Shown piece after piece: positions 1 through 62,622 of a DNA stretch of 62,622 nt. The stretch is from Eubacterium sp. (lineage in GTDB: Bacteria; Bacillota; Clostridia; Lachnospirales; Lachnospiraceae): contig JAFVGA010000010.1 of NCBI GenBank assembly GCA_017475235.1, positions 1 through 62,622 of the forward strand, read 5' to 3'. Made by a program: the position numbers and the translations under genes. A model generated the notes under the pieces. That model was not told the origin of the DNA and searched no databases. It saw nothing but the letters and a program-made list of their open reading frames with translations. Every line of letters begins with the position of its first letter. The stretch's first letter is position 1.

Positions 1-1113
1 ATGCTTTCATCTGTCATGGATCATACTTCGAAGGTGGCGGAATATATTTACTCATGTAGATCAATGGGAATTGAGATTTTGCCTCCAAATATTAATGAGG
101 GTTATGGTGATTTCTCCGCGGCCGGAGATAGCATCAGATATGGCCTAACTGCGATTAAGAGTGTTGGTCGTCCAATCATCTCGGCCATTATTGAAGAGCG
201 CGAGAAAAACGGCAAGTTTAAAGATATAGATGAATTTATTGTGAGAACATCCGAGAAGGGTGTGAATAAGCGTGCAATTGAAAACTTCATCAAGTGTGGT
301 GCGTTCGATTGTTTCGATGCTACACGTAAACAGATGATGATGGTTTACAATGATATTTGCGACAGCGTTTCTCAAGAGAGAAAAACTGCGATGGAAGGAC
401 AGGTATCATTCTTTGATATTGCAGATGACGAGACGAAAGAGACATATAAAGTCAAACTACCAGATTGCGGTGAGTTTGATAAAGAGCAGATGCTCGAGTT
501 TGAAAAAGAGATTATTGGAATTTACGTAAGTGGACATCCGCTTGATGAGTTGGAAGACAAGTGGAAGAGTCACATTACAAATATATCTGTGGACTTCAAT
601 CAGCCAGAAGAGGGTGAAAAGCCAAAGGTTAAGGACAAGAGCAAAGTGACTGTGGGAGGAGTTATCAACACAGTAACTAAGAAGTTTACAAAGAAAGGTT
701 CGCAGATGGCGTTCCTTACATTGGAAGACTTGGTTGGCTCTGTCGAGATTATTGTTTTCCCTAGACAGTTTGATCAGTACAAGACTGCTTTGGAAGAGGG
801 CAATAAAATCTTCGTGACCGGCGAAGCACAAATAGAAGAGAACAACGACGGCAAAATAATCGCAAACAACATTTCAACTTTCGGCGATATGCCTTCGAAG
901 ATTTGGATTAGTTTCAAGAATAAAGATGAGTACTTCGAAAAAGAAAAAGAACTTGAGGACCTACACTGGGAAAACCACGGAAATGACATCGTGATGGTTT
1001 ACTTGGCAGAAGAAAAACAAGTTAAGCAGATGGACAGCAAGTTTAATGTAAATGGTTCATCTGAGTTTATTGCAAAGCTCAAAGAATTATATGGCGAGGA
1101 GAATGTGAAATGA
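1..1113 (+). CDS. dnaE: DNA polymerase III alpha subunit, C-terminal part (5' end outside window)
   Basis: This is the C-terminal 370 residues of the replicative polymerase subunit DnaE. The family is normally about 1150-1200 residues, so the reading frame almost certainly continues upstream and the ATG at position 1 is internal. The finger/HhH region is seen around residues 20-105 (for example RAIENFIKCGAFD), the conserved SGHPLDE segment near 177-183, and the OB-fold around 215-290 (KVTVGGVINTVTKKFTKKG). The stop codon overlaps the start of the next gene (ATGA), which suggests translational coupling. Catalytic aspartates lie in the missing part, so activity cannot be judged here. Confidence 0.93.
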   Translation: MLSSVMDHTSKVAEYIYSCRSMGIEILPPNINEGYGDFSAAGDSIRYGLTAIKSVGRPIISAIIEEREKNGKFKDIDEFIVRTSEKGVNKRAIENFIKCGAFDCFDATRKQMMMVYNDICDSVSQERKTAMEGQVSFFDIADDETKETYKVKLPDCGEFDKEQMLEFEKEIIGIYVSGHPLDELEDKWKSHITNISVDFNQPEEGEKPKVKDKSKVTVGGVINTVTKKFTKKGSQMAFLTLEDLVGSVEIIVFPRQFDQYKTALEEGNKIFVTGEAQIEENNDGKIIANNISTFGDMPSKIWISFKNKDEYFEKEKELEDLHWENHGNDIVMVYLAEEKQVKQMDSKFNVNGSSEFIAKLKELYGEENVK

Positions 1114-1916
1114 TAATCACATCTACTTCAAATGATCAAATCAAAAGAATAGTGAAACTTCGTGAGAAAGCTAAAGAGCGCAAGAGCGAAGGTGTCTTTG
1201 TAGTGGAAGGAATCAGAATCTTCAAAGAAATTCCTGCTATGGACATCGATTCTGTTTTTGTGTCAGAGAGTTTTGTGGGAAACTATATTGATGTGGAAGC
1301 AAAAGATGCTACAGATAATAGATACGATAACATTCCAGATTTGTTTAGCAGAGTGGACTATCAAGTAGTGGCTGACAATGTTTTTAAGAAACTATCCGAC
1401 ACAGTTAACCCACAGGGAGTTTTGGCGGTTGTTAGAATGGCCGACTACACTTTAGAGGAAGTGCTTGATGGTAGAGATAAAAATAACAGCTGTATAGTTG
1501 TACTAGATAAAATTCAAGACCCAGGAAACCTTGGAACAATTATTAGAACTGGAGAGGGCGCAGGTATCACTGGCGTTGTGATGAGCAAAGACACAGTTGA
1601 TCTTTACAATCCAAAAGTAATCCGCTCAACGATGGGCTCAATCTTTAGAGTGCCTTGCGTGGTTGTGGATGATTTGGCGAGTGCTGTGGGGACTATCAAG
1701 TCTAGTGGCGTTACAACATATGCTGCACATTTAGATGGCGATGATATTTCAAAGACTGAACTATCAGATGATAGAGCATTCCTTATCGGAAATGAAGCAA
1801 ATGGTTTGAGCGATGAAATAGCAAACCTAGCCGACAAGAAGATTAAGATTCCAATGGAAGGTGAAGTGGAATCTCTAAACGCAGCAGTCGCAACAGCTAT
1901 TTTAATTTACAGATAA
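1110..1916 (+). CDS. TrmH/SpoU-family RNA 2'-O-methyltransferase
   Basis: A 268-residue SPOUT methyltransferase, probably acting on 23S rRNA (RlmB/TsnR-like) with SAM as donor. The N-terminal substrate-binding domain starts ITSTSNDQIKRIVKLREKAK and contains FVVEGIRIFKE. The three SPOUT knot motifs follow: DKIQDPGNLGTIIRTGEGAG (motif 1, with the conserved Asn and Arg), LIGNEANGLSDE (motif 2) and IPMEGEVESLNAAVATAILIY (motif 3). It overlaps dnaE by four bases. The exact rRNA position modified cannot be read from sequence. Confidence 0.9.
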   Translation: MIITSTSNDQIKRIVKLREKAKERKSEGVFVVEGIRIFKEIPAMDIDSVFVSESFVGNYIDVEAKDATDNRYDNIPDLFSRVDYQVVADNVFKKLSDTVNPQGVLAVVRMADYTLEEVLDGRDKNNSCIVVLDKIQDPGNLGTIIRTGEGAGITGVVMSKDTVDLYNPKVIRSTMGSIFRVPCVVVDDLASAVGTIKSSGVTTYAAHLDGDDISKTELSDDRAFLIGNEANGLSDEIANLADKKIKIPMEGEVESLNAAVATAILIYR

Positions 1917-1929
1917 CTATATTCTCATA

Positions 1930-1958
1930 TTGTATATGTGAACAATAAGTGATATAAT
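1930..1958 (+). promoter_or_regulatory. Sigma-A type promoter before the GH18 lipoprotein gene
   Basis: A -35 box TTGTAT (1930-1935) and a perfect -10 box TATAAT (1953-1958) are separated by 17 nt. Transcription would start near 1965 and leave a leader of about 145 nt. Confidence 0.7.
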
Positions 1959-1964
1959 GAATCG

Positions 1965-2100
1965 GAACAGAAAATATCTAAAGGTGAACAACAACTAGAA
2001 GGTTTAATACATTACGGACTTGACCTTCTATACGCAGTTCCCTGCGAGTGAAGATGACTATTTGTGCCGGTGCTTATGCGCCGGCACTTAAAAAATATCG
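1965..2100 (+). promoter_or_regulatory. Structured 5' leader with three hairpins
   Basis: Three stems lie between the promoter and the Shine-Dalgarno sequence. TAGAAGGT (1996-2003) pairs with ACCTTCTA (2023-2030). CGCAG (2033-2037) pairs with CTGCG (2042-2046) over a UUCC loop. GTGCCGG (2064-2070) pairs with CCGGCAC (2081-2087). No U-tract follows the last stem, so it is not a plain terminator. It matches no riboswitch class that I recognise. Confidence 0.5.
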
Positions 2101-2109
2101 GAGGATATT

Positions 2110-3882
2110 ATGAAAAGTGTTTTAAGAAAAACAGTAGTACTGGTTTTGGCGTTGGCCATGGTCTTTGGCGTGGTCGGATGTGATTTGTTTAAGAAGACAA
2201 ACAAAGGTCACACGGATCTTTACTGGTACATGAATTTGACCGAGGAAAAAGAGAACGGCAAAGAAGTTAAATTCACATCGAATATGGGTGAAGTGGCAGC
2301 TGTTGCTTTTGAGGACACCTACGCTGAAGAATACGGCGTGGTGAAAGACGGAGATTGTTACATAAACGTGGACAGTCTTAAAGCCGATGTGGACGATAGA
2401 TTCTATTATGATAAAAATGAAGACCTTGTAATGTTTACAAATGCAACTGAAGTCATTACTTCAGAAGTGGGTGCAGACAAAACTTTAAATGGTGAAACAA
2501 AAGAGTATCAGATTTCGTTTAAGGAAAATGAAAATTGTTACATCAATGCAAAGTTTGTTCAGGACTGTATTGGCGCGGATTACAAACTATTCTCTGCCAA
2601 GAAAAAGTGTCCAGCAATCATCAGTCTAAACTACAAGAGCGGCAAAACGAAAGAGGGCGAATTGGATGACGACATCGAGATGAGAACAAACGGCGACTAT
2701 CAGAACCTCATCGTCAAAGAACTCAAAGAAGGAACAAAAGTTAAGATTATTGAAGAGGGCGAAAACTGGGATAAGGTTAAAGCCGTGGGCGGACTTATCG
2801 GTTTCGTTCCAACAAAATATATCGACGATATTAAAACGGTTGAGTCTGTTTACAAAGATGATTCGGATACATACAACCACCGACTAATTAAAGACGGTGT
2901 AAATATGGTTTGGGATGCGGTTTACAATCAGACTGCAAATGCAAACATCAAAAATGAGATTAGAAAGATCAAGGGAGTGAATGTTATCTCTCCAACTTGG
3001 TTTGAGATAAAGAGTAAGGATGGCGGACTCGTTTCTAGAGCAAACGAGGATTACCTAAAGACTGCTCATAAAAATGGAATGGAAGTTTGGGCACTACTTG
3101 ATGACTTCAAGAGCAAGAAGGTTGATCATTACGTCCTAACTCACACGAGTGCTCGTCAAAGACTGATTGCAACTCTAATGGATAGTGTGGATGCACTAGG
3201 AATTGACGGTATCAATATTGACTTTGAGTACGTGACTGAAGGAATAGTTAAAGACTATCTTCAGTTCCTACGCGAAATGTCAGTAGAGTGTAGAAAACAA
3301 AGAATTACTTTGTCGATAGATAACTACGCTGCTATGGGTCACACATCATATTACGATTGGAAGCAGCAGTACAAGATTGCCGACTATGTAATCTTTATGA
3401 ATTACGACGAACACAATGCTGGGGATGATGAGGCAGGTTCAGTTTCGTCATTGCCATTTATGGAGAACGCTATCAATAACGCAATCGAGCAGATTGGCGA
3501 GTCAAATAGAATAGTGAATGGTATGCCATTCTTCACAAGACTTTGGGAGATGACTCCTGAGGGTAAAGGTACAAACAAAGGCACCTTTGTGGAAGACGCT
3601 GTGGATGGAAACTACTTCTTGAATTCACAGGCACTTACAATGAACAAAGCTGAGAAGGCTTGCAAAGATGCGAAGGCGAAACCATCATACAACAAAGAGA
3701 CTGGCCAGAACTATGCAACTTGGGAGAAGGGCAACACTACATACGAGATTTGGCTAGAGGATGAGACATCTATTCCAGAAAGACTAAAACTAACTAAGAA
3801 ATATAAGCTTGGCGGAAATGCTTACTGGGCACTTGGCCAGGAAAAAGATAGCATTTGGAATGTGATAGAAGAGAATAAATAA
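2110..3882 (+). CDS. Lipoprotein with SH3b and GH18 (chitinase/SleL-type) domains
   Basis: A 590-residue exported lipoprotein. The lipobox is VVGC near residue 24. A stalk region resembling the copper-amine-oxidase N-like fold spans about 30-190, an SH3b domain about 195-245 (NLIVKELKEGTKVKIIEEG and a GFVPTKYI end), and a GH18 barrel about 260-590. The catalytic strand is D366-G-I-N-I-D371-F-E373, which keeps the acid/base Glu; Asn at the second position is common in YaaH/SleL-like enzymes. These features suggest a peptidoglycan or GlcNAc-polymer hydrolase tethered outside the membrane. Its stop codon abuts the tadA start directly. Spore germination is one possible role, but no spore gene is adjacent. 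Confidence 0.85.
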   Translation: MKSVLRKTVVLVLALAMVFGVVGCDLFKKTNKGHTDLYWYMNLTEEKENGKEVKFTSNMGEVAAVAFEDTYAEEYGVVKDGDCYINVDSLKADVDDRFYYDKNEDLVMFTNATEVITSEVGADKTLNGETKEYQISFKENENCYINAKFVQDCIGADYKLFSAKKKCPAIISLNYKSGKTKEGELDDDIEMRTNGDYQNLIVKELKEGTKVKIIEEGENWDKVKAVGGLIGFVPTKYIDDIKTVESVYKDDSDTYNHRLIKDGVNMVWDAVYNQTANANIKNEIRKIKGVNVISPTWFEIKSKDGGLVSRANEDYLKTAHKNGMEVWALLDDFKSKKVDHYVLTHTSARQRLIATLMDSVDALGIDGINIDFEYVTEGIVKDYLQFLREMSVECRKQRITLSIDNYAAMGHTSYYDWKQQYKIADYVIFMNYDEHNAGDDEAGSVSSLPFMENAINNAIEQIGESNRIVNGMPFFTRLWEMTPEGKGTNKGTFVEDAVDGNYFLNSQALTMNKAEKACKDAKAKPSYNKETGQNYATWEKGNTTYEIWLEDETSIPERLKLTKKYKLGGNAYWALGQEKDSIWNVIEENK

Positions 3883-4335
3883 ATGAAAGAAAAGTACATG
3901 AAGGAAGCGCTTAAAGAAGCTTCCAAAGCGAAAAAACTAAATGAAGTTCCAATTGGTTGTGTCATCGTCAAAGATAATAAGATCATAGGTCGCGGCTACA
4001 ATAGGCGTATGAAAGACAAGAATACTCTGTCGCACGCGGAACTTAATGCAATAAAAAAAGCTAGCAAGAAACTAAAAGACTGGCGCTTAGATGACTGCGA
4101 GATGTATGTAACGACAGAGCCATGCCAAATGTGTTCAGGTGCGATTGTGCAATCGAGAATTAAGAAAGTCTACATTGGATGTATGAATCCAAAGGCAGGT
4201 TGTGCTGGATCTATAATGAATCTACTTCAAGTTGATAAGTTTAATCACCAAGTTGAGATTGAAAGTGGAGTGCTAGAAGAAGAGTGTAGCAACATCTTAA
4301 AAGATTACTTTAAGGAATTGCGCAATAATAAATAA
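3883..4335 (+). CDS. tadA: tRNA-specific adenosine deaminase TadA
   Basis: A 150-residue zinc deaminase that converts A34 to inosine in tRNA-Arg(ACG). The zinc site is complete: H51-A-E53 (HAE, with Glu as proton shuttle) and P80-C81-x-x-C84. GRGYNRR and TTEPCQMCSGAI are typical of TadA, as is the length. The ATG follows the upstream TAA with no gap, so translation is probably coupled. The SRP RNA promoter begins inside its last codons. Confidence 0.95.
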   Translation: MKEKYMKEALKEASKAKKLNEVPIGCVIVKDNKIIGRGYNRRMKDKNTLSHAELNAIKKASKKLKDWRLDDCEMYVTTEPCQMCSGAIVQSRIKKVYIGCMNPKAGCAGSIMNLLQVDKFNHQVEIESGVLEEECSNILKDYFKELRNNK

Positions 4336-4346
4336 TCGTATATAAT
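4318..4346 (+). promoter_or_regulatory. Promoter of the SRP RNA gene
   Basis: -35 TTGCGC (4318-4323) and -10 TATAAT (4341-4346) are 17 nt apart. The -35 lies within the 3' end of tadA. The predicted start, about 4353, matches the 5' end of the SRP RNA helix. Confidence 0.8.
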
Positions 4347-4353
4347 GATTTAG

Positions 4354-4616
4354 TCGCGCAACCGGGGAGGTAGCGGAGCCCTATACCTGAAACCCGCTTT
4401 AGCAGGGGCTATGGTTTGCCTCGGGATTGAATGGTAAGGCTGCCCTTTATAAGCGATGTTGACGTTTGGGTCTTATGCATTGGAGCTCTGTGAACCGTGT
4501 CAGGTCAGGAATGAAGCAGCACTAAGTAGATGTCTTCCAAGTGACATAAGGTAGCCTAGACCGAGTTGGCTGTAAAGGTAACGCTTATGATTCACTCACA
4601 AAGCAGACCGCGCGAT
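4354..4616 (+). ncRNA. ffs: Signal recognition particle RNA, large bacterial type
   Basis: An RNA of about 263 nt with closing ends TCGCGC (4354-4359) and GCGCGA (4610-4615). The Ffh-binding domain IV is recognisable as GTGTCAGGTCAGGAATGAAG, followed by CAGCAC, with the loop and asymmetric internal loop typical of bacterial SRP RNA. The length implies the large form with an Alu domain, as in Bacillus and clostridia. It has its own promoter and terminator. It does not code for protein, although an open frame crosses it. Confidence 0.93.
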
Positions 4617-4620
4617 ATTA

Positions 4621-4653
4621 AAAAGAAGGAAAGCAATTTTCCTTCTTTTTTTA
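4621..4653 (+). terminator. Rho-independent terminator of SRP RNA
   Basis: AAAGAAGGAAA (4622-4632) pairs with TTTTCCTTCTT (4637-4647) over a four-base loop, followed by a T-run. Confidence 0.9.
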
Positions 4654-4685
4654 TGTTTTTTGGTCAAAAAAGGGCGTTTTCTATC

Positions 4686-4714
4686 TTGAATGAGACCCTA
4701 GAATATTATATAAT
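4686..4714 (+). promoter_or_regulatory. Promoter of dnaX-ybaB-recR
   Basis: -35 TTGAAT (4686-4691) and -10 TATAAT (4709-4714) with a 17 nt spacer. The dnaX start is about 75 nt downstream. Confidence 0.75.
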
Positions 4715-4790
4715 ATTTCCAAAGGTGTGTGCGCAGGTAAAAATTGCTACAACGCCGATAAATTAAGGGATTTTTAAGGAAAGGGACGTC

Positions 4791-6398
4791 ATGTCTTATC
4801 AAGCTTTATATAGAAAATTTAGACCTAATACTTTCGAGGAAGTTAAGGGACAAGACCACATAGTGACAACGCTCAAAAATCAGATTAAAGCTGAGCGAAT
4901 TGGTCACGCGTTTCTTTTCTGTGGAACAAGAGGAACAGGTAAAACTAGTGTGGCTAAAATTTTAGCTCGCGCAGTTAACTGTGAAAATCCAGTGGACGGA
5001 AGCCCTTGTGGAGAATGCGAGACTTGTAAAGCAAACGAGGGTGGAGTAGCTCCAAACATCATTGAGATGGATGCCGCTTCTAACAACGGTGTAGATGATG
5101 TTAGACAAATCATAGAAGAAATTCAGTACTCACCTACAGTGGGTAAATATACAGTATATATTATTGACGAGGTACATATGTTGTCTGGCCCAGCCTTCAA
5201 CGCTTTGTTGAAGACTCTAGAGGAACCACCAGCATATGTTATTTTTATACTTGCAACTACTGAACCTCACAAGATTCCAGTTACAATTCTTTCGAGATGT
5301 CAGAGATATGACTTCAAGCGAATCTCAATCGAGACTATCGTTGATCGTCTAAAAGAGTTGATGGACAAAGAAGGAATCAGTGTGGATGATAAAGCACTTC
5401 GCTATATCGCGAAAGCTGCTGATGGTTCAATGCGTGACGCACTAAGTCTACTTGACCAGTGCATCGCTTTCTACACAGACCAAGAACTTACATATGAAAA
5501 GGTATTGGAAGTTTTGGGAGCGGTAGATCAAGAAGTATTCAGTCGTTTGACTAGATGCATTATCCAAGGTGATGTTGCAAACAGCATGAAGATTTTGGAC
5601 GAAGTTGTTATTAAAGGTCGCGAACTAAGTCAGTTTGTAAACGACTTCATTTGGTACCTCAGAAACCTCATGCTCGTCAAAGGCTCCGAAGATGCCATGG
5701 AAGTAATCGACGCTCCAATGGAGAGAATCGAAGCACTTAAACAAGAATCAGAAATGATAGACACAGAAAGTGTCATGAGATATATAAGAGTTCTATCGGA
5801 AACATCTGCTCAAATCAAATATTCTGACCAGAAGAGAGTATTGCTTGAGATTGCTCTTATCAAACTTAACACTCCAGCTATGGAGAATGACTATGAATCA
5901 ATCGTCAATAGAATTTCAGTTTTGGAAAACAAAATTGAAAGTGGAAATATAAAAGTGGAAGCTCCAGTTAGAAGAGCAAACGCCGAAGTAATTTCAAATG
6001 GAAATCCTGTTCCAGAGGAGCCAGCAGATGAGCCTGCTCCAGAACCAGTTGAAGAGGACCCAGTTGAAAAGGCTGTACCAGAGGATGTTCAGTATGTAGC
6101 TGACAATTGGAATATGGTTCTAAACAAAATGAATCCTTTGGAGAAGGCGAACTTCAAAAAGGTTTCACTTGCGGTTAAGGGTGAGGATACATTGCTCATT
6201 GTCTTCGGCCCGGACGACATTATGTATGACCACTGTAATACAATCGAGGTTATAGAAATGGTTAACACAATCATTCGCGAGCAAGTGAAAAAAGACGTTC
6301 AAGTTGAAATGACACAGATGAAACCAAATCAAGACGACAATTATTTTCAGATGATTACATCTAAAATAAATCTAGATATCGAGGAGGAAGATTTTTAA
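4791..6398 (+). CDS. dnaX: DNA polymerase III gamma/tau clamp-loader subunit
   Basis: A 535-residue AAA+ clamp-loader subunit that loads the sliding clamp at replication forks. The Walker A motif is G45TRGTGKTS53, a four-cysteine zinc module follows ([16 protein letters not shown]), Walker B is [11 protein letters not shown], and the sensor/SRC motif is LSRCQRYDF. The C-terminal part (about 375-535) has an acidic, proline-rich hinge (about 400-425) before a tau-type domain. The stop overlaps the next ATG by one base (TAATG). No obvious slippery A-stretch for gamma production was noticed. Confidence 0.96.
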
Positions 6399-6742
6399 TG
6401 GCTAAGAAAGGTGGATTCCCAGGCGGCGGAGGAATGCCAGCCAACATGGGAAATTTAATGAAACAAGCTCAGAAGATGCAGCAGCAGATGCAAGAGGCAC
6501 AGGAAGAGTTAGAGGCTAGCGAGTTTACAGCATCAGCAGGTGGCGGAGTGGTAGAAGTTACCGTGAGCGGAAATAAAGAAATCAAAAACATTAAGATAGA
6601 TCCAGACGTTGTGGATCCAGAAGATGTGGAGACACTAGAGGATTTAGTGACAGCAGCAGTTAATGAAGCTATCAGAAAAATGGAAGAGCAGACCCAGGAA
6701 GAAATGTCAAAGATTACTGGCGGAATGGGCGGCTTATTCTAA
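6398..6742 (+). CDS. ybaB: YbaB/EbfC nucleoid-associated protein
   Basis: A 114-residue DNA-binding protein of the YbaB/EbfC family, usually encoded between dnaX and recR as here. A glycine/methionine-rich start ([20 protein letters not shown]) leads into the coiled-coil helix [17 protein letters not shown], then the strand [18 protein letters not shown]. The family forms tweezer-like dimers; the cellular role is incompletely known. Confidence 0.94.
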
Positions 6743-6751
6743 GGAGTAAAA

Positions 6752-7348
6752 GTGGATTACTATAGTGGTTATATTACAAAGTTAATAGATGAACTATCAA
6801 GCCTTCCTGGAGTTGGTTCAAAGACTGCGGGCAGACTTGCTTTTCATATTCTAGATATGCCACAGGACGAAGTTGAAAGTTTGGCGGACGCAATCAAAGA
6901 GGCGAAGAAAAACGTTAAGTATTGCAAGAAGTGCCAGACTTTGACGGACCAAGATATTTGTCCGATTTGTCAGAGTGATGATCGCGACCAGAAAACAATC
7001 ATGGTTGTGGAGACTACAAAGGATATGGCAGCTTACGAGAGCGTGGGCGAGTACCACGGTGTTTATCACGTTTTGCACGGCGCTATTAATCCAATGGCAG
7101 GCATCACTCAAAACGATATTCGTTTGAAAGAGTTGTTCGAGCGCTTGAAAGATGATGTGGACGAAGTCATCATCGCAACAAACTCAAGCGTGGAAGGTGA
7201 AGCCACAGCTATGTACATCAGCAAGGTTGTTAAGCCTCTTGGAATTAAAGTTTCAAGAATTGCCAGCGGTGTACCAGTAGGTGGAGATCTAGAGTGCATT
7301 GATAATGTCACATTGCTCCGTGCTTTGCAGGGACGTGTTACTATATAA
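6752..7348 (+). CDS. recR: Recombination mediator protein RecR
   Basis: A 198-residue RecR with a GTG start and AAGGAG nine bases upstream of ybaB's end. It contains the N-terminal HhH (LSSLPGVGSKTAGRLAFH), a four-cysteine zinc finger (CKKCQTLTDQDICPICQ) and a Toprim domain (MVVETTKDMAAYESVG, then GVYHVLHGAINPMAGI). It acts with RecF/RecO to load RecA on gapped DNA. The dnaX-ybaB-recR order is widely conserved. Confidence 0.96.
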   Translation: MDYYSGYITKLIDELSSLPGVGSKTAGRLAFHILDMPQDEVESLADAIKEAKKNVKYCKKCQTLTDQDICPICQSDDRDQKTIMVVETTKDMAAYESVGEYHGVYHVLHGAINPMAGITQNDIRLKELFERLKDDVDEVIIATNSSVEGEATAMYISKVVKPLGIKVSRIASGVPVGGDLECIDNVTLLRALQGRVTI

Positions 7349-7369
7349 AAACTCAAGAGGAATTAGAAA

Positions 7370-10342
7370 ATGGGAAAAGTAGAACAGGACGCAAAAATTC
7401 AAGATTTCAAAAATGCTATGAATAGCAGGGATTATGATGAGGCTGTGCAGATTGCTGACACTCTTGATATCAAGCATATCAGAGATAACAACTTGCTAAG
7501 TTTAGTTGCCGACGCATATGAACTGTCAAAGGATTACGAATTGGCGAAGCAGGTGCTTCTATACGCTTACGAAAATACAAAAGCCGGAAGACATTTGGCT
7601 TACAGACTATGTCTTGTTTCTATTAAAAATGGTGAGTTGGACGAAGCAGAAGAGTTCTACGAAGACTTCGTCGAAATGGCACCAAAGGACACTGGTCGAT
7701 ATGTTCTTCAGTACAAGATGGCTGAGGCAAAGAACGAGCCAAAGGATAAGTTAATCCAGATTTTAGAAGAGTATGTAAACATTGATATGGAAGAAAAGTG
7801 GGCTTACGAGCTTGCTAAGTTATACAAGGAAACTGGTGACACAGCTAAGTGCGTGGAACTATGTGATGAAATGGGACTATGGTTCTCAGAGGGACGTTAC
7901 ATTAAGAAGGCTATGGAACTTAAGAAATCTATTAAGCCACTTAATGTTACTCAGCAACAGCTGCTAGACAAAGAGGACCCTGTGGAAGAGGAAGAAGTGG
8001 TTGTGAAACCAAAGAGCGAGCCACACGTTTCGAAAAGTCCAATCGAATCAATTATGGAGAAACAGCCAGAGCGCACTCCGTATGTTGAACCAGAAGCTCC
8101 AAAGCCAATCGAGCCAGAGCCAAGAAGCAGTTTTGGTATCGATTTGAGCAAAGAAGGTTTCGAAGATCCAAAACCAGTTAAACCAGGTTTGGATAAACCA
8201 CTTGGTGAATCAAGTTTTGAGAATGAATACAAACCTTCATTTGATATTACAGAGATTAAGGTGGCGGATGAGCCAAAGATTGAGCCAGAAAACATTTTAA
8301 CTGCTCAACCAGTTGAGGAAGGACCACAGCAGATGAGCTTCTTCAACGATGACTCTCCAAATAATAATAAGTATGATGAGGCAAAGCCAAGTATGAGTTT
8401 TGAAAAACCAGATTTCTTAAAAGAAGAAAATATGCCAAGTATGGATGAGAAACCAGCAGAGGAATCTTTGCCGGGCGTTGGTGATGTGGAAGATATGCTT
8501 AAGTCACTTCAAGAGAGAGGTATCTTGGGAGCAGACACTGTGGACAAAGCAGTTAATGCAATTAACAGTGACACACATCAAATAGAAGAAGAATTGAAAG
8601 AAGAAGTAGACAGCATAATGAGCGAGCAGGAAACAGAGCCTGAAGAAGAAACTCCAGAAGAGGATGTTATTGTTCATGAACCGCTAGTTGATCCAGTAGT
8701 TGAGCCAGAAACTTCAGTTACAGAACAACCAGAAACTACAGCAGTGGATTACGAAAAACCACAGACTAGATATACACAAGAAAAACCAGAAGAGATTGAG
8801 CCAATCGTTCCAGAAATGGCAAGCAACTTCTCGGATGACGATGAAGTAGCAGAGAGAATCATTCAAGGTGAAGATTTCACACAGCCAGACATCCCTGAAG
8901 TAGAAGATGCTGAAGATAGCAAGTTCCACACTGTTCAGATGGGCAGCAAGTGGGAGGCTGATGATGAGAAGACTGTTGAGCCAATAGATGAAGAGGAAAG
9001 AGAACCAGTGGAAGCTGGAGTTATGGATGACTTTGACCCAGACGATATTGATTCAAATGTTGGTGGAACAAAAGAGATCGATGTTATGGCAAAACCTACA
9101 GAAATTATGCCTGACAGCGATGAACTAGAAAAAGAGAGCAAGAAACCTTACCAGGAAGCTAAAGTATTGGATGAAGCAGTTCGTCCAACAAGTGAGCAGC
9201 CAAAGGATGTTCCAGTGTTTGATTTATCTGGTGAATATACTTCACAGGACAACAGCGAACCAGAAGTTGAAGAGCCAACTCCAGTAGAGCAGACAAATGA
9301 AATGCCTGCGCTAGAGGAAGAGCCAAAAGAGAACAAAATCTTAAAAGAATCTAGTGACAATTCTGCAAAGATAGATATGATTTCTGGAGATGCTCCTGAC
9401 AATAAGCCAGAGCCAAAACCAGAACCAAAGGAAGAACCAAAAGAGGAACCAAAGGAAGAGGCAAAAGAAGAGCCAGAAGAAGACTTGGGTGCAACAAAGC
9501 AAGTGGACGTTCCAACAAAGAAAGAGTTGAAACAGAAGATGCGTAAAGAAAAGAAGAAAGAGTTAGATACTGAGCGCGTTAAATTCGACGTGGAAGACAG
9601 TGACATGGCTGTATTCGGCAACTACCTAAACGTAGAAGGCCTAGAAGATACAGTTAAGAAAGTATGTAATGATTTAATTCAGAAATTTACTGGACAGAAA
9701 AAAGATGCAAGCGCAAATGTTATCGTGATGGGCGACGAGAAGACTGGAAAGACAACAATGGCCATCGAGATTATCAAACTCGTCAATAAGAAGAGTGATA
9801 GAAGAAATAGAAAGATTGCGAAGATTAGTGCAAGCACTTTGAACAAGAAGAGTTTCACAAGTGTACTTGGTAAAATCCAAGGCTGCGATTTGATTGTTGA
9901 GAATGCACATGATATTCACGTGACAACTATTCAGGAGATGGTAAAATCTCTATCTCCAAACACAATCGATTCCATTATTATTTTGGAAGCAGAGACTGAG
10001 CCTATGGAAGAACTTCTAAATTCTACATTTAGTCTTGGTCAGACATTTGATCACGTTATCAAAATTAAACAGTATAACATCAGAGAGTGGGTAGCTTACG
10101 GCAGTGAATACGCTAAGACTCAAGGCTACAAGCTCGACGAAGTAGCTGAGCTCGCATTGTTCAAAGCAATAGACGATGCCTTCGGCGCGCACAAAGGTAT
10201 CAGCAAACTAGACGTGGAAGAAATCATCGACAAAGCAATCGACAGAAGCGAGAGATTCGGCAAAAAGATTTCAGGAATCTTTGGAAAGAAAAACGACGGA
10301 CTCAAATTGTTAGATGAGTCAGATTTCAATATAAATCTATAG
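7370..10342 (+). CDS. TPR / long acidic linker / degenerate AAA+ protein of unknown function
   Basis: I do not recognise this 990-residue protein as a named family. Residues 1-190 are TPR-like helices (for example RDYDEAVQIADTLD, then GELDEAEEFYEDFVEMAPKD). Residues about 195-740 form a Glu/Pro/Ser-rich, strongly acidic and probably disordered linker with repeats such as KPEPKEEPKEEPKEE. Residues about 745-990 look like an AAA+ module with Walker A G788DEKTGKTT796. At the Walker B position stands CDLIVENAHD (about 839-848), without the usual D-E pair. The TPR-plus-AAA layout and the tail (QTFDHVIKIKQYNIREW, AKTQGYKLDEVAE) recall EccA/CbxX ATPases, but the arginine finger seems lost. It follows recR by about 20 nt and precedes the transketolase genes. 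No signal or membrane segment is seen, so it is cytoplasmic. Confidence 0.75.
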   Translation: MGKVEQDAKIQDFKNAMNSRDYDEAVQIADTLDIKHIRDNNLLSLVADAYELSKDYELAKQVLLYAYENTKAGRHLAYRLCLVSIKNGELDEAEEFYEDFVEMAPKDTGRYVLQYKMAEAKNEPKDKLIQILEEYVNIDMEEKWAYELAKLYKETGDTAKCVELCDEMGLWFSEGRYIKKAMELKKSIKPLNVTQQQLLDKEDPVEEEEVVVKPKSEPHVSKSPIESIMEKQPERTPYVEPEAPKPIEPEPRSSFGIDLSKEGFEDPKPVKPGLDKPLGESSFENEYKPSFDITEIKVADEPKIEPENILTAQPVEEGPQQMSFFNDDSPNNNKYDEAKPSMSFEKPDFLKEENMPSMDEKPAEESLPGVGDVEDMLKSLQERGILGADTVDKAVNAINSDTHQIEEELKEEVDSIMSEQETEPEEETPEEDVIVHEPLVDPVVEPETSVTEQPETTAVDYEKPQTRYTQEKPEEIEPIVPEMASNFSDDDEVAERIIQGEDFTQPDIPEVEDAEDSKFHTVQMGSKWEADDEKTVEPIDEEEREPVEAGVMDDFDPDDIDSNVGGTKEIDVMAKPTEIMPDSDELEKESKKPYQEAKVLDEAVRPTSEQPKDVPVFDLSGEYTSQDNSEPEVEEPTPVEQTNEMPALEEEPKENKILKESSDNSAKIDMISGDAPDNKPEPKPEPKEEPKEEPKEEAKEEPEEDLGATKQVDVPTKKELKQKMRKEKKKELDTERVKFDVEDSDMAVFGNYLNVEGLEDTVKKVCNDLIQKFTGQKKDASANVIVMGDEKTGKTTMAIEIIKLVNKKSDRRNRKIAKISASTLNKKSFTSVLGKIQGCDLIVENAHDIHVTTIQEMVKSLSPNTIDSIIILEAETEPMEELLNSTFSLGQTFDHVIKIKQYNIREWVAYGSEYAKTQGYKLDEVAELALFKAIDDAFGAHKGISKLDVEEIIDKAIDRSERFGKKISGIFGKKNDGLKLLDESDFNINL

Positions 10343-10357
10343 TAGAGAGGAAAAGCG

Positions 10358-11179
10358 ATGGAAAAGAAGGATCTTCAAAACATTGCAAATGAAGTGAGAA
10401 AAAGCATTATTGTGCAGACACATGCTGCCAAGTCGGGACATCCGGGTGGTTCACTTTCTTGTGCAGATATGCTTACATATTTGTACTTCGAAGAGTTGAA
10501 TGTTGACCCTAAAAATCCTGACGATCCAGACAGAGACAGATTTGTGTTGTCGAAGGGACATTCTGCACCAGCACTTTATGGTGTGTTGGCGGAGAAAGGC
10601 TTTATTCCTAAAGAGGATTTGGATTCTCTTAGAAAGCCTGAGTCTTACTTGCAGGGACATCCTGATATGAAACACACTCCTGGCGTTGATATGTCAGCAG
10701 GTTCTCTTGGACAAGGATTTTCAACAGCAGTTGGAATGGCGCTCGCTGCAAAGATGGATGGCAAATCTTACAGAACTTATGCAGTGTTAGGTGATGGAGA
10801 GATTGAAGAAGGACAAATCTGGGAAGCAGCAATGTTTGCCGGACACAGAAAGTTAGACAACTTGGTAGCGATAGTGGACAACAACAATCTTCAGATAGAT
10901 GGAACATTGGACGAAGTTTGTTCACCATATCCTATTGAGCAAAAGTTTGAGGCGTTCAACTTCTATGTAATCGACATTAACGGTCACGACTTCGACGAAA
11001 TCAGAGCAGCTCTAGATGAAGCTAGGGACGTTAAGGACAAACCTACAGCAATCATTATGAGAACTGTGAAAGGTAAAGGAGTATCGTATATGGAAGACCA
11101 GGTCGGTTGGCATGGAAAAGCTCCAGACGATGAGTTGTGCGAACAAGCCCTTAATGAATTAGAGGGAGGTGAAGCATAA
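10358..11179 (+). CDS. Transketolase, N-terminal (TPP-binding) subunit
   Basis: A 273-residue half-transketolase. It contains the substrate/TPP His region AAKSGHPGGSLSCADM, the SKGHSAPALYG loop, and the TPP motif GDGEIEEGQIWEAAMF ending in IVDNNN. It transfers two-carbon ketol units in the non-oxidative pentose phosphate pathway, together with the next gene. The stop overlaps the downstream ATG by one base, as expected for stoichiometric synthesis of two subunits. It follows the AAA-like gene by 15 nt and may share its transcript. Confidence 0.94.
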   Translation: MEKKDLQNIANEVRKSIIVQTHAAKSGHPGGSLSCADMLTYLYFEELNVDPKNPDDPDRDRFVLSKGHSAPALYGVLAEKGFIPKEDLDSLRKPESYLQGHPDMKHTPGVDMSAGSLGQGFSTAVGMALAAKMDGKSYRTYAVLGDGEIEEGQIWEAAMFAGHRKLDNLVAIVDNNNLQIDGTLDEVCSPYPIEQKFEAFNFYVIDINGHDFDEIRAALDEARDVKDKPTAIIMRTVKGKGVSYMEDQVGWHGKAPDDELCEQALNELEGGEA

Positions 11180-12117
11180 TGGCAGAAGAAAAAAGAATTG
11201 CTACTAGAGAAGCGTATGGTGATGCTTTAATAGAACTAGCAAAAGAGCATGAAGATTTGATAGTGCTTGATGCCGATTTGGCAGGTGCTACCAAAACAAA
11301 TAAATTCCAAAAAGAATTTCCAGACAGACATATCGATTGTGGTATTGCAGAGCAGAATATGATGGGCATAGCAGCAGGTCTATCAACTTGTGGTAAGGTC
11401 CCATTCGCTTCTACATTTGCAATGTTCGCAGCAGGCCGTGCTTACGAACAAATCAGAAACACAATCGGTTATCCACATCTCAATGTGAAAATTGGTGCTA
11501 CACACGCAGGAATCTCAGTGGGAGAAGATGGAGCTACACACCAGTGTAACGAAGACATCGCTCTTATGAGAACAATCCCGGGCATGACAATCATTAACCC
11601 AGCGGATTCTGTGGAAGCATTCCAGGCAGTTAGGGCTGCGTACGAGATTGATGGCCCAGTGTACTTGAGATTTGGTCGCTTGGCTGCACCAGTTATAAAT
11701 GACGAGTCTTATAAATTCGAGCTCGGCAAAGGTGTGAAGATGAAAGAGGGAAGTGATGTTACAATCATTGCGACAGGCCTTATGGTTTCATCTGCACTAG
11801 ACGCAGCAGATATGCTACTTAGAGATGGTATTGATGCTGAGGTGATTAACATTCACACAATCAAGCCAATCGACAAAGACATCATTATTGAGTCAGCTAA
11901 AAAGACTGGCAGAGTGGTGACAGTGGAAGAACACTCAGTGATTGGTGGCCTAGGAGATGCTGTATCAGATGTGCTTGTTTCATATCAGCCAACAGTTCAG
12001 ACTAAGATTGGTATCAATGATGAGTATGGTCATTCAGGACCAGCATTAGAACTCTTAAGTGAATACAGATTAGATGGCGAAGGAATTTGTGCAACTATTA
12101 AAGAAATATTTGCATAA
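11179..12117 (+). CDS. Transketolase, C-terminal (pyrimidine-binding) subunit
   Basis: A 312-residue second half of the split transketolase. It shows the pyrimidine-binding region DCGIAEQNMMGIAAGLS with the catalytic Glu, GATHAGISVGEDGATHQ, and the C-terminal domain ending with EEHSVIGGLGDAV. Split transketolases of this type are common in clostridia and archaea. A strong bidirectional terminator follows directly. Confidence 0.94.
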   Translation: MAEEKRIATREAYGDALIELAKEHEDLIVLDADLAGATKTNKFQKEFPDRHIDCGIAEQNMMGIAAGLSTCGKVPFASTFAMFAAGRAYEQIRNTIGYPHLNVKIGATHAGISVGEDGATHQCNEDIALMRTIPGMTIINPADSVEAFQAVRAAYEIDGPVYLRFGRLAAPVINDESYKFELGKGVKMKEGSDVTIIATGLMVSSALDAADMLLRDGIDAEVINIHTIKPIDKDIIIESAKKTGRVVTVEEHSVIGGLGDAVSDVLVSYQPTVQTKIGINDEYGHSGPALELLSEYRLDGEGICATIKEIFA

Positions 12118-12130
12118 AATCACAATAAAA

Positions 12131-12163
12131 AAGAAGCGGTGGTTTTTCCACCGCTTCTTTTTC
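12131..12163. terminator. Bidirectional terminator between converging genes
   Basis: AAGAAGCGGTGG (12131-12142) pairs perfectly with CCACCGCTTCTT (12148-12159). A-rich and T-rich flanks on either side allow use from both strands. Confidence 0.92.
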
Positions 12164-12168
12164 TATGC

Positions 12169-12798
12169 TTATCCGTTGATTCTCCAGTCTAATGGATCGT
12201 CATCTGAATCATCTTCGTCCACATCGTCAATTGATCCATCGATATCATCTACTAAATGACTATCTTCATTCACCGACAACACGTCCAAAGATATCTTTAA
12301 TAGATTGTCAACCTCCTCTTCAGGGATATCCATTTCCTTAGCTAATTCGCTTGCTTCTGGCACTCGGCCAAGTTTTTCAGTCAACCTTTTTGTCGTCTCA
12401 TCTAGAAGATTAAGCTTGTCAGCCAGCTTTTGACTGATTTGATCCGAAGCAGCTTGCTCTTCTATAGCGTTTTCGAATGCTTCTGTCACAGCTTCATCGA
12501 CCAGTTCGTCAAATGATTCAAGATCAGCGTCTCCATCATAATCGGATACCACTTCCGTGAGTGCAACGTTTCCTTCTTGAATCAGATCACTAAAGGTTAC
12601 GCCCTTATCGCGGTAGTCCTGAGCCATTTCAGCAACATGTAAAAGCATTGAATTAACTAATTCTTCGACCACTGAAGAATCTCCGTCAGCTAATCGTGTT
12701 ATTAATTCTTCTTTTTCTTCGTCCGAAAGTTGAGGAATGTTCTCCACATCCTTCATATACATTTCTATTACTGCTAATTCCTTATTAGTCTCTGTCAT
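12169..12798 (-). CDS. Degenerate, acidic sigma-70-like protein without a promoter-binding region
   Basis: A 209-residue protein that aligns by eye with primary sigma factors over regions 1.2 to 3. Region 1.2 is IEMYMKDVENIPQLSDEEKE, the core-binding region 2.2 is FSDLIQEGNVAL, and region 3 is LTEKLGRVPEASELAKEMDI. The stretch that should hold the aromatic, basic melting and -10 reading helices (2.3-2.4) is instead DADLESFDELVDEAVTEAFE, acidic and lacking the FSTYATWWIR-type residues. Region 4 is absent and the C-terminus is an Asp-rich tail. It could bind RNA polymerase core but should not open promoters, so it may be a regulator or decoy. It converges on the transketolase operon and diverges from the next gene. 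Confidence 0.8.
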   Translation of the reverse strand: MTETNKELAVIEMYMKDVENIPQLSDEEKEELITRLADGDSSVVEELVNSMLLHVAEMAQDYRDKGVTFSDLIQEGNVALTEVVSDYDGDADLESFDELVDEAVTEAFENAIEEQAASDQISQKLADKLNLLDETTKRLTEKLGRVPEASELAKEMDIPEEEVDNLLKISLDVLSVNEDSHLVDDIDGSIDDVDEDDSDDDPLDWRING

Positions 12799-12861
12799 AA
12801 TGTGTTCCTCATTATCAAATTTATCCGTATCTTTAATATAATATTATGATAAATAAAAGCC

Positions 12862-12890
12862 TTGAAAAAATCAAGATATATGGGTAACAT
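12862..12890 (+). promoter_or_regulatory. Promoter of the NTF2-like membrane protein gene
   Basis: -35 TTGAAA (12862-12867) and -10 TAACAT (12885-12890) are 17 nt apart. The TTG could be misread as a start codon because the frame is open from there. The ATG at 12925 with GAAGGA seven bases upstream is the better start. Confidence 0.55.
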
Positions 12891-12924
12891 TTTAACAGAG
12901 ACAAATTCGACGAAGGATATAATA

Positions 12925-13839
12925 ATGAAGGAAAGTACAAAAGAAAAAATTAAAGCGTTTAGAAAAACTAGAATCTATTCATTCGTGATAATTCTAGTAG
13001 CAATAGCAGCGTGTATTCTTATAGGAATGGGAATTGCATTTTACCAGCACGCAAACAATCCAACAGACGAGGGTTCGAAATACCTTCGTGCATTTATAAT
13101 GCAGGATTACAACACTATGTATAAGATGGTGGACAAGGACACTAGCAAGATTAGCAAAGAAAAGTTCATCGAGAAGATGCGCAGTCTTCGTCAAACATAT
13201 CAGATTGACTCATACGATATTGGCAAAGTTGAAAGTAAAGATGGCTCACAGTATATCACTATGACATGTACAAATGATCAAACTAAAGAAAAGAAGGATT
13301 TCATAGTGTACTTTTCAAAACACGGTTTCTTTAATCCTACATACTTGGTTGATTTGAGCAAAGTGAATGAGGATCAGCAGATGATTGCAAACGAGAATCA
13401 GGATACTCTCGGCAAGTCAGCTGATGCAGTAGTCAGCAGATACTACACTGCAGTTAAAAACAATGACAAGAAGTGTGACGACATATTAAGTTTGTTTAAA
13501 AACAAGAACAGAGTTAAGAAAAAAGTGAGAGCCAGCGTTAAAAAGACTAACAAGACTTTAACGAAGGGTTCGCAGAAGAAAAAGGTTAAGAGATACGTTG
13601 TCAAAGACATAAATATTAATTCAATCAAGAAGGATTTCATATATGACGCAAAGAAAAAGCAGTTCACTGTGACCTATAGCTATAATTATAAGTACAAATC
13701 TGCTACAAATATTTCTCTTTCAAACAGTTATGTCTTTAAAAAGAAGGGAAAGAGAAAGGCCATTATGACTTTGACCTATGACTTCGACGGCGACAAAGTA
13801 TCATTAGTAGATTTCAAGATGATTGACAAGAAAAAATAG
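12925..13839 (+). CDS. Membrane-anchored protein with NTF2-like (MecA_N-type) domain
   Basis: A 304-residue protein starting at ATG 12925 (GAAGGA at 12912-12917). A short basic N-terminus precedes one transmembrane helix (SFVIILVAIAACILIGMGI). The following segment (EGSKYLRAFIMQDYNTMYKM, then SKISKEKFIEKMRSLRQTY) resembles the NTF2-like N-terminal domain of transpeptidases such as PBP2a. A second, lysine-rich extracellular half follows. No transpeptidase domain is present, so it is not an enzyme of that kind. It lies upstream of murA but has its own promoter. Function unknown; a cell-envelope role is plausible. Confidence 0.75.
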   Translation: MKESTKEKIKAFRKTRIYSFVIILVAIAACILIGMGIAFYQHANNPTDEGSKYLRAFIMQDYNTMYKMVDKDTSKISKEKFIEKMRSLRQTYQIDSYDIGKVESKDGSQYITMTCTNDQTKEKKDFIVYFSKHGFFNPTYLVDLSKVNEDQQMIANENQDTLGKSADAVVSRYYTAVKNNDKKCDDILSLFKNKNRVKKKVRASVKKTNKTLTKGSQKKKVKRYVVKDININSIKKDFIYDAKKKQFTVTYSYNYKYKSATNISLSNSYVFKKKGKRKAIMTLTYDFDGDKVSLVDFKMIDKKK

Positions 13840-13875
13840 ATTTGGTTTACATAAAATACTCGTAAAAAGTAGATA

Positions 13876-13904
13876 TTGAGTATTTATAGGCCTAATGTTA
13901 TAAT
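13876..13904 (+). promoter_or_regulatory. murA promoter
   Basis: -35 TTGAGT (13876-13881) and -10 TATAAT (13899-13904), spacer 17 nt. A small hairpin (TATGGGTAC with GTATCCATA) follows in the leader. Confidence 0.75.
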
Positions 13905-13961
13905 GTTTTTGTATTATGGGTACTTGTATCCATAGCATTTTTGTGCAATTAGGAGAAGAAC

Positions 13962-15254
13962 ATGGAACGTTATGTAATTAAGGGCGGATCACCACTTAGT
14001 GGTGAGGTTGAAGTAGGTGGAGCGAAGAACGCTGCGCTTGGACTTTTGGCCGCTGCCATTATGACAAATGAAGACGTTACAATTGAAAATCTACCTGACG
14101 TTAGTGATATAAATCAGTTGATCGATGCTATTGAAAACATCGGAGCAACTGTTAAAAGAGACGACAGACATACTGTCACAATAAATGGAAGCACTATCAA
14201 ATCTCATGTTGTCGACTATGAACAGATGAGAAAGATTAGAGCTTCTTATTATTTGCTTGGAGCTTTACTTGGAAAGATGAGTAAGGCAGAGGTTGCACTT
14301 CCTGGCGGATGTGCTATCGGTTCAAGACCTATCGATCAGCACTTGAAAGGTTTCAGAGCTTTGGGCGCTGATATCATTACTGATCACGGTATGGTTAATG
14401 CTCAAGCAGATAGACTTGTTGGAAGTCACATTTTCTTTGACGTGGTCTCAGTTGGAGCAACTATCAACGTTATGCTTGCTGCAGTTAAGGCAGAGGGCAG
14501 AACTGTAATTGAGAACGCTGCCAAAGAGCCACACATAGTTGACGTTGCCAACATGCTCAACAGTATGGGCGCTAACATTCGTGGTGCTGGTACTGATAAG
14601 ATTCGTATTCAGGGTGTTCCTACACTTCATGGAACCGTTTATAGTACAATTCCAGATCAGATTGAGGCTGGTACATTTATGTGTGCGGCAGCAGCTACTG
14701 GAGGAGAAGTTTTGATTAAAAATGTAATCCCACGACACTTGGAGTCTATTTCATCTAAACTTATTGAAATGGGATGTACAGTTATTGAATATGACGATGC
14801 AGTTAGAGTTAAGGCTGGGGACTTTATTAGAGGAGCGAAGATTAAGACACTTCCATATCCAGGTTTCCCAACAGATATGCAGCCACAGATGACTGCTGTA
14901 TTGTCGCTAGCAAACGGAAACAGTTCTGTTACAGAGAGTATCTTTGAGAACAGATTTAAATATGTAGATGAGCTCAATAGAATGGGCGCAATTATTAAGG
15001 TGGAAGCAAACGCTGCATTTATTACAGGTGTCGGCGGTTTGCAGGGAGCAGAAGTTTCCGCACCAGACTTGAGAGCGGGTGCTGCACTTGTTATTGCAGG
15101 TCTTGCAGCAAACGGATTTACTACAGTGAACGATATTGTTTATATCAAGAGAGGTTATGAACGTTTTGTTGAAAAACTCAAAGGTTTAGGCGCTGTTATC
15201 GATACAGTTAGTTCGGAACAAGAAGAGCAGAAGTTTAAACTAAAAGTAGGATAA
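13962..15254 (+). CDS. murA: UDP-N-acetylglucosamine 1-carboxyvinyltransferase
   Basis: A 430-residue EPSP-synthase-fold enzyme that transfers enolpyruvate from PEP to UDP-GlcNAc, the first committed step of peptidoglycan synthesis. The catalytic cysteine is C117 in LPGGCAIGSRPIDQHLKG, equivalent to Cys115 of E. coli, so fosfomycin sensitivity is expected. GGAKNAALGLLAAAIM at the N-terminus and YPGFPTDMQPQMTA are also diagnostic. It is transcribed from its own promoter. Low-GC Gram-positives often have two paralogues; only one is seen here. Confidence 0.96.
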   Translation: MERYVIKGGSPLSGEVEVGGAKNAALGLLAAAIMTNEDVTIENLPDVSDINQLIDAIENIGATVKRDDRHTVTINGSTIKSHVVDYEQMRKIRASYYLLGALLGKMSKAEVALPGGCAIGSRPIDQHLKGFRALGADIITDHGMVNAQADRLVGSHIFFDVVSVGATINVMLAAVKAEGRTVIENAAKEPHIVDVANMLNSMGANIRGAGTDKIRIQGVPTLHGTVYSTIPDQIEAGTFMCAAAATGGEVLIKNVIPRHLESISSKLIEMGCTVIEYDDAVRVKAGDFIRGAKIKTLPYPGFPTDMQPQMTAVLSLANGNSSVTESIFENRFKYVDELNRMGAIIKVEANAAFITGVGGLQGAEVSAPDLRAGAALVIAGLAANGFTTVNDIVYIKRGYERFVEKLKGLGAVIDTVSSEQEEQKFKLKVG

Positions 15255-15333
15255 ATAACATATTTTTATTACAATTATTTATTACAATCATTTTCAGAAG
15301 AAAAAGTTTGAAAAACTTTAAAAGGAGACCGAG

Positions 15334-16599
15334 ATGAAGAGATTATCATTAATAATAATCCCAATTTCATTATTGTTCTTAGGCGTGTTTGTATTTACAG
15401 GCTCTAAGGATGTTGAGGCTGCCAATGGCGACAGAGCTAGTTATGCTCTTGACCCTTGGACATTCTGGCAGACGGGTGTAACTACAGATGATTGGAATAG
15501 ATGGGAGTTGTCTGCATTTGAACGTGTTGAGATGCGAGATAATGCAACTGATATTGCAAACCCAATATACAACAATGATCCTACTCCTACCAATCCAAAT
15601 ATGAGTCCTAGAATTTATGAGGGACAGTGGTTTGCACATAGTGCCCCAACCACACATAAAAAAGACCAAGAACGTACAGTTATAACTAAAGGTGTTGCAC
15701 ATGGTTATGTTGCAAAAATCGAGAGTAACGGATGGTCAGGAAAGTGGATTCCAGATCCAACAGAACCAGACCCAATGACTGATCCACCTAAGTGGGGAGA
15801 AACTACAACTTATCAAGAAACTACTTCTTTTGTACCTTACTTGATGGACAACAACCCTTACACAGTAAGATGTTGGACAACAGCTAGAAATCTAAAGAAA
15901 AATAGAACATATACTTTCACATTTGATGCATATATTGGTGATGATTGTACTTATGCAGATCCTTCTTGGAAGATGGAAGAGCACAATAATCAACCAGCAC
16001 CTAGAATTAAAGCTACAAACAAATATGCAAAGATTGTTGGAACAAATGAATCAGGAACAATCCTATTTGTTAGATATTTAGATATCACTCAGACAAAGAA
16101 AACATTCAAGTTTAACTTTGATATGGATTCTAGTCATTCATCAGTCAAAGTAGAGATGATGTATGGATCATTCTTACTTGAAGGTCCAATTATCAAACAT
16201 GAAGAAGTTGTTTGGGGCGGTTCAGTTTATATTGAAAACTGTGATATTATTCAAGGCAACTTGAATGAGCCAGAAACTACTACAGTAGCTAGACATGGTG
16301 GTGGCGGTGGTTATGATGAATGGTACGAAGAACCAGAAAAAATCACTGGCGTAAAGGCTAAATCTAAAGCTAAGAAATCTATTACTCTTTCTTGGAAAAA
16401 AGAAGAGAACTCAACTAGATATCAATACAATTATGCACTAAAGAAAAACTTCAAGGGTGGAAAGAAGAAATACACCACGAAGAGTAAAGTTACTATTAAA
16501 AAGCTTAAGAGAAAGAAAACATACTACTTCAGAGTACGAGGCATGAACGACGACTACACAGGTGCATGGAGTGCTAAGAAGAAGTGCAAAGTTAAGTAA
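15334..16599 (+). CDS. Secreted protein with CBM-like domain and basic FN3-like C-terminus
   Basis: A 421-residue exported protein with a signal peptide ending near VEAANG (residue 30). Residues about 35-320 are aromatic-rich (YALDPWTFWQTG, then TYTFTFDAYIGDD) and look like a beta-sandwich carbohydrate-binding module; no catalytic motif was found. A Gly-rich hinge (HGGGGGYDEW) leads to a lysine-rich FN3-like domain (about 338-421: KITGVKAKSKAKKSITLSWK, ending GAWSAKKKCKVK). That module is related to those of the proteins at 56-62 kb. SD AAAGGAG precedes the ATG. It is monocistronic, with a terminator downstream. Confidence 0.75.
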   Translation: MKRLSLIIIPISLLFLGVFVFTGSKDVEAANGDRASYALDPWTFWQTGVTTDDWNRWELSAFERVEMRDNATDIANPIYNNDPTPTNPNMSPRIYEGQWFAHSAPTTHKKDQERTVITKGVAHGYVAKIESNGWSGKWIPDPTEPDPMTDPPKWGETTTYQETTSFVPYLMDNNPYTVRCWTTARNLKKNRTYTFTFDAYIGDDCTYADPSWKMEEHNNQPAPRIKATNKYAKIVGTNESGTILFVRYLDITQTKKTFKFNFDMDSSHSSVKVEMMYGSFLLEGPIIKHEEVVWGGSVYIENCDIIQGNLNEPETTTVARHGGGGGYDEWYEEPEKITGVKAKSKAKKSITLSWKKEENSTRYQYNYALKKNFKGGKKKYTTKSKVTIKKLKRKKTYYFRVRGMNDDYTGAWSAKKKCKVK

Positions 16600-16623
16600 A
16601 AAATCAAATAATGATATAATTAG

Positions 16624-16666
16624 AATAAGATTAGTCAATAAAACTTGACTAATCTTATTTTATTTG
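16624..16666 (+). terminator. Terminator after the secreted protein gene
   Basis: AATAAGATTAGTCAA (16624-16638) pairs with TTGACTAATCTTATT (16645-16659), followed by TTATTTG. The 3' arm also supplies the TTGACT -35 of leuA. Confidence 0.85.
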
Positions 16667-16673
16667 TTATAAA
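16645..16673 (+). promoter_or_regulatory. Candidate leuA promoter overlapping the upstream terminator
   Basis: -35 TTGACT (16645-16650) and -10 TATAAA (16668-16673), spacer 17 nt. The remaining leader of about 55 nt is too short for a T-box or leader-peptide attenuator. Confidence 0.6.
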
Positions 16674-16731
16674 TATGTGTAATATGAGTCAATTTAACTG
16701 ACAAATATTATTACAAAAGAGAGGTAACATT

Positions 16732-18720
16732 ATGGAAAATTTCAAAAAGTACAAAAGACAATACTTTATGCCACCAGAAGCTACGTACGACTGGGTAAAG
16801 AAGGAGTATATTGAAGAGGCTCCTATTTGGTGTAGCGTAGATTTGCGTGATGGTAACCAAGCACTTATCGAGCCAATGAGTCTTGATGAGAAGTTGGAGT
16901 TTTTCCAGTTACTGGTAGATATAGGATTCAAAGAGATTGAAGTTGGATTCCCAGCAGCTTCTCAGACAGAGTATGACTTTATGCGTGCTTTGATTGAGAG
17001 AAATATGATCCCTGACGATGTGACTGTTCAAGTTCTTACTCAGGCTAGAGAGCACATCATTAAAAAGACCTTCGAAGCGGTCAAGGGTGCTAAACATGCT
17101 GTAATCCATCTTTACAATTCAACATCTGTTGCTCAGAGAGAGCAGGTGTTTAAGAAAAGTAAGGAAGAGATTAAGCAGATCGCTGTGGATGGAGCAGAAC
17201 TTCTAAACAAGTTGGCTTCAGAAGTGGATGGTAACTTCTCGTTTGAATACTCTCCAGAGAGTTTCCCTGGTACTGAGGTTGATTACGCGTTGGAAGTGTG
17301 TAACGCAGTGCTTGATGTGTGGAAACCAAAGAAAGAGAATAAAGTAATCATTAACATTCCGGCAACAGTTGAGAATGCTATGCCTCACGTGTTTGCAACA
17401 CAAGTTGAGTATATGCACAAACACTTGAAGTACAGAGATGCAGTTACTATTTCAGTTCACCCTCACAATGACAGAGGTTGTGGTGTGGCTACTGCAGAGC
17501 TTTCAGTACTTGCTGGAGCGGATAGAATAGAAGGAACACTTTTCGGAAACGGAGAGCGTACAGGTAACGTTGATATAGTTACACTTGCTATGAATATGTT
17601 CTCACACGGTGTAGATCCAAAGCTAGACTTTAGTGATATGCCTAAAATCTGTGAGCTATACGAGCGTGTTACTCGTATGCAGGTTGGCCCTCGTCAACCA
17701 TACGCAGGCGAACTTGTATTTACAGCATTTTCTGGTTCTCACCAAGACGCCATCGCCAAAGGCATGGCTTGCCGTGATGCAGACCCAGAAGGCAAGTGGA
17801 ATGTTCCTTATCTTCCAATCGACCCAGTAGATGTTGGAAGAACTTACGATTCAGACGTAATCAGAATCAACTCTCAGTCTGGTAAGGGCGGAGTTAGTTA
17901 CGTTCTTAAACAAAACTATGGCCTTTCAATTCCTCAAGAAATGCGAGAGGAAGTTGGCTATATGATTAAGGATGTTTCTGATAAAGAACACGCTGAACTT
18001 TCACCTGAGACAATCTATCGAATCTTTGAGGATAAGTATGTGAACAACACATCAGTATTTGCGGTTCCTGAAGTCCACTTCAAACAGACACGCGGAATCA
18101 CTTCAGATGTGACATTGGTTTACAAGGACAAGAAGCGTGTCATTAAGAGCACAGGTAACGGAAGACTTGATGCGGTAAGTAACGCATTCAAATCTTTCTT
18201 TGATATAAGTTACGAACTTTCATTCTACGAAGAGCACTCACTTTCTCGTGGGTCTTCGTCGAAGGCGGTTTCATACGTAGGCATCAGCTGCAACGGAACA
18301 ATGTTCTGGGGCGTTGGCATAGATGAGGATATTATCAAGTCATCAATCAACGCTTTGACTTCAGCGGTTAACCAGTATGTGGCTACATTGAAAGACAAAG
18401 ATGATCAAGATGAGAGACTAACTGAGATTCTAAACTACATTAATACAAATTACTTGAGTGTAACTCTAGATGAATTAGCTGAGGAGTTTGAACTTTCAAA
18501 GACATATCTTTCGAAGTATATTAAGGATAAGTCTGGCAAGACCTTCGGCGATATCGTGACTAACGTGCGAATGAAGAAGGCTAGAGCGATGCTTAAGAGT
18601 GGCAACAAGAATGTTGAGACAATTGCACACGAGGTTGGATATCAGAACGTTGAAAACTTCACTAGAACTTTCAAGAAGAAGTACGGTATGACACCAGTGC
18701 AGTTTAGAAATTCTAAGTAG
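16732..18720 (+). CDS. leuA: 2-isopropylmalate synthase fused to an AraC-type DNA-binding domain
   Basis: A 662-residue two-part protein. Residues 1 to about 550 are a full long-type LeuA that condenses acetyl-CoA with 2-ketoisovalerate in leucine synthesis. The metal/substrate motif is [12 protein letters not shown], followed by [27 protein letters not shown] and [10 protein letters not shown]. The C-terminal leucine-regulatory domain is recognisable at [18 protein letters not shown]. Residues about 560-662 are a complete two-helix-turn-helix AraC domain: [20 protein letters not shown], then [20 protein letters not shown] and [11 protein letters not shown]. The junction has no stop or internal start signal. 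Ordinary LeuA ends near 560 residues, so this is a real extension. It probably makes a leucine-responsive regulator that is also the enzyme; that is inference. No leuBCD genes are adjacent. Confidence 0.93.
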
Positions 18721-18756
18721 TTAGTGTTATAATGACAAGAGGTTAAAGGAGTTAAC

Positions 18757-19923
18757 ATGAGTAATAGATTATTTACATCAGAATCAGTTACAGAGGGACA
18801 TCCAGATAAGATCTGTGATCAAATTTCTGACGCAATATTGGATGAGTTGATGAGACAGGACCCACAGAGTCGTGTGGCTTGTGAGACTGCCATTACAACT
18901 GGTCTAGTTTTGGTTATGGGTGAGGTTTCTACAGAAGGATATGTTGATATTCAAAAAGTAGTTAGAGACACAATCCGTGATATTGGATACACTCGCGCTA
19001 AGTTCGGATTTGACGCGGACACTTGTGGAGTAGTGGTAGCACTTGATGAGCAATCTTCTGATATTGCTATGGGTGTTGATAAGGCACTCGAGGCAAGAGA
19101 GGGTGACCAGGCTGAAGATATGGAAACTGGAGCTGGCGACCAAGGTATGATGTTTGGCTATGCTACAAACGAGACTGAAAGTTACATGCCATATCCAATC
19201 GCACTTGCACACAAACTCACAAAGAGATTATCCGAGGTGAGAAAAGATGGAACACTAGACTACCTTCGTCCAGACGGAAAAGCCCAAGTGACAATTGAGT
19301 ACGACGAAAACGATAAACCGGTTAGAGTTAACACTATCGTTATCTCTACTCAGCACGACCCAGATGTAACTCAGGAGCAGATTAAAAAAGATATTAAAGA
19401 GCAAGTTATAGATGCGGTGGTAGACGCCGAAATGATAGATGAAGACACTAAGTTGTTCATCAATCCAACAGGCCGTTTCGTTATTGGCGGACCTAATGGT
19501 GATAGTGGACTTACAGGTCGAAAGATTATTGTAGACACTTACGGTGGATATGCAAAGCACGGCGGTGGAGCCTTCTCCGGCAAAGACTGCACAAAGGTTG
19601 ACCGTTCAGCAGCTTACGCAGCACGTTTTGTTGCAAAGAATATTGTAGCAGCAGGACTAGCTGACAAGTGTGAGATTCAACTTTCATATGCAATCGGTGT
19701 TGCACATCCAACATCTATCTCAGTTGATACATTTGGAACTGGAAAGAAGTCAGAAGAAGAGTTGATTGAAATCATTAACAAGAACTTTGACTTAACTCCA
19801 AACGGAATCATTAAGATGCTAGATTTGAGAAGACCAATCTATAAGCAGACAGCTGCCTATGGGCACTTCGGAAGAGACGACATCAACGTTCCATGGGAAG
19901 AGGTAATCGAACTTGAGTACTAA
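18757..19923 (+). CDS. metK: S-adenosylmethionine synthetase
   Basis: A 388-residue enzyme making SAM from methionine and ATP. It contains [18 protein letters not shown] (ATP and metal site), the [12 protein letters not shown] loop and the signature [27 protein letters not shown] box lies at 18728-18733 with a poor -35, within a gap of 36 nt after leuA. No SAM riboswitch fits in this gap. The downstream small membrane gene overlaps its 3' end. Confidence 0.96.
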
Positions 19924-20311
19924 GGCTGAAAAAGTAAAAAAGCATTCAAATAAAATAATAGGCGGAATTATTGCATGTGTGCTAGCTGTTATTTACGCAA
20001 TATATGGATGCCCAATTAAATACATAACAGGCATATCGTGTGCGGGATGTGGAATGACAAGAGCTTTGTGGGCTGCAGGCAGAATGCACTTTGTAGACGC
20101 GTATCATTACCATCCACTTTGGTCACTAGTTATTATTTGGATTCCAATTTGGTTTTTTAGAAAGAAGATAAATAAAAATCTATTTAAGGTTTTAGTTGGA
20201 CTAACAGTAGTAGCGTTTATACTAGTTTATTTATATCGAATGCTTTATGTACATGATCATATAGTGGTGTTTGAACCAAGCAAGGGTATATTTGCAAGGT
20301 TAATCCACTAA
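19913..20311 (+). CDS. DUF2752 membrane protein
   Basis: A 132-residue protein with three predicted membrane helices ([18 protein letters not shown], then [12 protein letters not shown] and [16 protein letters not shown]). The DUF2752 signature [19 protein letters not shown], with its conserved Cys pair, follows the first helix. The function of the family is not established. The start is TTG at 19913, overlapping metK by 11 bases, with AGG about nine bases upstream; no better start exists. Coupling to metK is likely. Confidence 0.82.
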
Positions 20312-20340
20312 AAAAGAGGATGTTAAACATCCTCTTTTAT
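20312..20340. terminator. Bidirectional terminator between converging genes
   Basis: AAAAGAGGATGTT pairs with AACATCCTCTTTT around the centre at about 20325, with A and T runs on each side. Confidence 0.88.
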
Positions 20341-20360
20341 AATGCAAAATTTAAATGTGT

Positions 20361-21191
20361 TTATAAGCTTTTCAATAAATATGGAATTTCACTTTCGAAA
20401 TTAACACCGTATGTAATAGCATTAGGATCTTCAAAAGTATTCTGAATAGCCGCTCTAGTAAAATCAGCAGCCACCTTAAGCGCATCGTAGATTGACTTGT
20501 CATTCATCACCGCACCTGTGAACGTACTAGCAAAAACATCACCAGTACCGTGTGACTTCATATCAACCTTGTCGTTTCCATAGCTGTAGAATTCACCTTT
20601 CTCAGTGTCGTATCCCATAAAACCAAACTTGCCGTCGCCCAATTCCACACCAGTTATAACTGCGTGCTTTGGACCGAGTTCAGCTAGTTTAAGTAGAAGA
20701 GCCTGAACCTGCTCGATACTTGCATCTTCTCCTGGATAGTCAACCCCCAGCATTAATGACGCTTCAGAAATGTTAGGTAAAATCACGTCAGCCTTTGAAC
20801 ATAGCTTGGCCATTTCTTTGGCGAAGTCTTCGTCAAAGCCCACATACAACTTTCCATTATCCGCCATAGCTGGATCCATTACGATTAAGTTTTCATCGTC
20901 TCCAAATGTGTCGAAGTAGTCCGCCACAATATCTATCTGCCTCTTTGAACCTAGGTAACCAGTATATATAGCGTCAAATTTGAAATCTTCTTTTTGCCAA
21001 TGCTCCTTGATAGGCTCCATATCATCTGTCAAATCACGGAATGTGAAATCGTTGAATTGTGTGTGAGTAGAAAGAACGGCAGTAGGAACTATCGCGCATT
21101 CTACACCCATCGCTGAAATGATAGGAAGTGCCACCGTCAGTGAACATTTACCTACACAAGATACATCTTGAATACTCATCACTCGTTTCAT
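20361..21191 (-). CDS. Pyridoxamine/pyridoxal kinase (PfkB-like, PdxY/PdxK type)
   Basis: A 276-residue ribokinase-fold kinase that phosphorylates vitamin B6 vitamers in PLP salvage. The N-terminus VMSIQDVSCVGKCSLTVALP and the segment VLSTHTQFNDFTF resemble pyridoxal kinases. The ATP/anion-hole motif is SHGTGDVFASTFTGA, whose Asp is the catalytic base. SD AAAGGAG precedes the start. The gene diverges from a MocR/PdxR-type regulator, which supports a B6 role. Hydroxymethylpyrimidine kinase is the nearest alternative. Confidence 0.87.
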   Translation of the reverse strand: MKRVMSIQDVSCVGKCSLTVALPIISAMGVECAIVPTAVLSTHTQFNDFTFRDLTDDMEPIKEHWQKEDFKFDAIYTGYLGSKRQIDIVADYFDTFGDDENLIVMDPAMADNGKLYVGFDEDFAKEMAKLCSKADVILPNISEASLMLGVDYPGEDASIEQVQALLLKLAELGPKHAVITGVELGDGKFGFMGYDTEKGEFYSYGNDKVDMKSHGTGDVFASTFTGAVMNDKSIYDALKVAADFTRAAIQNTFEDPNAITYGVNFESEIPYLLKSL

Positions 21192-21210
21192 AGTTTCTCT
21201 CCTTTTAGGA

Positions 21211-21285
21211 ATTATAAATTGTTTGAAATTATAATACTATGGTGGTATTATTAAAAGTACCAAAAAAAGAAAAAATAATAATACC
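21211..21285. promoter_or_regulatory. Divergent promoter region with three ATAATAC operator half-sites
   Basis: ATAATAC occurs at 21231-21237, inverted at 21245-21251 (GTATTAT), and again at 21278-21284. The forward promoter is -35 TTGAAA (21223-21228) and -10 TATTAT (21246-21251) with a 17 nt spacer, so its -10 lies inside the inverted copy. For the kinase gene a TATAAT on the minus strand covers 21216-21211, and its weak -35 overlaps the first copy. Repeated half-sites over a shared promoter fit MocR regulation of PLP salvage. Confidence 0.65.
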
Positions 21286-21299
21286 AGGTGAAGAGGGCT

Positions 21300-24062
21300 A
21301 TGTTAACTTATGATTTCTCATCGAGGGGTAAAACTCCTATGTATGAGTACTTGTACAATTGCATAAGAGACGATATTCTTTCGGGCAAGATTAAGGCCGA
21401 TGAGAAGTTGCCATCCAAGCGTGAGATGGCTTCTAATCATGGAATCAGTATTATCACTGTGCAGAATGCCTACGATCAGCTTGTGGTCGAGGGCTATATT
21501 TACGCTGTGGAGAAGAAGGGTTACTTTGCATCGGAAGTGGAGGCTAACTTTACGGAACCTTCGCCAAAGAACATGCCAACCCACAAGAAAAAGGAAGCCC
21601 CAAAGCCACTAGTGGACTTTTCATCAAACCATATAATGTATGACAGTTTTCCATTCAACACTTGGTCGAAGATTATGAGAAGGACTATCGCAGACAGCGA
21701 GCAAGATTTCCTCGCGAGTCCAAACCATGCAGGGGTGGAAGACTTGAGAGTTGCTATAGCAAACCACTTGGCGGACTTTCGTGGTATGCAAGTTAATCCA
21801 GACAATATCGTGGTGGGAGCTGGAATGGAATATCTTTACGGACTAATCGTTCAGCTTCTTGGAAAGAACCACATGATTGCGATAGAAGATCCAGGGCACA
21901 AGAAAGTAGGAAGTGTGTATGAGAGCAACGGTGTTAAGTGCATTCCAATTCCAGTAAAGGAAGATGGAATTGACCTAGAAACTTTGAAGGAGACTAAGGC
22001 CAAGGTAGTTCATTTATCACCATCACACCATTTCCCAACTGGATGTGTGATGCCTATTAACAATAGAACAAAACTATTAGAACTTATGAACAAAAACCAC
22101 GGCTATGTGATTGAGGATGATTATGACAGCGAGTTTAGGTTCAAGGGAAAACCACTGCCAACGCTCCAAAGTTTGAATCCAGATAAAGTTATTTACCTAA
22201 ATACTTTTTCAAAGACTTTGGCGCCGTCCATTCGTATCGCGTATATGGTGCTTCCAGATGTATTGATGAAAGTGTTTGACGAGAAGCTATCTTTTTACTC
22301 GAGTACTGTTTCAAGTTTTGATCAGTATACTTTGGCGAAGTTTATTTCAGATGGATATTATTCAAGGCACATCAACAGGATGCGCAACTACTATAAAAAC
22401 TATCGAAAAGTCATTATGGACGAGCTTAAAAACTCGAAACTTAAAGATAGGATAAAGATTAGGGAGGCATCATCTGGACTTCACTTCATTCTAGAAATCG
22501 ACTTGAAAGTGGACGACAAAGAATTCCTCCAAGCACTAGAAAAGAATGGCATAAAACTAAAGAGTGTTTCAAATTATTGCTATCAGAAAACTAATAGATA
22601 CAAACATCAATTTATAATCAACTATTCGGCGGTGGAAGAGGACAAACTAAACGAGGCATTTGAAATTATCAATAAGGAAGTAAACAAGTACTCAAATGAA
22701 AAGAAGGTGAAAAAGATTAACGCATCAAAACTTCATATTGAACTTCCAGACAGTGTTAAGAAAATCATATCCATCTTGTATAAAGAAGGGTATGAGGCCT
22801 TTGCCGTGGGCGGATGTGTGCGTGATTCAATCTTACAGAGAAACCCAGACGACTGGGATATTACCACATCAGCTAAGCCTGAGGATGTGAAGCGAATCTT
22901 TAACCGTACTTTCGACACAGGTATCGAGCATGGAACTGTGACAGTCCGTATGGGAGGCGAGTCTTATGAGGTTACGACTTACAGAATTGAGGGTGAGTAC
23001 AAAGATTCGAGACATCCAGAGTCAGTTGAGTTTACTTCAGACTTGCGAGAAGACTTGATGCGTCGTGACTTTACGATAAACGCTATGGCCTACAACGACA
23101 AAGTAGGACTAGTGGACGAATTCAATGGCATCAAAGATTTACAAAACAAAACTATTAGATGTGTGGGAGATCCGAAAGAGCGTTTTGGCGAGGACGCGCT
23201 TAGAATTCTAAGGGCAGTTCGTTTTGCAGCACAACTTGGATTCGAAATAGATAAAAAGACAGAAGAAGCGATGAAGGAACTTGCACCAAACCTACAAAAC
23301 ATAAGTGCAGAGCGCATCCAGACAGAACTAGAGAAACTGATTATGTCAGATAATCCTGGAATGTTTATGAAGGCATTCGAACTTGGAATCACAAAAGAGA
23401 TTATTCCAGAGTTCGACAGACTTATGGAGCAGGAGCAACGCTCAATCTACCATGACCACAACGTGGGCGAGCACACAATCAAGGTTATGGAGAGTGTCCG
23501 CAAGGATAGAATCTTAAGATGGACTGCGCTACTTCACGACATCACAAAGCCTGACGAATTGACCGTGGACGAGGATGGATACCATCACTTCAAAGACCAC
23601 CCAAACTCGGGCGCGGAGAAGGCAAAGGAAATCATGAAGCGCCTCAAGATGGACAATAAGACTATCAGGTCGGTTTATCATGTAATCCTACATCATGATG
23701 ATAGACCATACTCACTGGATCCTGAGACAATCAGGCGAAGTGTCCACGAGATCGGCAAAGACTATTACGATTACTTCATCGAATTCAGCTACGCAGACTA
23801 TATGGGCAAGAGTGAATACGCTAGAGAAGTAGGATTTCCAATGCTCAAGTACTGCAAGGAGCAGTTTGAAATTATAAAAGAGAAGGGCTATGCCACAAGC
23901 ATTAAGGAACTGGATATCACCGGACAGGACCTAATTAAGATGGGAGTGGAGCCGGGGGAAAAGATAGGAGAAATCCTAGAAAAACTCCTCGACAAAGTCC
24001 TATCAGACCCAGAATTAAACTACCACGAAAAACTAGTAAAAATAGCCGAAAAAATGCTATAA
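21300..24062 (+). CDS. MocR/PdxR-type regulator fused to CCA tRNA nucleotidyltransferase with HD domain
   Basis: A 920-residue protein from ATG 21300 (an in-frame GTG at 21288 is the alternative). Residues about 5-75 are a GntR winged helix (KLPSKREMASNHGISIITVQ). Residues about 105-465 are a fold-type I aminotransferase domain with the PLP lysine K305 in NTFSKTLAPSIRIAYM. Residues about 476-920 are a class II CCA-adding enzyme: GGCVRDSILQRNPDDWDITT (GG and D-x-D), RRDFTINAMAY and ILRAVRFAAQLGFEID. An HD domain follows (LLHDITKP, HHDDRPYSLD). The two halves are joined without a stop. A GTG at 22707 sits too close to the purine-rich AAGAAG to be a good internal start. The regulator half probably controls the divergent B6 kinase; the tRNA half repairs or adds 3' CCA. 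Confidence 0.9.
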   Translation: MLTYDFSSRGKTPMYEYLYNCIRDDILSGKIKADEKLPSKREMASNHGISIITVQNAYDQLVVEGYIYAVEKKGYFASEVEANFTEPSPKNMPTHKKKEAPKPLVDFSSNHIMYDSFPFNTWSKIMRRTIADSEQDFLASPNHAGVEDLRVAIANHLADFRGMQVNPDNIVVGAGMEYLYGLIVQLLGKNHMIAIEDPGHKKVGSVYESNGVKCIPIPVKEDGIDLETLKETKAKVVHLSPSHHFPTGCVMPINNRTKLLELMNKNHGYVIEDDYDSEFRFKGKPLPTLQSLNPDKVIYLNTFSKTLAPSIRIAYMVLPDVLMKVFDEKLSFYSSTVSSFDQYTLAKFISDGYYSRHINRMRNYYKNYRKVIMDELKNSKLKDRIKIREASSGLHFILEIDLKVDDKEFLQALEKNGIKLKSVSNYCYQKTNRYKHQFIINYSAVEEDKLNEAFEIINKEVNKYSNEKKVKKINASKLHIELPDSVKKIISILYKEGYEAFAVGGCVRDSILQRNPDDWDITTSAKPEDVKRIFNRTFDTGIEHGTVTVRMGGESYEVTTYRIEGEYKDSRHPESVEFTSDLREDLMRRDFTINAMAYNDKVGLVDEFNGIKDLQNKTIRCVGDPKERFGEDALRILRAVRFAAQLGFEIDKKTEEAMKELAPNLQNISAERIQTELEKLIMSDNPGMFMKAFELGITKEIIPEFDRLMEQEQRSIYHDHNVGEHTIKVMESVRKDRILRWTALLHDITKPDELTVDEDGYHHFKDHPNSGAEKAKEIMKRLKMDNKTIRSVYHVILHHDDRPYSLDPETIRRSVHEIGKDYYDYFIEFSYADYMGKSEYAREVGFPMLKYCKEQFEIIKEKGYATSIKELDITGQDLIKMGVEPGEKIGEILEKLLDKVLSDPELNYHEKLVKIAEKML

Positions 24063-24141
24063 AATCGGCAATTTAGTGTTTTATTTGAACACAATTTATT
24101 GTATAATATACCGGTGGAAAAATTGATAGATGGAGATTCTA

Positions 24142-25881
24142 ATGAGTTATAAAGAACTTTATAATGAATGGCTTGAGAATCCATACTTTGACGAGGAAAC
24201 AAAGGCGGAACTTAGAGCCATTGAGGATGACGAAAAAGAGATAGAAGAGCGCTTTTATAAAGAGCTTGAGTTTGGTACAGCCGGCCTTAGAGGAATCATA
24301 GGCGCGGGTACTAACCGTATGAATTTTTATACAGTTGGTAAGGCTACTCAAGGTCTTGCGAACTATATCATTAAACAGAATGGTCAAGATAGAGGCGTTG
24401 CTATAGCATACGATTCTAGAAATATGTCACCTGAGTTTGCTGATGCCGCAGCACTTTGTTTGGCGGCAAATGGAATTAAGGCTTACGTGTACGATGCACT
24501 TCGCCCAACTCCAATGCTTTCATTCGCAGTTCGCGAGTTAGGTTGTATTTCAGGTATCAACATCACAGCAAGCCACAACCCAGCAGAGTACAACGGCTAC
24601 AAAGTTTACTGGGAAGACGGCGCGCAGGTTACACCTCCACACGACGAGGAGATAACGGCAGAAGTTAATGCTATAGATATTACAGAAGCGAAGACTATGG
24701 ACAAGCAGGAGGCAATTGATCAAGGCCTTTACATCCAGATTGGTGGAGAAATTGATGACAAGTACATTGCTGCAATCAAAAAGGTTGTTAAGCAGCAAGG
24801 TGCTATCGATAAAGTTAAAGACAAGACTAAGATTGTATACACACCACTTCACGGAACAGGAAACATTCCAGTAAGACGCGTGTTGGACGAACTTGGATTC
24901 ACAAATGTTTACGTGGTTAAGGAGCAGGAGATGCCAAACGGCGATTTCCCAACTTGTCCTTATCCAAACCCAGAGGATCCACAAACATTTGAATTGGCTG
25001 TAAAACTTGGAACTGAAGTGGATGCTGATTTGCTAATGGCTACAGACCCTGACGCAGACAGAATTGGTATTTACGTCCGCGGCGAAGAACGTGGCGAATA
25101 CATTCCACTAACAGGAAATATGCAAGGTTGCTTGCTTTGTGAGTACGAGCTAGACGTTATGAATGTGGAAGGTACTATTCCAGAAGATGGAGCAATCATA
25201 AAGACAATCGTCAGCACAAACATGGCAAATGACATTGCTGATTACTATAATGTTGATTGTATAGAGACATTGACAGGTTTCAAATATATCGGCGGAAAAA
25301 TCCTAGAGTTTGAGAAGTCTGGACGCGGTACATTTGTGGCAGGCTTCGAAGAGTCATACGGATATCTAGTTGGAACACACGCCAGAGATAAAGATGCTGT
25401 TGTGGCAGCTATGGTCTTTAGCGAGGCCGCTGCTTACTACAAGCAGTGGGACATTTCTCTTTGGGATAAGATAAAAGAACTTTATTGGAGATACGGTTAC
25501 TGGAGAGACAAGACAGAGTCTATTACTCTTAAAGGCAAAGAGGGAATTGAAAAGATTAACAACACAATCGAGAAGCTTCGCGAGAATCCACCAAAAGAAT
25601 TGGCTGGCATTCCTACAAAAGTTTTCAAAGATTATAAGTTTGGAACAGTTACAGATTTTGAAACTGGAGAAGAATCAGAAACAGGACTTCCTAAGTCAAA
25701 CGTTTTGTATTTTGAGTTTGATTGCGACTGTGCAGCATGGCTAGCAATTAGACCTTCAGGTACAGAACCAAAACTTAAATTCTATTACGGCTTGAAAGGA
25801 AAGACAGAAGAGGAAGCAGATGAGAAGATTGCAAAACTTGGAGAAGCAACAATTAACATGGTAAATGAAATGTTGAAATAA
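24142..25881 (+). CDS. pgcA: Alpha-phosphoglucomutase / phosphomannomutase
   Basis: A 579-residue phosphohexomutase interconverting glucose-1-phosphate and glucose-6-phosphate. The phosphoserine loop is ITASHNPAEYNGYKVYW, metal binding is ATDPDADRIGI, sugar binding is GFEESYGYLVG, and the phosphate-binding end is RPSGTEPKLKFYYG. The start at ATG 24142 has GGAGA at 24132-24136; the upstream in-frame ATG 24130 would contain that SD. Length fits the PgcA/YhxB type. It would process glucose-1-phosphate released by the phosphorylases at 47-56 kb. A TATAAT lies at 24102-24107 with a weak -35. Confidence 0.93.
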   Translation: MSYKELYNEWLENPYFDEETKAELRAIEDDEKEIEERFYKELEFGTAGLRGIIGAGTNRMNFYTVGKATQGLANYIIKQNGQDRGVAIAYDSRNMSPEFADAAALCLAANGIKAYVYDALRPTPMLSFAVRELGCISGINITASHNPAEYNGYKVYWEDGAQVTPPHDEEITAEVNAIDITEAKTMDKQEAIDQGLYIQIGGEIDDKYIAAIKKVVKQQGAIDKVKDKTKIVYTPLHGTGNIPVRRVLDELGFTNVYVVKEQEMPNGDFPTCPYPNPEDPQTFELAVKLGTEVDADLLMATDPDADRIGIYVRGEERGEYIPLTGNMQGCLLCEYELDVMNVEGTIPEDGAIIKTIVSTNMANDIADYYNVDCIETLTGFKYIGGKILEFEKSGRGTFVAGFEESYGYLVGTHARDKDAVVAAMVFSEAAAYYKQWDISLWDKIKELYWRYGYWRDKTESITLKGKEGIEKINNTIEKLRENPPKELAGIPTKVFKDYKFGTVTDFETGEESETGLPKSNVLYFEFDCDCAAWLAIRPSGTEPKLKFYYGLKGKTEEEADEKIAKLGEATINMVNEMLK

Positions 25882-25887
25882 ATAATA

Positions 25888-25921
25888 AACACCATAATGT
25901 ACATACGTTATGGTGTTTTAC
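25888..25921 (+). terminator. pgcA terminator
   Basis: AACACCATAA (25888-25897) pairs with TTATGGTGTT (25908-25917), followed by TTAC. Confidence 0.8.
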
Positions 25922-25934
25922 TTTAAGAGGCGCT

Positions 25935-26798
25935 ATGAAACAGATTAAGTTAGATGCATATGGAAAAATAAACCTCGGACTAGACGTCCTCGGTAAAAGG
26001 GATGATGGCTACCATGATCTCGATATGATTATGCAAAGTGTTGACTTGGCCGACAAAATCATTATCACTAAAAACGACAGTGGAGAAATTACAGTTAAGT
26101 CTAGCACTTCCAAAATCCCAAACGACAAATCAAACCTAGCCTACAGAGCAGCTAAGTTATTGATGGAAGAGTTTGGTATTAAAAAGGGCGTAGAAATTGA
26201 AATAGAGAAAAACATTCCTATCTCAGGCGGAATGGCTGGCGGTAGTACAGATTGCGCAGCAGTTCTAAAAGGAATGAATAAACTATTCAAACTTAAATTA
26301 ACAGAGCAGCAGTTGATGGCTAGAGGAGTAAGATTGGGAGCGGACGTTCCATTTTGCATTATGGGAAAAACCGCCCGCGCCGAAGGAATTGGTGAAGTGC
26401 TAACTCCTATCCCGAATAAACTAAAAGGATACTTGGTTATAGCAAAGCCACCCATCTCGGTTTCTACAGGATTTGCCTACGGCCAAATTGATAAAGTGAA
26501 AATAAAGAATAGACCTAATACTGAAGGTATTATAGATGCCGTTAAAGAGAATGATTTGCATTCTTTGGCGAAGACTATTTGCAATGTGTTTGAGGAAGTT
26601 ACTATTCCAGAACACAAAGAGATAGAAGAGATAAAAACAAAACTAAAAGATTGTGGCGCGCTAAACGCTATGATGTCAGGAAGTGGACCTACAGTATTTG
26701 GAATATTTGACGATAAGAAAAAAGCTGTGGAAGCAATCGATTGCATAAAAGAATTAGACGTTTTAGAACAGCTTTTCTTAGCAAAATTTGTTAACTAA
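25935..26798 (+). CDS. ispE: 4-diphosphocytidyl-2-C-methyl-D-erythritol kinase
   Basis: A 287-residue GHMP kinase of the MEP isoprenoid pathway, phosphorylating CDP-methylerythritol at the 2-OH. AYGKINLGLDVLGKRDDGYH with the catalytic Lys, the ATP loop PISGGMAGGSTDCAAVLK and the C-terminal MMSGSGPTVFGIF are all present. SD AAGAGG is close to the start. No other MEP gene is adjacent. Confidence 0.95.
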   Translation: MKQIKLDAYGKINLGLDVLGKRDDGYHDLDMIMQSVDLADKIIITKNDSGEITVKSSTSKIPNDKSNLAYRAAKLLMEEFGIKKGVEIEIEKNIPISGGMAGGSTDCAAVLKGMNKLFKLKLTEQQLMARGVRLGADVPFCIMGKTARAEGIGEVLTPIPNKLKGYLVIAKPPISVSTGFAYGQIDKVKIKNRPNTEGIIDAVKENDLHSLAKTICNVFEEVTIPEHKEIEEIKTKLKDCGALNAMMSGSGPTVFGIFDDKKKAVEAIDCIKELDVLEQLFLAKFVN

Positions 26799-26816
26799 TA
26801 GTTTACAAATAGTTTA

Positions 26817-26845
26817 TTGACGAAAACAGACCTTAAGAGTAGAAT
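26817..26845 (+). promoter_or_regulatory. murI promoter
   Basis: -35 TTGACG (26817-26822) and -10 TAGAAT (26840-26845), spacer 17 nt, just upstream of the AAGG ribosome site. Confidence 0.7.
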
Positions 26846-26860
26846 GTAACAAGGTGATTT

Positions 26861-27679
26861 ATGGATACTTTAGATAAAAATGCGCCTATCGGAGTCTTTG
26901 ACTCAGGTGTGGGCGGGCTCACAGTAGCCAGAGAGATAATTAGACAATTGCCGAACGAGAGCATCGTATATTTCGGTGACACGGCTAGAGTGCCTTACGG
27001 AAGTAAGTCAAAGGACACTATTATTCGTTTCTCAAAACAGATAGTGAATTTCCTTAAGACTAAAAATGTTAAGGCTATTGTTTTTGCGTGCAACACAGCC
27101 AGCGCCTTTGCTTTGGACGCTATCGAGCGCGAGCTAGACATTCCTGTAATAGGTGTGGTTAAGCCTGGCGCTATCACAGCAATTCACAGCACTAGAAACA
27201 AACGTATCGGAATCATCGGAACAGAAGGTACAATCAAGAGTGAGATGTACACAAGTTACATCCAGAGCATCGATCCAGAGATTGAGGTAGTTGGAAAGGC
27301 TTGTCCTTTGTTCGTGCCACTCGTGGAAGAGGGAATGCTTGATGATGATGTGACAAAAGAAATGGCAACTAGATACCTTAAAGAGTTGCAAAACGAAAAC
27401 ATCGACAGCTTGATTTTGGGATGTACTCACTATCCACTTCTTAGAAAGATGGTTGGAAAGATTATGGGTCCAAATGTTTGCTTGGTTAACCCAGCGTATG
27501 AAACGGCAATCGGCCTTCGCGATATGCTATCCGAAACAGGCCTCTCCGCCGAAGAAGGCGCAGTCCCATCATACGAGTTTTACGTGAGTGATGACCCGCT
27601 TAAATTTAAACAGTTTGCAAACACAATAATGCCAACTGATATTGGCATTGTGAAAGAGGTCAATATAGAAAAATATTAA
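26861..27679 (+). CDS. murI: Glutamate racemase
   Basis: A 272-residue cofactor-independent racemase supplying D-glutamate for peptidoglycan. IGVFDSGVGGLTVAREI, the first catalytic cysteine in VFACNTASAFAL and the second in LILGCTHYPLL are intact, as is the GDTARVPYGSKS loop. Two small genes follow at 12 and 10 nt, forming a probable three-gene operon. Confidence 0.96.
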   Translation: MDTLDKNAPIGVFDSGVGGLTVAREIIRQLPNESIVYFGDTARVPYGSKSKDTIIRFSKQIVNFLKTKNVKAIVFACNTASAFALDAIERELDIPVIGVVKPGAITAIHSTRNKRIGIIGTEGTIKSEMYTSYIQSIDPEIEVVGKACPLFVPLVEEGMLDDDVTKEMATRYLKELQNENIDSLILGCTHYPLLRKMVGKIMGPNVCLVNPAYETAIGLRDMLSETGLSAEEGAVPSYEFYVSDDPLKFKQFANTIMPTDIGIVKEVNIEKY

Positions 27680-27691
27680 ATAGAGGGAACA

Positions 27692-28111
27692 ATGAGTAGA
27701 GAAGAAGTTTTAATTGAAATTAAAAGCATTCAAAAGGTTGGCGACCAAGAGGAAAATGTAGATGTGATCGCTCGCGGTTTTCACACGGCTGAGAATGGTG
27801 AACACTTCATCGAGTACGACGAATTTGATTCCGAGACGGATGACAAAACTCAAAGCAGCATTCGCTTTAGCGAGGGCAGAGCAGAAGTTGTGAGATCAGG
27901 TAACATGAGTGGAAACTTAACCTTCGACGTGGACGAAAAAAACGAGACCACTTACAGCACACCTTTTGGCGATTTGAATATGGATATCATCACAAACGAT
28001 ATTCAGATTGATGAAAAAGACGAACAAATAAATTTGAAAATAGTTTATGAATTGTATGCTCAAAACGAGAAGGTTTCAGACCACACCGTGGATGTGAGCA
28101 TTAAGAAATAA
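27692..28111 (+). CDS. DUF1934 (YwiB-like) beta-barrel protein
   Basis: A 139-residue cytoplasmic protein resembling the DUF1934/YwiB calycin-like family. Supporting segments are GEHFIEYDEFD, the basic strand AEVVRSGNMSGNLTF and the strand pair YSTPFGDLNMDIIT. No ligand or reaction is established for the family. It is 12 nt after murI with its own GAGGG site. Confidence 0.75.
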   Translation: MSREEVLIEIKSIQKVGDQEENVDVIARGFHTAENGEHFIEYDEFDSETDDKTQSSIRFSEGRAEVVRSGNMSGNLTFDVDEKNETTYSTPFGDLNMDIITNDIQIDEKDEQINLKIVYELYAQNEKVSDHTVDVSIKK

Positions 28112-28121
28112 GGAGGAAGAT

Positions 28122-28568
28122 ATGATTAATGCACCATTGATTGCTGCGCTTGCTTGGTGGACAATAGTACTTATTGCAGTTACAGCTGTTTTACTAATCG
28201 CTGTTATTGTTTTGTTTGTACTTGGCAAGAGAGCAGAGAAGAAACAAGAAGGCCAAGAAAAAATGATGGAAGAAAACGCGCAAGTTATTAACTTGTTCGT
28301 TATTGATAAGAAGAAGATGAGACTTAAAGACGCTGGACTACCACAGGTAGTTATCGAGCAGTCTCCAAAGCTAGCTAAGATGGCTAAGTTGCCTATCGTT
28401 AAGGTTAAAGCGGGTCCTAGAGTTATGAATTTGATTGCGGATACTAAAATCTGGGATCAAATCGTGCCAAAGCAGGACGTTAAAGCTACTGTAAGTGGCA
28501 TGTACATCACGAAAGTTCAAAGACTTCGTGGCCCAGCTGCACAACCTAAGAAGAAAAAGAGACGATAA
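28122..28568 (+). CDS. Small single-pass membrane protein, unknown
   Basis: A 148-residue protein with one N-terminal transmembrane segment (WWTIVLIAVTAVLLIAVIVL) and a basic cytoplasmic domain. The domain has the strands AQVINLFVIDKKKMRLKDAG and GPRVMNLIADTKIWDQIVP and ends in a KKKKRR tail. I do not recognise the family. SD AAGGAGG is strong and spacing to the DUF1934 gene is 10 nt, so it is the last gene of the murI operon. Confidence 0.7.
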   Translation: MINAPLIAALAWWTIVLIAVTAVLLIAVIVLFVLGKRAEKKQEGQEKMMEENAQVINLFVIDKKKMRLKDAGLPQVVIEQSPKLAKMAKLPIVKVKAGPRVMNLIADTKIWDQIVPKQDVKATVSGMYITKVQRLRGPAAQPKKKKRR

Positions 28569-28831
28569 GTATTAAATAATACAAAAGCAACAAAAGAGTA
28601 ATGACTTCATACGAATAAATCATATTCGATAGTAATCATTATTCACAAAATATTTAGGGCATCAGCTCAAAAAAAGGAGTTTTCTTTATGAAAACTCCTT
28701 TTTGTTCGCTTCAAAAATTGTTTTGTGAACAATTTTTGTCCCTAATATTTTGTTCATACTGATTAATCGAATTAAATGATTCATTCGCAAATCAGCCATT
28801 TCTCTTTTGTTGCTTTTGTATTTTAACACTA
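28569..28831. repeat. Imperfect palindrome of about 260 nt between converging genes
   Basis: The outer arms AATACAAAAGCAACAAAAGAG (28578-28598) and its exact complement at 28802-28822 match over 21 nt, and a looser match extends several bases further out. Inner pairs include CGAAT-aAATCAT with ATGAtTCATTCG, and CAAAATATTTAGGG with CCCTAATATTTTG. The centre holds the terminator-like hairpin AAAGGAG/CTCCTTT at about 28674-28708. No protein is encoded. It may serve as a bidirectional terminator or be a MITE-like element; no clear target duplication was seen. Confidence 0.7.
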
Positions 28832-29542
28832 AATATTCTTTTTCTTCAATTGCTCGTGCAGCTGGGCCGCTAAGTCTTTGACTTCGTGTTTGTCCATACC
28901 CTCAGTATCTATTGCCTCGTAGAATTTTACGTGTGCAACGTTTGAGTAGAACTTAGGCGCGTGGTCCTCGAAAACTTCTTTCTCATAGTCGATGCGGACT
29001 GGTACAACTTTACAGTGTGTCTTTTCAACTATTTTGAAACTGCCTGTCTTGAAGTCTAGTAGTTCACCGTCTTTGGAACGGGTGCCCTCTGGGAAGAGGA
29101 ACATTGACGTTCCGCCCTTTATTAGTTCGGCGGCATCTAGCACCATCTGTAGTCCCTTTCTAGGATCTGATCTATCCAAAAACAAGCAGTGTGTAAATCT
29201 CATAAGTATATTTAGTATAGGTACTTTGTTTATTTCTTTTTTAGCAATAAACCCCGTAGGCTTCTTCATTAGAGGGTAGAGCACGATTATATCGAATAGT
29301 GATAGGTGATTGCTCACATAAAGCACTGATTCGTCTGTAGTTATGTTTTCTTTACCCTCTGCCACAGTCTTCATTCCTGTAATCAAGTTAGCAAGTATAA
29401 GCCCGAACTGTACCCAACGTAAGGATAGTATATCGCAAGCCTTTTTGCTGAATAACTTAATAATTAGGAGTATTAGTGCGACTATCAAAGATATCGCGAA
29501 GAACAAAACTAGTGGTATTGATATAATTATTAATCTAATCAT
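28829..29542 (-). CDS. plsC: 1-acyl-sn-glycerol-3-phosphate acyltransferase
   Basis: A 237-residue membrane acyltransferase making phosphatidic acid from lysophosphatidate. An N-terminal hydrophobic helix (IIIISIPLVLFFAISLIVAL-like) precedes the catalytic NHLSLFDIIVL (H-x4-D) and the substrate motif FPEGTRSKDGELL. FLDRSDPRKGLQ is also typical. SD GGAGG precedes the ATG. Its promoter lies at 29562-29590 on the minus strand. Confidence 0.92.
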   Translation of the reverse strand: MIRLIIISIPLVLFFAISLIVALILLIIKLFSKKACDILSLRWVQFGLILANLITGMKTVAEGKENITTDESVLYVSNHLSLFDIIVLYPLMKKPTGFIAKKEINKVPILNILMRFTHCLFLDRSDPRKGLQMVLDAAELIKGGTSMFLFPEGTRSKDGELLDFKTGSFKIVEKTHCKVVPVRIDYEKEVFEDHAPKFYSNVAHVKFYEAIDTEGMDKHEVKDLAAQLHEQLKKKNI

Positions 29543-29561
29543 ATTTTAATCCTCCGCGATT

Positions 29562-29590
29562 ATTATAAAACAATAGCGAGTAAATAACAA
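29562..29590 (-). promoter_or_regulatory. plsC promoter
   Basis: On the minus strand, -35 TTGTTA (29590-29585) and -10 TATAAT (29567-29562), spacer 17 nt. Confidence 0.7.
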
Positions 29591-29698
29591 TTGATATTGT
29601 CTTCGACGAAGTCAATAATTACCTAAAATTCACGAAAAATGTTAAAAATCCCTAAAAGTGCACTTTTTTATAGAATTATGTGAAATTTCTAAAAGGTA

Positions 29699-29727
29699 TT
29701 GTAATTGTTTTTTTACCGTTATATAAT
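29699..29727 (+). promoter_or_regulatory. Promoter of the WSTYF secreted protein gene
   Basis: -35 TTGTAA (29699-29704) and -10 TATAAT (29722-29727), spacer 17 nt. Nothing else was seen between this and plsC apart from AT-rich sequence. Confidence 0.72.
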
Positions 29728-29777
29728 TTATAGTACATTAAAAGGGATAATATGCTATTTTTTAAAGGAGGCAAATT

Positions 29778-30569
29778 ATGAAAATGGTTAAAAAATTGGT
29801 AGCAGTAGTTGCTGCACTAACACTAACAATTGGTATGGCTTCTACAGCTATGGCAGCTTCATGGAGCACATACTTTGGTCTTAACAAAGGCTGGTATGAA
29901 GGAATGAAAGCTAAGATGACATCTAACACTGCTACAGGATGGACTGTAAAAGCAACTGACCTAGGATGGGGCGGCTGCTGGGGCGGTCAAGTATTCCAAA
30001 AGAATCTTTCTATAAAGAAGGGTCAGAAGTATACTCTTAAGTTTACTTTGAAATCATCTAAGATGCCTAAGTATGTTTGGGTTAAAGTTGGTGATGAATC
30101 TGGAAAGAAATTGAATTTTGGTAAGTGGGTTGATTGTAAGAAAGGTCAAGCTGTTTCAGTTAATGAAACATTCACTGCTAAATATGATGGAAAGACAATT
30201 TACTTTGGTATAGGTGGAGATTGTGGCGATAGAGCTTCAGTTAAAACTGATAAGGATGCGAAAGTAAGATATAAATATGCACCAAACAAGAAATTGGATG
30301 CTAGTAGACTTAAATCAGATGAATTTGCTAAACATGGTACAGTTATTACATGTTCAAACTATTCATTTGGCCTAGCATCATCAAGTGGTGGAAATGGTAC
30401 TGTTAGCAATGGTAACGGAACAGTAAACAGTAATGGTACTGTAAACACAGTTACTACATCAGATGGTACAGTTGCAACTGGTGATTTCACACCTATCGCA
30501 TGCGGAGCTACAGCAGTTCTAGCAGCAGCAGCTATCGTTGTTTTCGCTAAGAGAAGACAGGAAGATTAA
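29778..30569 (+). CDS. Cell-surface CBM-like protein with C-terminal anchor
   Basis: A 263-residue exported protein. The signal peptide ends at TAMAA (about residue 30). The mature start ASWSTYFGLNKGWYEG leads into a beta-rich, carbohydrate-binding-like domain (to about 195; KKGQKYTLKFTLKSSKMPKY). A Gly/Asn/Thr linker with GNGTV/NSNGTV repeats follows. The end is VATGD, a hydrophobic helix (TAVLAAAAIVVFA) and KRRQED, which has the layout of a sortase substrate although the motif is not LPxTG. SD AAAGGAGG is perfect. It precedes the glucan transporter but is separated by a terminator. Confidence 0.75.
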   Translation: MKMVKKLVAVVAALTLTIGMASTAMAASWSTYFGLNKGWYEGMKAKMTSNTATGWTVKATDLGWGGCWGGQVFQKNLSIKKGQKYTLKFTLKSSKMPKYVWVKVGDESGKKLNFGKWVDCKKGQAVSVNETFTAKYDGKTIYFGIGGDCGDRASVKTDKDAKVRYKYAPNKKLDASRLKSDEFAKHGTVITCSNYSFGLASSSGGNGTVSNGNGTVNSNGTVNTVTTSDGTVATGDFTPIACGATAVLAAAAIVVFAKRRQED

Positions 30570-30608
30570 TTAATAGCAATTACTATATAAAAATTGTATA
30601 AATTGTAC

Positions 30609-30640
30609 AAAAAAAAGCACCTTTAGGGGTGCTTTTTTTG
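30609..30640 (+). terminator. Terminator after the surface protein gene
   Basis: AAAAAAGCACC (30611-30621) pairs with GGTGCTTTTTT (30628-30638), then a T-run. Confidence 0.92.
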
Positions 30641-30669
30641 TTGAATCCTACCTAATCCTTTGATATAAT
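30641..30669 (+). promoter_or_regulatory. Promoter of the glucan transport operon
   Basis: -35 TTGAAT (30641-30646) and -10 TATAAT (30664-30669), spacer 17 nt, directly behind the preceding terminator. The start codon is about 70 nt downstream. No clear operator palindrome was noticed. Confidence 0.75.
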
Positions 30670-30743
30670 TTTATACGTGAATATCACTATGTGATTGTTC
30701 GGGTAAGTGAAAATTTTTTCAGGATTATAAGGAGGAAACAGAC

Positions 30744-32405
30744 ATGAAAAAATTTGGTCGTAAAGCATTAGCATTAGTGCTTGGATTAGTATTATGCGTT
30801 TCTATGTTCGCATTTACTGGCTGCGGAGGCAGCTCATCAGATCCTGCTAGTTCAGGATTAGTAGACAGTGATATTAAGGGCGACATTTCAATTATGACTT
30901 GGAGTGGTGACGGAAAATATCACGAAGATATCGGATCAGAAAACCTTAGCGAAAGCAAACTAACATCACAGAATGTAGCTCAGATTTATGCAGTAGCTAA
31001 GCAGTTTAAAGAAAAATATCCAAATGTAAAGATTAACGTGTGGGCAAAATCAGGTGACCCTAACCAACCTGGTACACCTTCATGGGATCAGGAAATTGAA
31101 AACTTTAAGACAAAGTATGGTAAATATCCTGACATTTGGGGAGCAGATGATATTATTTCAGATATCAAAAAAGGTTTAGTTGCTGACTTGTCAGTATACA
31201 AGAACGAAGATTCATACAAAGCTTACAACAAGGGCTTGATGAAACAGATGAACTACAATGGCGTACAGGCTGGACTTCCAGCATATTCAATTCCTTGGGG
31301 AATTTGGATTAACAAGTCATTGGCTAATGATAACAACATTGACGTTCCTGGACCAGACTGGACTATCCAAGAATTTTCAGATTTCGTATCACAGGCTGAT
31401 AAGGAGACATTCTTTGGTATGAAGTGTGCAGCTACTGACCCAGCAGGACACGATGGACACGGACCAATGGACATCTTAGACATGGGCGTTCCTACTATCA
31501 ACAAACAGATCAAAGAGAAGAACAGTGTTGATCTAAATACAGACGAAGTTAAGAGTCTTCTAAAATATGCTCAGATGTGGGCAGCTTCATCAGTTGACTC
31601 TGCAGAAGGTGCAGAAACACTTTCAGCTGAAATTGCTCAGGAGAACATGGGCTATTCATGGACATACTTCGTAAACAACAGAACATTAACAAACTGTGAG
31701 GATCCTTGGTATCTAACAGCAGGTGCTGATCCTTCAGCTAAGAAATCAGACACATACATCAAGGCTAAAGATTGGGACTTCTATCCATTCCCATCAACAG
31801 AGTATATGGACAACGAAAACACAATCAAGCTAGTTATGGACCCAATTTGCTTACACAACTATAAGCTTGATGACTCAAATCCAGAGATGAGCAAAGCAGA
31901 GAAGAAGAAACTTGACCTAACTTACACATTTGCTACATACTGGACAGCATCTACAGAAGCAAGAGAAGCTATCTTCAAACAAGGATGGACACAGGACGGC
32001 GAGAAGAAAGACTCAGCTGCTAGTGATACATTCCCTGTAGTAACTGGAGATGCATATGATGAGCAGATGGATATCTGGAACGAGCATCCAGCACACAAAG
32101 TTTACAAAGATAAAGAAGGATTCCAGAAGGTTATCAAACTATTCAAAGAGGGTAAATCTTGGGATTATGTAGACAAATGCTGGACTAAGAAGATTTCAGA
32201 ACACGGTGAAGAAATCTATACTCTACAAGAGTGGATTAGCTGTAACGACAAAGACGTTGCAGGTGCTTGGATGACAGATAAGAACTGGGCAGACTCAGTT
32301 AAATCTAAGTTAGCTGACTGGAACGTAACAATTAACAAACGTATCAAGAAAGCTGACAAAGAATTCAAAGCAGCACTTACAAAATACTACGGAAATACTA
32401 AATAA
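30744..32405 (+). CDS. ABC sugar-transporter substrate-binding lipoprotein
   Basis: A 553-residue family-1-like solute-binding protein. The signal ends with the lipobox FTGC near residue 27, so it is membrane-tethered. The ligand domain starts at DISIMTWSGDGKYH; YPDIWGADDIISDIKKGLVA and GLPAYSIPWGIWINKSLAND are typical of sugar binders. Tryptophans are abundant, as expected for glycan stacking. A strong AAGGAGG site precedes it. It is separated from the rest of the operon by a hairpin that may lower downstream expression. The substrate is inferred from the neighbouring GH16 and phosphorylase genes. Confidence 0.88.
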   Translation: MKKFGRKALALVLGLVLCVSMFAFTGCGGSSSDPASSGLVDSDIKGDISIMTWSGDGKYHEDIGSENLSESKLTSQNVAQIYAVAKQFKEKYPNVKINVWAKSGDPNQPGTPSWDQEIENFKTKYGKYPDIWGADDIISDIKKGLVADLSVYKNEDSYKAYNKGLMKQMNYNGVQAGLPAYSIPWGIWINKSLANDNNIDVPGPDWTIQEFSDFVSQADKETFFGMKCAATDPAGHDGHGPMDILDMGVPTINKQIKEKNSVDLNTDEVKSLLKYAQMWAASSVDSAEGAETLSAEIAQENMGYSWTYFVNNRTLTNCEDPWYLTAGADPSAKKSDTYIKAKDWDFYPFPSTEYMDNENTIKLVMDPICLHNYKLDDSNPEMSKAEKKKLDLTYTFATYWTASTEAREAIFKQGWTQDGEKKDSAASDTFPVVTGDAYDEQMDIWNEHPAHKVYKDKEGFQKVIKLFKEGKSWDYVDKCWTKKISEHGEEIYTLQEWISCNDKDVAGAWMTDKNWADSVKSKLADWNVTINKRIKKADKEFKAALTKYYGNTK

Positions 32406-32455
32406 TAGAGGGTCCGTAGAGTAAGAGTTAATATACTTTAATTAAATCAAACAAT

Positions 32456-32488
32456 GCGGAACTGTCTAAAAATGGCGGTTCCGCTTTT
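32456..32488 (+). terminator. Attenuator-like hairpin after the binding-protein gene
   Basis: GCGGAAC (32456-32462) pairs with GTTCCGC (32478-32484), followed by TTTTGT. The short T-run suggests partial termination, so that the binding protein is made in excess of the permeases. Confidence 0.65.
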
Positions 32489-32555
32489 GTACTTGAAGAT
32501 AGAATTTTTCAAGTAAAAATAGGTAACAAATAAGGAAGATTGGAGAGAAACAACA

Positions 32556-35500
32556 ATGAAAAGAAGAATTATCACGGCTTTAATAATCATAGCGTGTGTC
32601 ATTGTTGCGGGAATCATTCTTTTCAATTTCGTATTAAAGACTGAACCTAGCTATGTTAAAGACATAAGCCAAGAGGAATTTAAAAAGGCTTATGACACTT
32701 TGAACAAGTCCTATTTAGAAGAGGGCCAAGAAGCCGAAGTTTACTATACTGACTTCATCGCAGACCATAGTGAAATCGGAAAAGGCAAAACTAGTGCTAA
32801 AGTTCAAGGTGGAGAATCCACTAGCAGTTTTTACGAGAAGAACAAAGACGATGAGAATGTTCCCGAGGCTGTAAAGAAATACGATAGCAGTATTAAAGAT
32901 CTTGATTATCAAGATAAAGCTAAGTATGACATTACAGTCGATAAGGCAGGTTTGTACTATTTGTCTTTAGACTATATTTCAGTAGGTAGTTCACTTACGA
33001 ACTACACTGTAAGTATGTCTGTGAATGGTAAGCAAGAGTATTCAGAAATGAAGACTATCAGACTTCCAATCACATGGAAAGATACTGACGGAAAGAATTT
33101 CGTTAGTAGTGGAAAGCTAAAGACTTTCCCTAAAGACAGCTATGGAGACGAGATGACTCCAAAACAGCAGAAAGTACAGCAGTGGGAAAATGCTTATCTA
33201 TACAACAATACATACACTTCGACTACTCCTTTGTGCTTCTACTTAGAGAAGGGTCAAAACGAGATTTCGCTTGAGAACGTTTCTTCAGGCGGTTTGGGCG
33301 TTGGTGACTTGAGAGCAGAAGAAGCAAAGGATAATACTAAGTCATACAAAGAGTACAGCAAGAAACATGGAAAAGAAGCTGTAATTAAAGATGACAAGTA
33401 TAAGTTGGAGATTGACGCTGTAAATTACTACAGAAAGAATTCTACAGAAATCACATATGATAACGATGTAGACGATTCACTTACAAGATTCAATATAGAT
33501 TACAAGAAAATGAATATCTTGAAGTGGGGAGAAGCTGGTGTAGAGACTAAGTATACATTCGACGTTAAGAAGACTGGTAACTATAACCTAGCGCTTCACT
33601 TTAAGAACGGAAAGAAAGAGTTTCAGACATTTGAGACAATTATGATTGATGGTAAGGTACCTTTCACAGAAATGTACAACTATTCATTCGATGCGTCTCA
33701 GTCTAGCTACCAGAACGAAATGTTCGAAGACAAAGATGGAAAAGCATACAAGTTCTATCTTACAAAGGGTAGACACTCAATCACAATTAAGCAGGAAAAT
33801 GCTCCTATCATGGAAGCATACAGATATGCATTGTTGATTGAAAAACATATCACAAACTTTGACTTAGAAATTAAGAAGATTACTGGTGCTGAAGTTGATG
33901 AGAACCGTAACTGGAAGATGACTAAGTACATCAAAGATATTGACAAGTACCTAGATTCTTACTCAGATATGATTCAGCACATTAGATATTTACTTCAGGA
34001 TTACTCAGATAATGGTAATGCTGGAGCTGTTCTTGCATATCTAGATCAGGCAGATATCTTTATTAAGAACATGAAGGAATATCCAGATGATATCGCGCTT
34101 CATACTTCAGATCTTACTGGTCCAGATAACTCAATCCTAGTTGCACTAAGTAGTTTCGTTCAAGAGTTAACAAACAACGAATTTACTTTGGACCGCATCT
34201 ATGTTTGTGGAAGCGAAGACCAGCTTGACAAGGCAAACAGTTCATTTGGAAGTTCTCTATGGACTGGAATTAAATCTTTGCTTAATACTTTCATAACTGA
34301 TAAGTACGATACAAAGATTTCAGATGATAAAGACACAATCACCATCTGGTTCAACAAGGCTACTACACACGTTAACTTGTTGCAGAAGATGGCATCTAGT
34401 GACTTTACAAAATATTACAAAGAGAAAACTGGTAAGGATATTAAAGTACATATCACAGCCATCCCTGACCCATCTAAGTTTACTCTAGCTATCGCAGCTA
34501 AGAAGACTCCTGATGTTGCTATGGGATTGTTGTCATACATGCCATTCGACTTGTGTAGCCGTGGTGCTTTGTATGACTTCACAAAATTCGATGATTTCTG
34601 GACTGTTGCAAACAGATTCCCTACTGGAGCATTCGTATCATATGTCTACAACGAAGGCGTATACGCAATCCCAGAACAGACAGATTTCAACGCAATCGTT
34701 TATAGAAAAGATATCTTTAGACAGTTAAATCTTAAAGTTCCTGATAACTGGGATGAACTAATTGACATCCTTCCAACACTTCAGAGATATGGTAAGAACT
34801 TCTACCACAACATCTCACTTGGTATTACAGGATACAAGTGGTTCTACCAGACAGCACCTATGATTCTTCAGAATGGTGGACAATTATACGTTCAAGATAA
34901 GAACGGTATTGTTAAAACAGGAATTGACAGTAAGAATGCTATCAGAGGAATGCAGTTGCTTGGAGACTTGTTCAACAAGTATTCACTAGAAACTTCAGTT
35001 AACTCATTCTTCAATAACTTTAGATATTCAACTCTTCCAATCGGTATTATCGGAATGGAAGATTACACACTAATCAAGAACGGCGCGCCAGAGCTTGATG
35101 GTGAGTGGGAGATTGCTCCATATATTGGAACAAAGCAGAAAGATGGCGTAACAAACAGAACATTCGTAGCTAACGGAACAGGCGCTGCTATCATGAAGGA
35201 CTCAAAGAAGAAAGAAGCAGCATGGGAATTCATTAAATGGTGGACAAGTAAAGATGTTCAGACAGAGTATACAAACGTACTTACATCATCATATGGTAAG
35301 ACATACTTCTGGCTATCATCTAACTTAGAAGCATTGCAGAATAACCCAATGGAAGAGAAAGATAAGAACGTAATGCTCAAGCAGATTAATTGGGTAACAG
35401 ACGTTACAAGAACACCTGGTCAGTACTTGCTAGAGAGAACAATCTCTAACATTTGGACAAGCATGGTATTCGACGGAGTCTCAGCGCAAGTTTCAGTCGA

Positions 35501-35657
35501 CGAGAAGAAAGCCGATGTAAACAAGGAAATCACACGTAAGATGACAGAACTTGGTTACTATAACGATCAAGGCAAACTCGTTAAGAAGTTTAAACTTCGT
35601 GGTTACGACTGGATTAAGAAAAATCAAGAAAATGCACAGAAAGGGGGTAAGAAATAA
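32556..35657 (+). CDS. Membrane-anchored giant solute-binding protein with two CBM-like modules
   Basis: A 1033-residue protein. An N-terminal transmembrane anchor (ITALIIIACVIVAGIILFNF) lacks a clear lipobox. Two beta-sandwich-like modules follow at about 60-245 and 260-430. Each ends with a similar strand (CFYLEKGQNEISLENV and FYLTKGRHSITIKQEN) as in CBM6/35-type folds. A helical linker leads to a family-1 solute-binding domain (about 590-1000: ITIWFNKATTHVNLLQ, VYAIPEQTDFNAIVYRKDIF). Ordinary binding proteins are about 450-550 residues. The stop overlaps the permease start by one base. A receptor that both binds polymer and feeds the permease is a reasonable inference. Confidence 0.82.
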   Translation: MKRRIITALIIIACVIVAGIILFNFVLKTEPSYVKDISQEEFKKAYDTLNKSYLEEGQEAEVYYTDFIADHSEIGKGKTSAKVQGGESTSSFYEKNKDDENVPEAVKKYDSSIKDLDYQDKAKYDITVDKAGLYYLSLDYISVGSSLTNYTVSMSVNGKQEYSEMKTIRLPITWKDTDGKNFVSSGKLKTFPKDSYGDEMTPKQQKVQQWENAYLYNNTYTSTTPLCFYLEKGQNEISLENVSSGGLGVGDLRAEEAKDNTKSYKEYSKKHGKEAVIKDDKYKLEIDAVNYYRKNSTEITYDNDVDDSLTRFNIDYKKMNILKWGEAGVETKYTFDVKKTGNYNLALHFKNGKKEFQTFETIMIDGKVPFTEMYNYSFDASQSSYQNEMFEDKDGKAYKFYLTKGRHSITIKQENAPIMEAYRYALLIEKHITNFDLEIKKITGAEVDENRNWKMTKYIKDIDKYLDSYSDMIQHIRYLLQDYSDNGNAGAVLAYLDQADIFIKNMKEYPDDIALHTSDLTGPDNSILVALSSFVQELTNNEFTLDRIYVCGSEDQLDKANSSFGSSLWTGIKSLLNTFITDKYDTKISDDKDTITIWFNKATTHVNLLQKMASSDFTKYYKEKTGKDIKVHITAIPDPSKFTLAIAAKKTPDVAMGLLSYMPFDLCSRGALYDFTKFDDFWTVANRFPTGAFVSYVYNEGVYAIPEQTDFNAIVYRKDIFRQLNLKVPDNWDELIDILPTLQRYGKNFYHNISLGITGYKWFYQTAPMILQNGGQLYVQDKNGIVKTGIDSKNAIRGMQLLGDLFNKYSLETSVNSFFNNFRYSTLPIGIIGMEDYTLIKNGAPELDGEWEIAPYIGTKQKDGVTNRTFVANGTGAAIMKDSKKKEAAWEFIKWWTSKDVQTEYTNVLTSSYGKTYFWLSSNLEALQNNPMEEKDKNVMLKQINWVTDVTRTPGQYLLERTISNIWTSMVFDGVSAQVSVDEKKADVNKEITRKMTELGYYNDQGKLVKKFKLRGYDWIKKNQENAQKGGKK

Positions 35658-36577
35658 TGGCAGAAGTTGTTGGTAAAAAACATTTTTACAATAAAGACGG
35701 ATTCAGATCATTCTCACTCTTATTCCCTTACGCATTACTATTTTGTGGATTTATCCTAATCCCTATCATCATTGCGATGGGATTGTCATTCACATACTTT
35801 GATGTTATCAATACCCCAACATTTGCGGGTATGCAGAACTACATCACACTATTAACTGGTGATGAGATTTTCATGAAGTATGTACTTCCAAATACAATCC
35901 TTTACGCGATAGTAGTAGGTGTGGGAGGATACGCATTGTCATTTATCATGGCATGGATCTTGGCACAGGTTACTCCTAGAGCTCGTACAATCTACGCTCT
36001 AGCGATGTATACACCTTCACTTGCAGGTATGATTATGATTCCATACGTTTGGAAAATTATCTTCTCAGGTGACCAGCAAGGTTTAGCAAATGCGTATTTG
36101 ATGAAATTCGGATTTATAGACCAACCGATTCAGTGGTTGCTGTCCTCGGATTACTTTATGCCGATTATGATTTTTGTATCCCTGTGGTCATCCATGGGTA
36201 TCGGTTTCTTGGCGATGCTTTCAGGTATTATGAACATCGATCAAGAGTTGTACGAGGCTGCGTATATTGATGGTATTAAGAATAGAGCACAAGAAATTAT
36301 TTACATCACCGTGCCATCGATGAAGCCACAGATGTTATTCGGTGCGGTTATGTCTATTGTAAACGCCTTCAACATGGGCTGGATTGGTGTACAGTTGGCA
36401 GGTGCCAACCCAACACCAGAGTATGCCGGTCAGTTGATCGCAAACCATATAGACGATTATGCATATATTAGATACGAGATGGGATATGCTTCGGCTATAT
36501 CCGTAGCTTTGCTCTGTCTTGTTTATCTATGTAGTAGAGTAGCAAACAATCTCTTTACAGAGAAAGATGAATATTAG
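35657..36577 (+). CDS. ABC sugar permease, MalF/LacF-like (first pair)
   Basis: A 306-residue inner-membrane permease with six predicted helices. The cytoplasmic EAA loop is LYEAAYIDGIKNRAQEIIYI, which docks the ATPase. LLFPYALLFCGFILIPIIIA is the first helix. Start and upstream stop overlap (TAATG). It pairs with the next gene. Confidence 0.93.
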   Translation: MAEVVGKKHFYNKDGFRSFSLLFPYALLFCGFILIPIIIAMGLSFTYFDVINTPTFAGMQNYITLLTGDEIFMKYVLPNTILYAIVVGVGGYALSFIMAWILAQVTPRARTIYALAMYTPSLAGMIMIPYVWKIIFSGDQQGLANAYLMKFGFIDQPIQWLLSSDYFMPIMIFVSLWSSMGIGFLAMLSGIMNIDQELYEAAYIDGIKNRAQEIIYITVPSMKPQMLFGAVMSIVNAFNMGWIGVQLAGANPTPEYAGQLIANHIDDYAYIRYEMGYASAISVALLCLVYLCSRVANNLFTEKDEY

Positions 36578-36592
36578 AAAGGAGGAATCATT

Positions 36593-37462
36593 ATGGCAAA
36601 TTTTCAAGGTAATAGAATTAATCCATCGAGATTTTCCAAAGGGCAAATTAAGTTTCACGTCATAGCGTTACCATTGTCGGTATTTATGATTACTCCAATC
36701 TTATTCGTAATCTGTAACGCGTTTAAACCTCTTGGTGAGTTGTTCAGATTCCCACCAAGAATATTCGTGTACAATCCAACATTGGATAACTTTAGAAACT
36801 TAATGGAAATGGCTGGTAACACTGGTATCCCAATGTCCAGATATTTCCTTAACTCTTTGATCGTAACTGGCTTAACTGTAGTACTCAACTTGATTATTAC
36901 AATTATGGCTGCTTACGTATTCTCAAAGAAAAAATTCAAACTAAGCGGTGCTTTATGGGAAATCAACCAGTTAGCTCTTATGTTTGTAGCTACAGCCGTG
37001 GCTATTCCTAGATACTTAGTTATCGTAAAGATAGGAGCATACAACACTTGGTTCGCACACGTTCTACCACTTATCGCTGTACCAGTAGGATTATTCTTGG
37101 TTAAGCAGTTCGTGGATGGAATCCCAGATGCGCTTATCGAAGCTGCCGTTGTGGATGGCGCTGGAGATATCAGAATCCTAAGGAGTATTATTGTTCCTTT
37201 GGCGAAGCCAGCGTTGGCTACTACAGTAGTGTTAACATTCCAGCAAGTTTGGATGAACGCAGAAACATCAAACAACTATATTACAAACGAATCACTGAGA
37301 ACGTTCACGTACTACGTGGCGGCCCTAGGTGTAAATACCCAGATGTCTGCGCAAGGTATGATGGCGGCGGCCAACATGATTTGGTTCTTGCCTAACTTAA
37401 TCATATTCATTGCAATGCAGTCTAAGGTAATGAACACAATGGCTAGCTCAGGTATTAAGTAA
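36593..37462 (+). CDS. ABC sugar permease, MalG-like (first pair)
   Basis: A 289-residue MalG-type permease. FHVIALPLSVFMITPILFVI is the first helix and the EAA loop is LIEAAVVDGAGDIRILRSII. The C-terminus MNTMASSGIK is typical of CUT1 permeases. SD AAAGGAGG is strong and spacing to the preceding gene is 15 nt. Confidence 0.93.
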   Translation: MANFQGNRINPSRFSKGQIKFHVIALPLSVFMITPILFVICNAFKPLGELFRFPPRIFVYNPTLDNFRNLMEMAGNTGIPMSRYFLNSLIVTGLTVVLNLIITIMAAYVFSKKKFKLSGALWEINQLALMFVATAVAIPRYLVIVKIGAYNTWFAHVLPLIAVPVGLFLVKQFVDGIPDALIEAAVVDGAGDIRILRSIIVPLAKPALATTVVLTFQQVWMNAETSNNYITNESLRTFTYYVAALGVNTQMSAQGMMAAANMIWFLPNLIIFIAMQSKVMNTMASSGIK

Positions 37463-37474
37463 GGAGGCAGAGTT

Positions 37475-39556
37475 ATGAGATTATTCAAAAGATCGTTAGT
37501 TCTGCTCCTTGCAGTAGCTTTCGTGATTATGAGCGCTTTGCCTGTAGCGGCATCACAGGCGACTAGTTACACATACACTTTGGATGACGATAGCGAGATG
37601 GTAAGAACACAGGATGCTTACCTTCCAGATAGAACTATCACTGATTTAGGATTAGTTAATCCTCAGGATATATTCATTACGGAAGACAACATCGCTTACA
37701 TCGCTGACTCAGGAAATTCAAGAGTAGTAGTGTACAACATCGACACAGGAAAAGTTGACAAGGTATTTGATAAAGAGACTGTCGGCGACAAAGACTTCGA
37801 AGGATTCGATAAACCAACTGGTATTTTCATTTCTAAGAAGGAAGAACTCTTTGTAGCGGACCCAGGTAGAAAGACAGTATTTAAGTTCGATAAGAACGGC
37901 AAATACGAGAGACGTTACGATAGACCTACAGCACCTATCTTTAATGGTAGTGGCGCGAAGGATAAAACAAACTACGAGCCAAGTAAAGTAGCTATCGATA
38001 GTGGTGAAAACCTATATATCGTTTCAGAAGGTTTGTACGATGGTATTATCCAGCTTGCTAAGACAGGCGAATTCTTAGGATACTTCGCAACAAACAAAGC
38101 TAAACTTTCACCAGTTCAGGCGTTCCTAAAAATGATTTATACAAAGGAACAGGCAAAGAACTCTACATTATTAAATACTGACCCACAGACATTCTCGAAT
38201 GTATTCGTAGACAGAAAAGGAATGGCTTATTCAGTTTCAATGAATGCTCCAGAGGATGGACTTAAGAAACATAGTACTAAGGGTTCTAACATGTTTAAGA
38301 ACGACGTGATTTGTACAGAACACCTAACGGATGTAACTGTAGATCCAAATGGAATTATCTACACATCTGATACAGAAGGTTTCATCTGTGCATACACACC
38401 AGATGGAGAATTAATCTTCAAACTTGGTGCTAAGGTTAACGATATGTCAATTTCAGGTTTGTTCAAATCTCTTGTTACTATCGCGGTAGATAACAAAGGT
38501 AACCTTTGGACAGCCGACGGAGAAAATGGCTACTTACAGTCATTCACTCCAACAGAATATGCAACAACTATTTATCACGCTTTAACTGAATATGAAAAAG
38601 GTAATTATGATGTAGCACTTAACGATTGGAGTTACGTACTAAGACTTAACCAGATGTCAGTGCTAGCTCATAACGGTGTTGCTAAAGCATATTACAACAA
38701 CGAGAAGTACCACAAAGCGATGGAAGACTTCGAGATTGCTGGTAACAGAGACGGATATTCAGAAGCGTACTGGGAAGTTCGTAACAAACAGATTCAAAAA
38801 TACTTAGGACCATTCTTGATAGTAGTAGTTCTACTAATCGTATTAAAGATAGTCGTAGGTATTGTAGATAAGAAGAAACGCATTTCTCAGGGTAAAAAGA
38901 ACTTAGGTAAGAAATTATCAAAAGTTCCAATACTAAGCGAGATAGGATACTCGTTCAAGTGCGCACGACATCCTATCGACAGATACTATGATATAAGAGT
39001 TGGTAAGCATGGATCACCGCTCACAGCACTAATCATTTATATCATCTTCTTCGGAGTATACATGCTCTATACAGTAGGTAAAGGATTTATCTATCAGTAT
39101 CAAAAAGTAGAAGATATGGATATGGGAGCTGTAGTAGTCGGATTCTTCGCAATCCTAATCTTATTCATCATATGTAACTACTTAGTAACATCAATTACAG
39201 ACGGTGACGGAACAATCAAACAGATTTACATGATTCCAGCGTACGGACTTATGCCAGCCATGATAGCAATGCTAATCACAACCGGCTTGTCATACTTCCT
39301 AACATACAACGAATCATTTATCTTAACCGTCATTATGGTAATCGGTGTCGGATGGTCAATAGCGGTCATCTTCGAAGGCCTCGCGACTGTCCATGACTAT
39401 GACTTTAAGGGCACAGTAATAAGTTTGATAATTACAGCAGTCTTCATAGTAATTGCAATCATAGTTGTACTAGTTGTAATCATTATGTGGGATCAGCTAT
39501 CAGACTTCTTGATAACATTAGGAAAGGAGATAATAAGAAATGTCACAGGCGGCTAA
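37475..39556 (+). CDS. NHL-repeat / TPR / Yip1-type membrane protein
   Basis: A 693-residue protein. A signal peptide (RSLVLLLAVAFVIMSALPVA) is followed by extracellular NHL-like beta-propeller repeats (about 45-365: DIFITEDNIAYIADSGNSRV, GIFISKKEELFVADPGRKTV). A TPR pair lies at about 370-425 (YEKGNYDVALNDWSYVLRLN). One helix at about 440-460 crosses the membrane, and a Yip1-like domain with about five helices fills 505-690. Propeller outside and multi-helix domain inside suggest a sensor or scaffold for the transporter. Such proteins recur with DUF5696 proteins in Firmicute glycan loci; the role is unknown. Confidence 0.82.
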   Translation: MRLFKRSLVLLLAVAFVIMSALPVAASQATSYTYTLDDDSEMVRTQDAYLPDRTITDLGLVNPQDIFITEDNIAYIADSGNSRVVVYNIDTGKVDKVFDKETVGDKDFEGFDKPTGIFISKKEELFVADPGRKTVFKFDKNGKYERRYDRPTAPIFNGSGAKDKTNYEPSKVAIDSGENLYIVSEGLYDGIIQLAKTGEFLGYFATNKAKLSPVQAFLKMIYTKEQAKNSTLLNTDPQTFSNVFVDRKGMAYSVSMNAPEDGLKKHSTKGSNMFKNDVICTEHLTDVTVDPNGIIYTSDTEGFICAYTPDGELIFKLGAKVNDMSISGLFKSLVTIAVDNKGNLWTADGENGYLQSFTPTEYATTIYHALTEYEKGNYDVALNDWSYVLRLNQMSVLAHNGVAKAYYNNEKYHKAMEDFEIAGNRDGYSEAYWEVRNKQIQKYLGPFLIVVVLLIVLKIVVGIVDKKKRISQGKKNLGKKLSKVPILSEIGYSFKCARHPIDRYYDIRVGKHGSPLTALIIYIIFFGVYMLYTVGKGFIYQYQKVEDMDMGAVVVGFFAILILFIICNYLVTSITDGDGTIKQIYMIPAYGLMPAMIAMLITTGLSYFLTYNESFILTVIMVIGVGWSIAVIFEGLATVHDYDFKGTVISLIITAVFIVIAIIVVLVVIIMWDQLSDFLITLGKEIIRNVTGG

Positions 39557-42047
39557 AAAAACTATTAAAATTTCATGCCTCGTTGTTTCAATTCTTTGCA
39601 TCCTTTCATTGGGAGTTGGAGTACTCGCTGCGTATCTAAATACGAACAGAGATACTAGAAAAGCTCCGAAGAAAGCAACAGAAACGCTTTCAATCAAGGA
39701 CGGTGCCTATGAAAAGCTATATGAGGTAGGTAAATATGAATACTACTTCAGAGATGATAGAGATATCATAGCAATTAAAGATAAAAACAACGGATACGTT
39801 TGGAAGACAGGTTTAGATGCACCATTTAGTACTCAGATTAGAGAGGCTAAAGAAGCAGTAGACAACGGAACAGTTAAAGACTGCGCCGAAGATCTTGGAA
39901 TTACACCAGCTGAAGTTAAGAAGTTGGCAAACACTCCTCAAGAGCAAGATCTTAACGCACAGTTTACTGCTATGGCAAACTCACTTATCACTCTTGAGTA
40001 CTACTCAGGTTCAGGTGAAAGTATGACTACGTCAAAGGTTTCATCAGCATCTGAGAGAACAAAAGATGGTATGTCTACTATTTCAAAGGTATTAGGCAAA
40101 GATAATGAATTTGTACTTAAGTGTAAATTCGGCGTGGACGATGAAAGAGTAAAAATGAACGTCTACATTACATTCACTGATGATGGAAAGATTAAGTATC
40201 ACATTCCATACAAAGAGATTGAAGACGACAACGACGGCAAGGCTAAAGGAACAATCAAGAATGTAATCATTACACCATTCCTAGGAACAAGTGGTGGTGG
40301 ACTTAAGTACTACAGCAAAGAAGATATGACTTGGACAAAAGTTAAGTCAAAGAAATTCACTCCTGGTTACGTTTTAGTGCCAGATGGAAGTGGAGCTTTG
40401 ATGAGATTTGAAAAGAATGAAGCCAAGTTTACAGACTATGAGGGAGACGTATATGGCGTTGACCCAGCCACAGCAATGTACTATCACAGTGAGTTGAATG
40501 ATGCGGTAGAGGTTAAACAACCTAGTATGCCAGTATTTGGTATCTCACACGGTGATGGAACACAAGCTGCATTTGTTTCATATGCAACTAACGGTTCAGA
40601 GTATATGTCGATTAATGTTGTTCCTTCATCTGTTGAGAAGAACAAGATTAAATATACATACGCATACCCAGCATTCAAATACAACGCAGAGTATTTCCAA
40701 GTAAAGGATCAGGCTGGAAACTCATACAGAAAAGTTCAGGATGTGATGAACAAATTTGATATTGATATCACATACGAATTCCTAAACGGCGACGGCAAAG
40801 ACGGTACTCCTTCAGCAGATTACGTTGGAATGGCTAAGGCTTACAGAAATTATTTGTTAAAGTCTAAGACTTTGACGGTGAAGAAGGAAACTCAAAAAGA
40901 TATTCCTATTAGAATTGACTTCTTAATGTCAGATTCTAAGAAGGGTGTGTTCTCTACACAGGAAGTTCCAGTTACTACTGTGGACAATGTGAAGAACATT
41001 CTAAATGACTTACTCACAGACAAAGTTAAGAACATCAACTCAGGTCTTATTGGATGGCAGAGTGGTGGAGAGACTATGACTAAACCAAACAGTACAAGTT
41101 TCTCAGGAGACATCGGAAGCGAAGGCGACTTTAAAGACATGATGGAATACTTCGAAAAGAAGAATATCGATGTTTCATATTCAAGAGACTTCACAAATAT
41201 CAATGAAGATATGACTGGTTACTACGGAGTGGCAGCAAGACACTTGAGTACTAAGTATATCGAAGTTGATAAGTCAGCAATCTTGCCTCAGAACGTGCCA
41301 GTAACTGAGTTCGGTTACGCAAGTCCTGAAACAAGTGACGAATGGTTAAATGATTTATATGACGACGTGGGCGAAGACAGCAAGTCATTTACTGTAGACG
41401 GAATTTCTAAGATGCTAGTAAGTTCTTACTCAGGAAAAGATGACTTTACTTCACCAACAGAGGCTATCAAGCTATATCAGAAATCATTTAAGAATATTAA
41501 GAAAGACAAAGTTAAATTGAATATGGTTAATCCTAACCAGTATTTGTGGCAATACACAGATCGTTTCTTACAGTCAAATGTAGGAACATCACAGTATGTT
41601 TACGAAACAGATACAGTTCCATTCTTACAGATGGTATTAAATGGAACAATGGAAGTTTACGCTCCATATTCAAACTTCTCGTTCTATTCTAAGAGTGATA
41701 TGTTAAAGATGATTGATTACAACATTTCACCATCATTTGTTTTGACGAAGAAGCCTTCATACTTGCTAGCTGCTACTACATCAGCAGATTATTACTCAAC
41801 AGAGTACAGCCAGTATGAGAAGATTATCAACAATATTTACAATACAGTTAATGACACACTAAAAACTGTTCAGGGTTATGAATGGACAAACAGAACAGTA
41901 GTGGACGACGGTGTTATCGCTAATACTTACAAGAAAGATGGCGAGACAAAGACTGTTGTCATTAACTACACAGACGACGAAGTTAAAGTTAAGGGACAAA
42001 CAATCCCTAAAGTAAGCGCAGTAACTTTGGAAGGGGGTGTTAAATAA
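39540..42047 (+). CDS. DUF5696 exported protein
   Basis: An 835-residue protein with one N-terminal membrane helix (ISCLVVSILCILSLGVGVLA) and a large extracytoplasmic part. The segment YVLVPDGSGALMRFEKNEAK is the hallmark of DUF5696, followed by YGVDPATAMYYHSELND. The C-terminal half resembles a TIM-barrel-like region (RIDFLMSDSKKGVF; LIGWQSGGETM), so it could be a glycosidase-like fold, but no catalytic pair can be assigned. It overlaps the Yip1 gene by 17 nt and the next permease by one base. GGAAAGGAG lies about 10 nt before the ATG. Confidence 0.8.
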   Translation: MSQAAKKTIKISCLVVSILCILSLGVGVLAAYLNTNRDTRKAPKKATETLSIKDGAYEKLYEVGKYEYYFRDDRDIIAIKDKNNGYVWKTGLDAPFSTQIREAKEAVDNGTVKDCAEDLGITPAEVKKLANTPQEQDLNAQFTAMANSLITLEYYSGSGESMTTSKVSSASERTKDGMSTISKVLGKDNEFVLKCKFGVDDERVKMNVYITFTDDGKIKYHIPYKEIEDDNDGKAKGTIKNVIITPFLGTSGGGLKYYSKEDMTWTKVKSKKFTPGYVLVPDGSGALMRFEKNEAKFTDYEGDVYGVDPATAMYYHSELNDAVEVKQPSMPVFGISHGDGTQAAFVSYATNGSEYMSINVVPSSVEKNKIKYTYAYPAFKYNAEYFQVKDQAGNSYRKVQDVMNKFDIDITYEFLNGDGKDGTPSADYVGMAKAYRNYLLKSKTLTVKKETQKDIPIRIDFLMSDSKKGVFSTQEVPVTTVDNVKNILNDLLTDKVKNINSGLIGWQSGGETMTKPNSTSFSGDIGSEGDFKDMMEYFEKKNIDVSYSRDFTNINEDMTGYYGVAARHLSTKYIEVDKSAILPQNVPVTEFGYASPETSDEWLNDLYDDVGEDSKSFTVDGISKMLVSSYSGKDDFTSPTEAIKLYQKSFKNIKKDKVKLNMVNPNQYLWQYTDRFLQSNVGTSQYVYETDTVPFLQMVLNGTMEVYAPYSNFSFYSKSDMLKMIDYNISPSFVLTKKPSYLLAATTSADYYSTEYSQYEKIINNIYNTVNDTLKTVQGYEWTNRTVVDDGVIANTYKKDGETKTVVINYTDDEVKVKGQTIPKVSAVTLEGGVK

Positions 42048-43120
42048 TGGCAGACAAGAAAGTAAAAGAACCTAAAGTTAAAGCCCCTAAGACAAAGGCG
42101 CCAAAGAAAAGAAAACTAAAAACATATCAGCAGAGACAAGATAGAAATGGTTATGCATTTATGGCTCCATGGATCATCGGATTCTTGGCATTTACAGCAT
42201 TCCCATTTGTAATGACAATCTACTTGAGTTTTACTCACGTAAAAGCAACTATCCTAGGATACGATATCAAGTGGGTTGGATTAGCAAATTATAACTCCGC
42301 ATTCTTCAAGAGTGAGACATTCGTGCCAGCGTTGTTATCATATTTGCAGATGATAATTCCTTACACGTTTATCGTAGTAGTATTATCATTCATCATTGCA
42401 TACTTGTTATGTAAGATTAATGTAGGTAAGAGTATTTTGAGAACAATTTACTTCCTACCAGTAATCATTATGTCTGGTCCAGTTATGACACAAATCCTAA
42501 ACGTACAGGATGCTGGACAGGCAGCAACTACAGCTACAGATGCTGTGGTGCAGACGAACGCATTCTCGGATATATTCATTATGCAAATCATACAGAGTTA
42601 TTCTCCAGCATTTGCAAATGGTCTAGCGGGAGTGTTTGATCATCTATCAATCATACTTTGGTTTACAGGAATCCCAATTGTACTATTTATCAATGGACTC
42701 CAGAAGATTAACCCAAGTATTTACGAAGCAGCGAAGATTGATTCAGCCAATGCTTGGCAGATTATGTGGAAGATTACAATACCAATGCTTAAGTCAATCG
42801 GACTTATCATTACAGTATTTACAGTTATCCAACTTGGTATGTACGAATCAATCAACCCAGTTTACGAATTGATTAAAGAGCAGACGGGTAAGACGGACGG
42901 TGGACTTGGATACGCCGCCACATACTCTTGGATCTACAGTATTTTAGCACTCTTGATTATCGGAATTGTATTCTTACTATTTAAGGATAGGAAACCAAAA
43001 GATATTAAGGCTAGACAGAAACAGGAGAAGAAACTCAAGAAGCTTGATAAACAGCAGAAGCGTAGACTAGCTGCTCAGAAGAGACATCAGAGGAAGGAGG
43101 CAAAGCGTTTTGGTAAGTAA
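42047..43120 (+). CDS. ABC sugar permease, MalF-like (second pair)
   Basis: A 357-residue permease with extra Lys-rich tails at both ends (KKVKEPKVKAPKTKAPKKRK and KQQKRRLAAQKRHQRKEAKR). The core has the EAA loop SIYEAAKIDSANAWQIMWKI and helix FMAPWIIGFLAFTAFPFVMT. The charged tails may bind membrane lipid or RNA; this is unusual for the family. Start overlaps the DUF5696 stop. Confidence 0.92.
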   Translation: MADKKVKEPKVKAPKTKAPKKRKLKTYQQRQDRNGYAFMAPWIIGFLAFTAFPFVMTIYLSFTHVKATILGYDIKWVGLANYNSAFFKSETFVPALLSYLQMIIPYTFIVVVLSFIIAYLLCKINVGKSILRTIYFLPVIIMSGPVMTQILNVQDAGQAATTATDAVVQTNAFSDIFIMQIIQSYSPAFANGLAGVFDHLSIILWFTGIPIVLFINGLQKINPSIYEAAKIDSANAWQIMWKITIPMLKSIGLIITVFTVIQLGMYESINPVYELIKEQTGKTDGGLGYAATYSWIYSILALLIIGIVFLLFKDRKPKDIKARQKQEKKLKKLDKQQKRRLAAQKRHQRKEAKRFGK

Positions 43121-44063
43121 TATTAAAGATAAAGTAAAAAATCTAAATGTAGAAAAAGTCAAAAACTACAGCTTTGCCAAATTCAAAAAGTTGAAAGCTG
43201 TAAATATCATTTCTAAGATTGCAATTTACTTCGTACTTATCTGTATCGGATACGTATACTTGAAACCAATCTTCGAGATGATATCAAAGTCAATAATGAC
43301 AACTGCTGACTTGATTGACCCATCAATCACTTGGTTGGCTAAACACTTTACAATGAGTAACTTCGTGGCAGCAGTGAAAGCACTTGATATTCCAACATCG
43401 CTAATCGGTTCTATATGGTTCTCAGGACTATTGGCGGTAGCGCAAACTATAGTATCGGCTACTACAGGTTTTGCATTATCAAGATACACTTTCAGAGGAA
43501 GAAATTTCTGGTATGTAATGCTTATCTTAGCGTTCATCCTACCAGTTCCTCTATTAACAGTTCCTCGTATTATGATTTTTGAGACATTCAAAACATTAAC
43601 AGGAATTCAGTTATTAAATACTATTTGGCCACAGTTCTTAATGTCATTATTAGGACAAGGAACATATTCAACGATGCTTGTATTGATATTCTATAACTTC
43701 TTCAATATGATTCCAAAATCATTAGATGAAGCGGCTATGATCGATGGTGCAGGATCACTTAAGGTGTTCTATCACGTAGCAGTTAGACTATCAACAGCTA
43801 CCATACTTGTAGTATTCCTATTCTCATTTGTATTTAACTGGAATGAGACATATACCACAAGTACAATGTTAGGTGATGCAGTAGAACTATTGCCTACACA
43901 ATTGTCGGCATTTGGTTCAACGCCAGAAACACAGACTGCCGTGAACGAGGCCAAACGAATGGCAGCAACGTTGATATCCATTTTACCGTTATTGATACTA
44001 TATGGTGTTGTACAGAAACAGTTCATTCAAGGTATCGAGAACACAGGTATTACTGGAGAATAA
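43110..44063 (+). CDS. ABC sugar permease, MalG-like (second pair)
   Basis: A 317-residue MalG-type permease. The TTG start at 43110 is supported by AAGGAGG nine bases upstream inside the previous gene; the overlap is 11 nt. The EAA loop is LDEAAMIDGAGSLKVFYHVA and the tail FIQGIENTGITGE is typical. It is the last gene before an intercistronic inverted repeat. Confidence 0.92.
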   Translation: MVSNIKDKVKNLNVEKVKNYSFAKFKKLKAVNIISKIAIYFVLICIGYVYLKPIFEMISKSIMTTADLIDPSITWLAKHFTMSNFVAAVKALDIPTSLIGSIWFSGLLAVAQTIVSATTGFALSRYTFRGRNFWYVMLILAFILPVPLLTVPRIMIFETFKTLTGIQLLNTIWPQFLMSLLGQGTYSTMLVLIFYNFFNMIPKSLDEAAMIDGAGSLKVFYHVAVRLSTATILVVFLFSFVFNWNETYTTSTMLGDAVELLPTQLSAFGSTPETQTAVNEAKRMAATLISILPLLILYGVVQKQFIQGIENTGITGE

Positions 44064-44073
44064 GACTAATTAT

Positions 44074-44126
44074 TATCAATATTTCGTCCTATAATGACAA
44101 TAGGAACATAGGACGAAATGTTGATA
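44074..44126 (+). promoter_or_regulatory. Long inverted repeat before the first GH16 gene
   Basis: TATCAATATTTCGTCCTAT (44074-44092) pairs with ATAGGACGAAATGTTGATA (44108-44126) with one mismatch over 19 nt and a 15 nt loop. No T-run follows, so it is not a standard terminator. It ends seven bases before the AGGAGG of the GH16 gene and could be an mRNA processing or stabilising stem, or an operator. Confidence 0.7.
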
Positions 44127-44144
44127 TACAATAGGAGGAAGAAA

Positions 44145-45512
44145 ATGAAGAAGTTCAGAAAAGGAATTTCAATATTAGTCGCATTGGCAATGATAGTTAC
44201 CATCTGCGCTGTGGATTCACCAAAGATTTCACAGGCCGGTGTTAAAGTTATTGTCGGCAAAAAACTAAATGTTGAGATTACTGATACTGATACTATCGTA
44301 GTAAAAGGAAAGGCGAAAGCTAAATCTTCTAACAAAAAGGTAGCTAAAGTAGATGGTATTGATAAATACGAAGGAAATTCTAACGTTCATATCAAAGGTA
44401 TGAAGGTTGGTAAAGCTACTATTAAGGTTAAAGTTGGAAAATCTACTAAGAAGATAAAAGTTACTGTATTTCCAAAGACAGTTAGCGGTGTGAGAGTAGC
44501 TAAAAACTCTGAGACTAGTGCCACTGTTTCATGGGCTAAGTCAAAAGGAGCTTCTGGTTACACAATTTACCGTTCAGAGAAGAGCAGTACTGGATATGCA
44601 AAAGTTAAAAAACAAAAAGGTACATCTTTAAGAGATAACGGACTTAAACAAGGAAAGTATTACTATTACAAGATCCAAGCCTATGGCAAAAAGGGAATCA
44701 AGAGTGAAGAACTTTCCAATACAGTTTATGTAAAAACTTGGAGACAAATTTGGAGTGACGAATTTAACGGAAACGCAGTAAATGAGAAAGTTTGGAATTA
44801 CGATATTGGCGACGGCGGTTGGGGTAACCGTGAGTTACAGTACTATCGTCCGGAAAACAATATTGTAAAAGGCGGTAAACTAATCATAAAAAATGAATTC
44901 CAATATGATGAAGATGCAGAGAAGTGTGTACCAAATTCATACTATTCAGGAAGAATGAATACTAAAGGCAAGTTCGATTTCAAATATGGAAAACTAGAAT
45001 TTAGAGCTAAGCAAGCAAAAGGTGTTGGTACATGGACAGCTGGTTGGGCTTTAGGTAAAGATAAAGTTTGGCCAAACTGTGGCGAGATTGACGTATTCGA
45101 GACAACTAGTGCAAAAGCAAAGACAACCATTCCACAATCGCTTCACTGTAAGAAGTTTAATGGTATGGCAGGATCATCTGCTAACAAGCACTTTGACTCA
45201 ACTGTATCAACTGCTACATCTCAATATCATACATATGGAGTTATTTGGACAGACCATGACATCACATTTACTATTGATGGCGCGGCTACAGGTAACTACA
45301 ATCCTAGCACATTCGTTGCAGAAGGAAGAGGAGTGGATGACTTAACTGTTTGGCCATATTGCCAGCCATTCTACTTGATAGTAAACTGTGCTATCGGTGG
45401 TGTACTTGGTGGAAACGTTACACCAGAGTACTGGACAAAGGTTAAAGAAGAAGGAGACATCGGCTTCTACGAAGACTATCTATACTATGACTGGATCAGA
45501 GTTTATCAATAA
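44145..45512 (+). CDS. Secreted GH16 endo-beta-glucanase (laminarinase type), first copy
   Basis: A 455-residue exported enzyme; ATG 44145 has AGGAGG at 44133-44138. A signal peptide is followed by a Lys-rich Ig-like (Big2-type) domain (to about 115: KVIVGKKLNVEITDTDTIVV), an FN3 domain (about 118-200: ATVSWAKSKGASGYTIYRSE) and a GH16 domain (about 205-455). The catalytic bulge is E314-I-D-V-F-E319. WSDEFNGNAV and ELQYYRPENN are usual in laminarinases, so beta-1,3 or mixed-linkage glucan is the likely substrate. It probably acts outside the cell, attached through the basic modules. The next gene is a diverged duplicate. Confidence 0.9.
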   Translation: MKKFRKGISILVALAMIVTICAVDSPKISQAGVKVIVGKKLNVEITDTDTIVVKGKAKAKSSNKKVAKVDGIDKYEGNSNVHIKGMKVGKATIKVKVGKSTKKIKVTVFPKTVSGVRVAKNSETSATVSWAKSKGASGYTIYRSEKSSTGYAKVKKQKGTSLRDNGLKQGKYYYYKIQAYGKKGIKSEELSNTVYVKTWRQIWSDEFNGNAVNEKVWNYDIGDGGWGNRELQYYRPENNIVKGGKLIIKNEFQYDEDAEKCVPNSYYSGRMNTKGKFDFKYGKLEFRAKQAKGVGTWTAGWALGKDKVWPNCGEIDVFETTSAKAKTTIPQSLHCKKFNGMAGSSANKHFDSTVSTATSQYHTYGVIWTDHDITFTIDGAATGNYNPSTFVAEGRGVDDLTVWPYCQPFYLIVNCAIGGVLGGNVTPEYWTKVKEEGDIGFYEDYLYYDWIRVYQ

Positions 45513-45530
45513 AGGAAAGAGAGGTGCATT

Positions 45531-46940
45531 ATGAAGACATATAGAAAAATTATTTCAATAGTGCTTTCATTAGCATTAGTAATGTCACTTTGCATAGTGC
45601 AAGCGCCTACAAAATCTTTTGCGGGAGTAAAAATTATCGTGGGTAAAAAATTAGATATCGACATAGGATCAAAAGATACTATAGTCGTAAAAGGAAAAGC
45701 GAAAGCTAAATCTTCAAGCAAGAAGATTGCTAAGATTACTAAGACAAAGAAATCTAAAAAGCAGACAAAGATTACTGTAAAAGGTATGAAAGTCGGCAAA
45801 ACTAAGATTAAAGTTAAGGTTAAAAAGAAATCTAAAAAAGTTAGCGTAGTTGTTAGACCTAAGACTCCAAGTAGTTTGAAAGCTGCTTTGGCAAGCCAGA
45901 CTAGTGCAAGGCTTACATGGTCAAAAGCTAAAGGTGCTAATGGATATTATGTATATCGTTCAGCTAGTAGGAATGGTACATATTCAAAGATAGCAACTGT
46001 AAAGACCAATACTTATACAAACACAGGTCTTGCTCTTGGAAAGTACTTTTACTATAAGGTAATTGCTTATGGTAACAAGAACATTCAGAGTTATGAGTAT
46101 TCAAATATTGTTAGTGTTAAAACTTGGAAACTCGTTTGGCAAGATGAGTTTGAAGGAGCAGCACTTGATACTACTAAGTGGAATAACGAGGGTGCCACAG
46201 GCGACGGTGGATTTGGAAATAAAGAGCTTCAGGATTATCAGATGGAATACTCTGAAGTGAAAGATGGCAAGTTTATTATCAAGCCAACAATCTACTGGGA
46301 TAAGGCTAATAATACATTAGTTAAGAATGGTTCACATTGGGAAGCTTACTCAACAAAGGTTTGGACAAAAGATACAGATACTGATAAGAGTTTTGCTCAA
46401 TTCACATATGGTAAGTTCGAATTCAGAGCTAAGATGCCTAAGGGTAAAGGTACTTGGGCAGCTGGATGGATGTTAGGAACAGGTGCTGGAGGTGGATGGC
46501 CAACATGTGGTGAGATTGATGTATTCGAGACAACAAATCAAGAAGCTAAGACTTGGATTCCACAGTCACTACACATGAAGAAGTTCAACGGAGACAAATC
46601 AAGTTCAGGAAACAAGCATTACGATACAACTGTTTCTGATGCTACAACAGCTTATCATACATATGGAGTTGAATGGTATCCAACATACATCAAGTTCACA
46701 ATTGATGGAAAGCAGACAGGTATCTATGATCCTTCAATCTTCACAACTGAGAACCCAGCTACAGATGATATGAGTGTATGGCCATATAAATTCCCATTCT
46801 ACTTAATCATGAACTGTGCAATCGGTGGAACACTTGGTGGAGAGGTAACTCCAAAGTATTGGACATTGAAAGATGAATTTGGAGATACTCAAGTATATGA
46901 AGATTATCTTTACTTCGACTATGTGAGAGTATATCAATAG
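45531..46940 (+). CDS. Secreted GH16 endo-beta-glucanase (laminarinase type), second copy
   Basis: A 469-residue exported enzyme with the same layout as its upstream neighbour: signal peptide, Lys-rich Ig-like domain (KIIVGKKLDIDIGSKDTIVV), FN3 (ARLTWSKAKGANGYYVYRSA) and GH16. The catalytic site is E328-I-D-V-F-E333. WQDEFEGAALDTTKW and FRAKMPKGKGTWAAGWMLG are conserved. Compared with the first copy it has an insertion before the active site (WEAYSTKVWTKDTDTDKSFA), which may alter the cleft. SD AAAGAGAGG. A strong terminator follows. Confidence 0.9.
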   Translation: MKTYRKIISIVLSLALVMSLCIVQAPTKSFAGVKIIVGKKLDIDIGSKDTIVVKGKAKAKSSSKKIAKITKTKKSKKQTKITVKGMKVGKTKIKVKVKKKSKKVSVVVRPKTPSSLKAALASQTSARLTWSKAKGANGYYVYRSASRNGTYSKIATVKTNTYTNTGLALGKYFYYKVIAYGNKNIQSYEYSNIVSVKTWKLVWQDEFEGAALDTTKWNNEGATGDGGFGNKELQDYQMEYSEVKDGKFIIKPTIYWDKANNTLVKNGSHWEAYSTKVWTKDTDTDKSFAQFTYGKFEFRAKMPKGKGTWAAGWMLGTGAGGGWPTCGEIDVFETTNQEAKTWIPQSLHMKKFNGDKSSSGNKHYDTTVSDATTAYHTYGVEWYPTYIKFTIDGKQTGIYDPSIFTTENPATDDMSVWPYKFPFYLIMNCAIGGTLGGEVTPKYWTLKDEFGDTQVYEDYLYFDYVRVYQ

Positions 46941-46956
46941 ACATTATATATAGAAG

Positions 46957-46990
46957 AAAAAGGCGTTGGTGAAAACCAACGCCTTTTTTG
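46957..46990 (+). terminator. Terminator of the transport/GH16 operon
   Basis: AAAAGGCGTTGGT pairs with ACCAACGCCTTTT around a GAAA loop at about 46971-46974, followed by T-residues. Confidence 0.93.
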
Positions 46991-47038
46991 TTAAAAATAT
47001 ACTTTTTTATTCTTTACATTGCCACCATAATAACTTAA

Positions 47039-47044
47039 TATAAT
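47039..47044 (+). promoter_or_regulatory. -10 box before the large phosphorylase gene
   Basis: TATAAT with no well-spaced -35; TTTACA at 47013-47018 is 20 nt away. The transcript start would be near 47051. Confidence 0.45.
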
Positions 47045-47069
47045 AGGGTAGATTTTAAGGAAGGAGAGC

Positions 47070-47108
47070 ATGTCTGAACTACAAAAAATGACTCAGATAT
47101 GCACATAA
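47070..47108 (+). CDS. Twelve-codon leader ORF in frame with the large phosphorylase
   Basis: ATG 47070 has an excellent GGAAGGAGAG site and encodes MSELQKMTQICT before TAA (47106-47108). The phosphorylase ATG lies three bases further, in the same frame, and has no Shine-Dalgarno of its own. It may therefore be translated by reinitiation. The alternative is that the TAA is a nonsense change in an N-terminal extension. Confidence 0.55.
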   Translation: MSELQKMTQICT

Positions 47109-47111
47109 AAA

Positions 47112-50100
47112 ATGGAACAATACAGACTCGAGGGAAAAACTTTTGTAATTGATGATTACGACAGAAAGCCTGCATTTTCAAGTTTCTTGCCAGGTTTAGC
47201 TGGTGTAAAAGGTATTCCAATGTGGACATTCTATACCAATAGAGGTCAGGGAATGAACAGTTTTGGTATTGATAATAAAGGCAATGCCATTATGGAATTC
47301 AATACAGCTAACATAGCATTTGAAAACTGTACGGTTAAAGGTTTTAGAACATTTATTAGAGTGGACGGAAAGTACTACGAGCCATTCTTTGGATACAACG
47401 ATGATGCTAAACGCCAGATTCGTATGAACAAAAACAGCTTCAAAGTAATTGAGAGAAATGAAGCAATGGGAATCGAAGTAAAGGTTAACTACTTCATTCT
47501 TCCAAACGAAAGCATTGGCGCATTGGTTCGTCAGGTCAGCGTTAAAAACATTTCTGGCAAGTCAATGGATATCGAAGTGATCGACGGTATGCCAAAGATT
47601 ATCACTTCAGGTATCAACAACAGCGAGTTTAAAGAAATGTCTAACTTGTTCAAGAGTTGGGCTTATATTAAGAACATTGATAATAAGATCCCTTGCTACA
47701 CACTTCGCGCATCTACAAAGGATTCAGCTGAGGTGTCAGATGTAGAGGGTGCTTATTACTATTTGACAATTAAGGATAATGAACTTCAAGATGTTATTTA
47801 CGATGTAGATACAGTCTTCGGATATGATTTATCACTTATGACTGCACAGCGCTTCGAAGAGGGCGGCTTGGACGAAGTATTGTCTAAAGAACAGTGCTTC
47901 GCAAACAAAGTACCTTGTGGATTCACACCATTCAAGGAGACTTTGGATGCAGACGAAAAATTAGAGTTCAATACAATGATTGGTTACACTGGAACTCCAG
48001 AACAGATCAATGCAAAGGCTAAGGAATTTGTAGCGGACGGATATATCGAGAAGAAGTTTGAGGAAGCTGAGGAATTGGCTGACAGCTTCACATCGGACGT
48101 TAAGACTACAACCGCAGCTGGCACATTTGATCAGTACGTAGAGCAGTGTTACCTAGATAACTTCCTACGTGGTGGTTATCCATACGTATTAAATAAAGAT
48201 GGAAACAAGTCAATCATTCACTTGTTCTCAAGAAAGCACGGAGACCCAGAGCGTGATTACAACTTCTTCTCAATCGCAGCTGAGTATTATTCACAGGGTA
48301 ATGGTAACTTCCGTGACGTTTCACAGAATAGAAGAAACGACGTATTCTTTAACAAGGACGTTGGAGACTTTAACGTAAAGACATTCTTCAGTTTGATTCA
48401 GGCTGACGGTTACAATCCACTTGAGGTTCGCCCAAGTCTATTCAACGTAACTGAAGGAAAGCTAGATGAAGTTAAGAATTATGTAAACCAGTGTATCGAC
48501 GGTGATGCTTCAAAGATTATAGATATCGTTGAGGGATCATTCACACCTGGTCAAATTTCAAATACAATCGCTAGAAACCAGATTAAGCTTACAGTAGATG
48601 ATGGCGAGTTTATCGCAAACATCCTAAATAACTGTGATCAGAATATTGAGGCCGGCTTCGGCGAAGGCTACTGGAGCGACCACTGGGATTACAACATGGA
48701 CCTAGTAGACAACTACTTGTCAGTGTTCCCAGATAAGAAAGACGAAATGCTCTTTGGCGACAAGACTTATAAGTTCTATGACTCAATTGCAGTAGTTGTG
48801 CCAAGAGATGAGAAATATGTAATTAATAAGAAGGGTGACGTTCGCCAGTACGGTATGGATGTTGAAGACGAAGAGAAAGAGAAGATTGAAGGCTTCAACA
48901 AATGGGCTACTAACTGGAAGAAGACACCTGACAACAAGATTTACTACACAACTTGTGCTGTTAAGATGATCACTCTAGCACTTTCAAAGTTCGCTCAGTT
49001 AGATGTGGACGGAATTGGTGTTGAGATGGAAGGTGGAAAGCCAGGCTGGAACGACGCTATGAACGGTCTTCCAGGATTGTTTGGTTCAGGTACACCTGAG
49101 ACATTCGAGTTGAAGAGACTTGTGGACTTTATCGTAGACAACTTTGGCACAGACGGCGACATTGTAATGCCAATCGAAATCGTAAGTTACCTAAGAGACG
49201 TGAAGGCTGCTCTAGATGAGTACAACGCTGGAAGTCTATCAGATTTCGAATACTGGGATAAAGTTGCTTCTATTAGAGAAGATTACCGTGAGAAAACTAG
49301 AATCTACTTCGGCGGCGAAGAAGGCGTTATCACTAAGGAAGAAGTAGTTGAAATATTCAAAGCGTTTAGCGACAAGATTGCTAAGGGCATCGAGAAGGCT
49401 AAAGAGATGGGTGGCGGAATCGTTCCTACATACCTAACTCACGAAGTAACTGACTTCGACGAAGTCAAAGATGCAGATGGAAACCCAGTGATCAGTCACT
49501 ACGGACTTCCAAAAGCTAAGGTTAAAGCATTCAAGACTGTGGCACTTCCATATTTCTTGGAAGGTCCAGCTAGAATGATGGGATACATTGACACAGACGA
49601 GGCTAGAGAGATCTTTAACAAGGTTAAAGAGACTGGCTTGTTTGACGAGAAACTTGCAATGTACAAGACATCAGCTTCTATTGAAGATTGCTCAATGGAA
49701 AATGGTAGATGTCGTGCATTTACACCAGGATGGCAGGAGAGAGAAAACGTATTCTTACACATGGAATACAAGTACATCCTTGCTATGATTAAGGCTGGTC
49801 TATACGATGAGTATTACGAGACAATCACTCGTGCGCTTATTCCATTCCTAGATCCAAATATGTATGGAAGAAGTACTTTGGAGAACTCATCATTCCTAGC
49901 ATCAAGTGTTAACCCTAACGAAGATATTCACGGACGTGGTTTCGTAGCTAGACTTTCAGGTTCAACTACAGAGATGATGTCAATGTGGATTGAAATGTTC
50001 ATGGGACCAAAGGCGTTCACTTACGAAGATGATAAGTTAGTACTTAACTTCGAGCCGAAACTTGCAAACTGGTTGTTCAAGGATGGCGAAGTTACATTCA

Positions 50101-50291
50101 GAATGCTATCTACATGTGATGTTACATATGTAAATGAAACTGATAAGAACACTTACGGCGAAGATGGAGCTAAGGTTTCATATATTGAGATTGACGGCGA
50201 AAAAGTGGCTGAAGGAAACAAACTGGTTGGCCAGCTAGCTGAAGATGTGAGAGACGGTAGAGTTAAGGCTATTAAAGTGGTCTTCGCATAA
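47112..50291 (+). CDS. Large clan GH-Q beta-glucan phosphorylase (GH94/GH149/GH161-like)
   Basis: A 1059-residue cytoplasmic phosphorylase with no signal peptide. The N-terminus FVIDDYDRKPAFSSFLPGLA then IPMWTFYTNRGQG fits large oligoglucan phosphorylases. The active-site segment is GGKPGWNDAMNGLPGLFGSG with the putative acid Asp at 648. SLLFNVTEG-type and CRAFTPGWQERENVF segments follow. It is longer than cellobiose phosphorylase (about 810) and close to beta-1,2- and beta-1,3-oligoglucan phosphorylases (about 1050-1120). Its place behind two laminarinase-type GH16 genes favours beta-1,3-oligoglucans, yielding glucose-1-phosphate. The family cannot be fixed without alignment. Confidence 0.82.
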   Translation: MEQYRLEGKTFVIDDYDRKPAFSSFLPGLAGVKGIPMWTFYTNRGQGMNSFGIDNKGNAIMEFNTANIAFENCTVKGFRTFIRVDGKYYEPFFGYNDDAKRQIRMNKNSFKVIERNEAMGIEVKVNYFILPNESIGALVRQVSVKNISGKSMDIEVIDGMPKIITSGINNSEFKEMSNLFKSWAYIKNIDNKIPCYTLRASTKDSAEVSDVEGAYYYLTIKDNELQDVIYDVDTVFGYDLSLMTAQRFEEGGLDEVLSKEQCFANKVPCGFTPFKETLDADEKLEFNTMIGYTGTPEQINAKAKEFVADGYIEKKFEEAEELADSFTSDVKTTTAAGTFDQYVEQCYLDNFLRGGYPYVLNKDGNKSIIHLFSRKHGDPERDYNFFSIAAEYYSQGNGNFRDVSQNRRNDVFFNKDVGDFNVKTFFSLIQADGYNPLEVRPSLFNVTEGKLDEVKNYVNQCIDGDASKIIDIVEGSFTPGQISNTIARNQIKLTVDDGEFIANILNNCDQNIEAGFGEGYWSDHWDYNMDLVDNYLSVFPDKKDEMLFGDKTYKFYDSIAVVVPRDEKYVINKKGDVRQYGMDVEDEEKEKIEGFNKWATNWKKTPDNKIYYTTCAVKMITLALSKFAQLDVDGIGVEMEGGKPGWNDAMNGLPGLFGSGTPETFELKRLVDFIVDNFGTDGDIVMPIEIVSYLRDVKAALDEYNAGSLSDFEYWDKVASIREDYREKTRIYFGGEEGVITKEEVVEIFKAFSDKIAKGIEKAKEMGGGIVPTYLTHEVTDFDEVKDADGNPVISHYGLPKAKVKAFKTVALPYFLEGPARMMGYIDTDEAREIFNKVKETGLFDEKLAMYKTSASIEDCSMENGRCRAFTPGWQERENVFLHMEYKYILAMIKAGLYDEYYETITRALIPFLDPNMYGRSTLENSSFLASSVNPNEDIHGRGFVARLSGSTTEMMSMWIEMFMGPKAFTYEDDKLVLNFEPKLANWLFKDGEVTFRMLSTCDVTYVNETDKNTYGEDGAKVSYIEIDGEKVAEGNKLVGQLAEDVRDGRVKAIKVVFA

Positions 50292-50304
50292 GAAAGATAT
50301 TACA

Positions 50305-50337
50305 AGACGCTCGGAAAAATCCGGGCGTCTTTTTTTG
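50305..50337 (+). terminator. Terminator of the large phosphorylase gene
   Basis: AGACGCTCGGA pairs with TCCGGGCGTCT around an AAA loop, followed by seven or more T. Confidence 0.9.
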
Positions 50338-50366
50338 TGGTCATATATAGTCAAAAAATGTATAAT
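50338..50366 (+). promoter_or_regulatory. Promoter of the ABC exporter/luxS operon
   Basis: -35 TGGTCA (50338-50343) and -10 TATAAT (50361-50366), spacer 17 nt. Confidence 0.6.
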
Positions 50367-50394
50367 GGTTTTAGTAAATTGTACGGAGGTAAAT

Positions 50395-51114
50395 ATGAAT
50401 ATAGTAGAAGTAAAAGATATTGTTAAAGAATATCCCACTTTCAAACTAAACAAAGTATCATTTGGTTTAGAAGAAGGAAAGATTACTGGCTTTATCGGAC
50501 GTAATGGCGCGGGTAAAACTACGACCATTAAGTCTATGCTAAACCTTATTCACACGAGTAGTGGAGAAGTTGATTACTTTGGGATGCCTTTGCTTGAAAA
50601 CGAAAAAGAGATCAAGCAAAGAATTGGTTACTCAACAGGAACGGTTAGTTGGTATCCAAGAAAAACAATAAAGCAGATAGTTGATGTCACAAAGGAATTC
50701 TATCCAACTTGGGATGAGGAATCTTATCGCAAGTATATGGAACTATTTAAACTAGAAGAAGACAAAAAGCCAATTGAACTTTCTGAAGGGATGAAGGTTA
50801 AGTTCAACTTGCTACTTGCTTTGTCTCATAAGGCAGAAGTCCTTATTTTAGATGAGCCAACAAGCGGACTTGATCCATTCTCAAGAGATGAGTTGTTAGA
50901 TATTTTCGAAACTCTAAAGAGTCATGGAGTTACAATCCTATTCTCAACACACGTCACATCAGATTTGGAGAAGTGTGCTGATAATATCGTATATATTCAC
51001 GAGGGCGAGATTCGTGCGAACTGCCCAAAGACCAAGTTTGAAGAGGAGAACGGCAAAGAAGGAGAGACATTAGAAGAAATCTTCCTAAGACTAGAAAGGG
51101 AGGCGAGAGCATGA
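50395..51114 (+). CDS. ABC transporter ATP-binding protein (YtrB-like)
   Basis: A 239-residue ATPase from ATG 50395 (CGGAGG at about 50384-50389). It has Walker A GRNGAGKTT, a signature-like segment ELSEGMKVKFNLLLAL, Walker B VLILDEPTSGLDPFSRDE and the H-loop LFSTHVTSDLEKCAD. The WYPRKTIKQIVDVTKEFYPTW segment is typical of YtrB/BcrA-type exporters. It overlaps the permease gene by four bases (ATGA). It is not the glucan-import ATPase, which would be a MalK-like protein of about 370 residues. Confidence 0.93.
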   Translation: MNIVEVKDIVKEYPTFKLNKVSFGLEEGKITGFIGRNGAGKTTTIKSMLNLIHTSSGEVDYFGMPLLENEKEIKQRIGYSTGTVSWYPRKTIKQIVDVTKEFYPTWDEESYRKYMELFKLEEDKKPIELSEGMKVKFNLLLALSHKAEVLILDEPTSGLDPFSRDELLDIFETLKSHGVTILFSTHVTSDLEKCADNIVYIHEGEIRANCPKTKFEEENGKEGETLEEIFLRLEREARA

Positions 51115-51764
51115 AAGCATTATTAAGAAAAGAAATGCGCCTTAGCGCACAAGTATTAGCTTATCTGTTTATTGGATTTGCATTCATGACATTAATCCCA
51201 GGATATCCAATTCTTTGTGGAGTATTCTTTATGACACTTGGAATATTCCAAAGTTTCCAGAGTGCAAGGGAAGCAAACGATATTGTATTTTCAGCATTGC
51301 TACCAGTTCCAAAGACTGATGTAGTAAAAGGCAAGTATATTTTCACATTATTTATCGAACTATGTGGACTAGCGATTATGACAATACTTGTACTTGTTCG
51401 TATGACTGTGTGGTCTAATGCTACAGTATATACGAATAACAAATTGATGAATGCTAACTTCGTATTTTTGGCATTTGCATTTTTTATCTTTGGATTATTC
51501 AATATGATTTTCCTCGGAGGCTTCTTTAAGACAGCTTACAAGTTAGGAAAATATTTCGTTATTCATATAGTAGTAACATTCTTTGTAATTAGTATTGCTG
51601 AGGCGTTGCACTTTATCCCAGGATTAGAAGCGGTAAATGCATTCGGCTTCGACAGTATTGGATTGCAAGCGACTGCGTTAGTAGTGGGAGTCTTGTTGTT
51701 TGTTGGGCTTACACTAATCTCATACAAAAAGTCATGCAAGCATTTTGAAAAGATTGATTTATAA
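51111..51764 (+). CDS. ABC-2 type transporter membrane protein
   Basis: A 217-residue integral membrane protein with about six hydrophobic helices (AYLFIGFAFMTLIPGYPIL; IELCGLAIMTILVLVRM; FAFFIFGLFNMIFLGGFF). The motif NDIVFSALLPVPKTDVVKGK is typical of ABC-2 permeases. It forms the exporter with the preceding ATPase. Substrate unknown. Confidence 0.85.
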   Translation: MKALLRKEMRLSAQVLAYLFIGFAFMTLIPGYPILCGVFFMTLGIFQSFQSAREANDIVFSALLPVPKTDVVKGKYIFTLFIELCGLAIMTILVLVRMTVWSNATVYTNNKLMNANFVFLAFAFFIFGLFNMIFLGGFFKTAYKLGKYFVIHIVVTFFVISIAEALHFIPGLEAVNAFGFDSIGLQATALVVGVLLFVGLTLISYKKSCKHFEKIDL

Positions 51765-51775
51765 GGAGATAACAA

Positions 51776-52300
51776 ATGGAATTAATACAGAGTTTTTCAG
51801 TAGATCATACAAAGATAGTACCTGGCATATTTGTAAGTAGAATTGATACTATGGGTGACCAGACAGTTACCACATATGATGTAAGAGTTAGAAAGCCTAA
51901 TGTGGAACCACCTATTGACGTGGCTGCCATGCATTCGCTTGAGCACATCATTGCAACATATCTTCGTAATGACCCTGATTGGAAAGATGAGGTTATTTAC
52001 TGGGGACCAATGGGTTGTTTGACTGGTTTCTATCTTATTCTTAAAGGTAATCGTGACTCGAAAGAAATATATGATTTAGTTTTGAATGCTTTCAAATCAA
52101 CAAATGATTATGAAGAAGTACCTGGCGCAGCAGCAGTTAACTGTGGTAATTACCGTTTGCACGATTTAGATAAGGCAAAGATCTGTGCTAACGAATTTGC
52201 TTCATATTTAGAAGCAAATGCAGACAACAATGATATATTTGAATACCCAAAAACAGAAAGACTTGTTACAGATGAAGGACAGCAGTTCTTTGATTCGTAG
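51776..52300 (+). CDS. luxS: S-ribosylhomocysteine lyase (autoinducer-2 synthesis)
   Basis: A 174-residue LuxS that splits S-ribosylhomocysteine into homocysteine and the AI-2 precursor DPD. The metal ligands H53-S-L-E-H57 and the downstream VNCGNYRLHDL cysteine are present, with the catalytic Cys in GPMGCLTGFYLI. SD AAGGAG is good, 11 nt after the exporter gene. It recycles the methyl cycle begun by MetK. Confidence 0.96.
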   Translation: MELIQSFSVDHTKIVPGIFVSRIDTMGDQTVTTYDVRVRKPNVEPPIDVAAMHSLEHIIATYLRNDPDWKDEVIYWGPMGCLTGFYLILKGNRDSKEIYDLVLNAFKSTNDYEEVPGAAAVNCGNYRLHDLDKAKICANEFASYLEANADNNDIFEYPKTERLVTDEGQQFFDS

Positions 52301-52309
52301 GAGATGCAT

Positions 52310-52609
52310 ATGAAAGATGTAAAAATAACAGTGATGACAAGAGCAGAGCATCACGACTTGATAGAAAAATATGAGAATCCAATTGAGCATGCATGTGAGA
52401 TGGAAATTGGGAAGGTTTATATTTCACACGATGCACAGAAGCCAGATGGATTATGTGATGAAGCGTGGACATGTATGGAAAAGTTTGTAAAAGAGTTAGC
52501 TAATGGTGGTGGGAACTTTTTTGACGGATGGATGAAAAATCCATATTCGGCTATGGTTTCATGTAACGATGGCTTTAGACCTGTTAGTTATTATTTAGAA
52601 GTTATTTAG
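52310..52609 (+). CDS. TIGR04076 family protein
   Basis: A 99-residue cytoplasmic protein resembling the TIGR04076 family: KITVMTRAEHHDL, PDGLCDEAWTCMEKFVKELA, GGNFFDGW and CNDGFRPVSYYLEVI. ATG 52310 is preferred over ATG 52304 because the AGGAG at 52299-52303 would touch the latter. Function not established. It follows luxS by nine nt. Confidence 0.78.
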   Translation: MKDVKITVMTRAEHHDLIEKYENPIEHACEMEIGKVYISHDAQKPDGLCDEAWTCMEKFVKELANGGGNFFDGWMKNPYSAMVSCNDGFRPVSYYLEVI

Positions 52610-52623
52610 ATAGGAGTTTTGTA

Positions 52624-53061
52624 ATGAATATCGAAGTTGTAAGAGCAACTGAAACATGGCAGCAAGCGGGTGCGTACTATGTGAGAATACAGGGAATGGC
52701 TAAACAACATAACATTGCTTTAAGAGAAGAATTTGACGAGTATGATACTCCAGATACCAAATATATAGTTTTGACTGATGATGATTTTCCGGTAGCTACT
52801 TGCAGATGGTATGATCTAGGTGATGGTAGTGCAATGATTGGAAGAGTGGTAGTTCTTCCTGATTATCGTGGGTTGAAGCTAGGTGAGAGAGTGGTTAAGG
52901 AAGCAGAAGAATGGCTAAAGGAAGAAGGCTTCAAAAGAGCAGTAGCCGAGAGTAGAGATGTGACTACTGGCTTTTATGAAAAGATGGGTTATGAAGTTAC
53001 GGACGAAACAGTGATTCATGGTGTGACATTCGATTGTATTAGAATGGAAAAACAATTGTAA
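52624..53061 (+). CDS. GNAT-family N-acetyltransferase
   Basis: A 145-residue acetyltransferase. The acetyl-CoA loop lies in IGRVVVLPDYRGLKLGERVV; the C-terminal strand AESRDVTTGFYEKMGYEVT is also typical. The N-terminus resembles YitI/ElaA-like GNATs. The acceptor is unknown. It is the last clear gene in this operon. Confidence 0.9.
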   Translation: MNIEVVRATETWQQAGAYYVRIQGMAKQHNIALREEFDEYDTPDTKYIVLTDDDFPVATCRWYDLGDGSAMIGRVVVLPDYRGLKLGERVVKEAEEWLKEEGFKRAVAESRDVTTGFYEKMGYEVTDETVIHGVTFDCIRMEKQL

Positions 53062-53103
53062 AAACGACACAAGTCATAAGTTTACATAAATAAGGAGACA
53101 AAA

Positions 53104-53130
53104 ATGGGAAAGAAAATGGCATCTGAATAA
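53104..53130 (+). CDS. Eight-codon mini-ORF with a strong ribosome site
   Basis: AAGGAG (53092-53097) precedes ATG 53104, which reads MGKKMASE then TAA. A terminator follows immediately. It may be a remnant of a deleted gene or simply a tail of the operon. Confidence 0.3.
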   Translation: MGKKMASE

Positions 53131-53143
53131 AGAAGCATATATA

Positions 53144-53176
53144 AAAGCTGGCGGCAATTAGTCGCCAGTTTTTTAA
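53144..53176 (+). terminator. Terminator of the luxS operon
   Basis: CTGGCG (53148-53153) pairs with CGCCAG (53163-53168), followed by six T. Confidence 0.88.
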
Positions 53177-53198
53177 TTGAACAATAATAAAAATACCA

Positions 53199-53227
53199 TT
53201 GTATAATTAATTAAATTAAAATATAAT
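53199..53227 (+). promoter_or_regulatory. Promoter of the second phosphorylase gene
   Basis: -35 TTGTAT (53199-53204) and -10 TATAAT (53222-53227), spacer 17 nt. Another TATAAT at 53202-53207 is poorly placed for its nearest -35. Confidence 0.7.
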
Positions 53228-53264
53228 GTAGTGGAACATTTTGAGGACTTTTATAGGAGAGAAT

Positions 53265-56036
53265 ATGAGTAGTTTAAAATATTTAGACAAAAAAGGAACA
53301 TTCACTCTGGACAACCCAGACCTAACAAGTTATATGTACTTCCCGCTTGCAAACGAAGCGGGTATTTTGGGTGCAATCACTCCAGATTTGAATGGTGATA
53401 TAAAACTAGATCAGAACACGTTCTTCATGGAGCCGGTGAGCAGCGAGAACCTTCACAATAACAAGTCATCTAGAAACTTCTGGGTGTACGTGGAAGGCAA
53501 AGGCGCCTGGTCAGTAACAGGAAAGTCAGCCGCTCAGCAGGCTAAACTTTTCACTGACGAAAAGGACGATGTAAAACTTACAGCTGGTATTATGTGGCAC
53601 GAGATTGAGCGTACGTCAAAGGACTTGGGACTTCAGGCTACCATCACATCTTATGCGCCAAATGCAGACGGCGAGATTGAGATGGACGACGACACACTCG
53701 AGCCAACAAACGACCAGGTTGAACTAACAAAAGTAACAATTAAAAACATTTCAAACGAAGAAGTAGAGTACACTCCAACAGTGGCTATTCCAATGTACGG
53801 CAGATCTGCTGATAACATTCGTGACCACAGACACGTAACTTCACTTCTTCACAGAACAAAGACTATAAAGAACGGTGTAGTTGTTTATCCTACACTTACA
53901 TTTGACGAGCGCGGTCATAATAAAAACGAAATGATTTACGCGACTATGGCAAAAGAAGAAATAGATGGCGAGATGGTTTCGCCTATCAGCTTTTGTCCGG
54001 TTGTGGAAGAATTCATAGGCGACGGCGGAAGTTTCGAGAACCCATACTACGTGATGACAAACAAGCCACTTCCATACACAGAGGAAGAGATGAGAGTGGA
54101 CGGCTACGAGACAGTGGGCGCTATCAGATTTGCAAACGCAAAGCTTCAACCGGGCGAGGAGCGCACTTATATAGTAGTTTTAGGTTACGGAAAGTCCGAG
54201 ACTGAAATCATTAACCTTGGAAAGAAGTACCTTTTAACTCGTCACTTCGACAAATACCTAGAAGCAACCAAAGATTACTGGCAGAGCAAAATCAATGTAA
54301 GCTACAGATCTTCGGATGCAGACTTTGATAACTGGATGCATTGGGTGAATTTCCAGCCAATGCTTCGTAGAATATATGGTTGTTCATTCCTACCTCATCA
54401 CGACTACGGCAAAGGTGGTCGAGGCTGGAGAGATTTGTGGCAGGACTGTTTGGCCCTTCTCATAATGGACCCAGAGAAAGTTCGCCAAATGCTAATCGAT
54501 AACTTTGGCGGTGTAAGATTTGACGGAACAAACGCAACTATCATCGGAAACAAGCAGGGCGAGTTTATCGCGGATAGAAACAACATCACTCGCGTGTGGA
54601 TGGATCACGGCGCATGGCCATATCTAACCACAGCATTATATATAGAACAAACTGGTGATATTGAGTTCTTGGCTGAGAAGAATTCGTACTTTAAAGATAT
54701 GCAAGTTTCCCGCGGCGAAGACAAAGACCTAGACTGGAACGATGCCCAGGGCAACAAGCAACTAACAGCAAACGCAGAGGCTTACGAGGGAACAGTGCTT
54801 GAGCACTTATTAATTCAGCACGTAACATCATTCTTTGACGTGGGCGAGCATAATCACATCAGACTTCGCGGTGCCGACTGGAACGACGGACTAGACATGG
54901 CAGACGAGCGTGGAGAGAGTGTGGCGTTTACTGCACTTTACGGTGGCAACCTAGGCTCACTTGCAAAGAATTTGAAGGACTATAACGAAAAGACAGGAAA
55001 AGAAGAAGTGGAACTAGCAAAAGAGTTAGTTGATTTGCTTCGTAAGAATCCTGATATATACGACACTGTCGGAGAGAAGAACGCGGCGCTAAGCGAGTAC
55101 TGCGAGGCAGTGAAACATCACACAAGTGGCGAGACAGAAACTATTAGTATAGAAGAATTATGTGGTATTCTCACAAACATGTCAGAGTGGATTGCAAATC
55201 ACATAAGAGAAACTGAGTGGACTTCATCCAAGGAAGGCTTCTCGTGGTTCAACGGCTACTATGACAACAGCGGCAAAGCAGTAGAGGGTGATTTCGAATC
55301 AGGCATTCGAATGATGCTTACTGGCCAGGTGTTCAGCGTAATGTCTGGCGTAGCTACTGACGACCAGGTGGCTGACATAGTGAAGGCTTGCGATGCATAC
55401 CTCTTTGACGAGGAAATCGGTGGCTATCGACTTAACACAGACTTCAAGGAAGTTAAGACTGACCTTGGAAGATTGTTCGGCTTTGCATTCGGCCACAAAG
55501 AAAACGGAGCAGTGTTCTCACACATGGCTGTAATGTATGCAAACGCATTATACAAACGCGGCTTCGCCAAAGAAGGTTTCAAGGTTATCAATACTTTATA
55601 TAAACATTGTATGGATTACACAAAGAGCGAGATTTATCCTGGAGTTCCTGAGTACGTAAACCAGAGAGGACGTGGAATGTACCACTACCTAACTGGTGCA
55701 GCAAGTTGGTTGCTACTTACAGTGCTCGAGGAGATGTATGGTATCAAAGGTAGACTAGGAGCTCTTAAGTTTGAACCAAAACTTCTAGCAGATCAGTTTG
55801 AAAACAACATGGCTTCAGCTAGATGCATGTTCAGAGGTGTGAATGTTAGAATCACATATCAGAATCCATTTGGCTTGGACGCTGGACAGTATAGAGTGAA
55901 AGAGATTTACATAGATGGCGAGAAATACGAAGGTCCAAAAAATGAGGATATCCCAGAAACTGGATTAGACTATATTGCCAAAGAAGATGTAGACAAACTA
56001 GGAGATGAAGCACACATAACAGTAGTGCTTGGATAA
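53265..56036 (+). CDS. GH94 phosphorylase, probably laminaribiose phosphorylase
   Basis: A 923-residue cytoplasmic enzyme from ATG 53265 (AGGAGAG just upstream; the earlier in-frame TTG lies before the SD). GH94 features include YGKGGRGWRDLWQDCLALL, IWMDHGAWP-type sugar-site residues and HIRLRGADWNDGLDMADERG with the putative catalytic Asp at 541. The C-terminal YPGVPEYVNQRGRGMYHYLT binds phosphate and sugar in this family. The length matches known laminaribiose phosphorylases (about 900) better than cellobiose phosphorylases. It would split laminaribiose into glucose and glucose-1-phosphate after the larger enzyme trims longer chains; specificity is inferred. Confidence 0.87.
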   Translation: MSSLKYLDKKGTFTLDNPDLTSYMYFPLANEAGILGAITPDLNGDIKLDQNTFFMEPVSSENLHNNKSSRNFWVYVEGKGAWSVTGKSAAQQAKLFTDEKDDVKLTAGIMWHEIERTSKDLGLQATITSYAPNADGEIEMDDDTLEPTNDQVELTKVTIKNISNEEVEYTPTVAIPMYGRSADNIRDHRHVTSLLHRTKTIKNGVVVYPTLTFDERGHNKNEMIYATMAKEEIDGEMVSPISFCPVVEEFIGDGGSFENPYYVMTNKPLPYTEEEMRVDGYETVGAIRFANAKLQPGEERTYIVVLGYGKSETEIINLGKKYLLTRHFDKYLEATKDYWQSKINVSYRSSDADFDNWMHWVNFQPMLRRIYGCSFLPHHDYGKGGRGWRDLWQDCLALLIMDPEKVRQMLIDNFGGVRFDGTNATIIGNKQGEFIADRNNITRVWMDHGAWPYLTTALYIEQTGDIEFLAEKNSYFKDMQVSRGEDKDLDWNDAQGNKQLTANAEAYEGTVLEHLLIQHVTSFFDVGEHNHIRLRGADWNDGLDMADERGESVAFTALYGGNLGSLAKNLKDYNEKTGKEEVELAKELVDLLRKNPDIYDTVGEKNAALSEYCEAVKHHTSGETETISIEELCGILTNMSEWIANHIRETEWTSSKEGFSWFNGYYDNSGKAVEGDFESGIRMMLTGQVFSVMSGVATDDQVADIVKACDAYLFDEEIGGYRLNTDFKEVKTDLGRLFGFAFGHKENGAVFSHMAVMYANALYKRGFAKEGFKVINTLYKHCMDYTKSEIYPGVPEYVNQRGRGMYHYLTGAASWLLLTVLEEMYGIKGRLGALKFEPKLLADQFENNMASARCMFRGVNVRITYQNPFGLDAGQYRVKEIYIDGEKYEGPKNEDIPETGLDYIAKEDVDKLGDEAHITVVLG

Positions 56037-56038
56037 TA

Positions 56039-56069
56039 AAAAAGAGAGATGAAAATCTCTCTTTTTTTG
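56039..56069 (+). terminator. Terminator of the second phosphorylase gene
   Basis: AAAGAGAGAT (56041-56050) pairs with ATCTCTCTTT (56055-56064), then a T-run. Confidence 0.92.
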
Positions 56070-56108
56070 TGCAATAAAATATGAGTACATAAGTAAAAAA
56101 TAAAGACC

Positions 56109-56156
56109 AAATTGTGTGGGTTAAAAGTTGCCCACAATTTTTCAGAGTGATATAAT
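56109..56156 (+). promoter_or_regulatory. Promoter with overlapping inverted repeat before the large surface protein
   Basis: -35 TTGCCC (56128-56133) and -10 TATAAT (56151-56156), spacer 17 nt. AAATTGTGTGGG (56109-56120) is complementary to CCCACAATTT (56131-56140) apart from a two-base bulge and overlaps the -35, as an operator would. Confidence 0.62.
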
Positions 56157-56217
56157 TTAACTATGTTGAAGCGAGGAAACTCGGTCGGAAACAATTAAAT
56201 AACGGAAGGAGAATTTT

Positions 56218-58431
56218 ATGAGATTATCAAAATTCAGCAAGAAATGGATTGCATATATTTGTGCAATCGCAATGGTAGCTGCGGGACTAGCTTTTGTTCC
56301 TGCTGCCGATACTAAAGCTGACGCGCCTGATTGGAGTACAATCAGTTATTTAGGTGACGGCGCAGGTGGCGGAGCATATACAAATAAGTATAAGTTCTAT
56401 GCAGAAAACGGCACACAAGCAGTTAATATTCAGCAGCCTGATTGGGGTACTGCGGCAGGTATTTATGTTGGATTCCCAGCAGCAGAAATTACAAGCTCTT
56501 TGGAAAGTATAGATGTTCAAGGTGCTGGTGCGTTATTACACTTAAGTAATTTTACTAACAAAGTTACTGAATTCACAGTATCATGGGCAGGTGGTTTAAC
56601 TACATGCTATGTTTACTATGAAGACGGTGCAGAAGGACCTACTACAGAGGCACCTTCCACAGAAGGACCATCAGTAGAACCTTCTACAGAGGAGACATCA
56701 GAAACCCCATCGGTTGAACCATCAACAGAACCTGTTCCAGCAATCGAATTTACAACAGCAGAGAGAAGAGATATTGTGGTCCAAGAAACTTCATACTATG
56801 CTGCATTTGTGAATTGGAAAGCAGTAGAAGGGGCGGCAGGTTATAAATCTTACATTGATGTGGAAGATGATAATCACAAAGCAAAAGCAACTACTAATGG
56901 GCATGTTTGGAGTGATGTAAATCCAATATACGGATCACCAAACACATGGATTGATAATGTTGGAACCACAAAAGATGGTTCGGTATTAGCAGAGGAAACA
57001 ACGTATACAGCCATAATAATTGCATACGATAGCGAAGGAAAAGTTTTAGCACGCGGTACTGCTTTACTTTTAGGAAAAGGACAAACAACGGAACCAACAT
57101 CAGCTGGAGATGACTACACATATACAGATAATAGTTGGATTAGTGGTGATTACTCTGAAGGTATCTATTCTGTATATGCTGGAATTTGGGAATCAGGTCA
57201 AAGAGCTATCGTTGGTGCTAAATTTGATTCTACAGATCCATATACATTGCCTGTAAATGTTAAAGAGAATTCAAAGGATGGCCAGTGGTTAGTTCAGTTA
57301 AAATACAAAGTAACAAATCTTGAAGCTGGAAAATCATATGACGTTGACATTAAAGGTGGAAACGCTGTAGTTTATCATGAAAACATTACTGCAGAATCAG
57401 ATTCGATTGAGAAGACTATTGATGTAACTGGCACAATCCCAGATGGTGAGAGCGTACTTACACTTACAGCCACAGAAGCAGAACCACCAGAACCAACTAC
57501 AGATCCAGAAGGATTTATGGAAGTCGCAATAGAAGGAGCAGATGCAGAGGTAACAGCCGGCGACTGGAAGATTTACCAAGGTGGAACATGGGCAAATGCA
57601 CACGTCGGATATAAAGATGCGGTTGATGATTCTATTGGACTGAAGGTATTCTCTTCAAATGGAACAGCAGGTAGTTGGGGAATTCAGGTTAAATATAAAA
57701 TTACTGGATTGGATTCAGCTAAAGAATATAAATTTGTTACAGACTATGATTCATCGGCAGCAGGAAAAATGTTTATAAAGTTAGAAAATGTTGATGAGGG
57801 AACAGCGCAAGATGCCGTTGTAGGAAGTAATAAATATGAGAAGGCTGTTACTGGAGTGACAGAGTTTACTATGGTAATGGAACTTTCAGGAATGCCAGCC
57901 GGAACAGTAGTAGATGTTAAATCTGTTAAGTGTACATCTGAAGAGCCTACTACAGAAGCTCCAACTACCACAGAAGCTCCTACACAGGAACCTACTACAG
58001 TAGAGCCTACAACTCAGGCTCCTACACAGGAACCTACTACACAAGCTCCTACACAGAAGCCAACACAGGCTCCTACTACAATAGCACCTACAAAACTTCC
58101 TGATCCTGTGCCAGTAATCAAGATTCCTGACAAGGCTAAGGTTAAGAAAGCAGTTAAGAAGAAAAAATCTGCTAAGAAGATCAAAGTTAAGATCAAGAAG
58201 GTTAAAGGTTCTAAGGGTTACCAAATAGCAGTATACAAGACTAAGAAGAATGCTAAGAAGAATAAGAAAGCTTTAGTTAAGAAGTTTACTAAGAAGCTTA
58301 AACTAACTATCAAGTCTAAGAAGTTTAAGAAGAAAAAGAAACTCTACGTTAAAGTTAGAGCGTTCACTCTAGACGGAACAGTTAAGGTATACGGAGCTTG
58401 GTCAAAACCTAAAAAGACTACAAAGAAATAA
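56218..58431 (+). CDS. Large secreted multi-domain protein with basic FN3-like C-terminus
   Basis: A 737-residue exported protein. The signal peptide ends near DTKADA (about residue 34). Residues about 35-140 and 295-570 hold three beta-sandwich segments of CBM-like character (IQQPDWGTAAGIYVGF; WLVQLKYKVTNLEAGKSYDV; GIQVKYKITGLDSAKEYKFV). Residues 170-290 look like an FN3-type domain. Thr/Pro/Glu linkers (TTEAPTTTEAPTQEP and similar) separate parts. The last 95 residues are a very basic FN3-like module with GYQIAVYKTKKNAKKNKKAL and KSKKFKKKKK, ending in YGAWSKPKK. No catalytic motif was found. AAGGAG precedes the start. Confidence 0.8.
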   Translation: MRLSKFSKKWIAYICAIAMVAAGLAFVPAADTKADAPDWSTISYLGDGAGGGAYTNKYKFYAENGTQAVNIQQPDWGTAAGIYVGFPAAEITSSLESIDVQGAGALLHLSNFTNKVTEFTVSWAGGLTTCYVYYEDGAEGPTTEAPSTEGPSVEPSTEETSETPSVEPSTEPVPAIEFTTAERRDIVVQETSYYAAFVNWKAVEGAAGYKSYIDVEDDNHKAKATTNGHVWSDVNPIYGSPNTWIDNVGTTKDGSVLAEETTYTAIIIAYDSEGKVLARGTALLLGKGQTTEPTSAGDDYTYTDNSWISGDYSEGIYSVYAGIWESGQRAIVGAKFDSTDPYTLPVNVKENSKDGQWLVQLKYKVTNLEAGKSYDVDIKGGNAVVYHENITAESDSIEKTIDVTGTIPDGESVLTLTATEAEPPEPTTDPEGFMEVAIEGADAEVTAGDWKIYQGGTWANAHVGYKDAVDDSIGLKVFSSNGTAGSWGIQVKYKITGLDSAKEYKFVTDYDSSAAGKMFIKLENVDEGTAQDAVVGSNKYEKAVTGVTEFTMVMELSGMPAGTVVDVKSVKCTSEEPTTEAPTTTEAPTQEPTTVEPTTQAPTQEPTTQAPTQKPTQAPTTIAPTKLPDPVPVIKIPDKAKVKKAVKKKKSAKKIKVKIKKVKGSKGYQIAVYKTKKNAKKNKKALVKKFTKKLKLTIKSKKFKKKKKLYVKVRAFTLDGTVKVYGAWSKPKKTTKK

Positions 58432-58453
58432 CTAGATTAATTCTAGTAAAATA

Positions 58454-58492
58454 AAAAGAGGTGTCTCACCAAATGGTGGGGCACTTCTTTTT
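58454..58492 (+). terminator. Terminator after the large surface protein gene
   Basis: AAGAGGTGTCTCACC pairs with GGTGGGGCACTTCTT with G-U pairs, followed by TTTT. A second short stem CTTCG/CGAAG lies at about 58512-58522. Confidence 0.85.
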
Positions 58493-58574
58493 TGTGAAAA
58501 TAAAAAAGTGCCTTCGCCGAAGACACCATCATTCCACAAAAATGATATAAAAATGAAAAAGAAAATCCCGATTC

Positions 58575-58603
58575 TTGTTATTTGAAATGACTAATGTTAA
58601 TAT
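58575..58603 (+). promoter_or_regulatory. Possible promoter of the secreted-protein cluster
   Basis: -35 TTGTTA (58575-58580) and -10 TAATAT (58598-58603), spacer 17 nt. Matches are moderate. Confidence 0.45.
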
Positions 58604-58651
58604 ATTATTGTGTATTATGTGCGGAAGTTAAGACTTTGAAAGGAGAGAGTT

Positions 58652-59272
58652 ATGAGAATCAGACTTATCATAGCTTTATTATTATCGATAACTCTTTTTT
58701 CTACGGTTGTATATGCCGCAGGTGACGACGACGGACAGGTGATAGACAATCCATGGGCTACGTATTTTGAAGTGTCAAATTACAAGAAAACTGATGATCC
58801 AAGTACATGGAGATATCCTTCTAAATATGGAAAGATATTTGCTGGATGGTATACGGATGAGTCTTGTCAGACGCCTTATATGGAAAGAACCGGAAGTGCA
58901 TATGCAAAGTTTGTTGATGCAAAAGTTTTGACGGTGAAGTTTCAAAAGAAGAATGACAGAACAGCAGTTAGATTTTTAAGTTCTGTAGATGGAATAGATT
59001 ATGAAGCAGTAGGTTTTACATTTAGCGGTACATATGGAGAAAGAACTATTCCAGAAACGAGCAAAGATGTAACAAAAGTTTATAAACATATTGTTGCTAA
59101 TAACCAAACGCTTGAGCCGAGCGTATTTAGCGCAGATTCACAATTCTTTTCAATGTGGACAATTAGGAATATGGATGCACAAATAGATTCGACATGGGAT
59201 GTGACACCATATTGGCTCACATTAGATGGAACAAAAGTTACAGGAACTAGTAGACATTACGAGATCAAATAA
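58652..59272 (+). CDS. Small secreted protein with Listeria-Bacteroides-repeat-like motif
   Basis: A 206-residue exported protein. The signal peptide ends at VVYAAG (about residue 23) and the mature start is DDDGQVIDNPWATYFEV. KIFAGWYTDESCQTPY resembles the List_Bact (InlB B-repeat-like) motif. Later segments (VKFQKKNDRTAVRFLSSVDG; VGFTFSGTYGERTI) suggest a beta-sandwich. No basic FN3 tail is present, unlike its neighbours. AAAGGAGAG precedes the ATG. Function unknown. Confidence 0.72.
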   Translation: MRIRLIIALLLSITLFSTVVYAAGDDDGQVIDNPWATYFEVSNYKKTDDPSTWRYPSKYGKIFAGWYTDESCQTPYMERTGSAYAKFVDAKVLTVKFQKKNDRTAVRFLSSVDGIDYEAVGFTFSGTYGERTIPETSKDVTKVYKHIVANNQTLEPSVFSADSQFFSMWTIRNMDAQIDSTWDVTPYWLTLDGTKVTGTSRHYEIK

Positions 59273-59303
59273 TAAATAAGAATTAAACGGAAAGGAACAC
59301 ATT

Positions 59304-59810
59304 ATGAAACAAAAAATCGCTTTATTTATTACAACAATATTATTGGTATCTTCATTCGGAGTGTGTGTAGTGTCAGCGGACCCAGATGGTGACGGACAAA
59401 TAATTAACAATCCATGGGATGCCCCTACCACAACAGAAGCGCCAACAGCTGTACCTCCAAGTAGACTTCCAGATATTCCTACTGCAGTACCAGCAGTGAG
59501 AGTCCCTGACAAAGTAAAAGTCAAAAAGGCTATAAAGAAAAAATCTTCTAAGAAGATAAAAATCACTCTCAAGAAATCTCAGGGAGCAAAGGGCTATCAG
59601 GTAGTAGTATACAAGACAAAGAAGAATGCAAAGAAAAATGTAAAAGCATTAAAGACTACATATACAAAGAAAGTTAAATTCAAAATCAAGTCTAAGAAGT
59701 TTAAGAACAAGAAGAAACTATTTGTTAGGGCTAGAGCTTATACAATGGACGGAAAGCAAAGAGTATTTGGACCATGGTCTAAGGTAAAGAAAGTAAAAAT
59801 AAAAAAGTAA
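59304..59810 (+). CDS. Small secreted basic FN3-module protein (first)
   Basis: A 168-residue exported protein consisting of a signal peptide, a short linker and one basic module. The mature start DPDGDGQIINNPWDAP copies the start of the upstream protein. A Thr/Pro linker (TTTEAPTAVPPSRLPDIPTA) leads to the module (about 72-168): KVKVKKAIKKKSSKKIKITL, GYQVVVYKTKKNAKKNVKAL, KSKKFKNKKKLFVRARAYTM and FGPWSKVKK. It is very lysine-rich with many SKK triplets. It lies 31 nt after the previous gene. Confidence 0.78.
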   Translation: MKQKIALFITTILLVSSFGVCVVSADPDGDGQIINNPWDAPTTTEAPTAVPPSRLPDIPTAVPAVRVPDKVKVKKAIKKKSSKKIKITLKKSQGAKGYQVVVYKTKKNAKKNVKALKTTYTKKVKFKIKSKKFKNKKKLFVRARAYTMDGKQRVFGPWSKVKKVKIKK

Positions 59811-59828
59811 TTTATAAGAGGTAGTGAA

Positions 59829-60440
59829 ATGAAGCACAAATCATTATTATTAGTAATAACATTTATATTTGCTTTGACGAACATCGTTGTTATTGGCGCG
59901 AACGTCGGCGTTAAAAGTGGTAATGCCACAACTACTCCTGAGGGAGAAAGCGGATGGGGCGACATTATAACCAAAGAAAGCGGATGGTATGAAACTGTCG
60001 ATAATGAAACTATGACAGATTTGCCATTCCCTACAGGTTATACTGAAAGACCTACTCAGGCGCCAACTAAGAAACCTACAGTTAAGCCAACAGACAAAAT
60101 GCCTACAGCTGTGCCTGTAGTTAAAGTGCCAGAAAAGGTTAAAGTTAAAAAAGCAACTAAGAAAAAATCTGCTAAGAAACTTAAAGTTACAATCAAAAAG
60201 CAGAAGAAGGTAAAAGGATATCAGGTTGCAGTTTACAAGAGCAAGAAGAAAGCAAAGAAGAACAAGAAAGCTCTCGTAAAGAAATATATCAATAAGAATA
60301 AGAAGAAACTTACAATCAAGTCAAAGAAACTCAAGAACAAGAAGAAACTATTTGTAAGAGTTAGAGCTTACGTACTTGATGGCAAGAAGAAAGTTTACGG
60401 ACCTTGGTCGAAAGTAAAGAAAGCTAAGATTAAAAAATAA
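59829..60440 (+). CDS. Small secreted basic FN3-module protein (second)
   Basis: A 203-residue exported paralogue of the preceding protein. The signal peptide is followed by a short Gly/Trp-containing region (GESGWGDIITKESGWYETVD) and a Pro/Thr linker (ERPTQAPTKKPTVKPTDKMP). The basic module (about 98-203) contains KKKSAKKLKVTIKKQKKVKG, GYQVAVYKSKKKAKKNKKAL and KSKKLKNKKKLFVRVRAYVL, ending YGPWSKVKKAKIKK. Spacing of 18 nt and a GAGGTAG site suggest co-transcription. Confidence 0.78.
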   Translation: MKHKSLLLVITFIFALTNIVVIGANVGVKSGNATTTPEGESGWGDIITKESGWYETVDNETMTDLPFPTGYTERPTQAPTKKPTVKPTDKMPTAVPVVKVPEKVKVKKATKKKSAKKLKVTIKKQKKVKGYQVAVYKSKKKAKKNKKALVKKYINKNKKKLTIKSKKLKNKKKLFVRVRAYVLDGKKKVYGPWSKVKKAKIKK

Positions 60441-60463
60441 TTTTGAAATAAATAAATAGTGAG

Positions 60464-60493
60464 GGAAGTAGGGCCTTTGGCTTTACTTTCTTT
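60464..60493 (+). terminator. Weak hairpin before the CotH gene
   Basis: GGAAGTAGGGCC pairs with GGCTTTACTTTC, with several G-U pairs and a three-base loop, then TTT. It may attenuate rather than stop transcription. Confidence 0.5.
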
Positions 60494-60510
60494 GCGTAAA
60501 AGAGGAAATT

Positions 60511-62622
60511 ATGAAAGTGATTAAAAAAGTAACAGGAATTATTTTGGCGGCGGCACTAGTAGTGACTAGTGTTAATGTTTCGTTTGCGCCAAAGAACGTA
60601 AAAGCGGCAGACGTAGACCCAGTCACAGATTTGAAAGTCTACAACTATTGTGATTGGACCGGCAAATACTTCATATACTTTACACCACCTGCCAACGCCG
60701 AAGGCTACAGAGTCTATGTGGATGATGGCCCAATTGTAGCCAGATTAAAAGGCTCGGGTGAATACATCACAAACGATGATCTCAGTCAAGTATCAGCTGG
60801 CACACACCAGTTGAAGGTGGAGGCGTATGTGACAGTAGGCGGAATAACTAAAAATTCTACCAAGACATCAGTTAAATTTACAAAATCGGACCAGGTAGGT
60901 ACATTCACTGACATTCCACAAATCTACATTAAATCTGGCGCCATCTCGTCAAACTATCGTTTTTATGATGACGTGAGCATAGCAGTGGTAGACCAAGACG
61001 GCGGTAGCAAAGGCCTAGGTTGTATAGATGATGAAGGTGCTCACAGAGACAAAGCCACCACGACAAAATACTCAGACATAATAGATACAAATTCTAATAT
61101 CAAAATCCGTGGAAACACAACGTCCACTCAACCAAAGAAAGCATATAACATAAAGTTTAGTGGAAAGAAATCTGTTCTAGGAATTCCAAAGGGCAAAAAG
61201 TGGTGCTTGCTTGCAAACTCAATGGACAAGTCTCTTATGAGAGATACACTTTCATACAACTTTGGTTTGGAAAATGGAGTAAAGTATACTTCGCAGAGCA
61301 GATATGTTGATGTATATCTGAATGGAGACTATAAAGGCAACTACCAGCTATGTGAGCCGGTGGAGGCGAAGAGCAATCGTGTGGAGACGGACGCATACAA
61401 CCCTGGAAATAATGACATCCTATTAGAGTACGGAACAAGAAACGAGCCGGACGTGGATCATTTCAATACTGACATTTACAACCAGACTTTTGATGTGAAC
61501 GACCCCGAAAAAGGCGACGACCTAACCGACGAAGAAGTGGATGCAAAAATCACAAGAGCAAAGAATTTCCTAACAAACTTTGAAAGGATGCTCAGAGGTA
61601 GCGTCAACAACCTGGAAGTTTTATCTAAATATATAGATGTAGACAGTTTTGTGGATTACTACATCGCAAATGAACTATTCAAAAATGTAGATTTCAATTT
61701 CAGCTCAACTAGATTCTACATAAAAGACAACAAGCTATATGCTGGTCCTATGTGGGATTTGGATTTGTCGAGCGGAAACTGCAAGAGCACCTATTACACT
61801 TCATATTATGAAGATGGAGATAGTAGCAAAGGCTATTATTGTCGAGGAATAAAGTACTACGAACGACTTTTCAAGAATGAAGAGTTTGTAAACTTAGTAA
61901 AACAACGCTACTACGATTTGCAGTACAAAATCCAGAGTTTATATCGTGACGACTCAACGGAAGTCAACAGCATCAAATACATAGTAAATAGATATGGAAA
62001 CAGCTTCCAAAGAAACTACATGTCCAAAGATAACGGTGGAGCTGGCTGGCAACTACGAAATGAGGATGGATATAGTTTCGCTGCAGAGTCTACCTGGTAT
62101 TCCTGGGAAGATCCTATCAACTTCTTGAAGGATTGGATGATCAGAAGAAATAATTGGCTATGCGGACAGTGGGACATTGACCAAGATGAAGCCTACGCCA
62201 AAGGCAAAGAAGCAGCAGAACCTACTACCACGCCCACACCAACAACGGCTGAGCCTACAAAAGCAACTACACTAGCGACTACAAATAACGAAACTAAAGG
62301 CAAACAGGCTACACCAGCTAGGAGGAGCATTAAACTTGGCCCAGTTACGGTAATCAAGGCGAAAAAGAGTGCAAAGAAGCTAAAAGTAACGCTAAAACGT
62401 TTGGAAAATGTGAGCGGATATCAGATAGCAGTATATAAGAAAAAGAAGAATGCGAAAGCTAATAAGAAGGCAATACGCAAGACCTACACAATTACGCTAA
62501 CTACTAAGATCAAATCTAAGAAATTTAAACGCAAAAAGCTATATGTAAGGGCTAGAGCCTATGCAATACTTCGTGGAAAAGTATACTATGGAGCTTGGGG
62601 CCCAATTAAAAAAGCTAAATAA
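60511..62622 (+). CDS. Secreted CotH-family kinase-like protein with basic FN3-like C-terminus
   Basis: A 703-residue exported protein. The signal peptide ends near NVKAAD (about residue 31). An FN3-like domain (about 35-125) is followed by a CotH domain (about 135-560). Diagnostic segments are IKIRGNTTSTQPKKAYNIKF, the KKWCLLANSMDKSLMRDTL stretch, VDVYLNGDYKGNYQLCEPVE, and the putative metal/catalytic MWDLDLSSGN (414-423). A Thr/Pro linker precedes the basic module (about 615-703: SAKKLKVTLKRLENVSGYQI, KSKKFKRKKLYVRARAYAIL). CotH proteins are atypical secreted protein kinases. The stop codon is the last codon of the window. Confidence 0.86.
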   Translation: MKVIKKVTGIILAAALVVTSVNVSFAPKNVKAADVDPVTDLKVYNYCDWTGKYFIYFTPPANAEGYRVYVDDGPIVARLKGSGEYITNDDLSQVSAGTHQLKVEAYVTVGGITKNSTKTSVKFTKSDQVGTFTDIPQIYIKSGAISSNYRFYDDVSIAVVDQDGGSKGLGCIDDEGAHRDKATTTKYSDIIDTNSNIKIRGNTTSTQPKKAYNIKFSGKKSVLGIPKGKKWCLLANSMDKSLMRDTLSYNFGLENGVKYTSQSRYVDVYLNGDYKGNYQLCEPVEAKSNRVETDAYNPGNNDILLEYGTRNEPDVDHFNTDIYNQTFDVNDPEKGDDLTDEEVDAKITRAKNFLTNFERMLRGSVNNLEVLSKYIDVDSFVDYYIANELFKNVDFNFSSTRFYIKDNKLYAGPMWDLDLSSGNCKSTYYTSYYEDGDSSKGYYCRGIKYYERLFKNEEFVNLVKQRYYDLQYKIQSLYRDDSTEVNSIKYIVNRYGNSFQRNYMSKDNGGAGWQLRNEDGYSFAAESTWYSWEDPINFLKDWMIRRNNWLCGQWDIDQDEAYAKGKEAAEPTTTPTPTTAEPTKATTLATTNNETKGKQATPARRSIKLGPVTVIKAKKSAKKLKVTLKRLENVSGYQIAVYKKKKNAKANKKAIRKTYTITLTTKIKSKKFKRKKLYVRARAYAILRGKVYYGAWGPIKKAK

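Follow-up and report, generated by a model that had tools for sequence, protein, structure and literature searches.

Does the leuA gene on this Eubacterium sp. contig (JAFVGA010000010.1) encode an enzyme and a transcription factor in a single chain, and if so, what is the DNA-binding part for? In the whole stretch of DNA analysed here, 62,622 nucleotides long and called the window below, a preliminary description had recognised an intact long-type LeuA fused to a complete AraC-type domain. Searching AraC (HTH_18) and LeuA profiles, as that description had proposed, gave matches to both in the same 662-aa frame, which is stop-free and has every domain above its Pfam cut-off (Table 1). The HMGL-like, IPMS_D2 and LeuA_dimer domains are present in that order, all over their curated cut-offs, and are followed by HTH_18 (residues 582-660, 76.3 bits for a cut-off of 33.6) and HTH_AraC (residues 621-660, 51.2 bits for a cut-off of 26.6). 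The C-terminal part has what defines an AraC/XylS domain, i.e. some 100 residues with two HTH units over the Pfam cut-off, and its helices are present in the structure model. The sequence AGAGG at 16720-16724 precedes the ATG. The best NCBIfam model for the protein is 2-isopropylmalate synthase NF002991/PRK03739 (815 bits, cut-off 455), and general family models name it just a synthase.

Table 1. Coordinates of the features in the window
Feature	Position	Strand	Remarks
Bacterial large signal recognition particle RNA	4354..4615	+	Rfam, 154.5 bits
Putative operator, clade-specific: perfect 10-bp inverted repeat GATTAGTCAA-N6-TTGACTAATC	16629..16654		comparison within clade
Putative extended -10 (TGTG TAATAT), TGTGTAATAT	16676..16685	+	by comparison with the 28-locus promoter alignment
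Second GTCA...TGAC element, possible second operator	16688..16702		just downstream of -10, before start codon, kept in clade
leuA-AraC fusion gene	16732..18720	+	single open frame, ATG start, 662 aa plus stop
HMGL-like catalytic domain, residues 31-307	16822..17652	+	Pfam, 246 bits
IPMS_D2 domain, residues 327-393	17710..17910	+	Pfam, 113 bits
LeuA_dimer leucine-regulatory domain, residues 422-549	17995..18378	+	Pfam, 85 bits; AlphaFold2 model
Linker, residues 550-561	18379..18414	+	pN/pS 0.68; pLDDT <50 at 555-558
AraC-type DNA-binding domain HTH_18, residues 582-660	18475..18711	+	Pfam; recognition helices modelled at 590-601, 640-651
Phosphomethylpyrimidine/pyridoxal-type kinase gene (PF08543)	20361..21191	-	divergent from the PdxR-CCA gene
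PdxR-CCA gene	21288..24062	+	924-aa frame, PdxR/MocR-type regulator (540 bits) joined to CCA tRNA nucleotidyltransferase

The enzyme part appears to be preserved. Residues R39, D40, E176, H243, H245, N279, H337 and Y360 align, in the alignment with 1sr9, with eight residues of Mycobacterium tuberculosis LeuA (R80, D81, E218, H285, H287, N321, H379 and Y410), which we take to be its catalytic and metal residues, and all eight positions were invariant among 38 sequences. No second LeuA was found in the window's own genome, a 1.45-Mb bin that is 76% complete.

The fusion is neither a frameshift nor an assembly chimera, because the same stop-free full-length frame recurs in 21 of the 22 other genomes of the window's genus (the gene of the 22nd, G001, ends at a contig edge) as well as in 90 or more of the 397 Lachnospiraceae genomes sampled (80 genera), where LeuA_dimer and HTH lie in one stop-free frame. 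This family count takes the listed rows that extend to model position 359 or beyond, and weaker ones may be absent. These full-length homologues are free of the stop or frameshift near residue 555 on which the preliminary description would have given up the fusion, and the list of other genomes that it called for shows an architecture common in Lachnospiraceae, not a lone oddity. A genome of another genus, G023, has a full-length fusion frame at 73% identity. Named carriers include Schaedlerella arabinosiphila, Mediterraneibacter glycyrrhizinilyticus, Butyrivibrio proteoclasticus, Lachnobacterium bovis and Suipraeoptans intestinalis, and fused genes make up 31 of the best 80 matches in the named set. 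Wider samples gave at least 50 full-length rows among 392 genomes of the order, all listed ones being Lachnospiraceae, 13 passing E 1e-110 among 391 genomes of the class, three of them outside the family (G807, G941 and G943), and four among 398 genomes of the phylum, one of them outside the family (G1377). These four outlying genes may reflect transfer or bin contamination.

The two forms of the gene are sharply separated. Past LeuA the chain continues for 112-120 aa or for no more than 13 aa; the one exception, 35 aa, is a contig-cut gene. On a tree of 148 LeuA rows built with the HTH excluded (a quick tree with SH-aLRT support only, near-identical or cut rows having been removed beforehand), the fused/unfused label needs 5 changes, compared to a mean of 47.7 after shuffling, and the fused rows fall mostly into a single large group that includes a few unfused ones. 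As a candidate for the precursor gene pair we considered L146 of Clostridium sp. NALB_7861_8, where a separate AraC gene (5782-6486) lies 19 bp behind an unfused leuA. It was set aside: its HTH is an ordinary one (E 3e-15), and this was the only such case among 49 unfused loci.

Is the DNA-binding part maintained? Using 23 genus-level sequences and pairs with pS between 0.1 and 0.65 (29 to 82 pairs, the pair sets differing per domain), median pN/pS was lowest in the HTH (0.022), the catalytic domain (0.03) and LeuA_dimer (0.036), higher in IPMS_D2 (0.105) and by far the highest in the linker (0.68). This means that the HTH is under strong purifying selection and that the linker is weakly constrained. 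When the window is compared with the other clades of its genus, more change is seen in the HTH than in the catalytic domain (mean pN 0.146 versus 0.061), a point against the autoregulator reading given below. The recognition-helix residues Y592, S594, I597, E641, F643 and R645 are identical in 93 of 93 fused loci. An AlphaFold2 monomer model of the fusion (mean pLDDT 81.7; pTM 0.60, the relative placement of domains being unreliable) gives the HTH part as seven helices with pLDDT of about 76-90; confidence is low at 555-558 and in parts of the enzyme. The last LeuA_dimer helix reaches residue 554, leaving about 6 linker residues before the HTH part. The best Foldseek matches of the model were the LeuA structures 3hps, 1sr9 and 3fig, the latter leucine-bound, and an AraC-type structure was absent among the 50 matches listed.

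If this domain binds DNA, a site may be expected near the genes that it controls. Upstream of fused leuA genes lies a conserved element, ATCAA-N6-TGATTAA-N4-5-ATCA, which abuts the -35 position of an extended -10 promoter. A 32-bp EM motif, AAAAtA.ATCAAtaaAA.TGATTAAaTtTa.c, trained solely on 66 fused loci without T-box, scored 20 or more within 600 nt in 77 of 93 fused loci versus 1 of 90 unfused ones, the cut-off of 20 (19 for the tree-based count below) having been picked after the scores were seen. The hits comprise 53 of the 66 training loci and 24 of the 27 fused loci with a T-box, which lay outside training; two of the three misses there were recovered using 700 nt, and in these loci the element sits upstream of the T-box. 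Among unfused loci, the motif was found in none of the 67 with a T-box and in 1 of the 23 without, and in this single locus the same HTH is encoded behind leuA in a frame of its own. The top score in 915 shuffled sequences was 13 (here and below, shuffles permute single bases). Family-scan loci were the best-scoring ones, with no random draw. The duplicate loci L032, L033, L035, L052 and L053 were removed before the terminator, T-box and motif counts, and the identical pairs L025/L195, L066/L089 and L067/L068 were kept in the 93/90 count; with identical proteins counted once, the motif was present in 75 of 91 fused loci and in a single one of the 89 unfused. Half of the 16 fused misses (8) come from the window's own clade. 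Elsewhere, fused loci L061 and L038 have no recognisable site, L099 and L105 have a weak one, and the site of L080 carries an indel and is missed by the ungapped motif.

The position of the element is informative about the possible mode of action. In 28 hand-chosen loci it ends at the -35 position with near-constant spacing to the extended -10 (2 of the 28 need a one-base gap), and no conserved -35 sequence was seen in these aligned promoters. Such an arrangement fits an activator of the AraC type.

The element also follows the HTH across the tree. Counting separate-frame forms as HTH-bearing, a motif score of 19 or more was found in 79 of 87 rows with the HTH versus 0 of 60 without. The unfused L166 and L169, placed among fused rows, have neither HTH nor site, the position of L166 being unsure because of its long branch. 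All four fused genes outside Lachnospiraceae carry the motif (scores 23-38). As fused genes mostly form one tree group, much of this correlation reflects shared ancestry: supported branches offer 3 independent pairs, in which HTH and site agree in 2.9 of 3 on average (median p 0.25), and the correlation is statistically tied to descent.

Genome-wide targets were sought with a profile (R1) made of the element plus the -10, run on 25 fused genomes and on 27 without a full-length fused match. The leuA promoter was the best match in 23 of the 25 fused genomes (E 2.5e-12 to 5.6e-4), of which only G334 and G023 knowingly contributed rows to the profile; G000 and G331 gave no significant match genome-wide. 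Further matches in fused genomes were weak (E 0.0035 or higher), with the one exception of leuC in G245. Those in L222-L224, L228, L229, L277 and L278 were inspected and discarded as probable chance. A second site of the same geometry lies 5′ of leuC in 11 of 17 genomes of one Butyrivibrio-like genus, which clusters with named Butyrivibrio in the LeuA tree. None of these genomes was in motif training (G613 and G495 are near-copies), and leuC was identified by TIGR02083 in two of the 11 proteins (722 and 716 bits) and by the strings GADSHT and GSCTN in the others. These sites before leuC link the element to leucine synthesis without recourse to leuA. The preliminary description had guessed at leuA, ilv and leuBCD as targets. 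As far as predicted sites go, the guess holds for leuA in most fused genomes, but for leuC in one genus only; for ilv a single genome, G229, has a weak candidate 439 nt upstream of ilvB (E 0.010), and no wider leu/ilv regulon was found in the fused genomes scanned with the profile. By its predicted sites, leuA is the sole strong target in most of them.

Among the 27 genomes without a full-length fusion, clear matches were obtained in G099 (E 1.9e-7) and G116 (E 2.1e-4) only, both at leuA promoters, and the best match in the remaining 25 had E 0.0028. In both genomes a separate frame immediately following leuA encodes the HTH (191 and 134 bits), compared to 75-101 bits for the best AraC-like matches of eight other unfused genomes in the same search. 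In G099 the leuA and HTH frames overlap, and in G116 (L165, 1280-1700) the junction contains eight consecutive A and the HTH lies in frame -1; each arrangement was seen in one draft genome. The A8 junction possibly reflects frameshifting that yields both enzyme and enzyme-regulator, or a draft-assembly error. No further intact locus with such an HTH frame near leuA was found in 47 mostly unfused loci outside the named set.

The clade of the window departs from this scheme. Its own site scores just 11-15 on the family motif and is missed by the genome-wide profile, the best match in G000 having E 0.08 and lying elsewhere. The clade instead has a perfect inverted repeat at the corresponding promoter (Table 1). 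The sequence TTAGTCAA-N5-CTTGACTAA, with up to 2 mismatches, occurs at one place per genome in G000, G020, G003 and G016, and in G021 at the leuA place plus one two-mismatch match. This variant operator co-occurs with P591T and H642N, one change in each recognition helix, found in 7 of 7 loci of the clade versus 0 of 86 and 1 of 86 elsewhere. As this covariation is seen in one clade, we take it as supportive only.

An RNA element is the other candidate for leucine control at these loci. No T-box was detected in the window with Rfam at gathering thresholds; RF00230 T-boxes were found in 15 of 20 leuA loci submitted, a set partly chosen for terminator-like leaders. With a corrected T-box pattern, which together with Rfam superseded a first, too strict version (0 of 28 fused, 1 of 45 unfused), the pattern was absent in 65 of 92 fused loci and present in 27. 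By set, it occurred in 14 of 24, 5 of 40 and 8 of 28 fused loci (genus, family-scan and named sets), and in 3 of 4, 28 of 39 and 35 of 45 unfused ones. A home-made terminator scan within 120 nt (20 of 91 fused, 36 of 90 unfused) served as a lead only. We did not retain the idea that the fusion explains T-box loss: averaged over the 3 independent pairs, HTH and T-box change in opposite directions in 0.6, in the same direction in 0.1 and show no difference in 2.3, which makes the replacement of the T-box by the fusion only a lineage trend. In 31 of 80 fused loci with a primary site, against some 4.8 expected, a second core downstream of the -10 scores at a level that at most 2 of 50 shuffles attain; the 30 of these loci that were listed, many of them close relatives, all lack a T-box. 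Such a downstream site argues for repression rather than pure activation.

How might the fusion work? LeuA enzymes make 2-isopropylmalate and are feedback-inhibited by leucine bound in their LeuA_dimer domains, and the enzyme part would keep both the synthesis and the inhibition. The LeuA dimer would present two AraC-type domains, held about 6 residues off the last regulatory-domain helix, and the HTH pair would bind ATCA/TGAT half-sites that are separated by roughly one turn of the helix and lie next to the -35 position of the leuA promoter. The leucine-free protein would activate from this -35-edge site, which is the likeliest sign of the effect, and leucine binding would reposition the HTH pair and lower transcription. 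In some lineages without T-box, the second site downstream of the -10 would help to shut the promoter. Since the leucine-regulatory domain lies right next to the HTH, leucine sensing by the fusion is plausible, and with a matching conserved site ahead of its own gene, this LeuA with a gene-switch domain probably senses leucine and adjusts its own production. The low conservation of the linker could also mean DNA binding without leucine coupling. That enzyme and transcription factor are one chain, as had been suggested at the outset, is borne out as far as sequences can tell by the invariant catalytic residues, the purifying selection on the HTH and the putative operator that tracks it. We consider it likely that the fused LeuA is a dedicated autoregulator of leuA with leucine as its ligand, DNA binding, ligand and sign all being predictions. 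We lean slightly towards the fuller version, where the feedback domain doubles as an AraC-type ligand domain and the operator travels with it, acts in place of the T-box in many lineages, is joined by a second downstream site in some lineages without T-box, and in one genus has spread to leuC as well.

Other readings have to be weighed against autoregulation by leucine. The HTH could be a constitutive, leucine-independent autorepressor or activator that holds the level of leuA, with leucine acting on catalysis and on any T-box. A linker that is short yet poorly conserved would suit this, and the fused loci with a T-box pattern could respond to leucine via tRNA charging; the downstream second site, more frequent than in shuffles, is moreover typical of repression. 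However, throughout the fused set there is little space between the HTH and the leucine-regulatory domain, and in the majority of fused loci, where the T-box pattern is missing, some other leucine response is expected. On balance a leucine-blind HTH seems rather unlikely to us.

We give still less credit to the proposal that the element is bound by another regulator, the HTH being there for other DNA or in a structural role. The site accompanies the HTH in the fusions and also in G099 and G116, where the HTH has its own frame. Nearly all relatives without the HTH lack the site, all four fused genes from outside the family have it, and in contrast to the sites of a global regulator it is as a rule confined to leuA. 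What speaks for this improbable proposal is that G000 and G331 lack a significant family-type site in the genome scan, and that binding of the element by the HTH is itself a prediction. As for the HTH being a neutral passenger or an annotation artefact, its occurrence in another frame in G099 and G116 and its apparent loss in L166 and L169 are what one could cite, but purifying selection (pN/pS 0.02) contradicts it for the family, and a neutral passenger would hardly show a confidently modelled seven-helix domain with six recognition-helix residues identical in every fused locus. We attach next to no weight to it.

The window carries a second regulator-enzyme fusion, apparently younger than that of leuA, in the PdxR-CCA gene (Table 1). 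Among relatives, its frame is single and stop-free in G001, G003, G009 and G012, cut in G011, interrupted by stops in G004, G006, G007, G008, G010 and G013, and replaced by two neighbouring matches in G002, G005, G014 and G015. The divergent PF08543 kinase gene is a possible target of the PdxR part.

If the autoregulation by leucine is true, a large gut-bacterial family possesses a self-contained control unit comprising sensor, enzyme, switch and operator, and offers a natural case where one leucine site governs both activity and transcription. It would also allow one to study the alternation of protein control and an RNA attenuator ahead of one gene, supply a defined operator for testing, and possibly provide anaerobe research with a leucine-responsive regulator. 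No description of a LeuA-AraC fusion was found in a literature search that left out most subscription journals and all bioRxiv preprints.

With known systems, the resemblance is in each case partial. The enzyme and regulatory domain align with long-type 2-isopropylmalate synthase (M. tuberculosis LeuA 1sr9, 507 bits), but the 1sr9 chain stops at residue 644, straight after the regulatory domain, where the AraC domain follows here. A survey counts 106 types of companion domain for AraC/XylS regulators, and a word search of that main text for isopropylmalate, HMGL and LeuA gave nothing (PMC5882156). With AraC, RhaS, MarA and Rns the fusion shares the C-terminal two-HTH domain, whose PDB sequence matches include MarA 1bl0, Rns, SoxS and AraC 2k9s, and a candidate site at the -35 edge; unlike in these regulators, the companion domain is a whole biosynthetic enzyme. 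Like the T-box leaders of leuA, it would place leucine-pathway control ahead of leuA, but the T-box is an RNA element that reads tRNA charging. The trigger enzymes PutA, BirA and NadR have catalytic and DNA-binding parts in one chain and control their own pathway. PutA is presented as such an enzyme-regulator in PMC9132996. Like them, the fused LeuA has its enzyme and DNA-binding parts in a single chain, both under selection, with own-pathway control being predicted here. Enzyme-regulator fusions are therefore already known as a kind, of which LeuA-AraC is a variant without description found. It differs from PutA, BirA and NadR in both its enzyme and its DNA-binding fold, and it stands apart from them by having a biosynthetic feedback enzyme as the presumed sensor and, mostly, a single predicted target at its own promoter.
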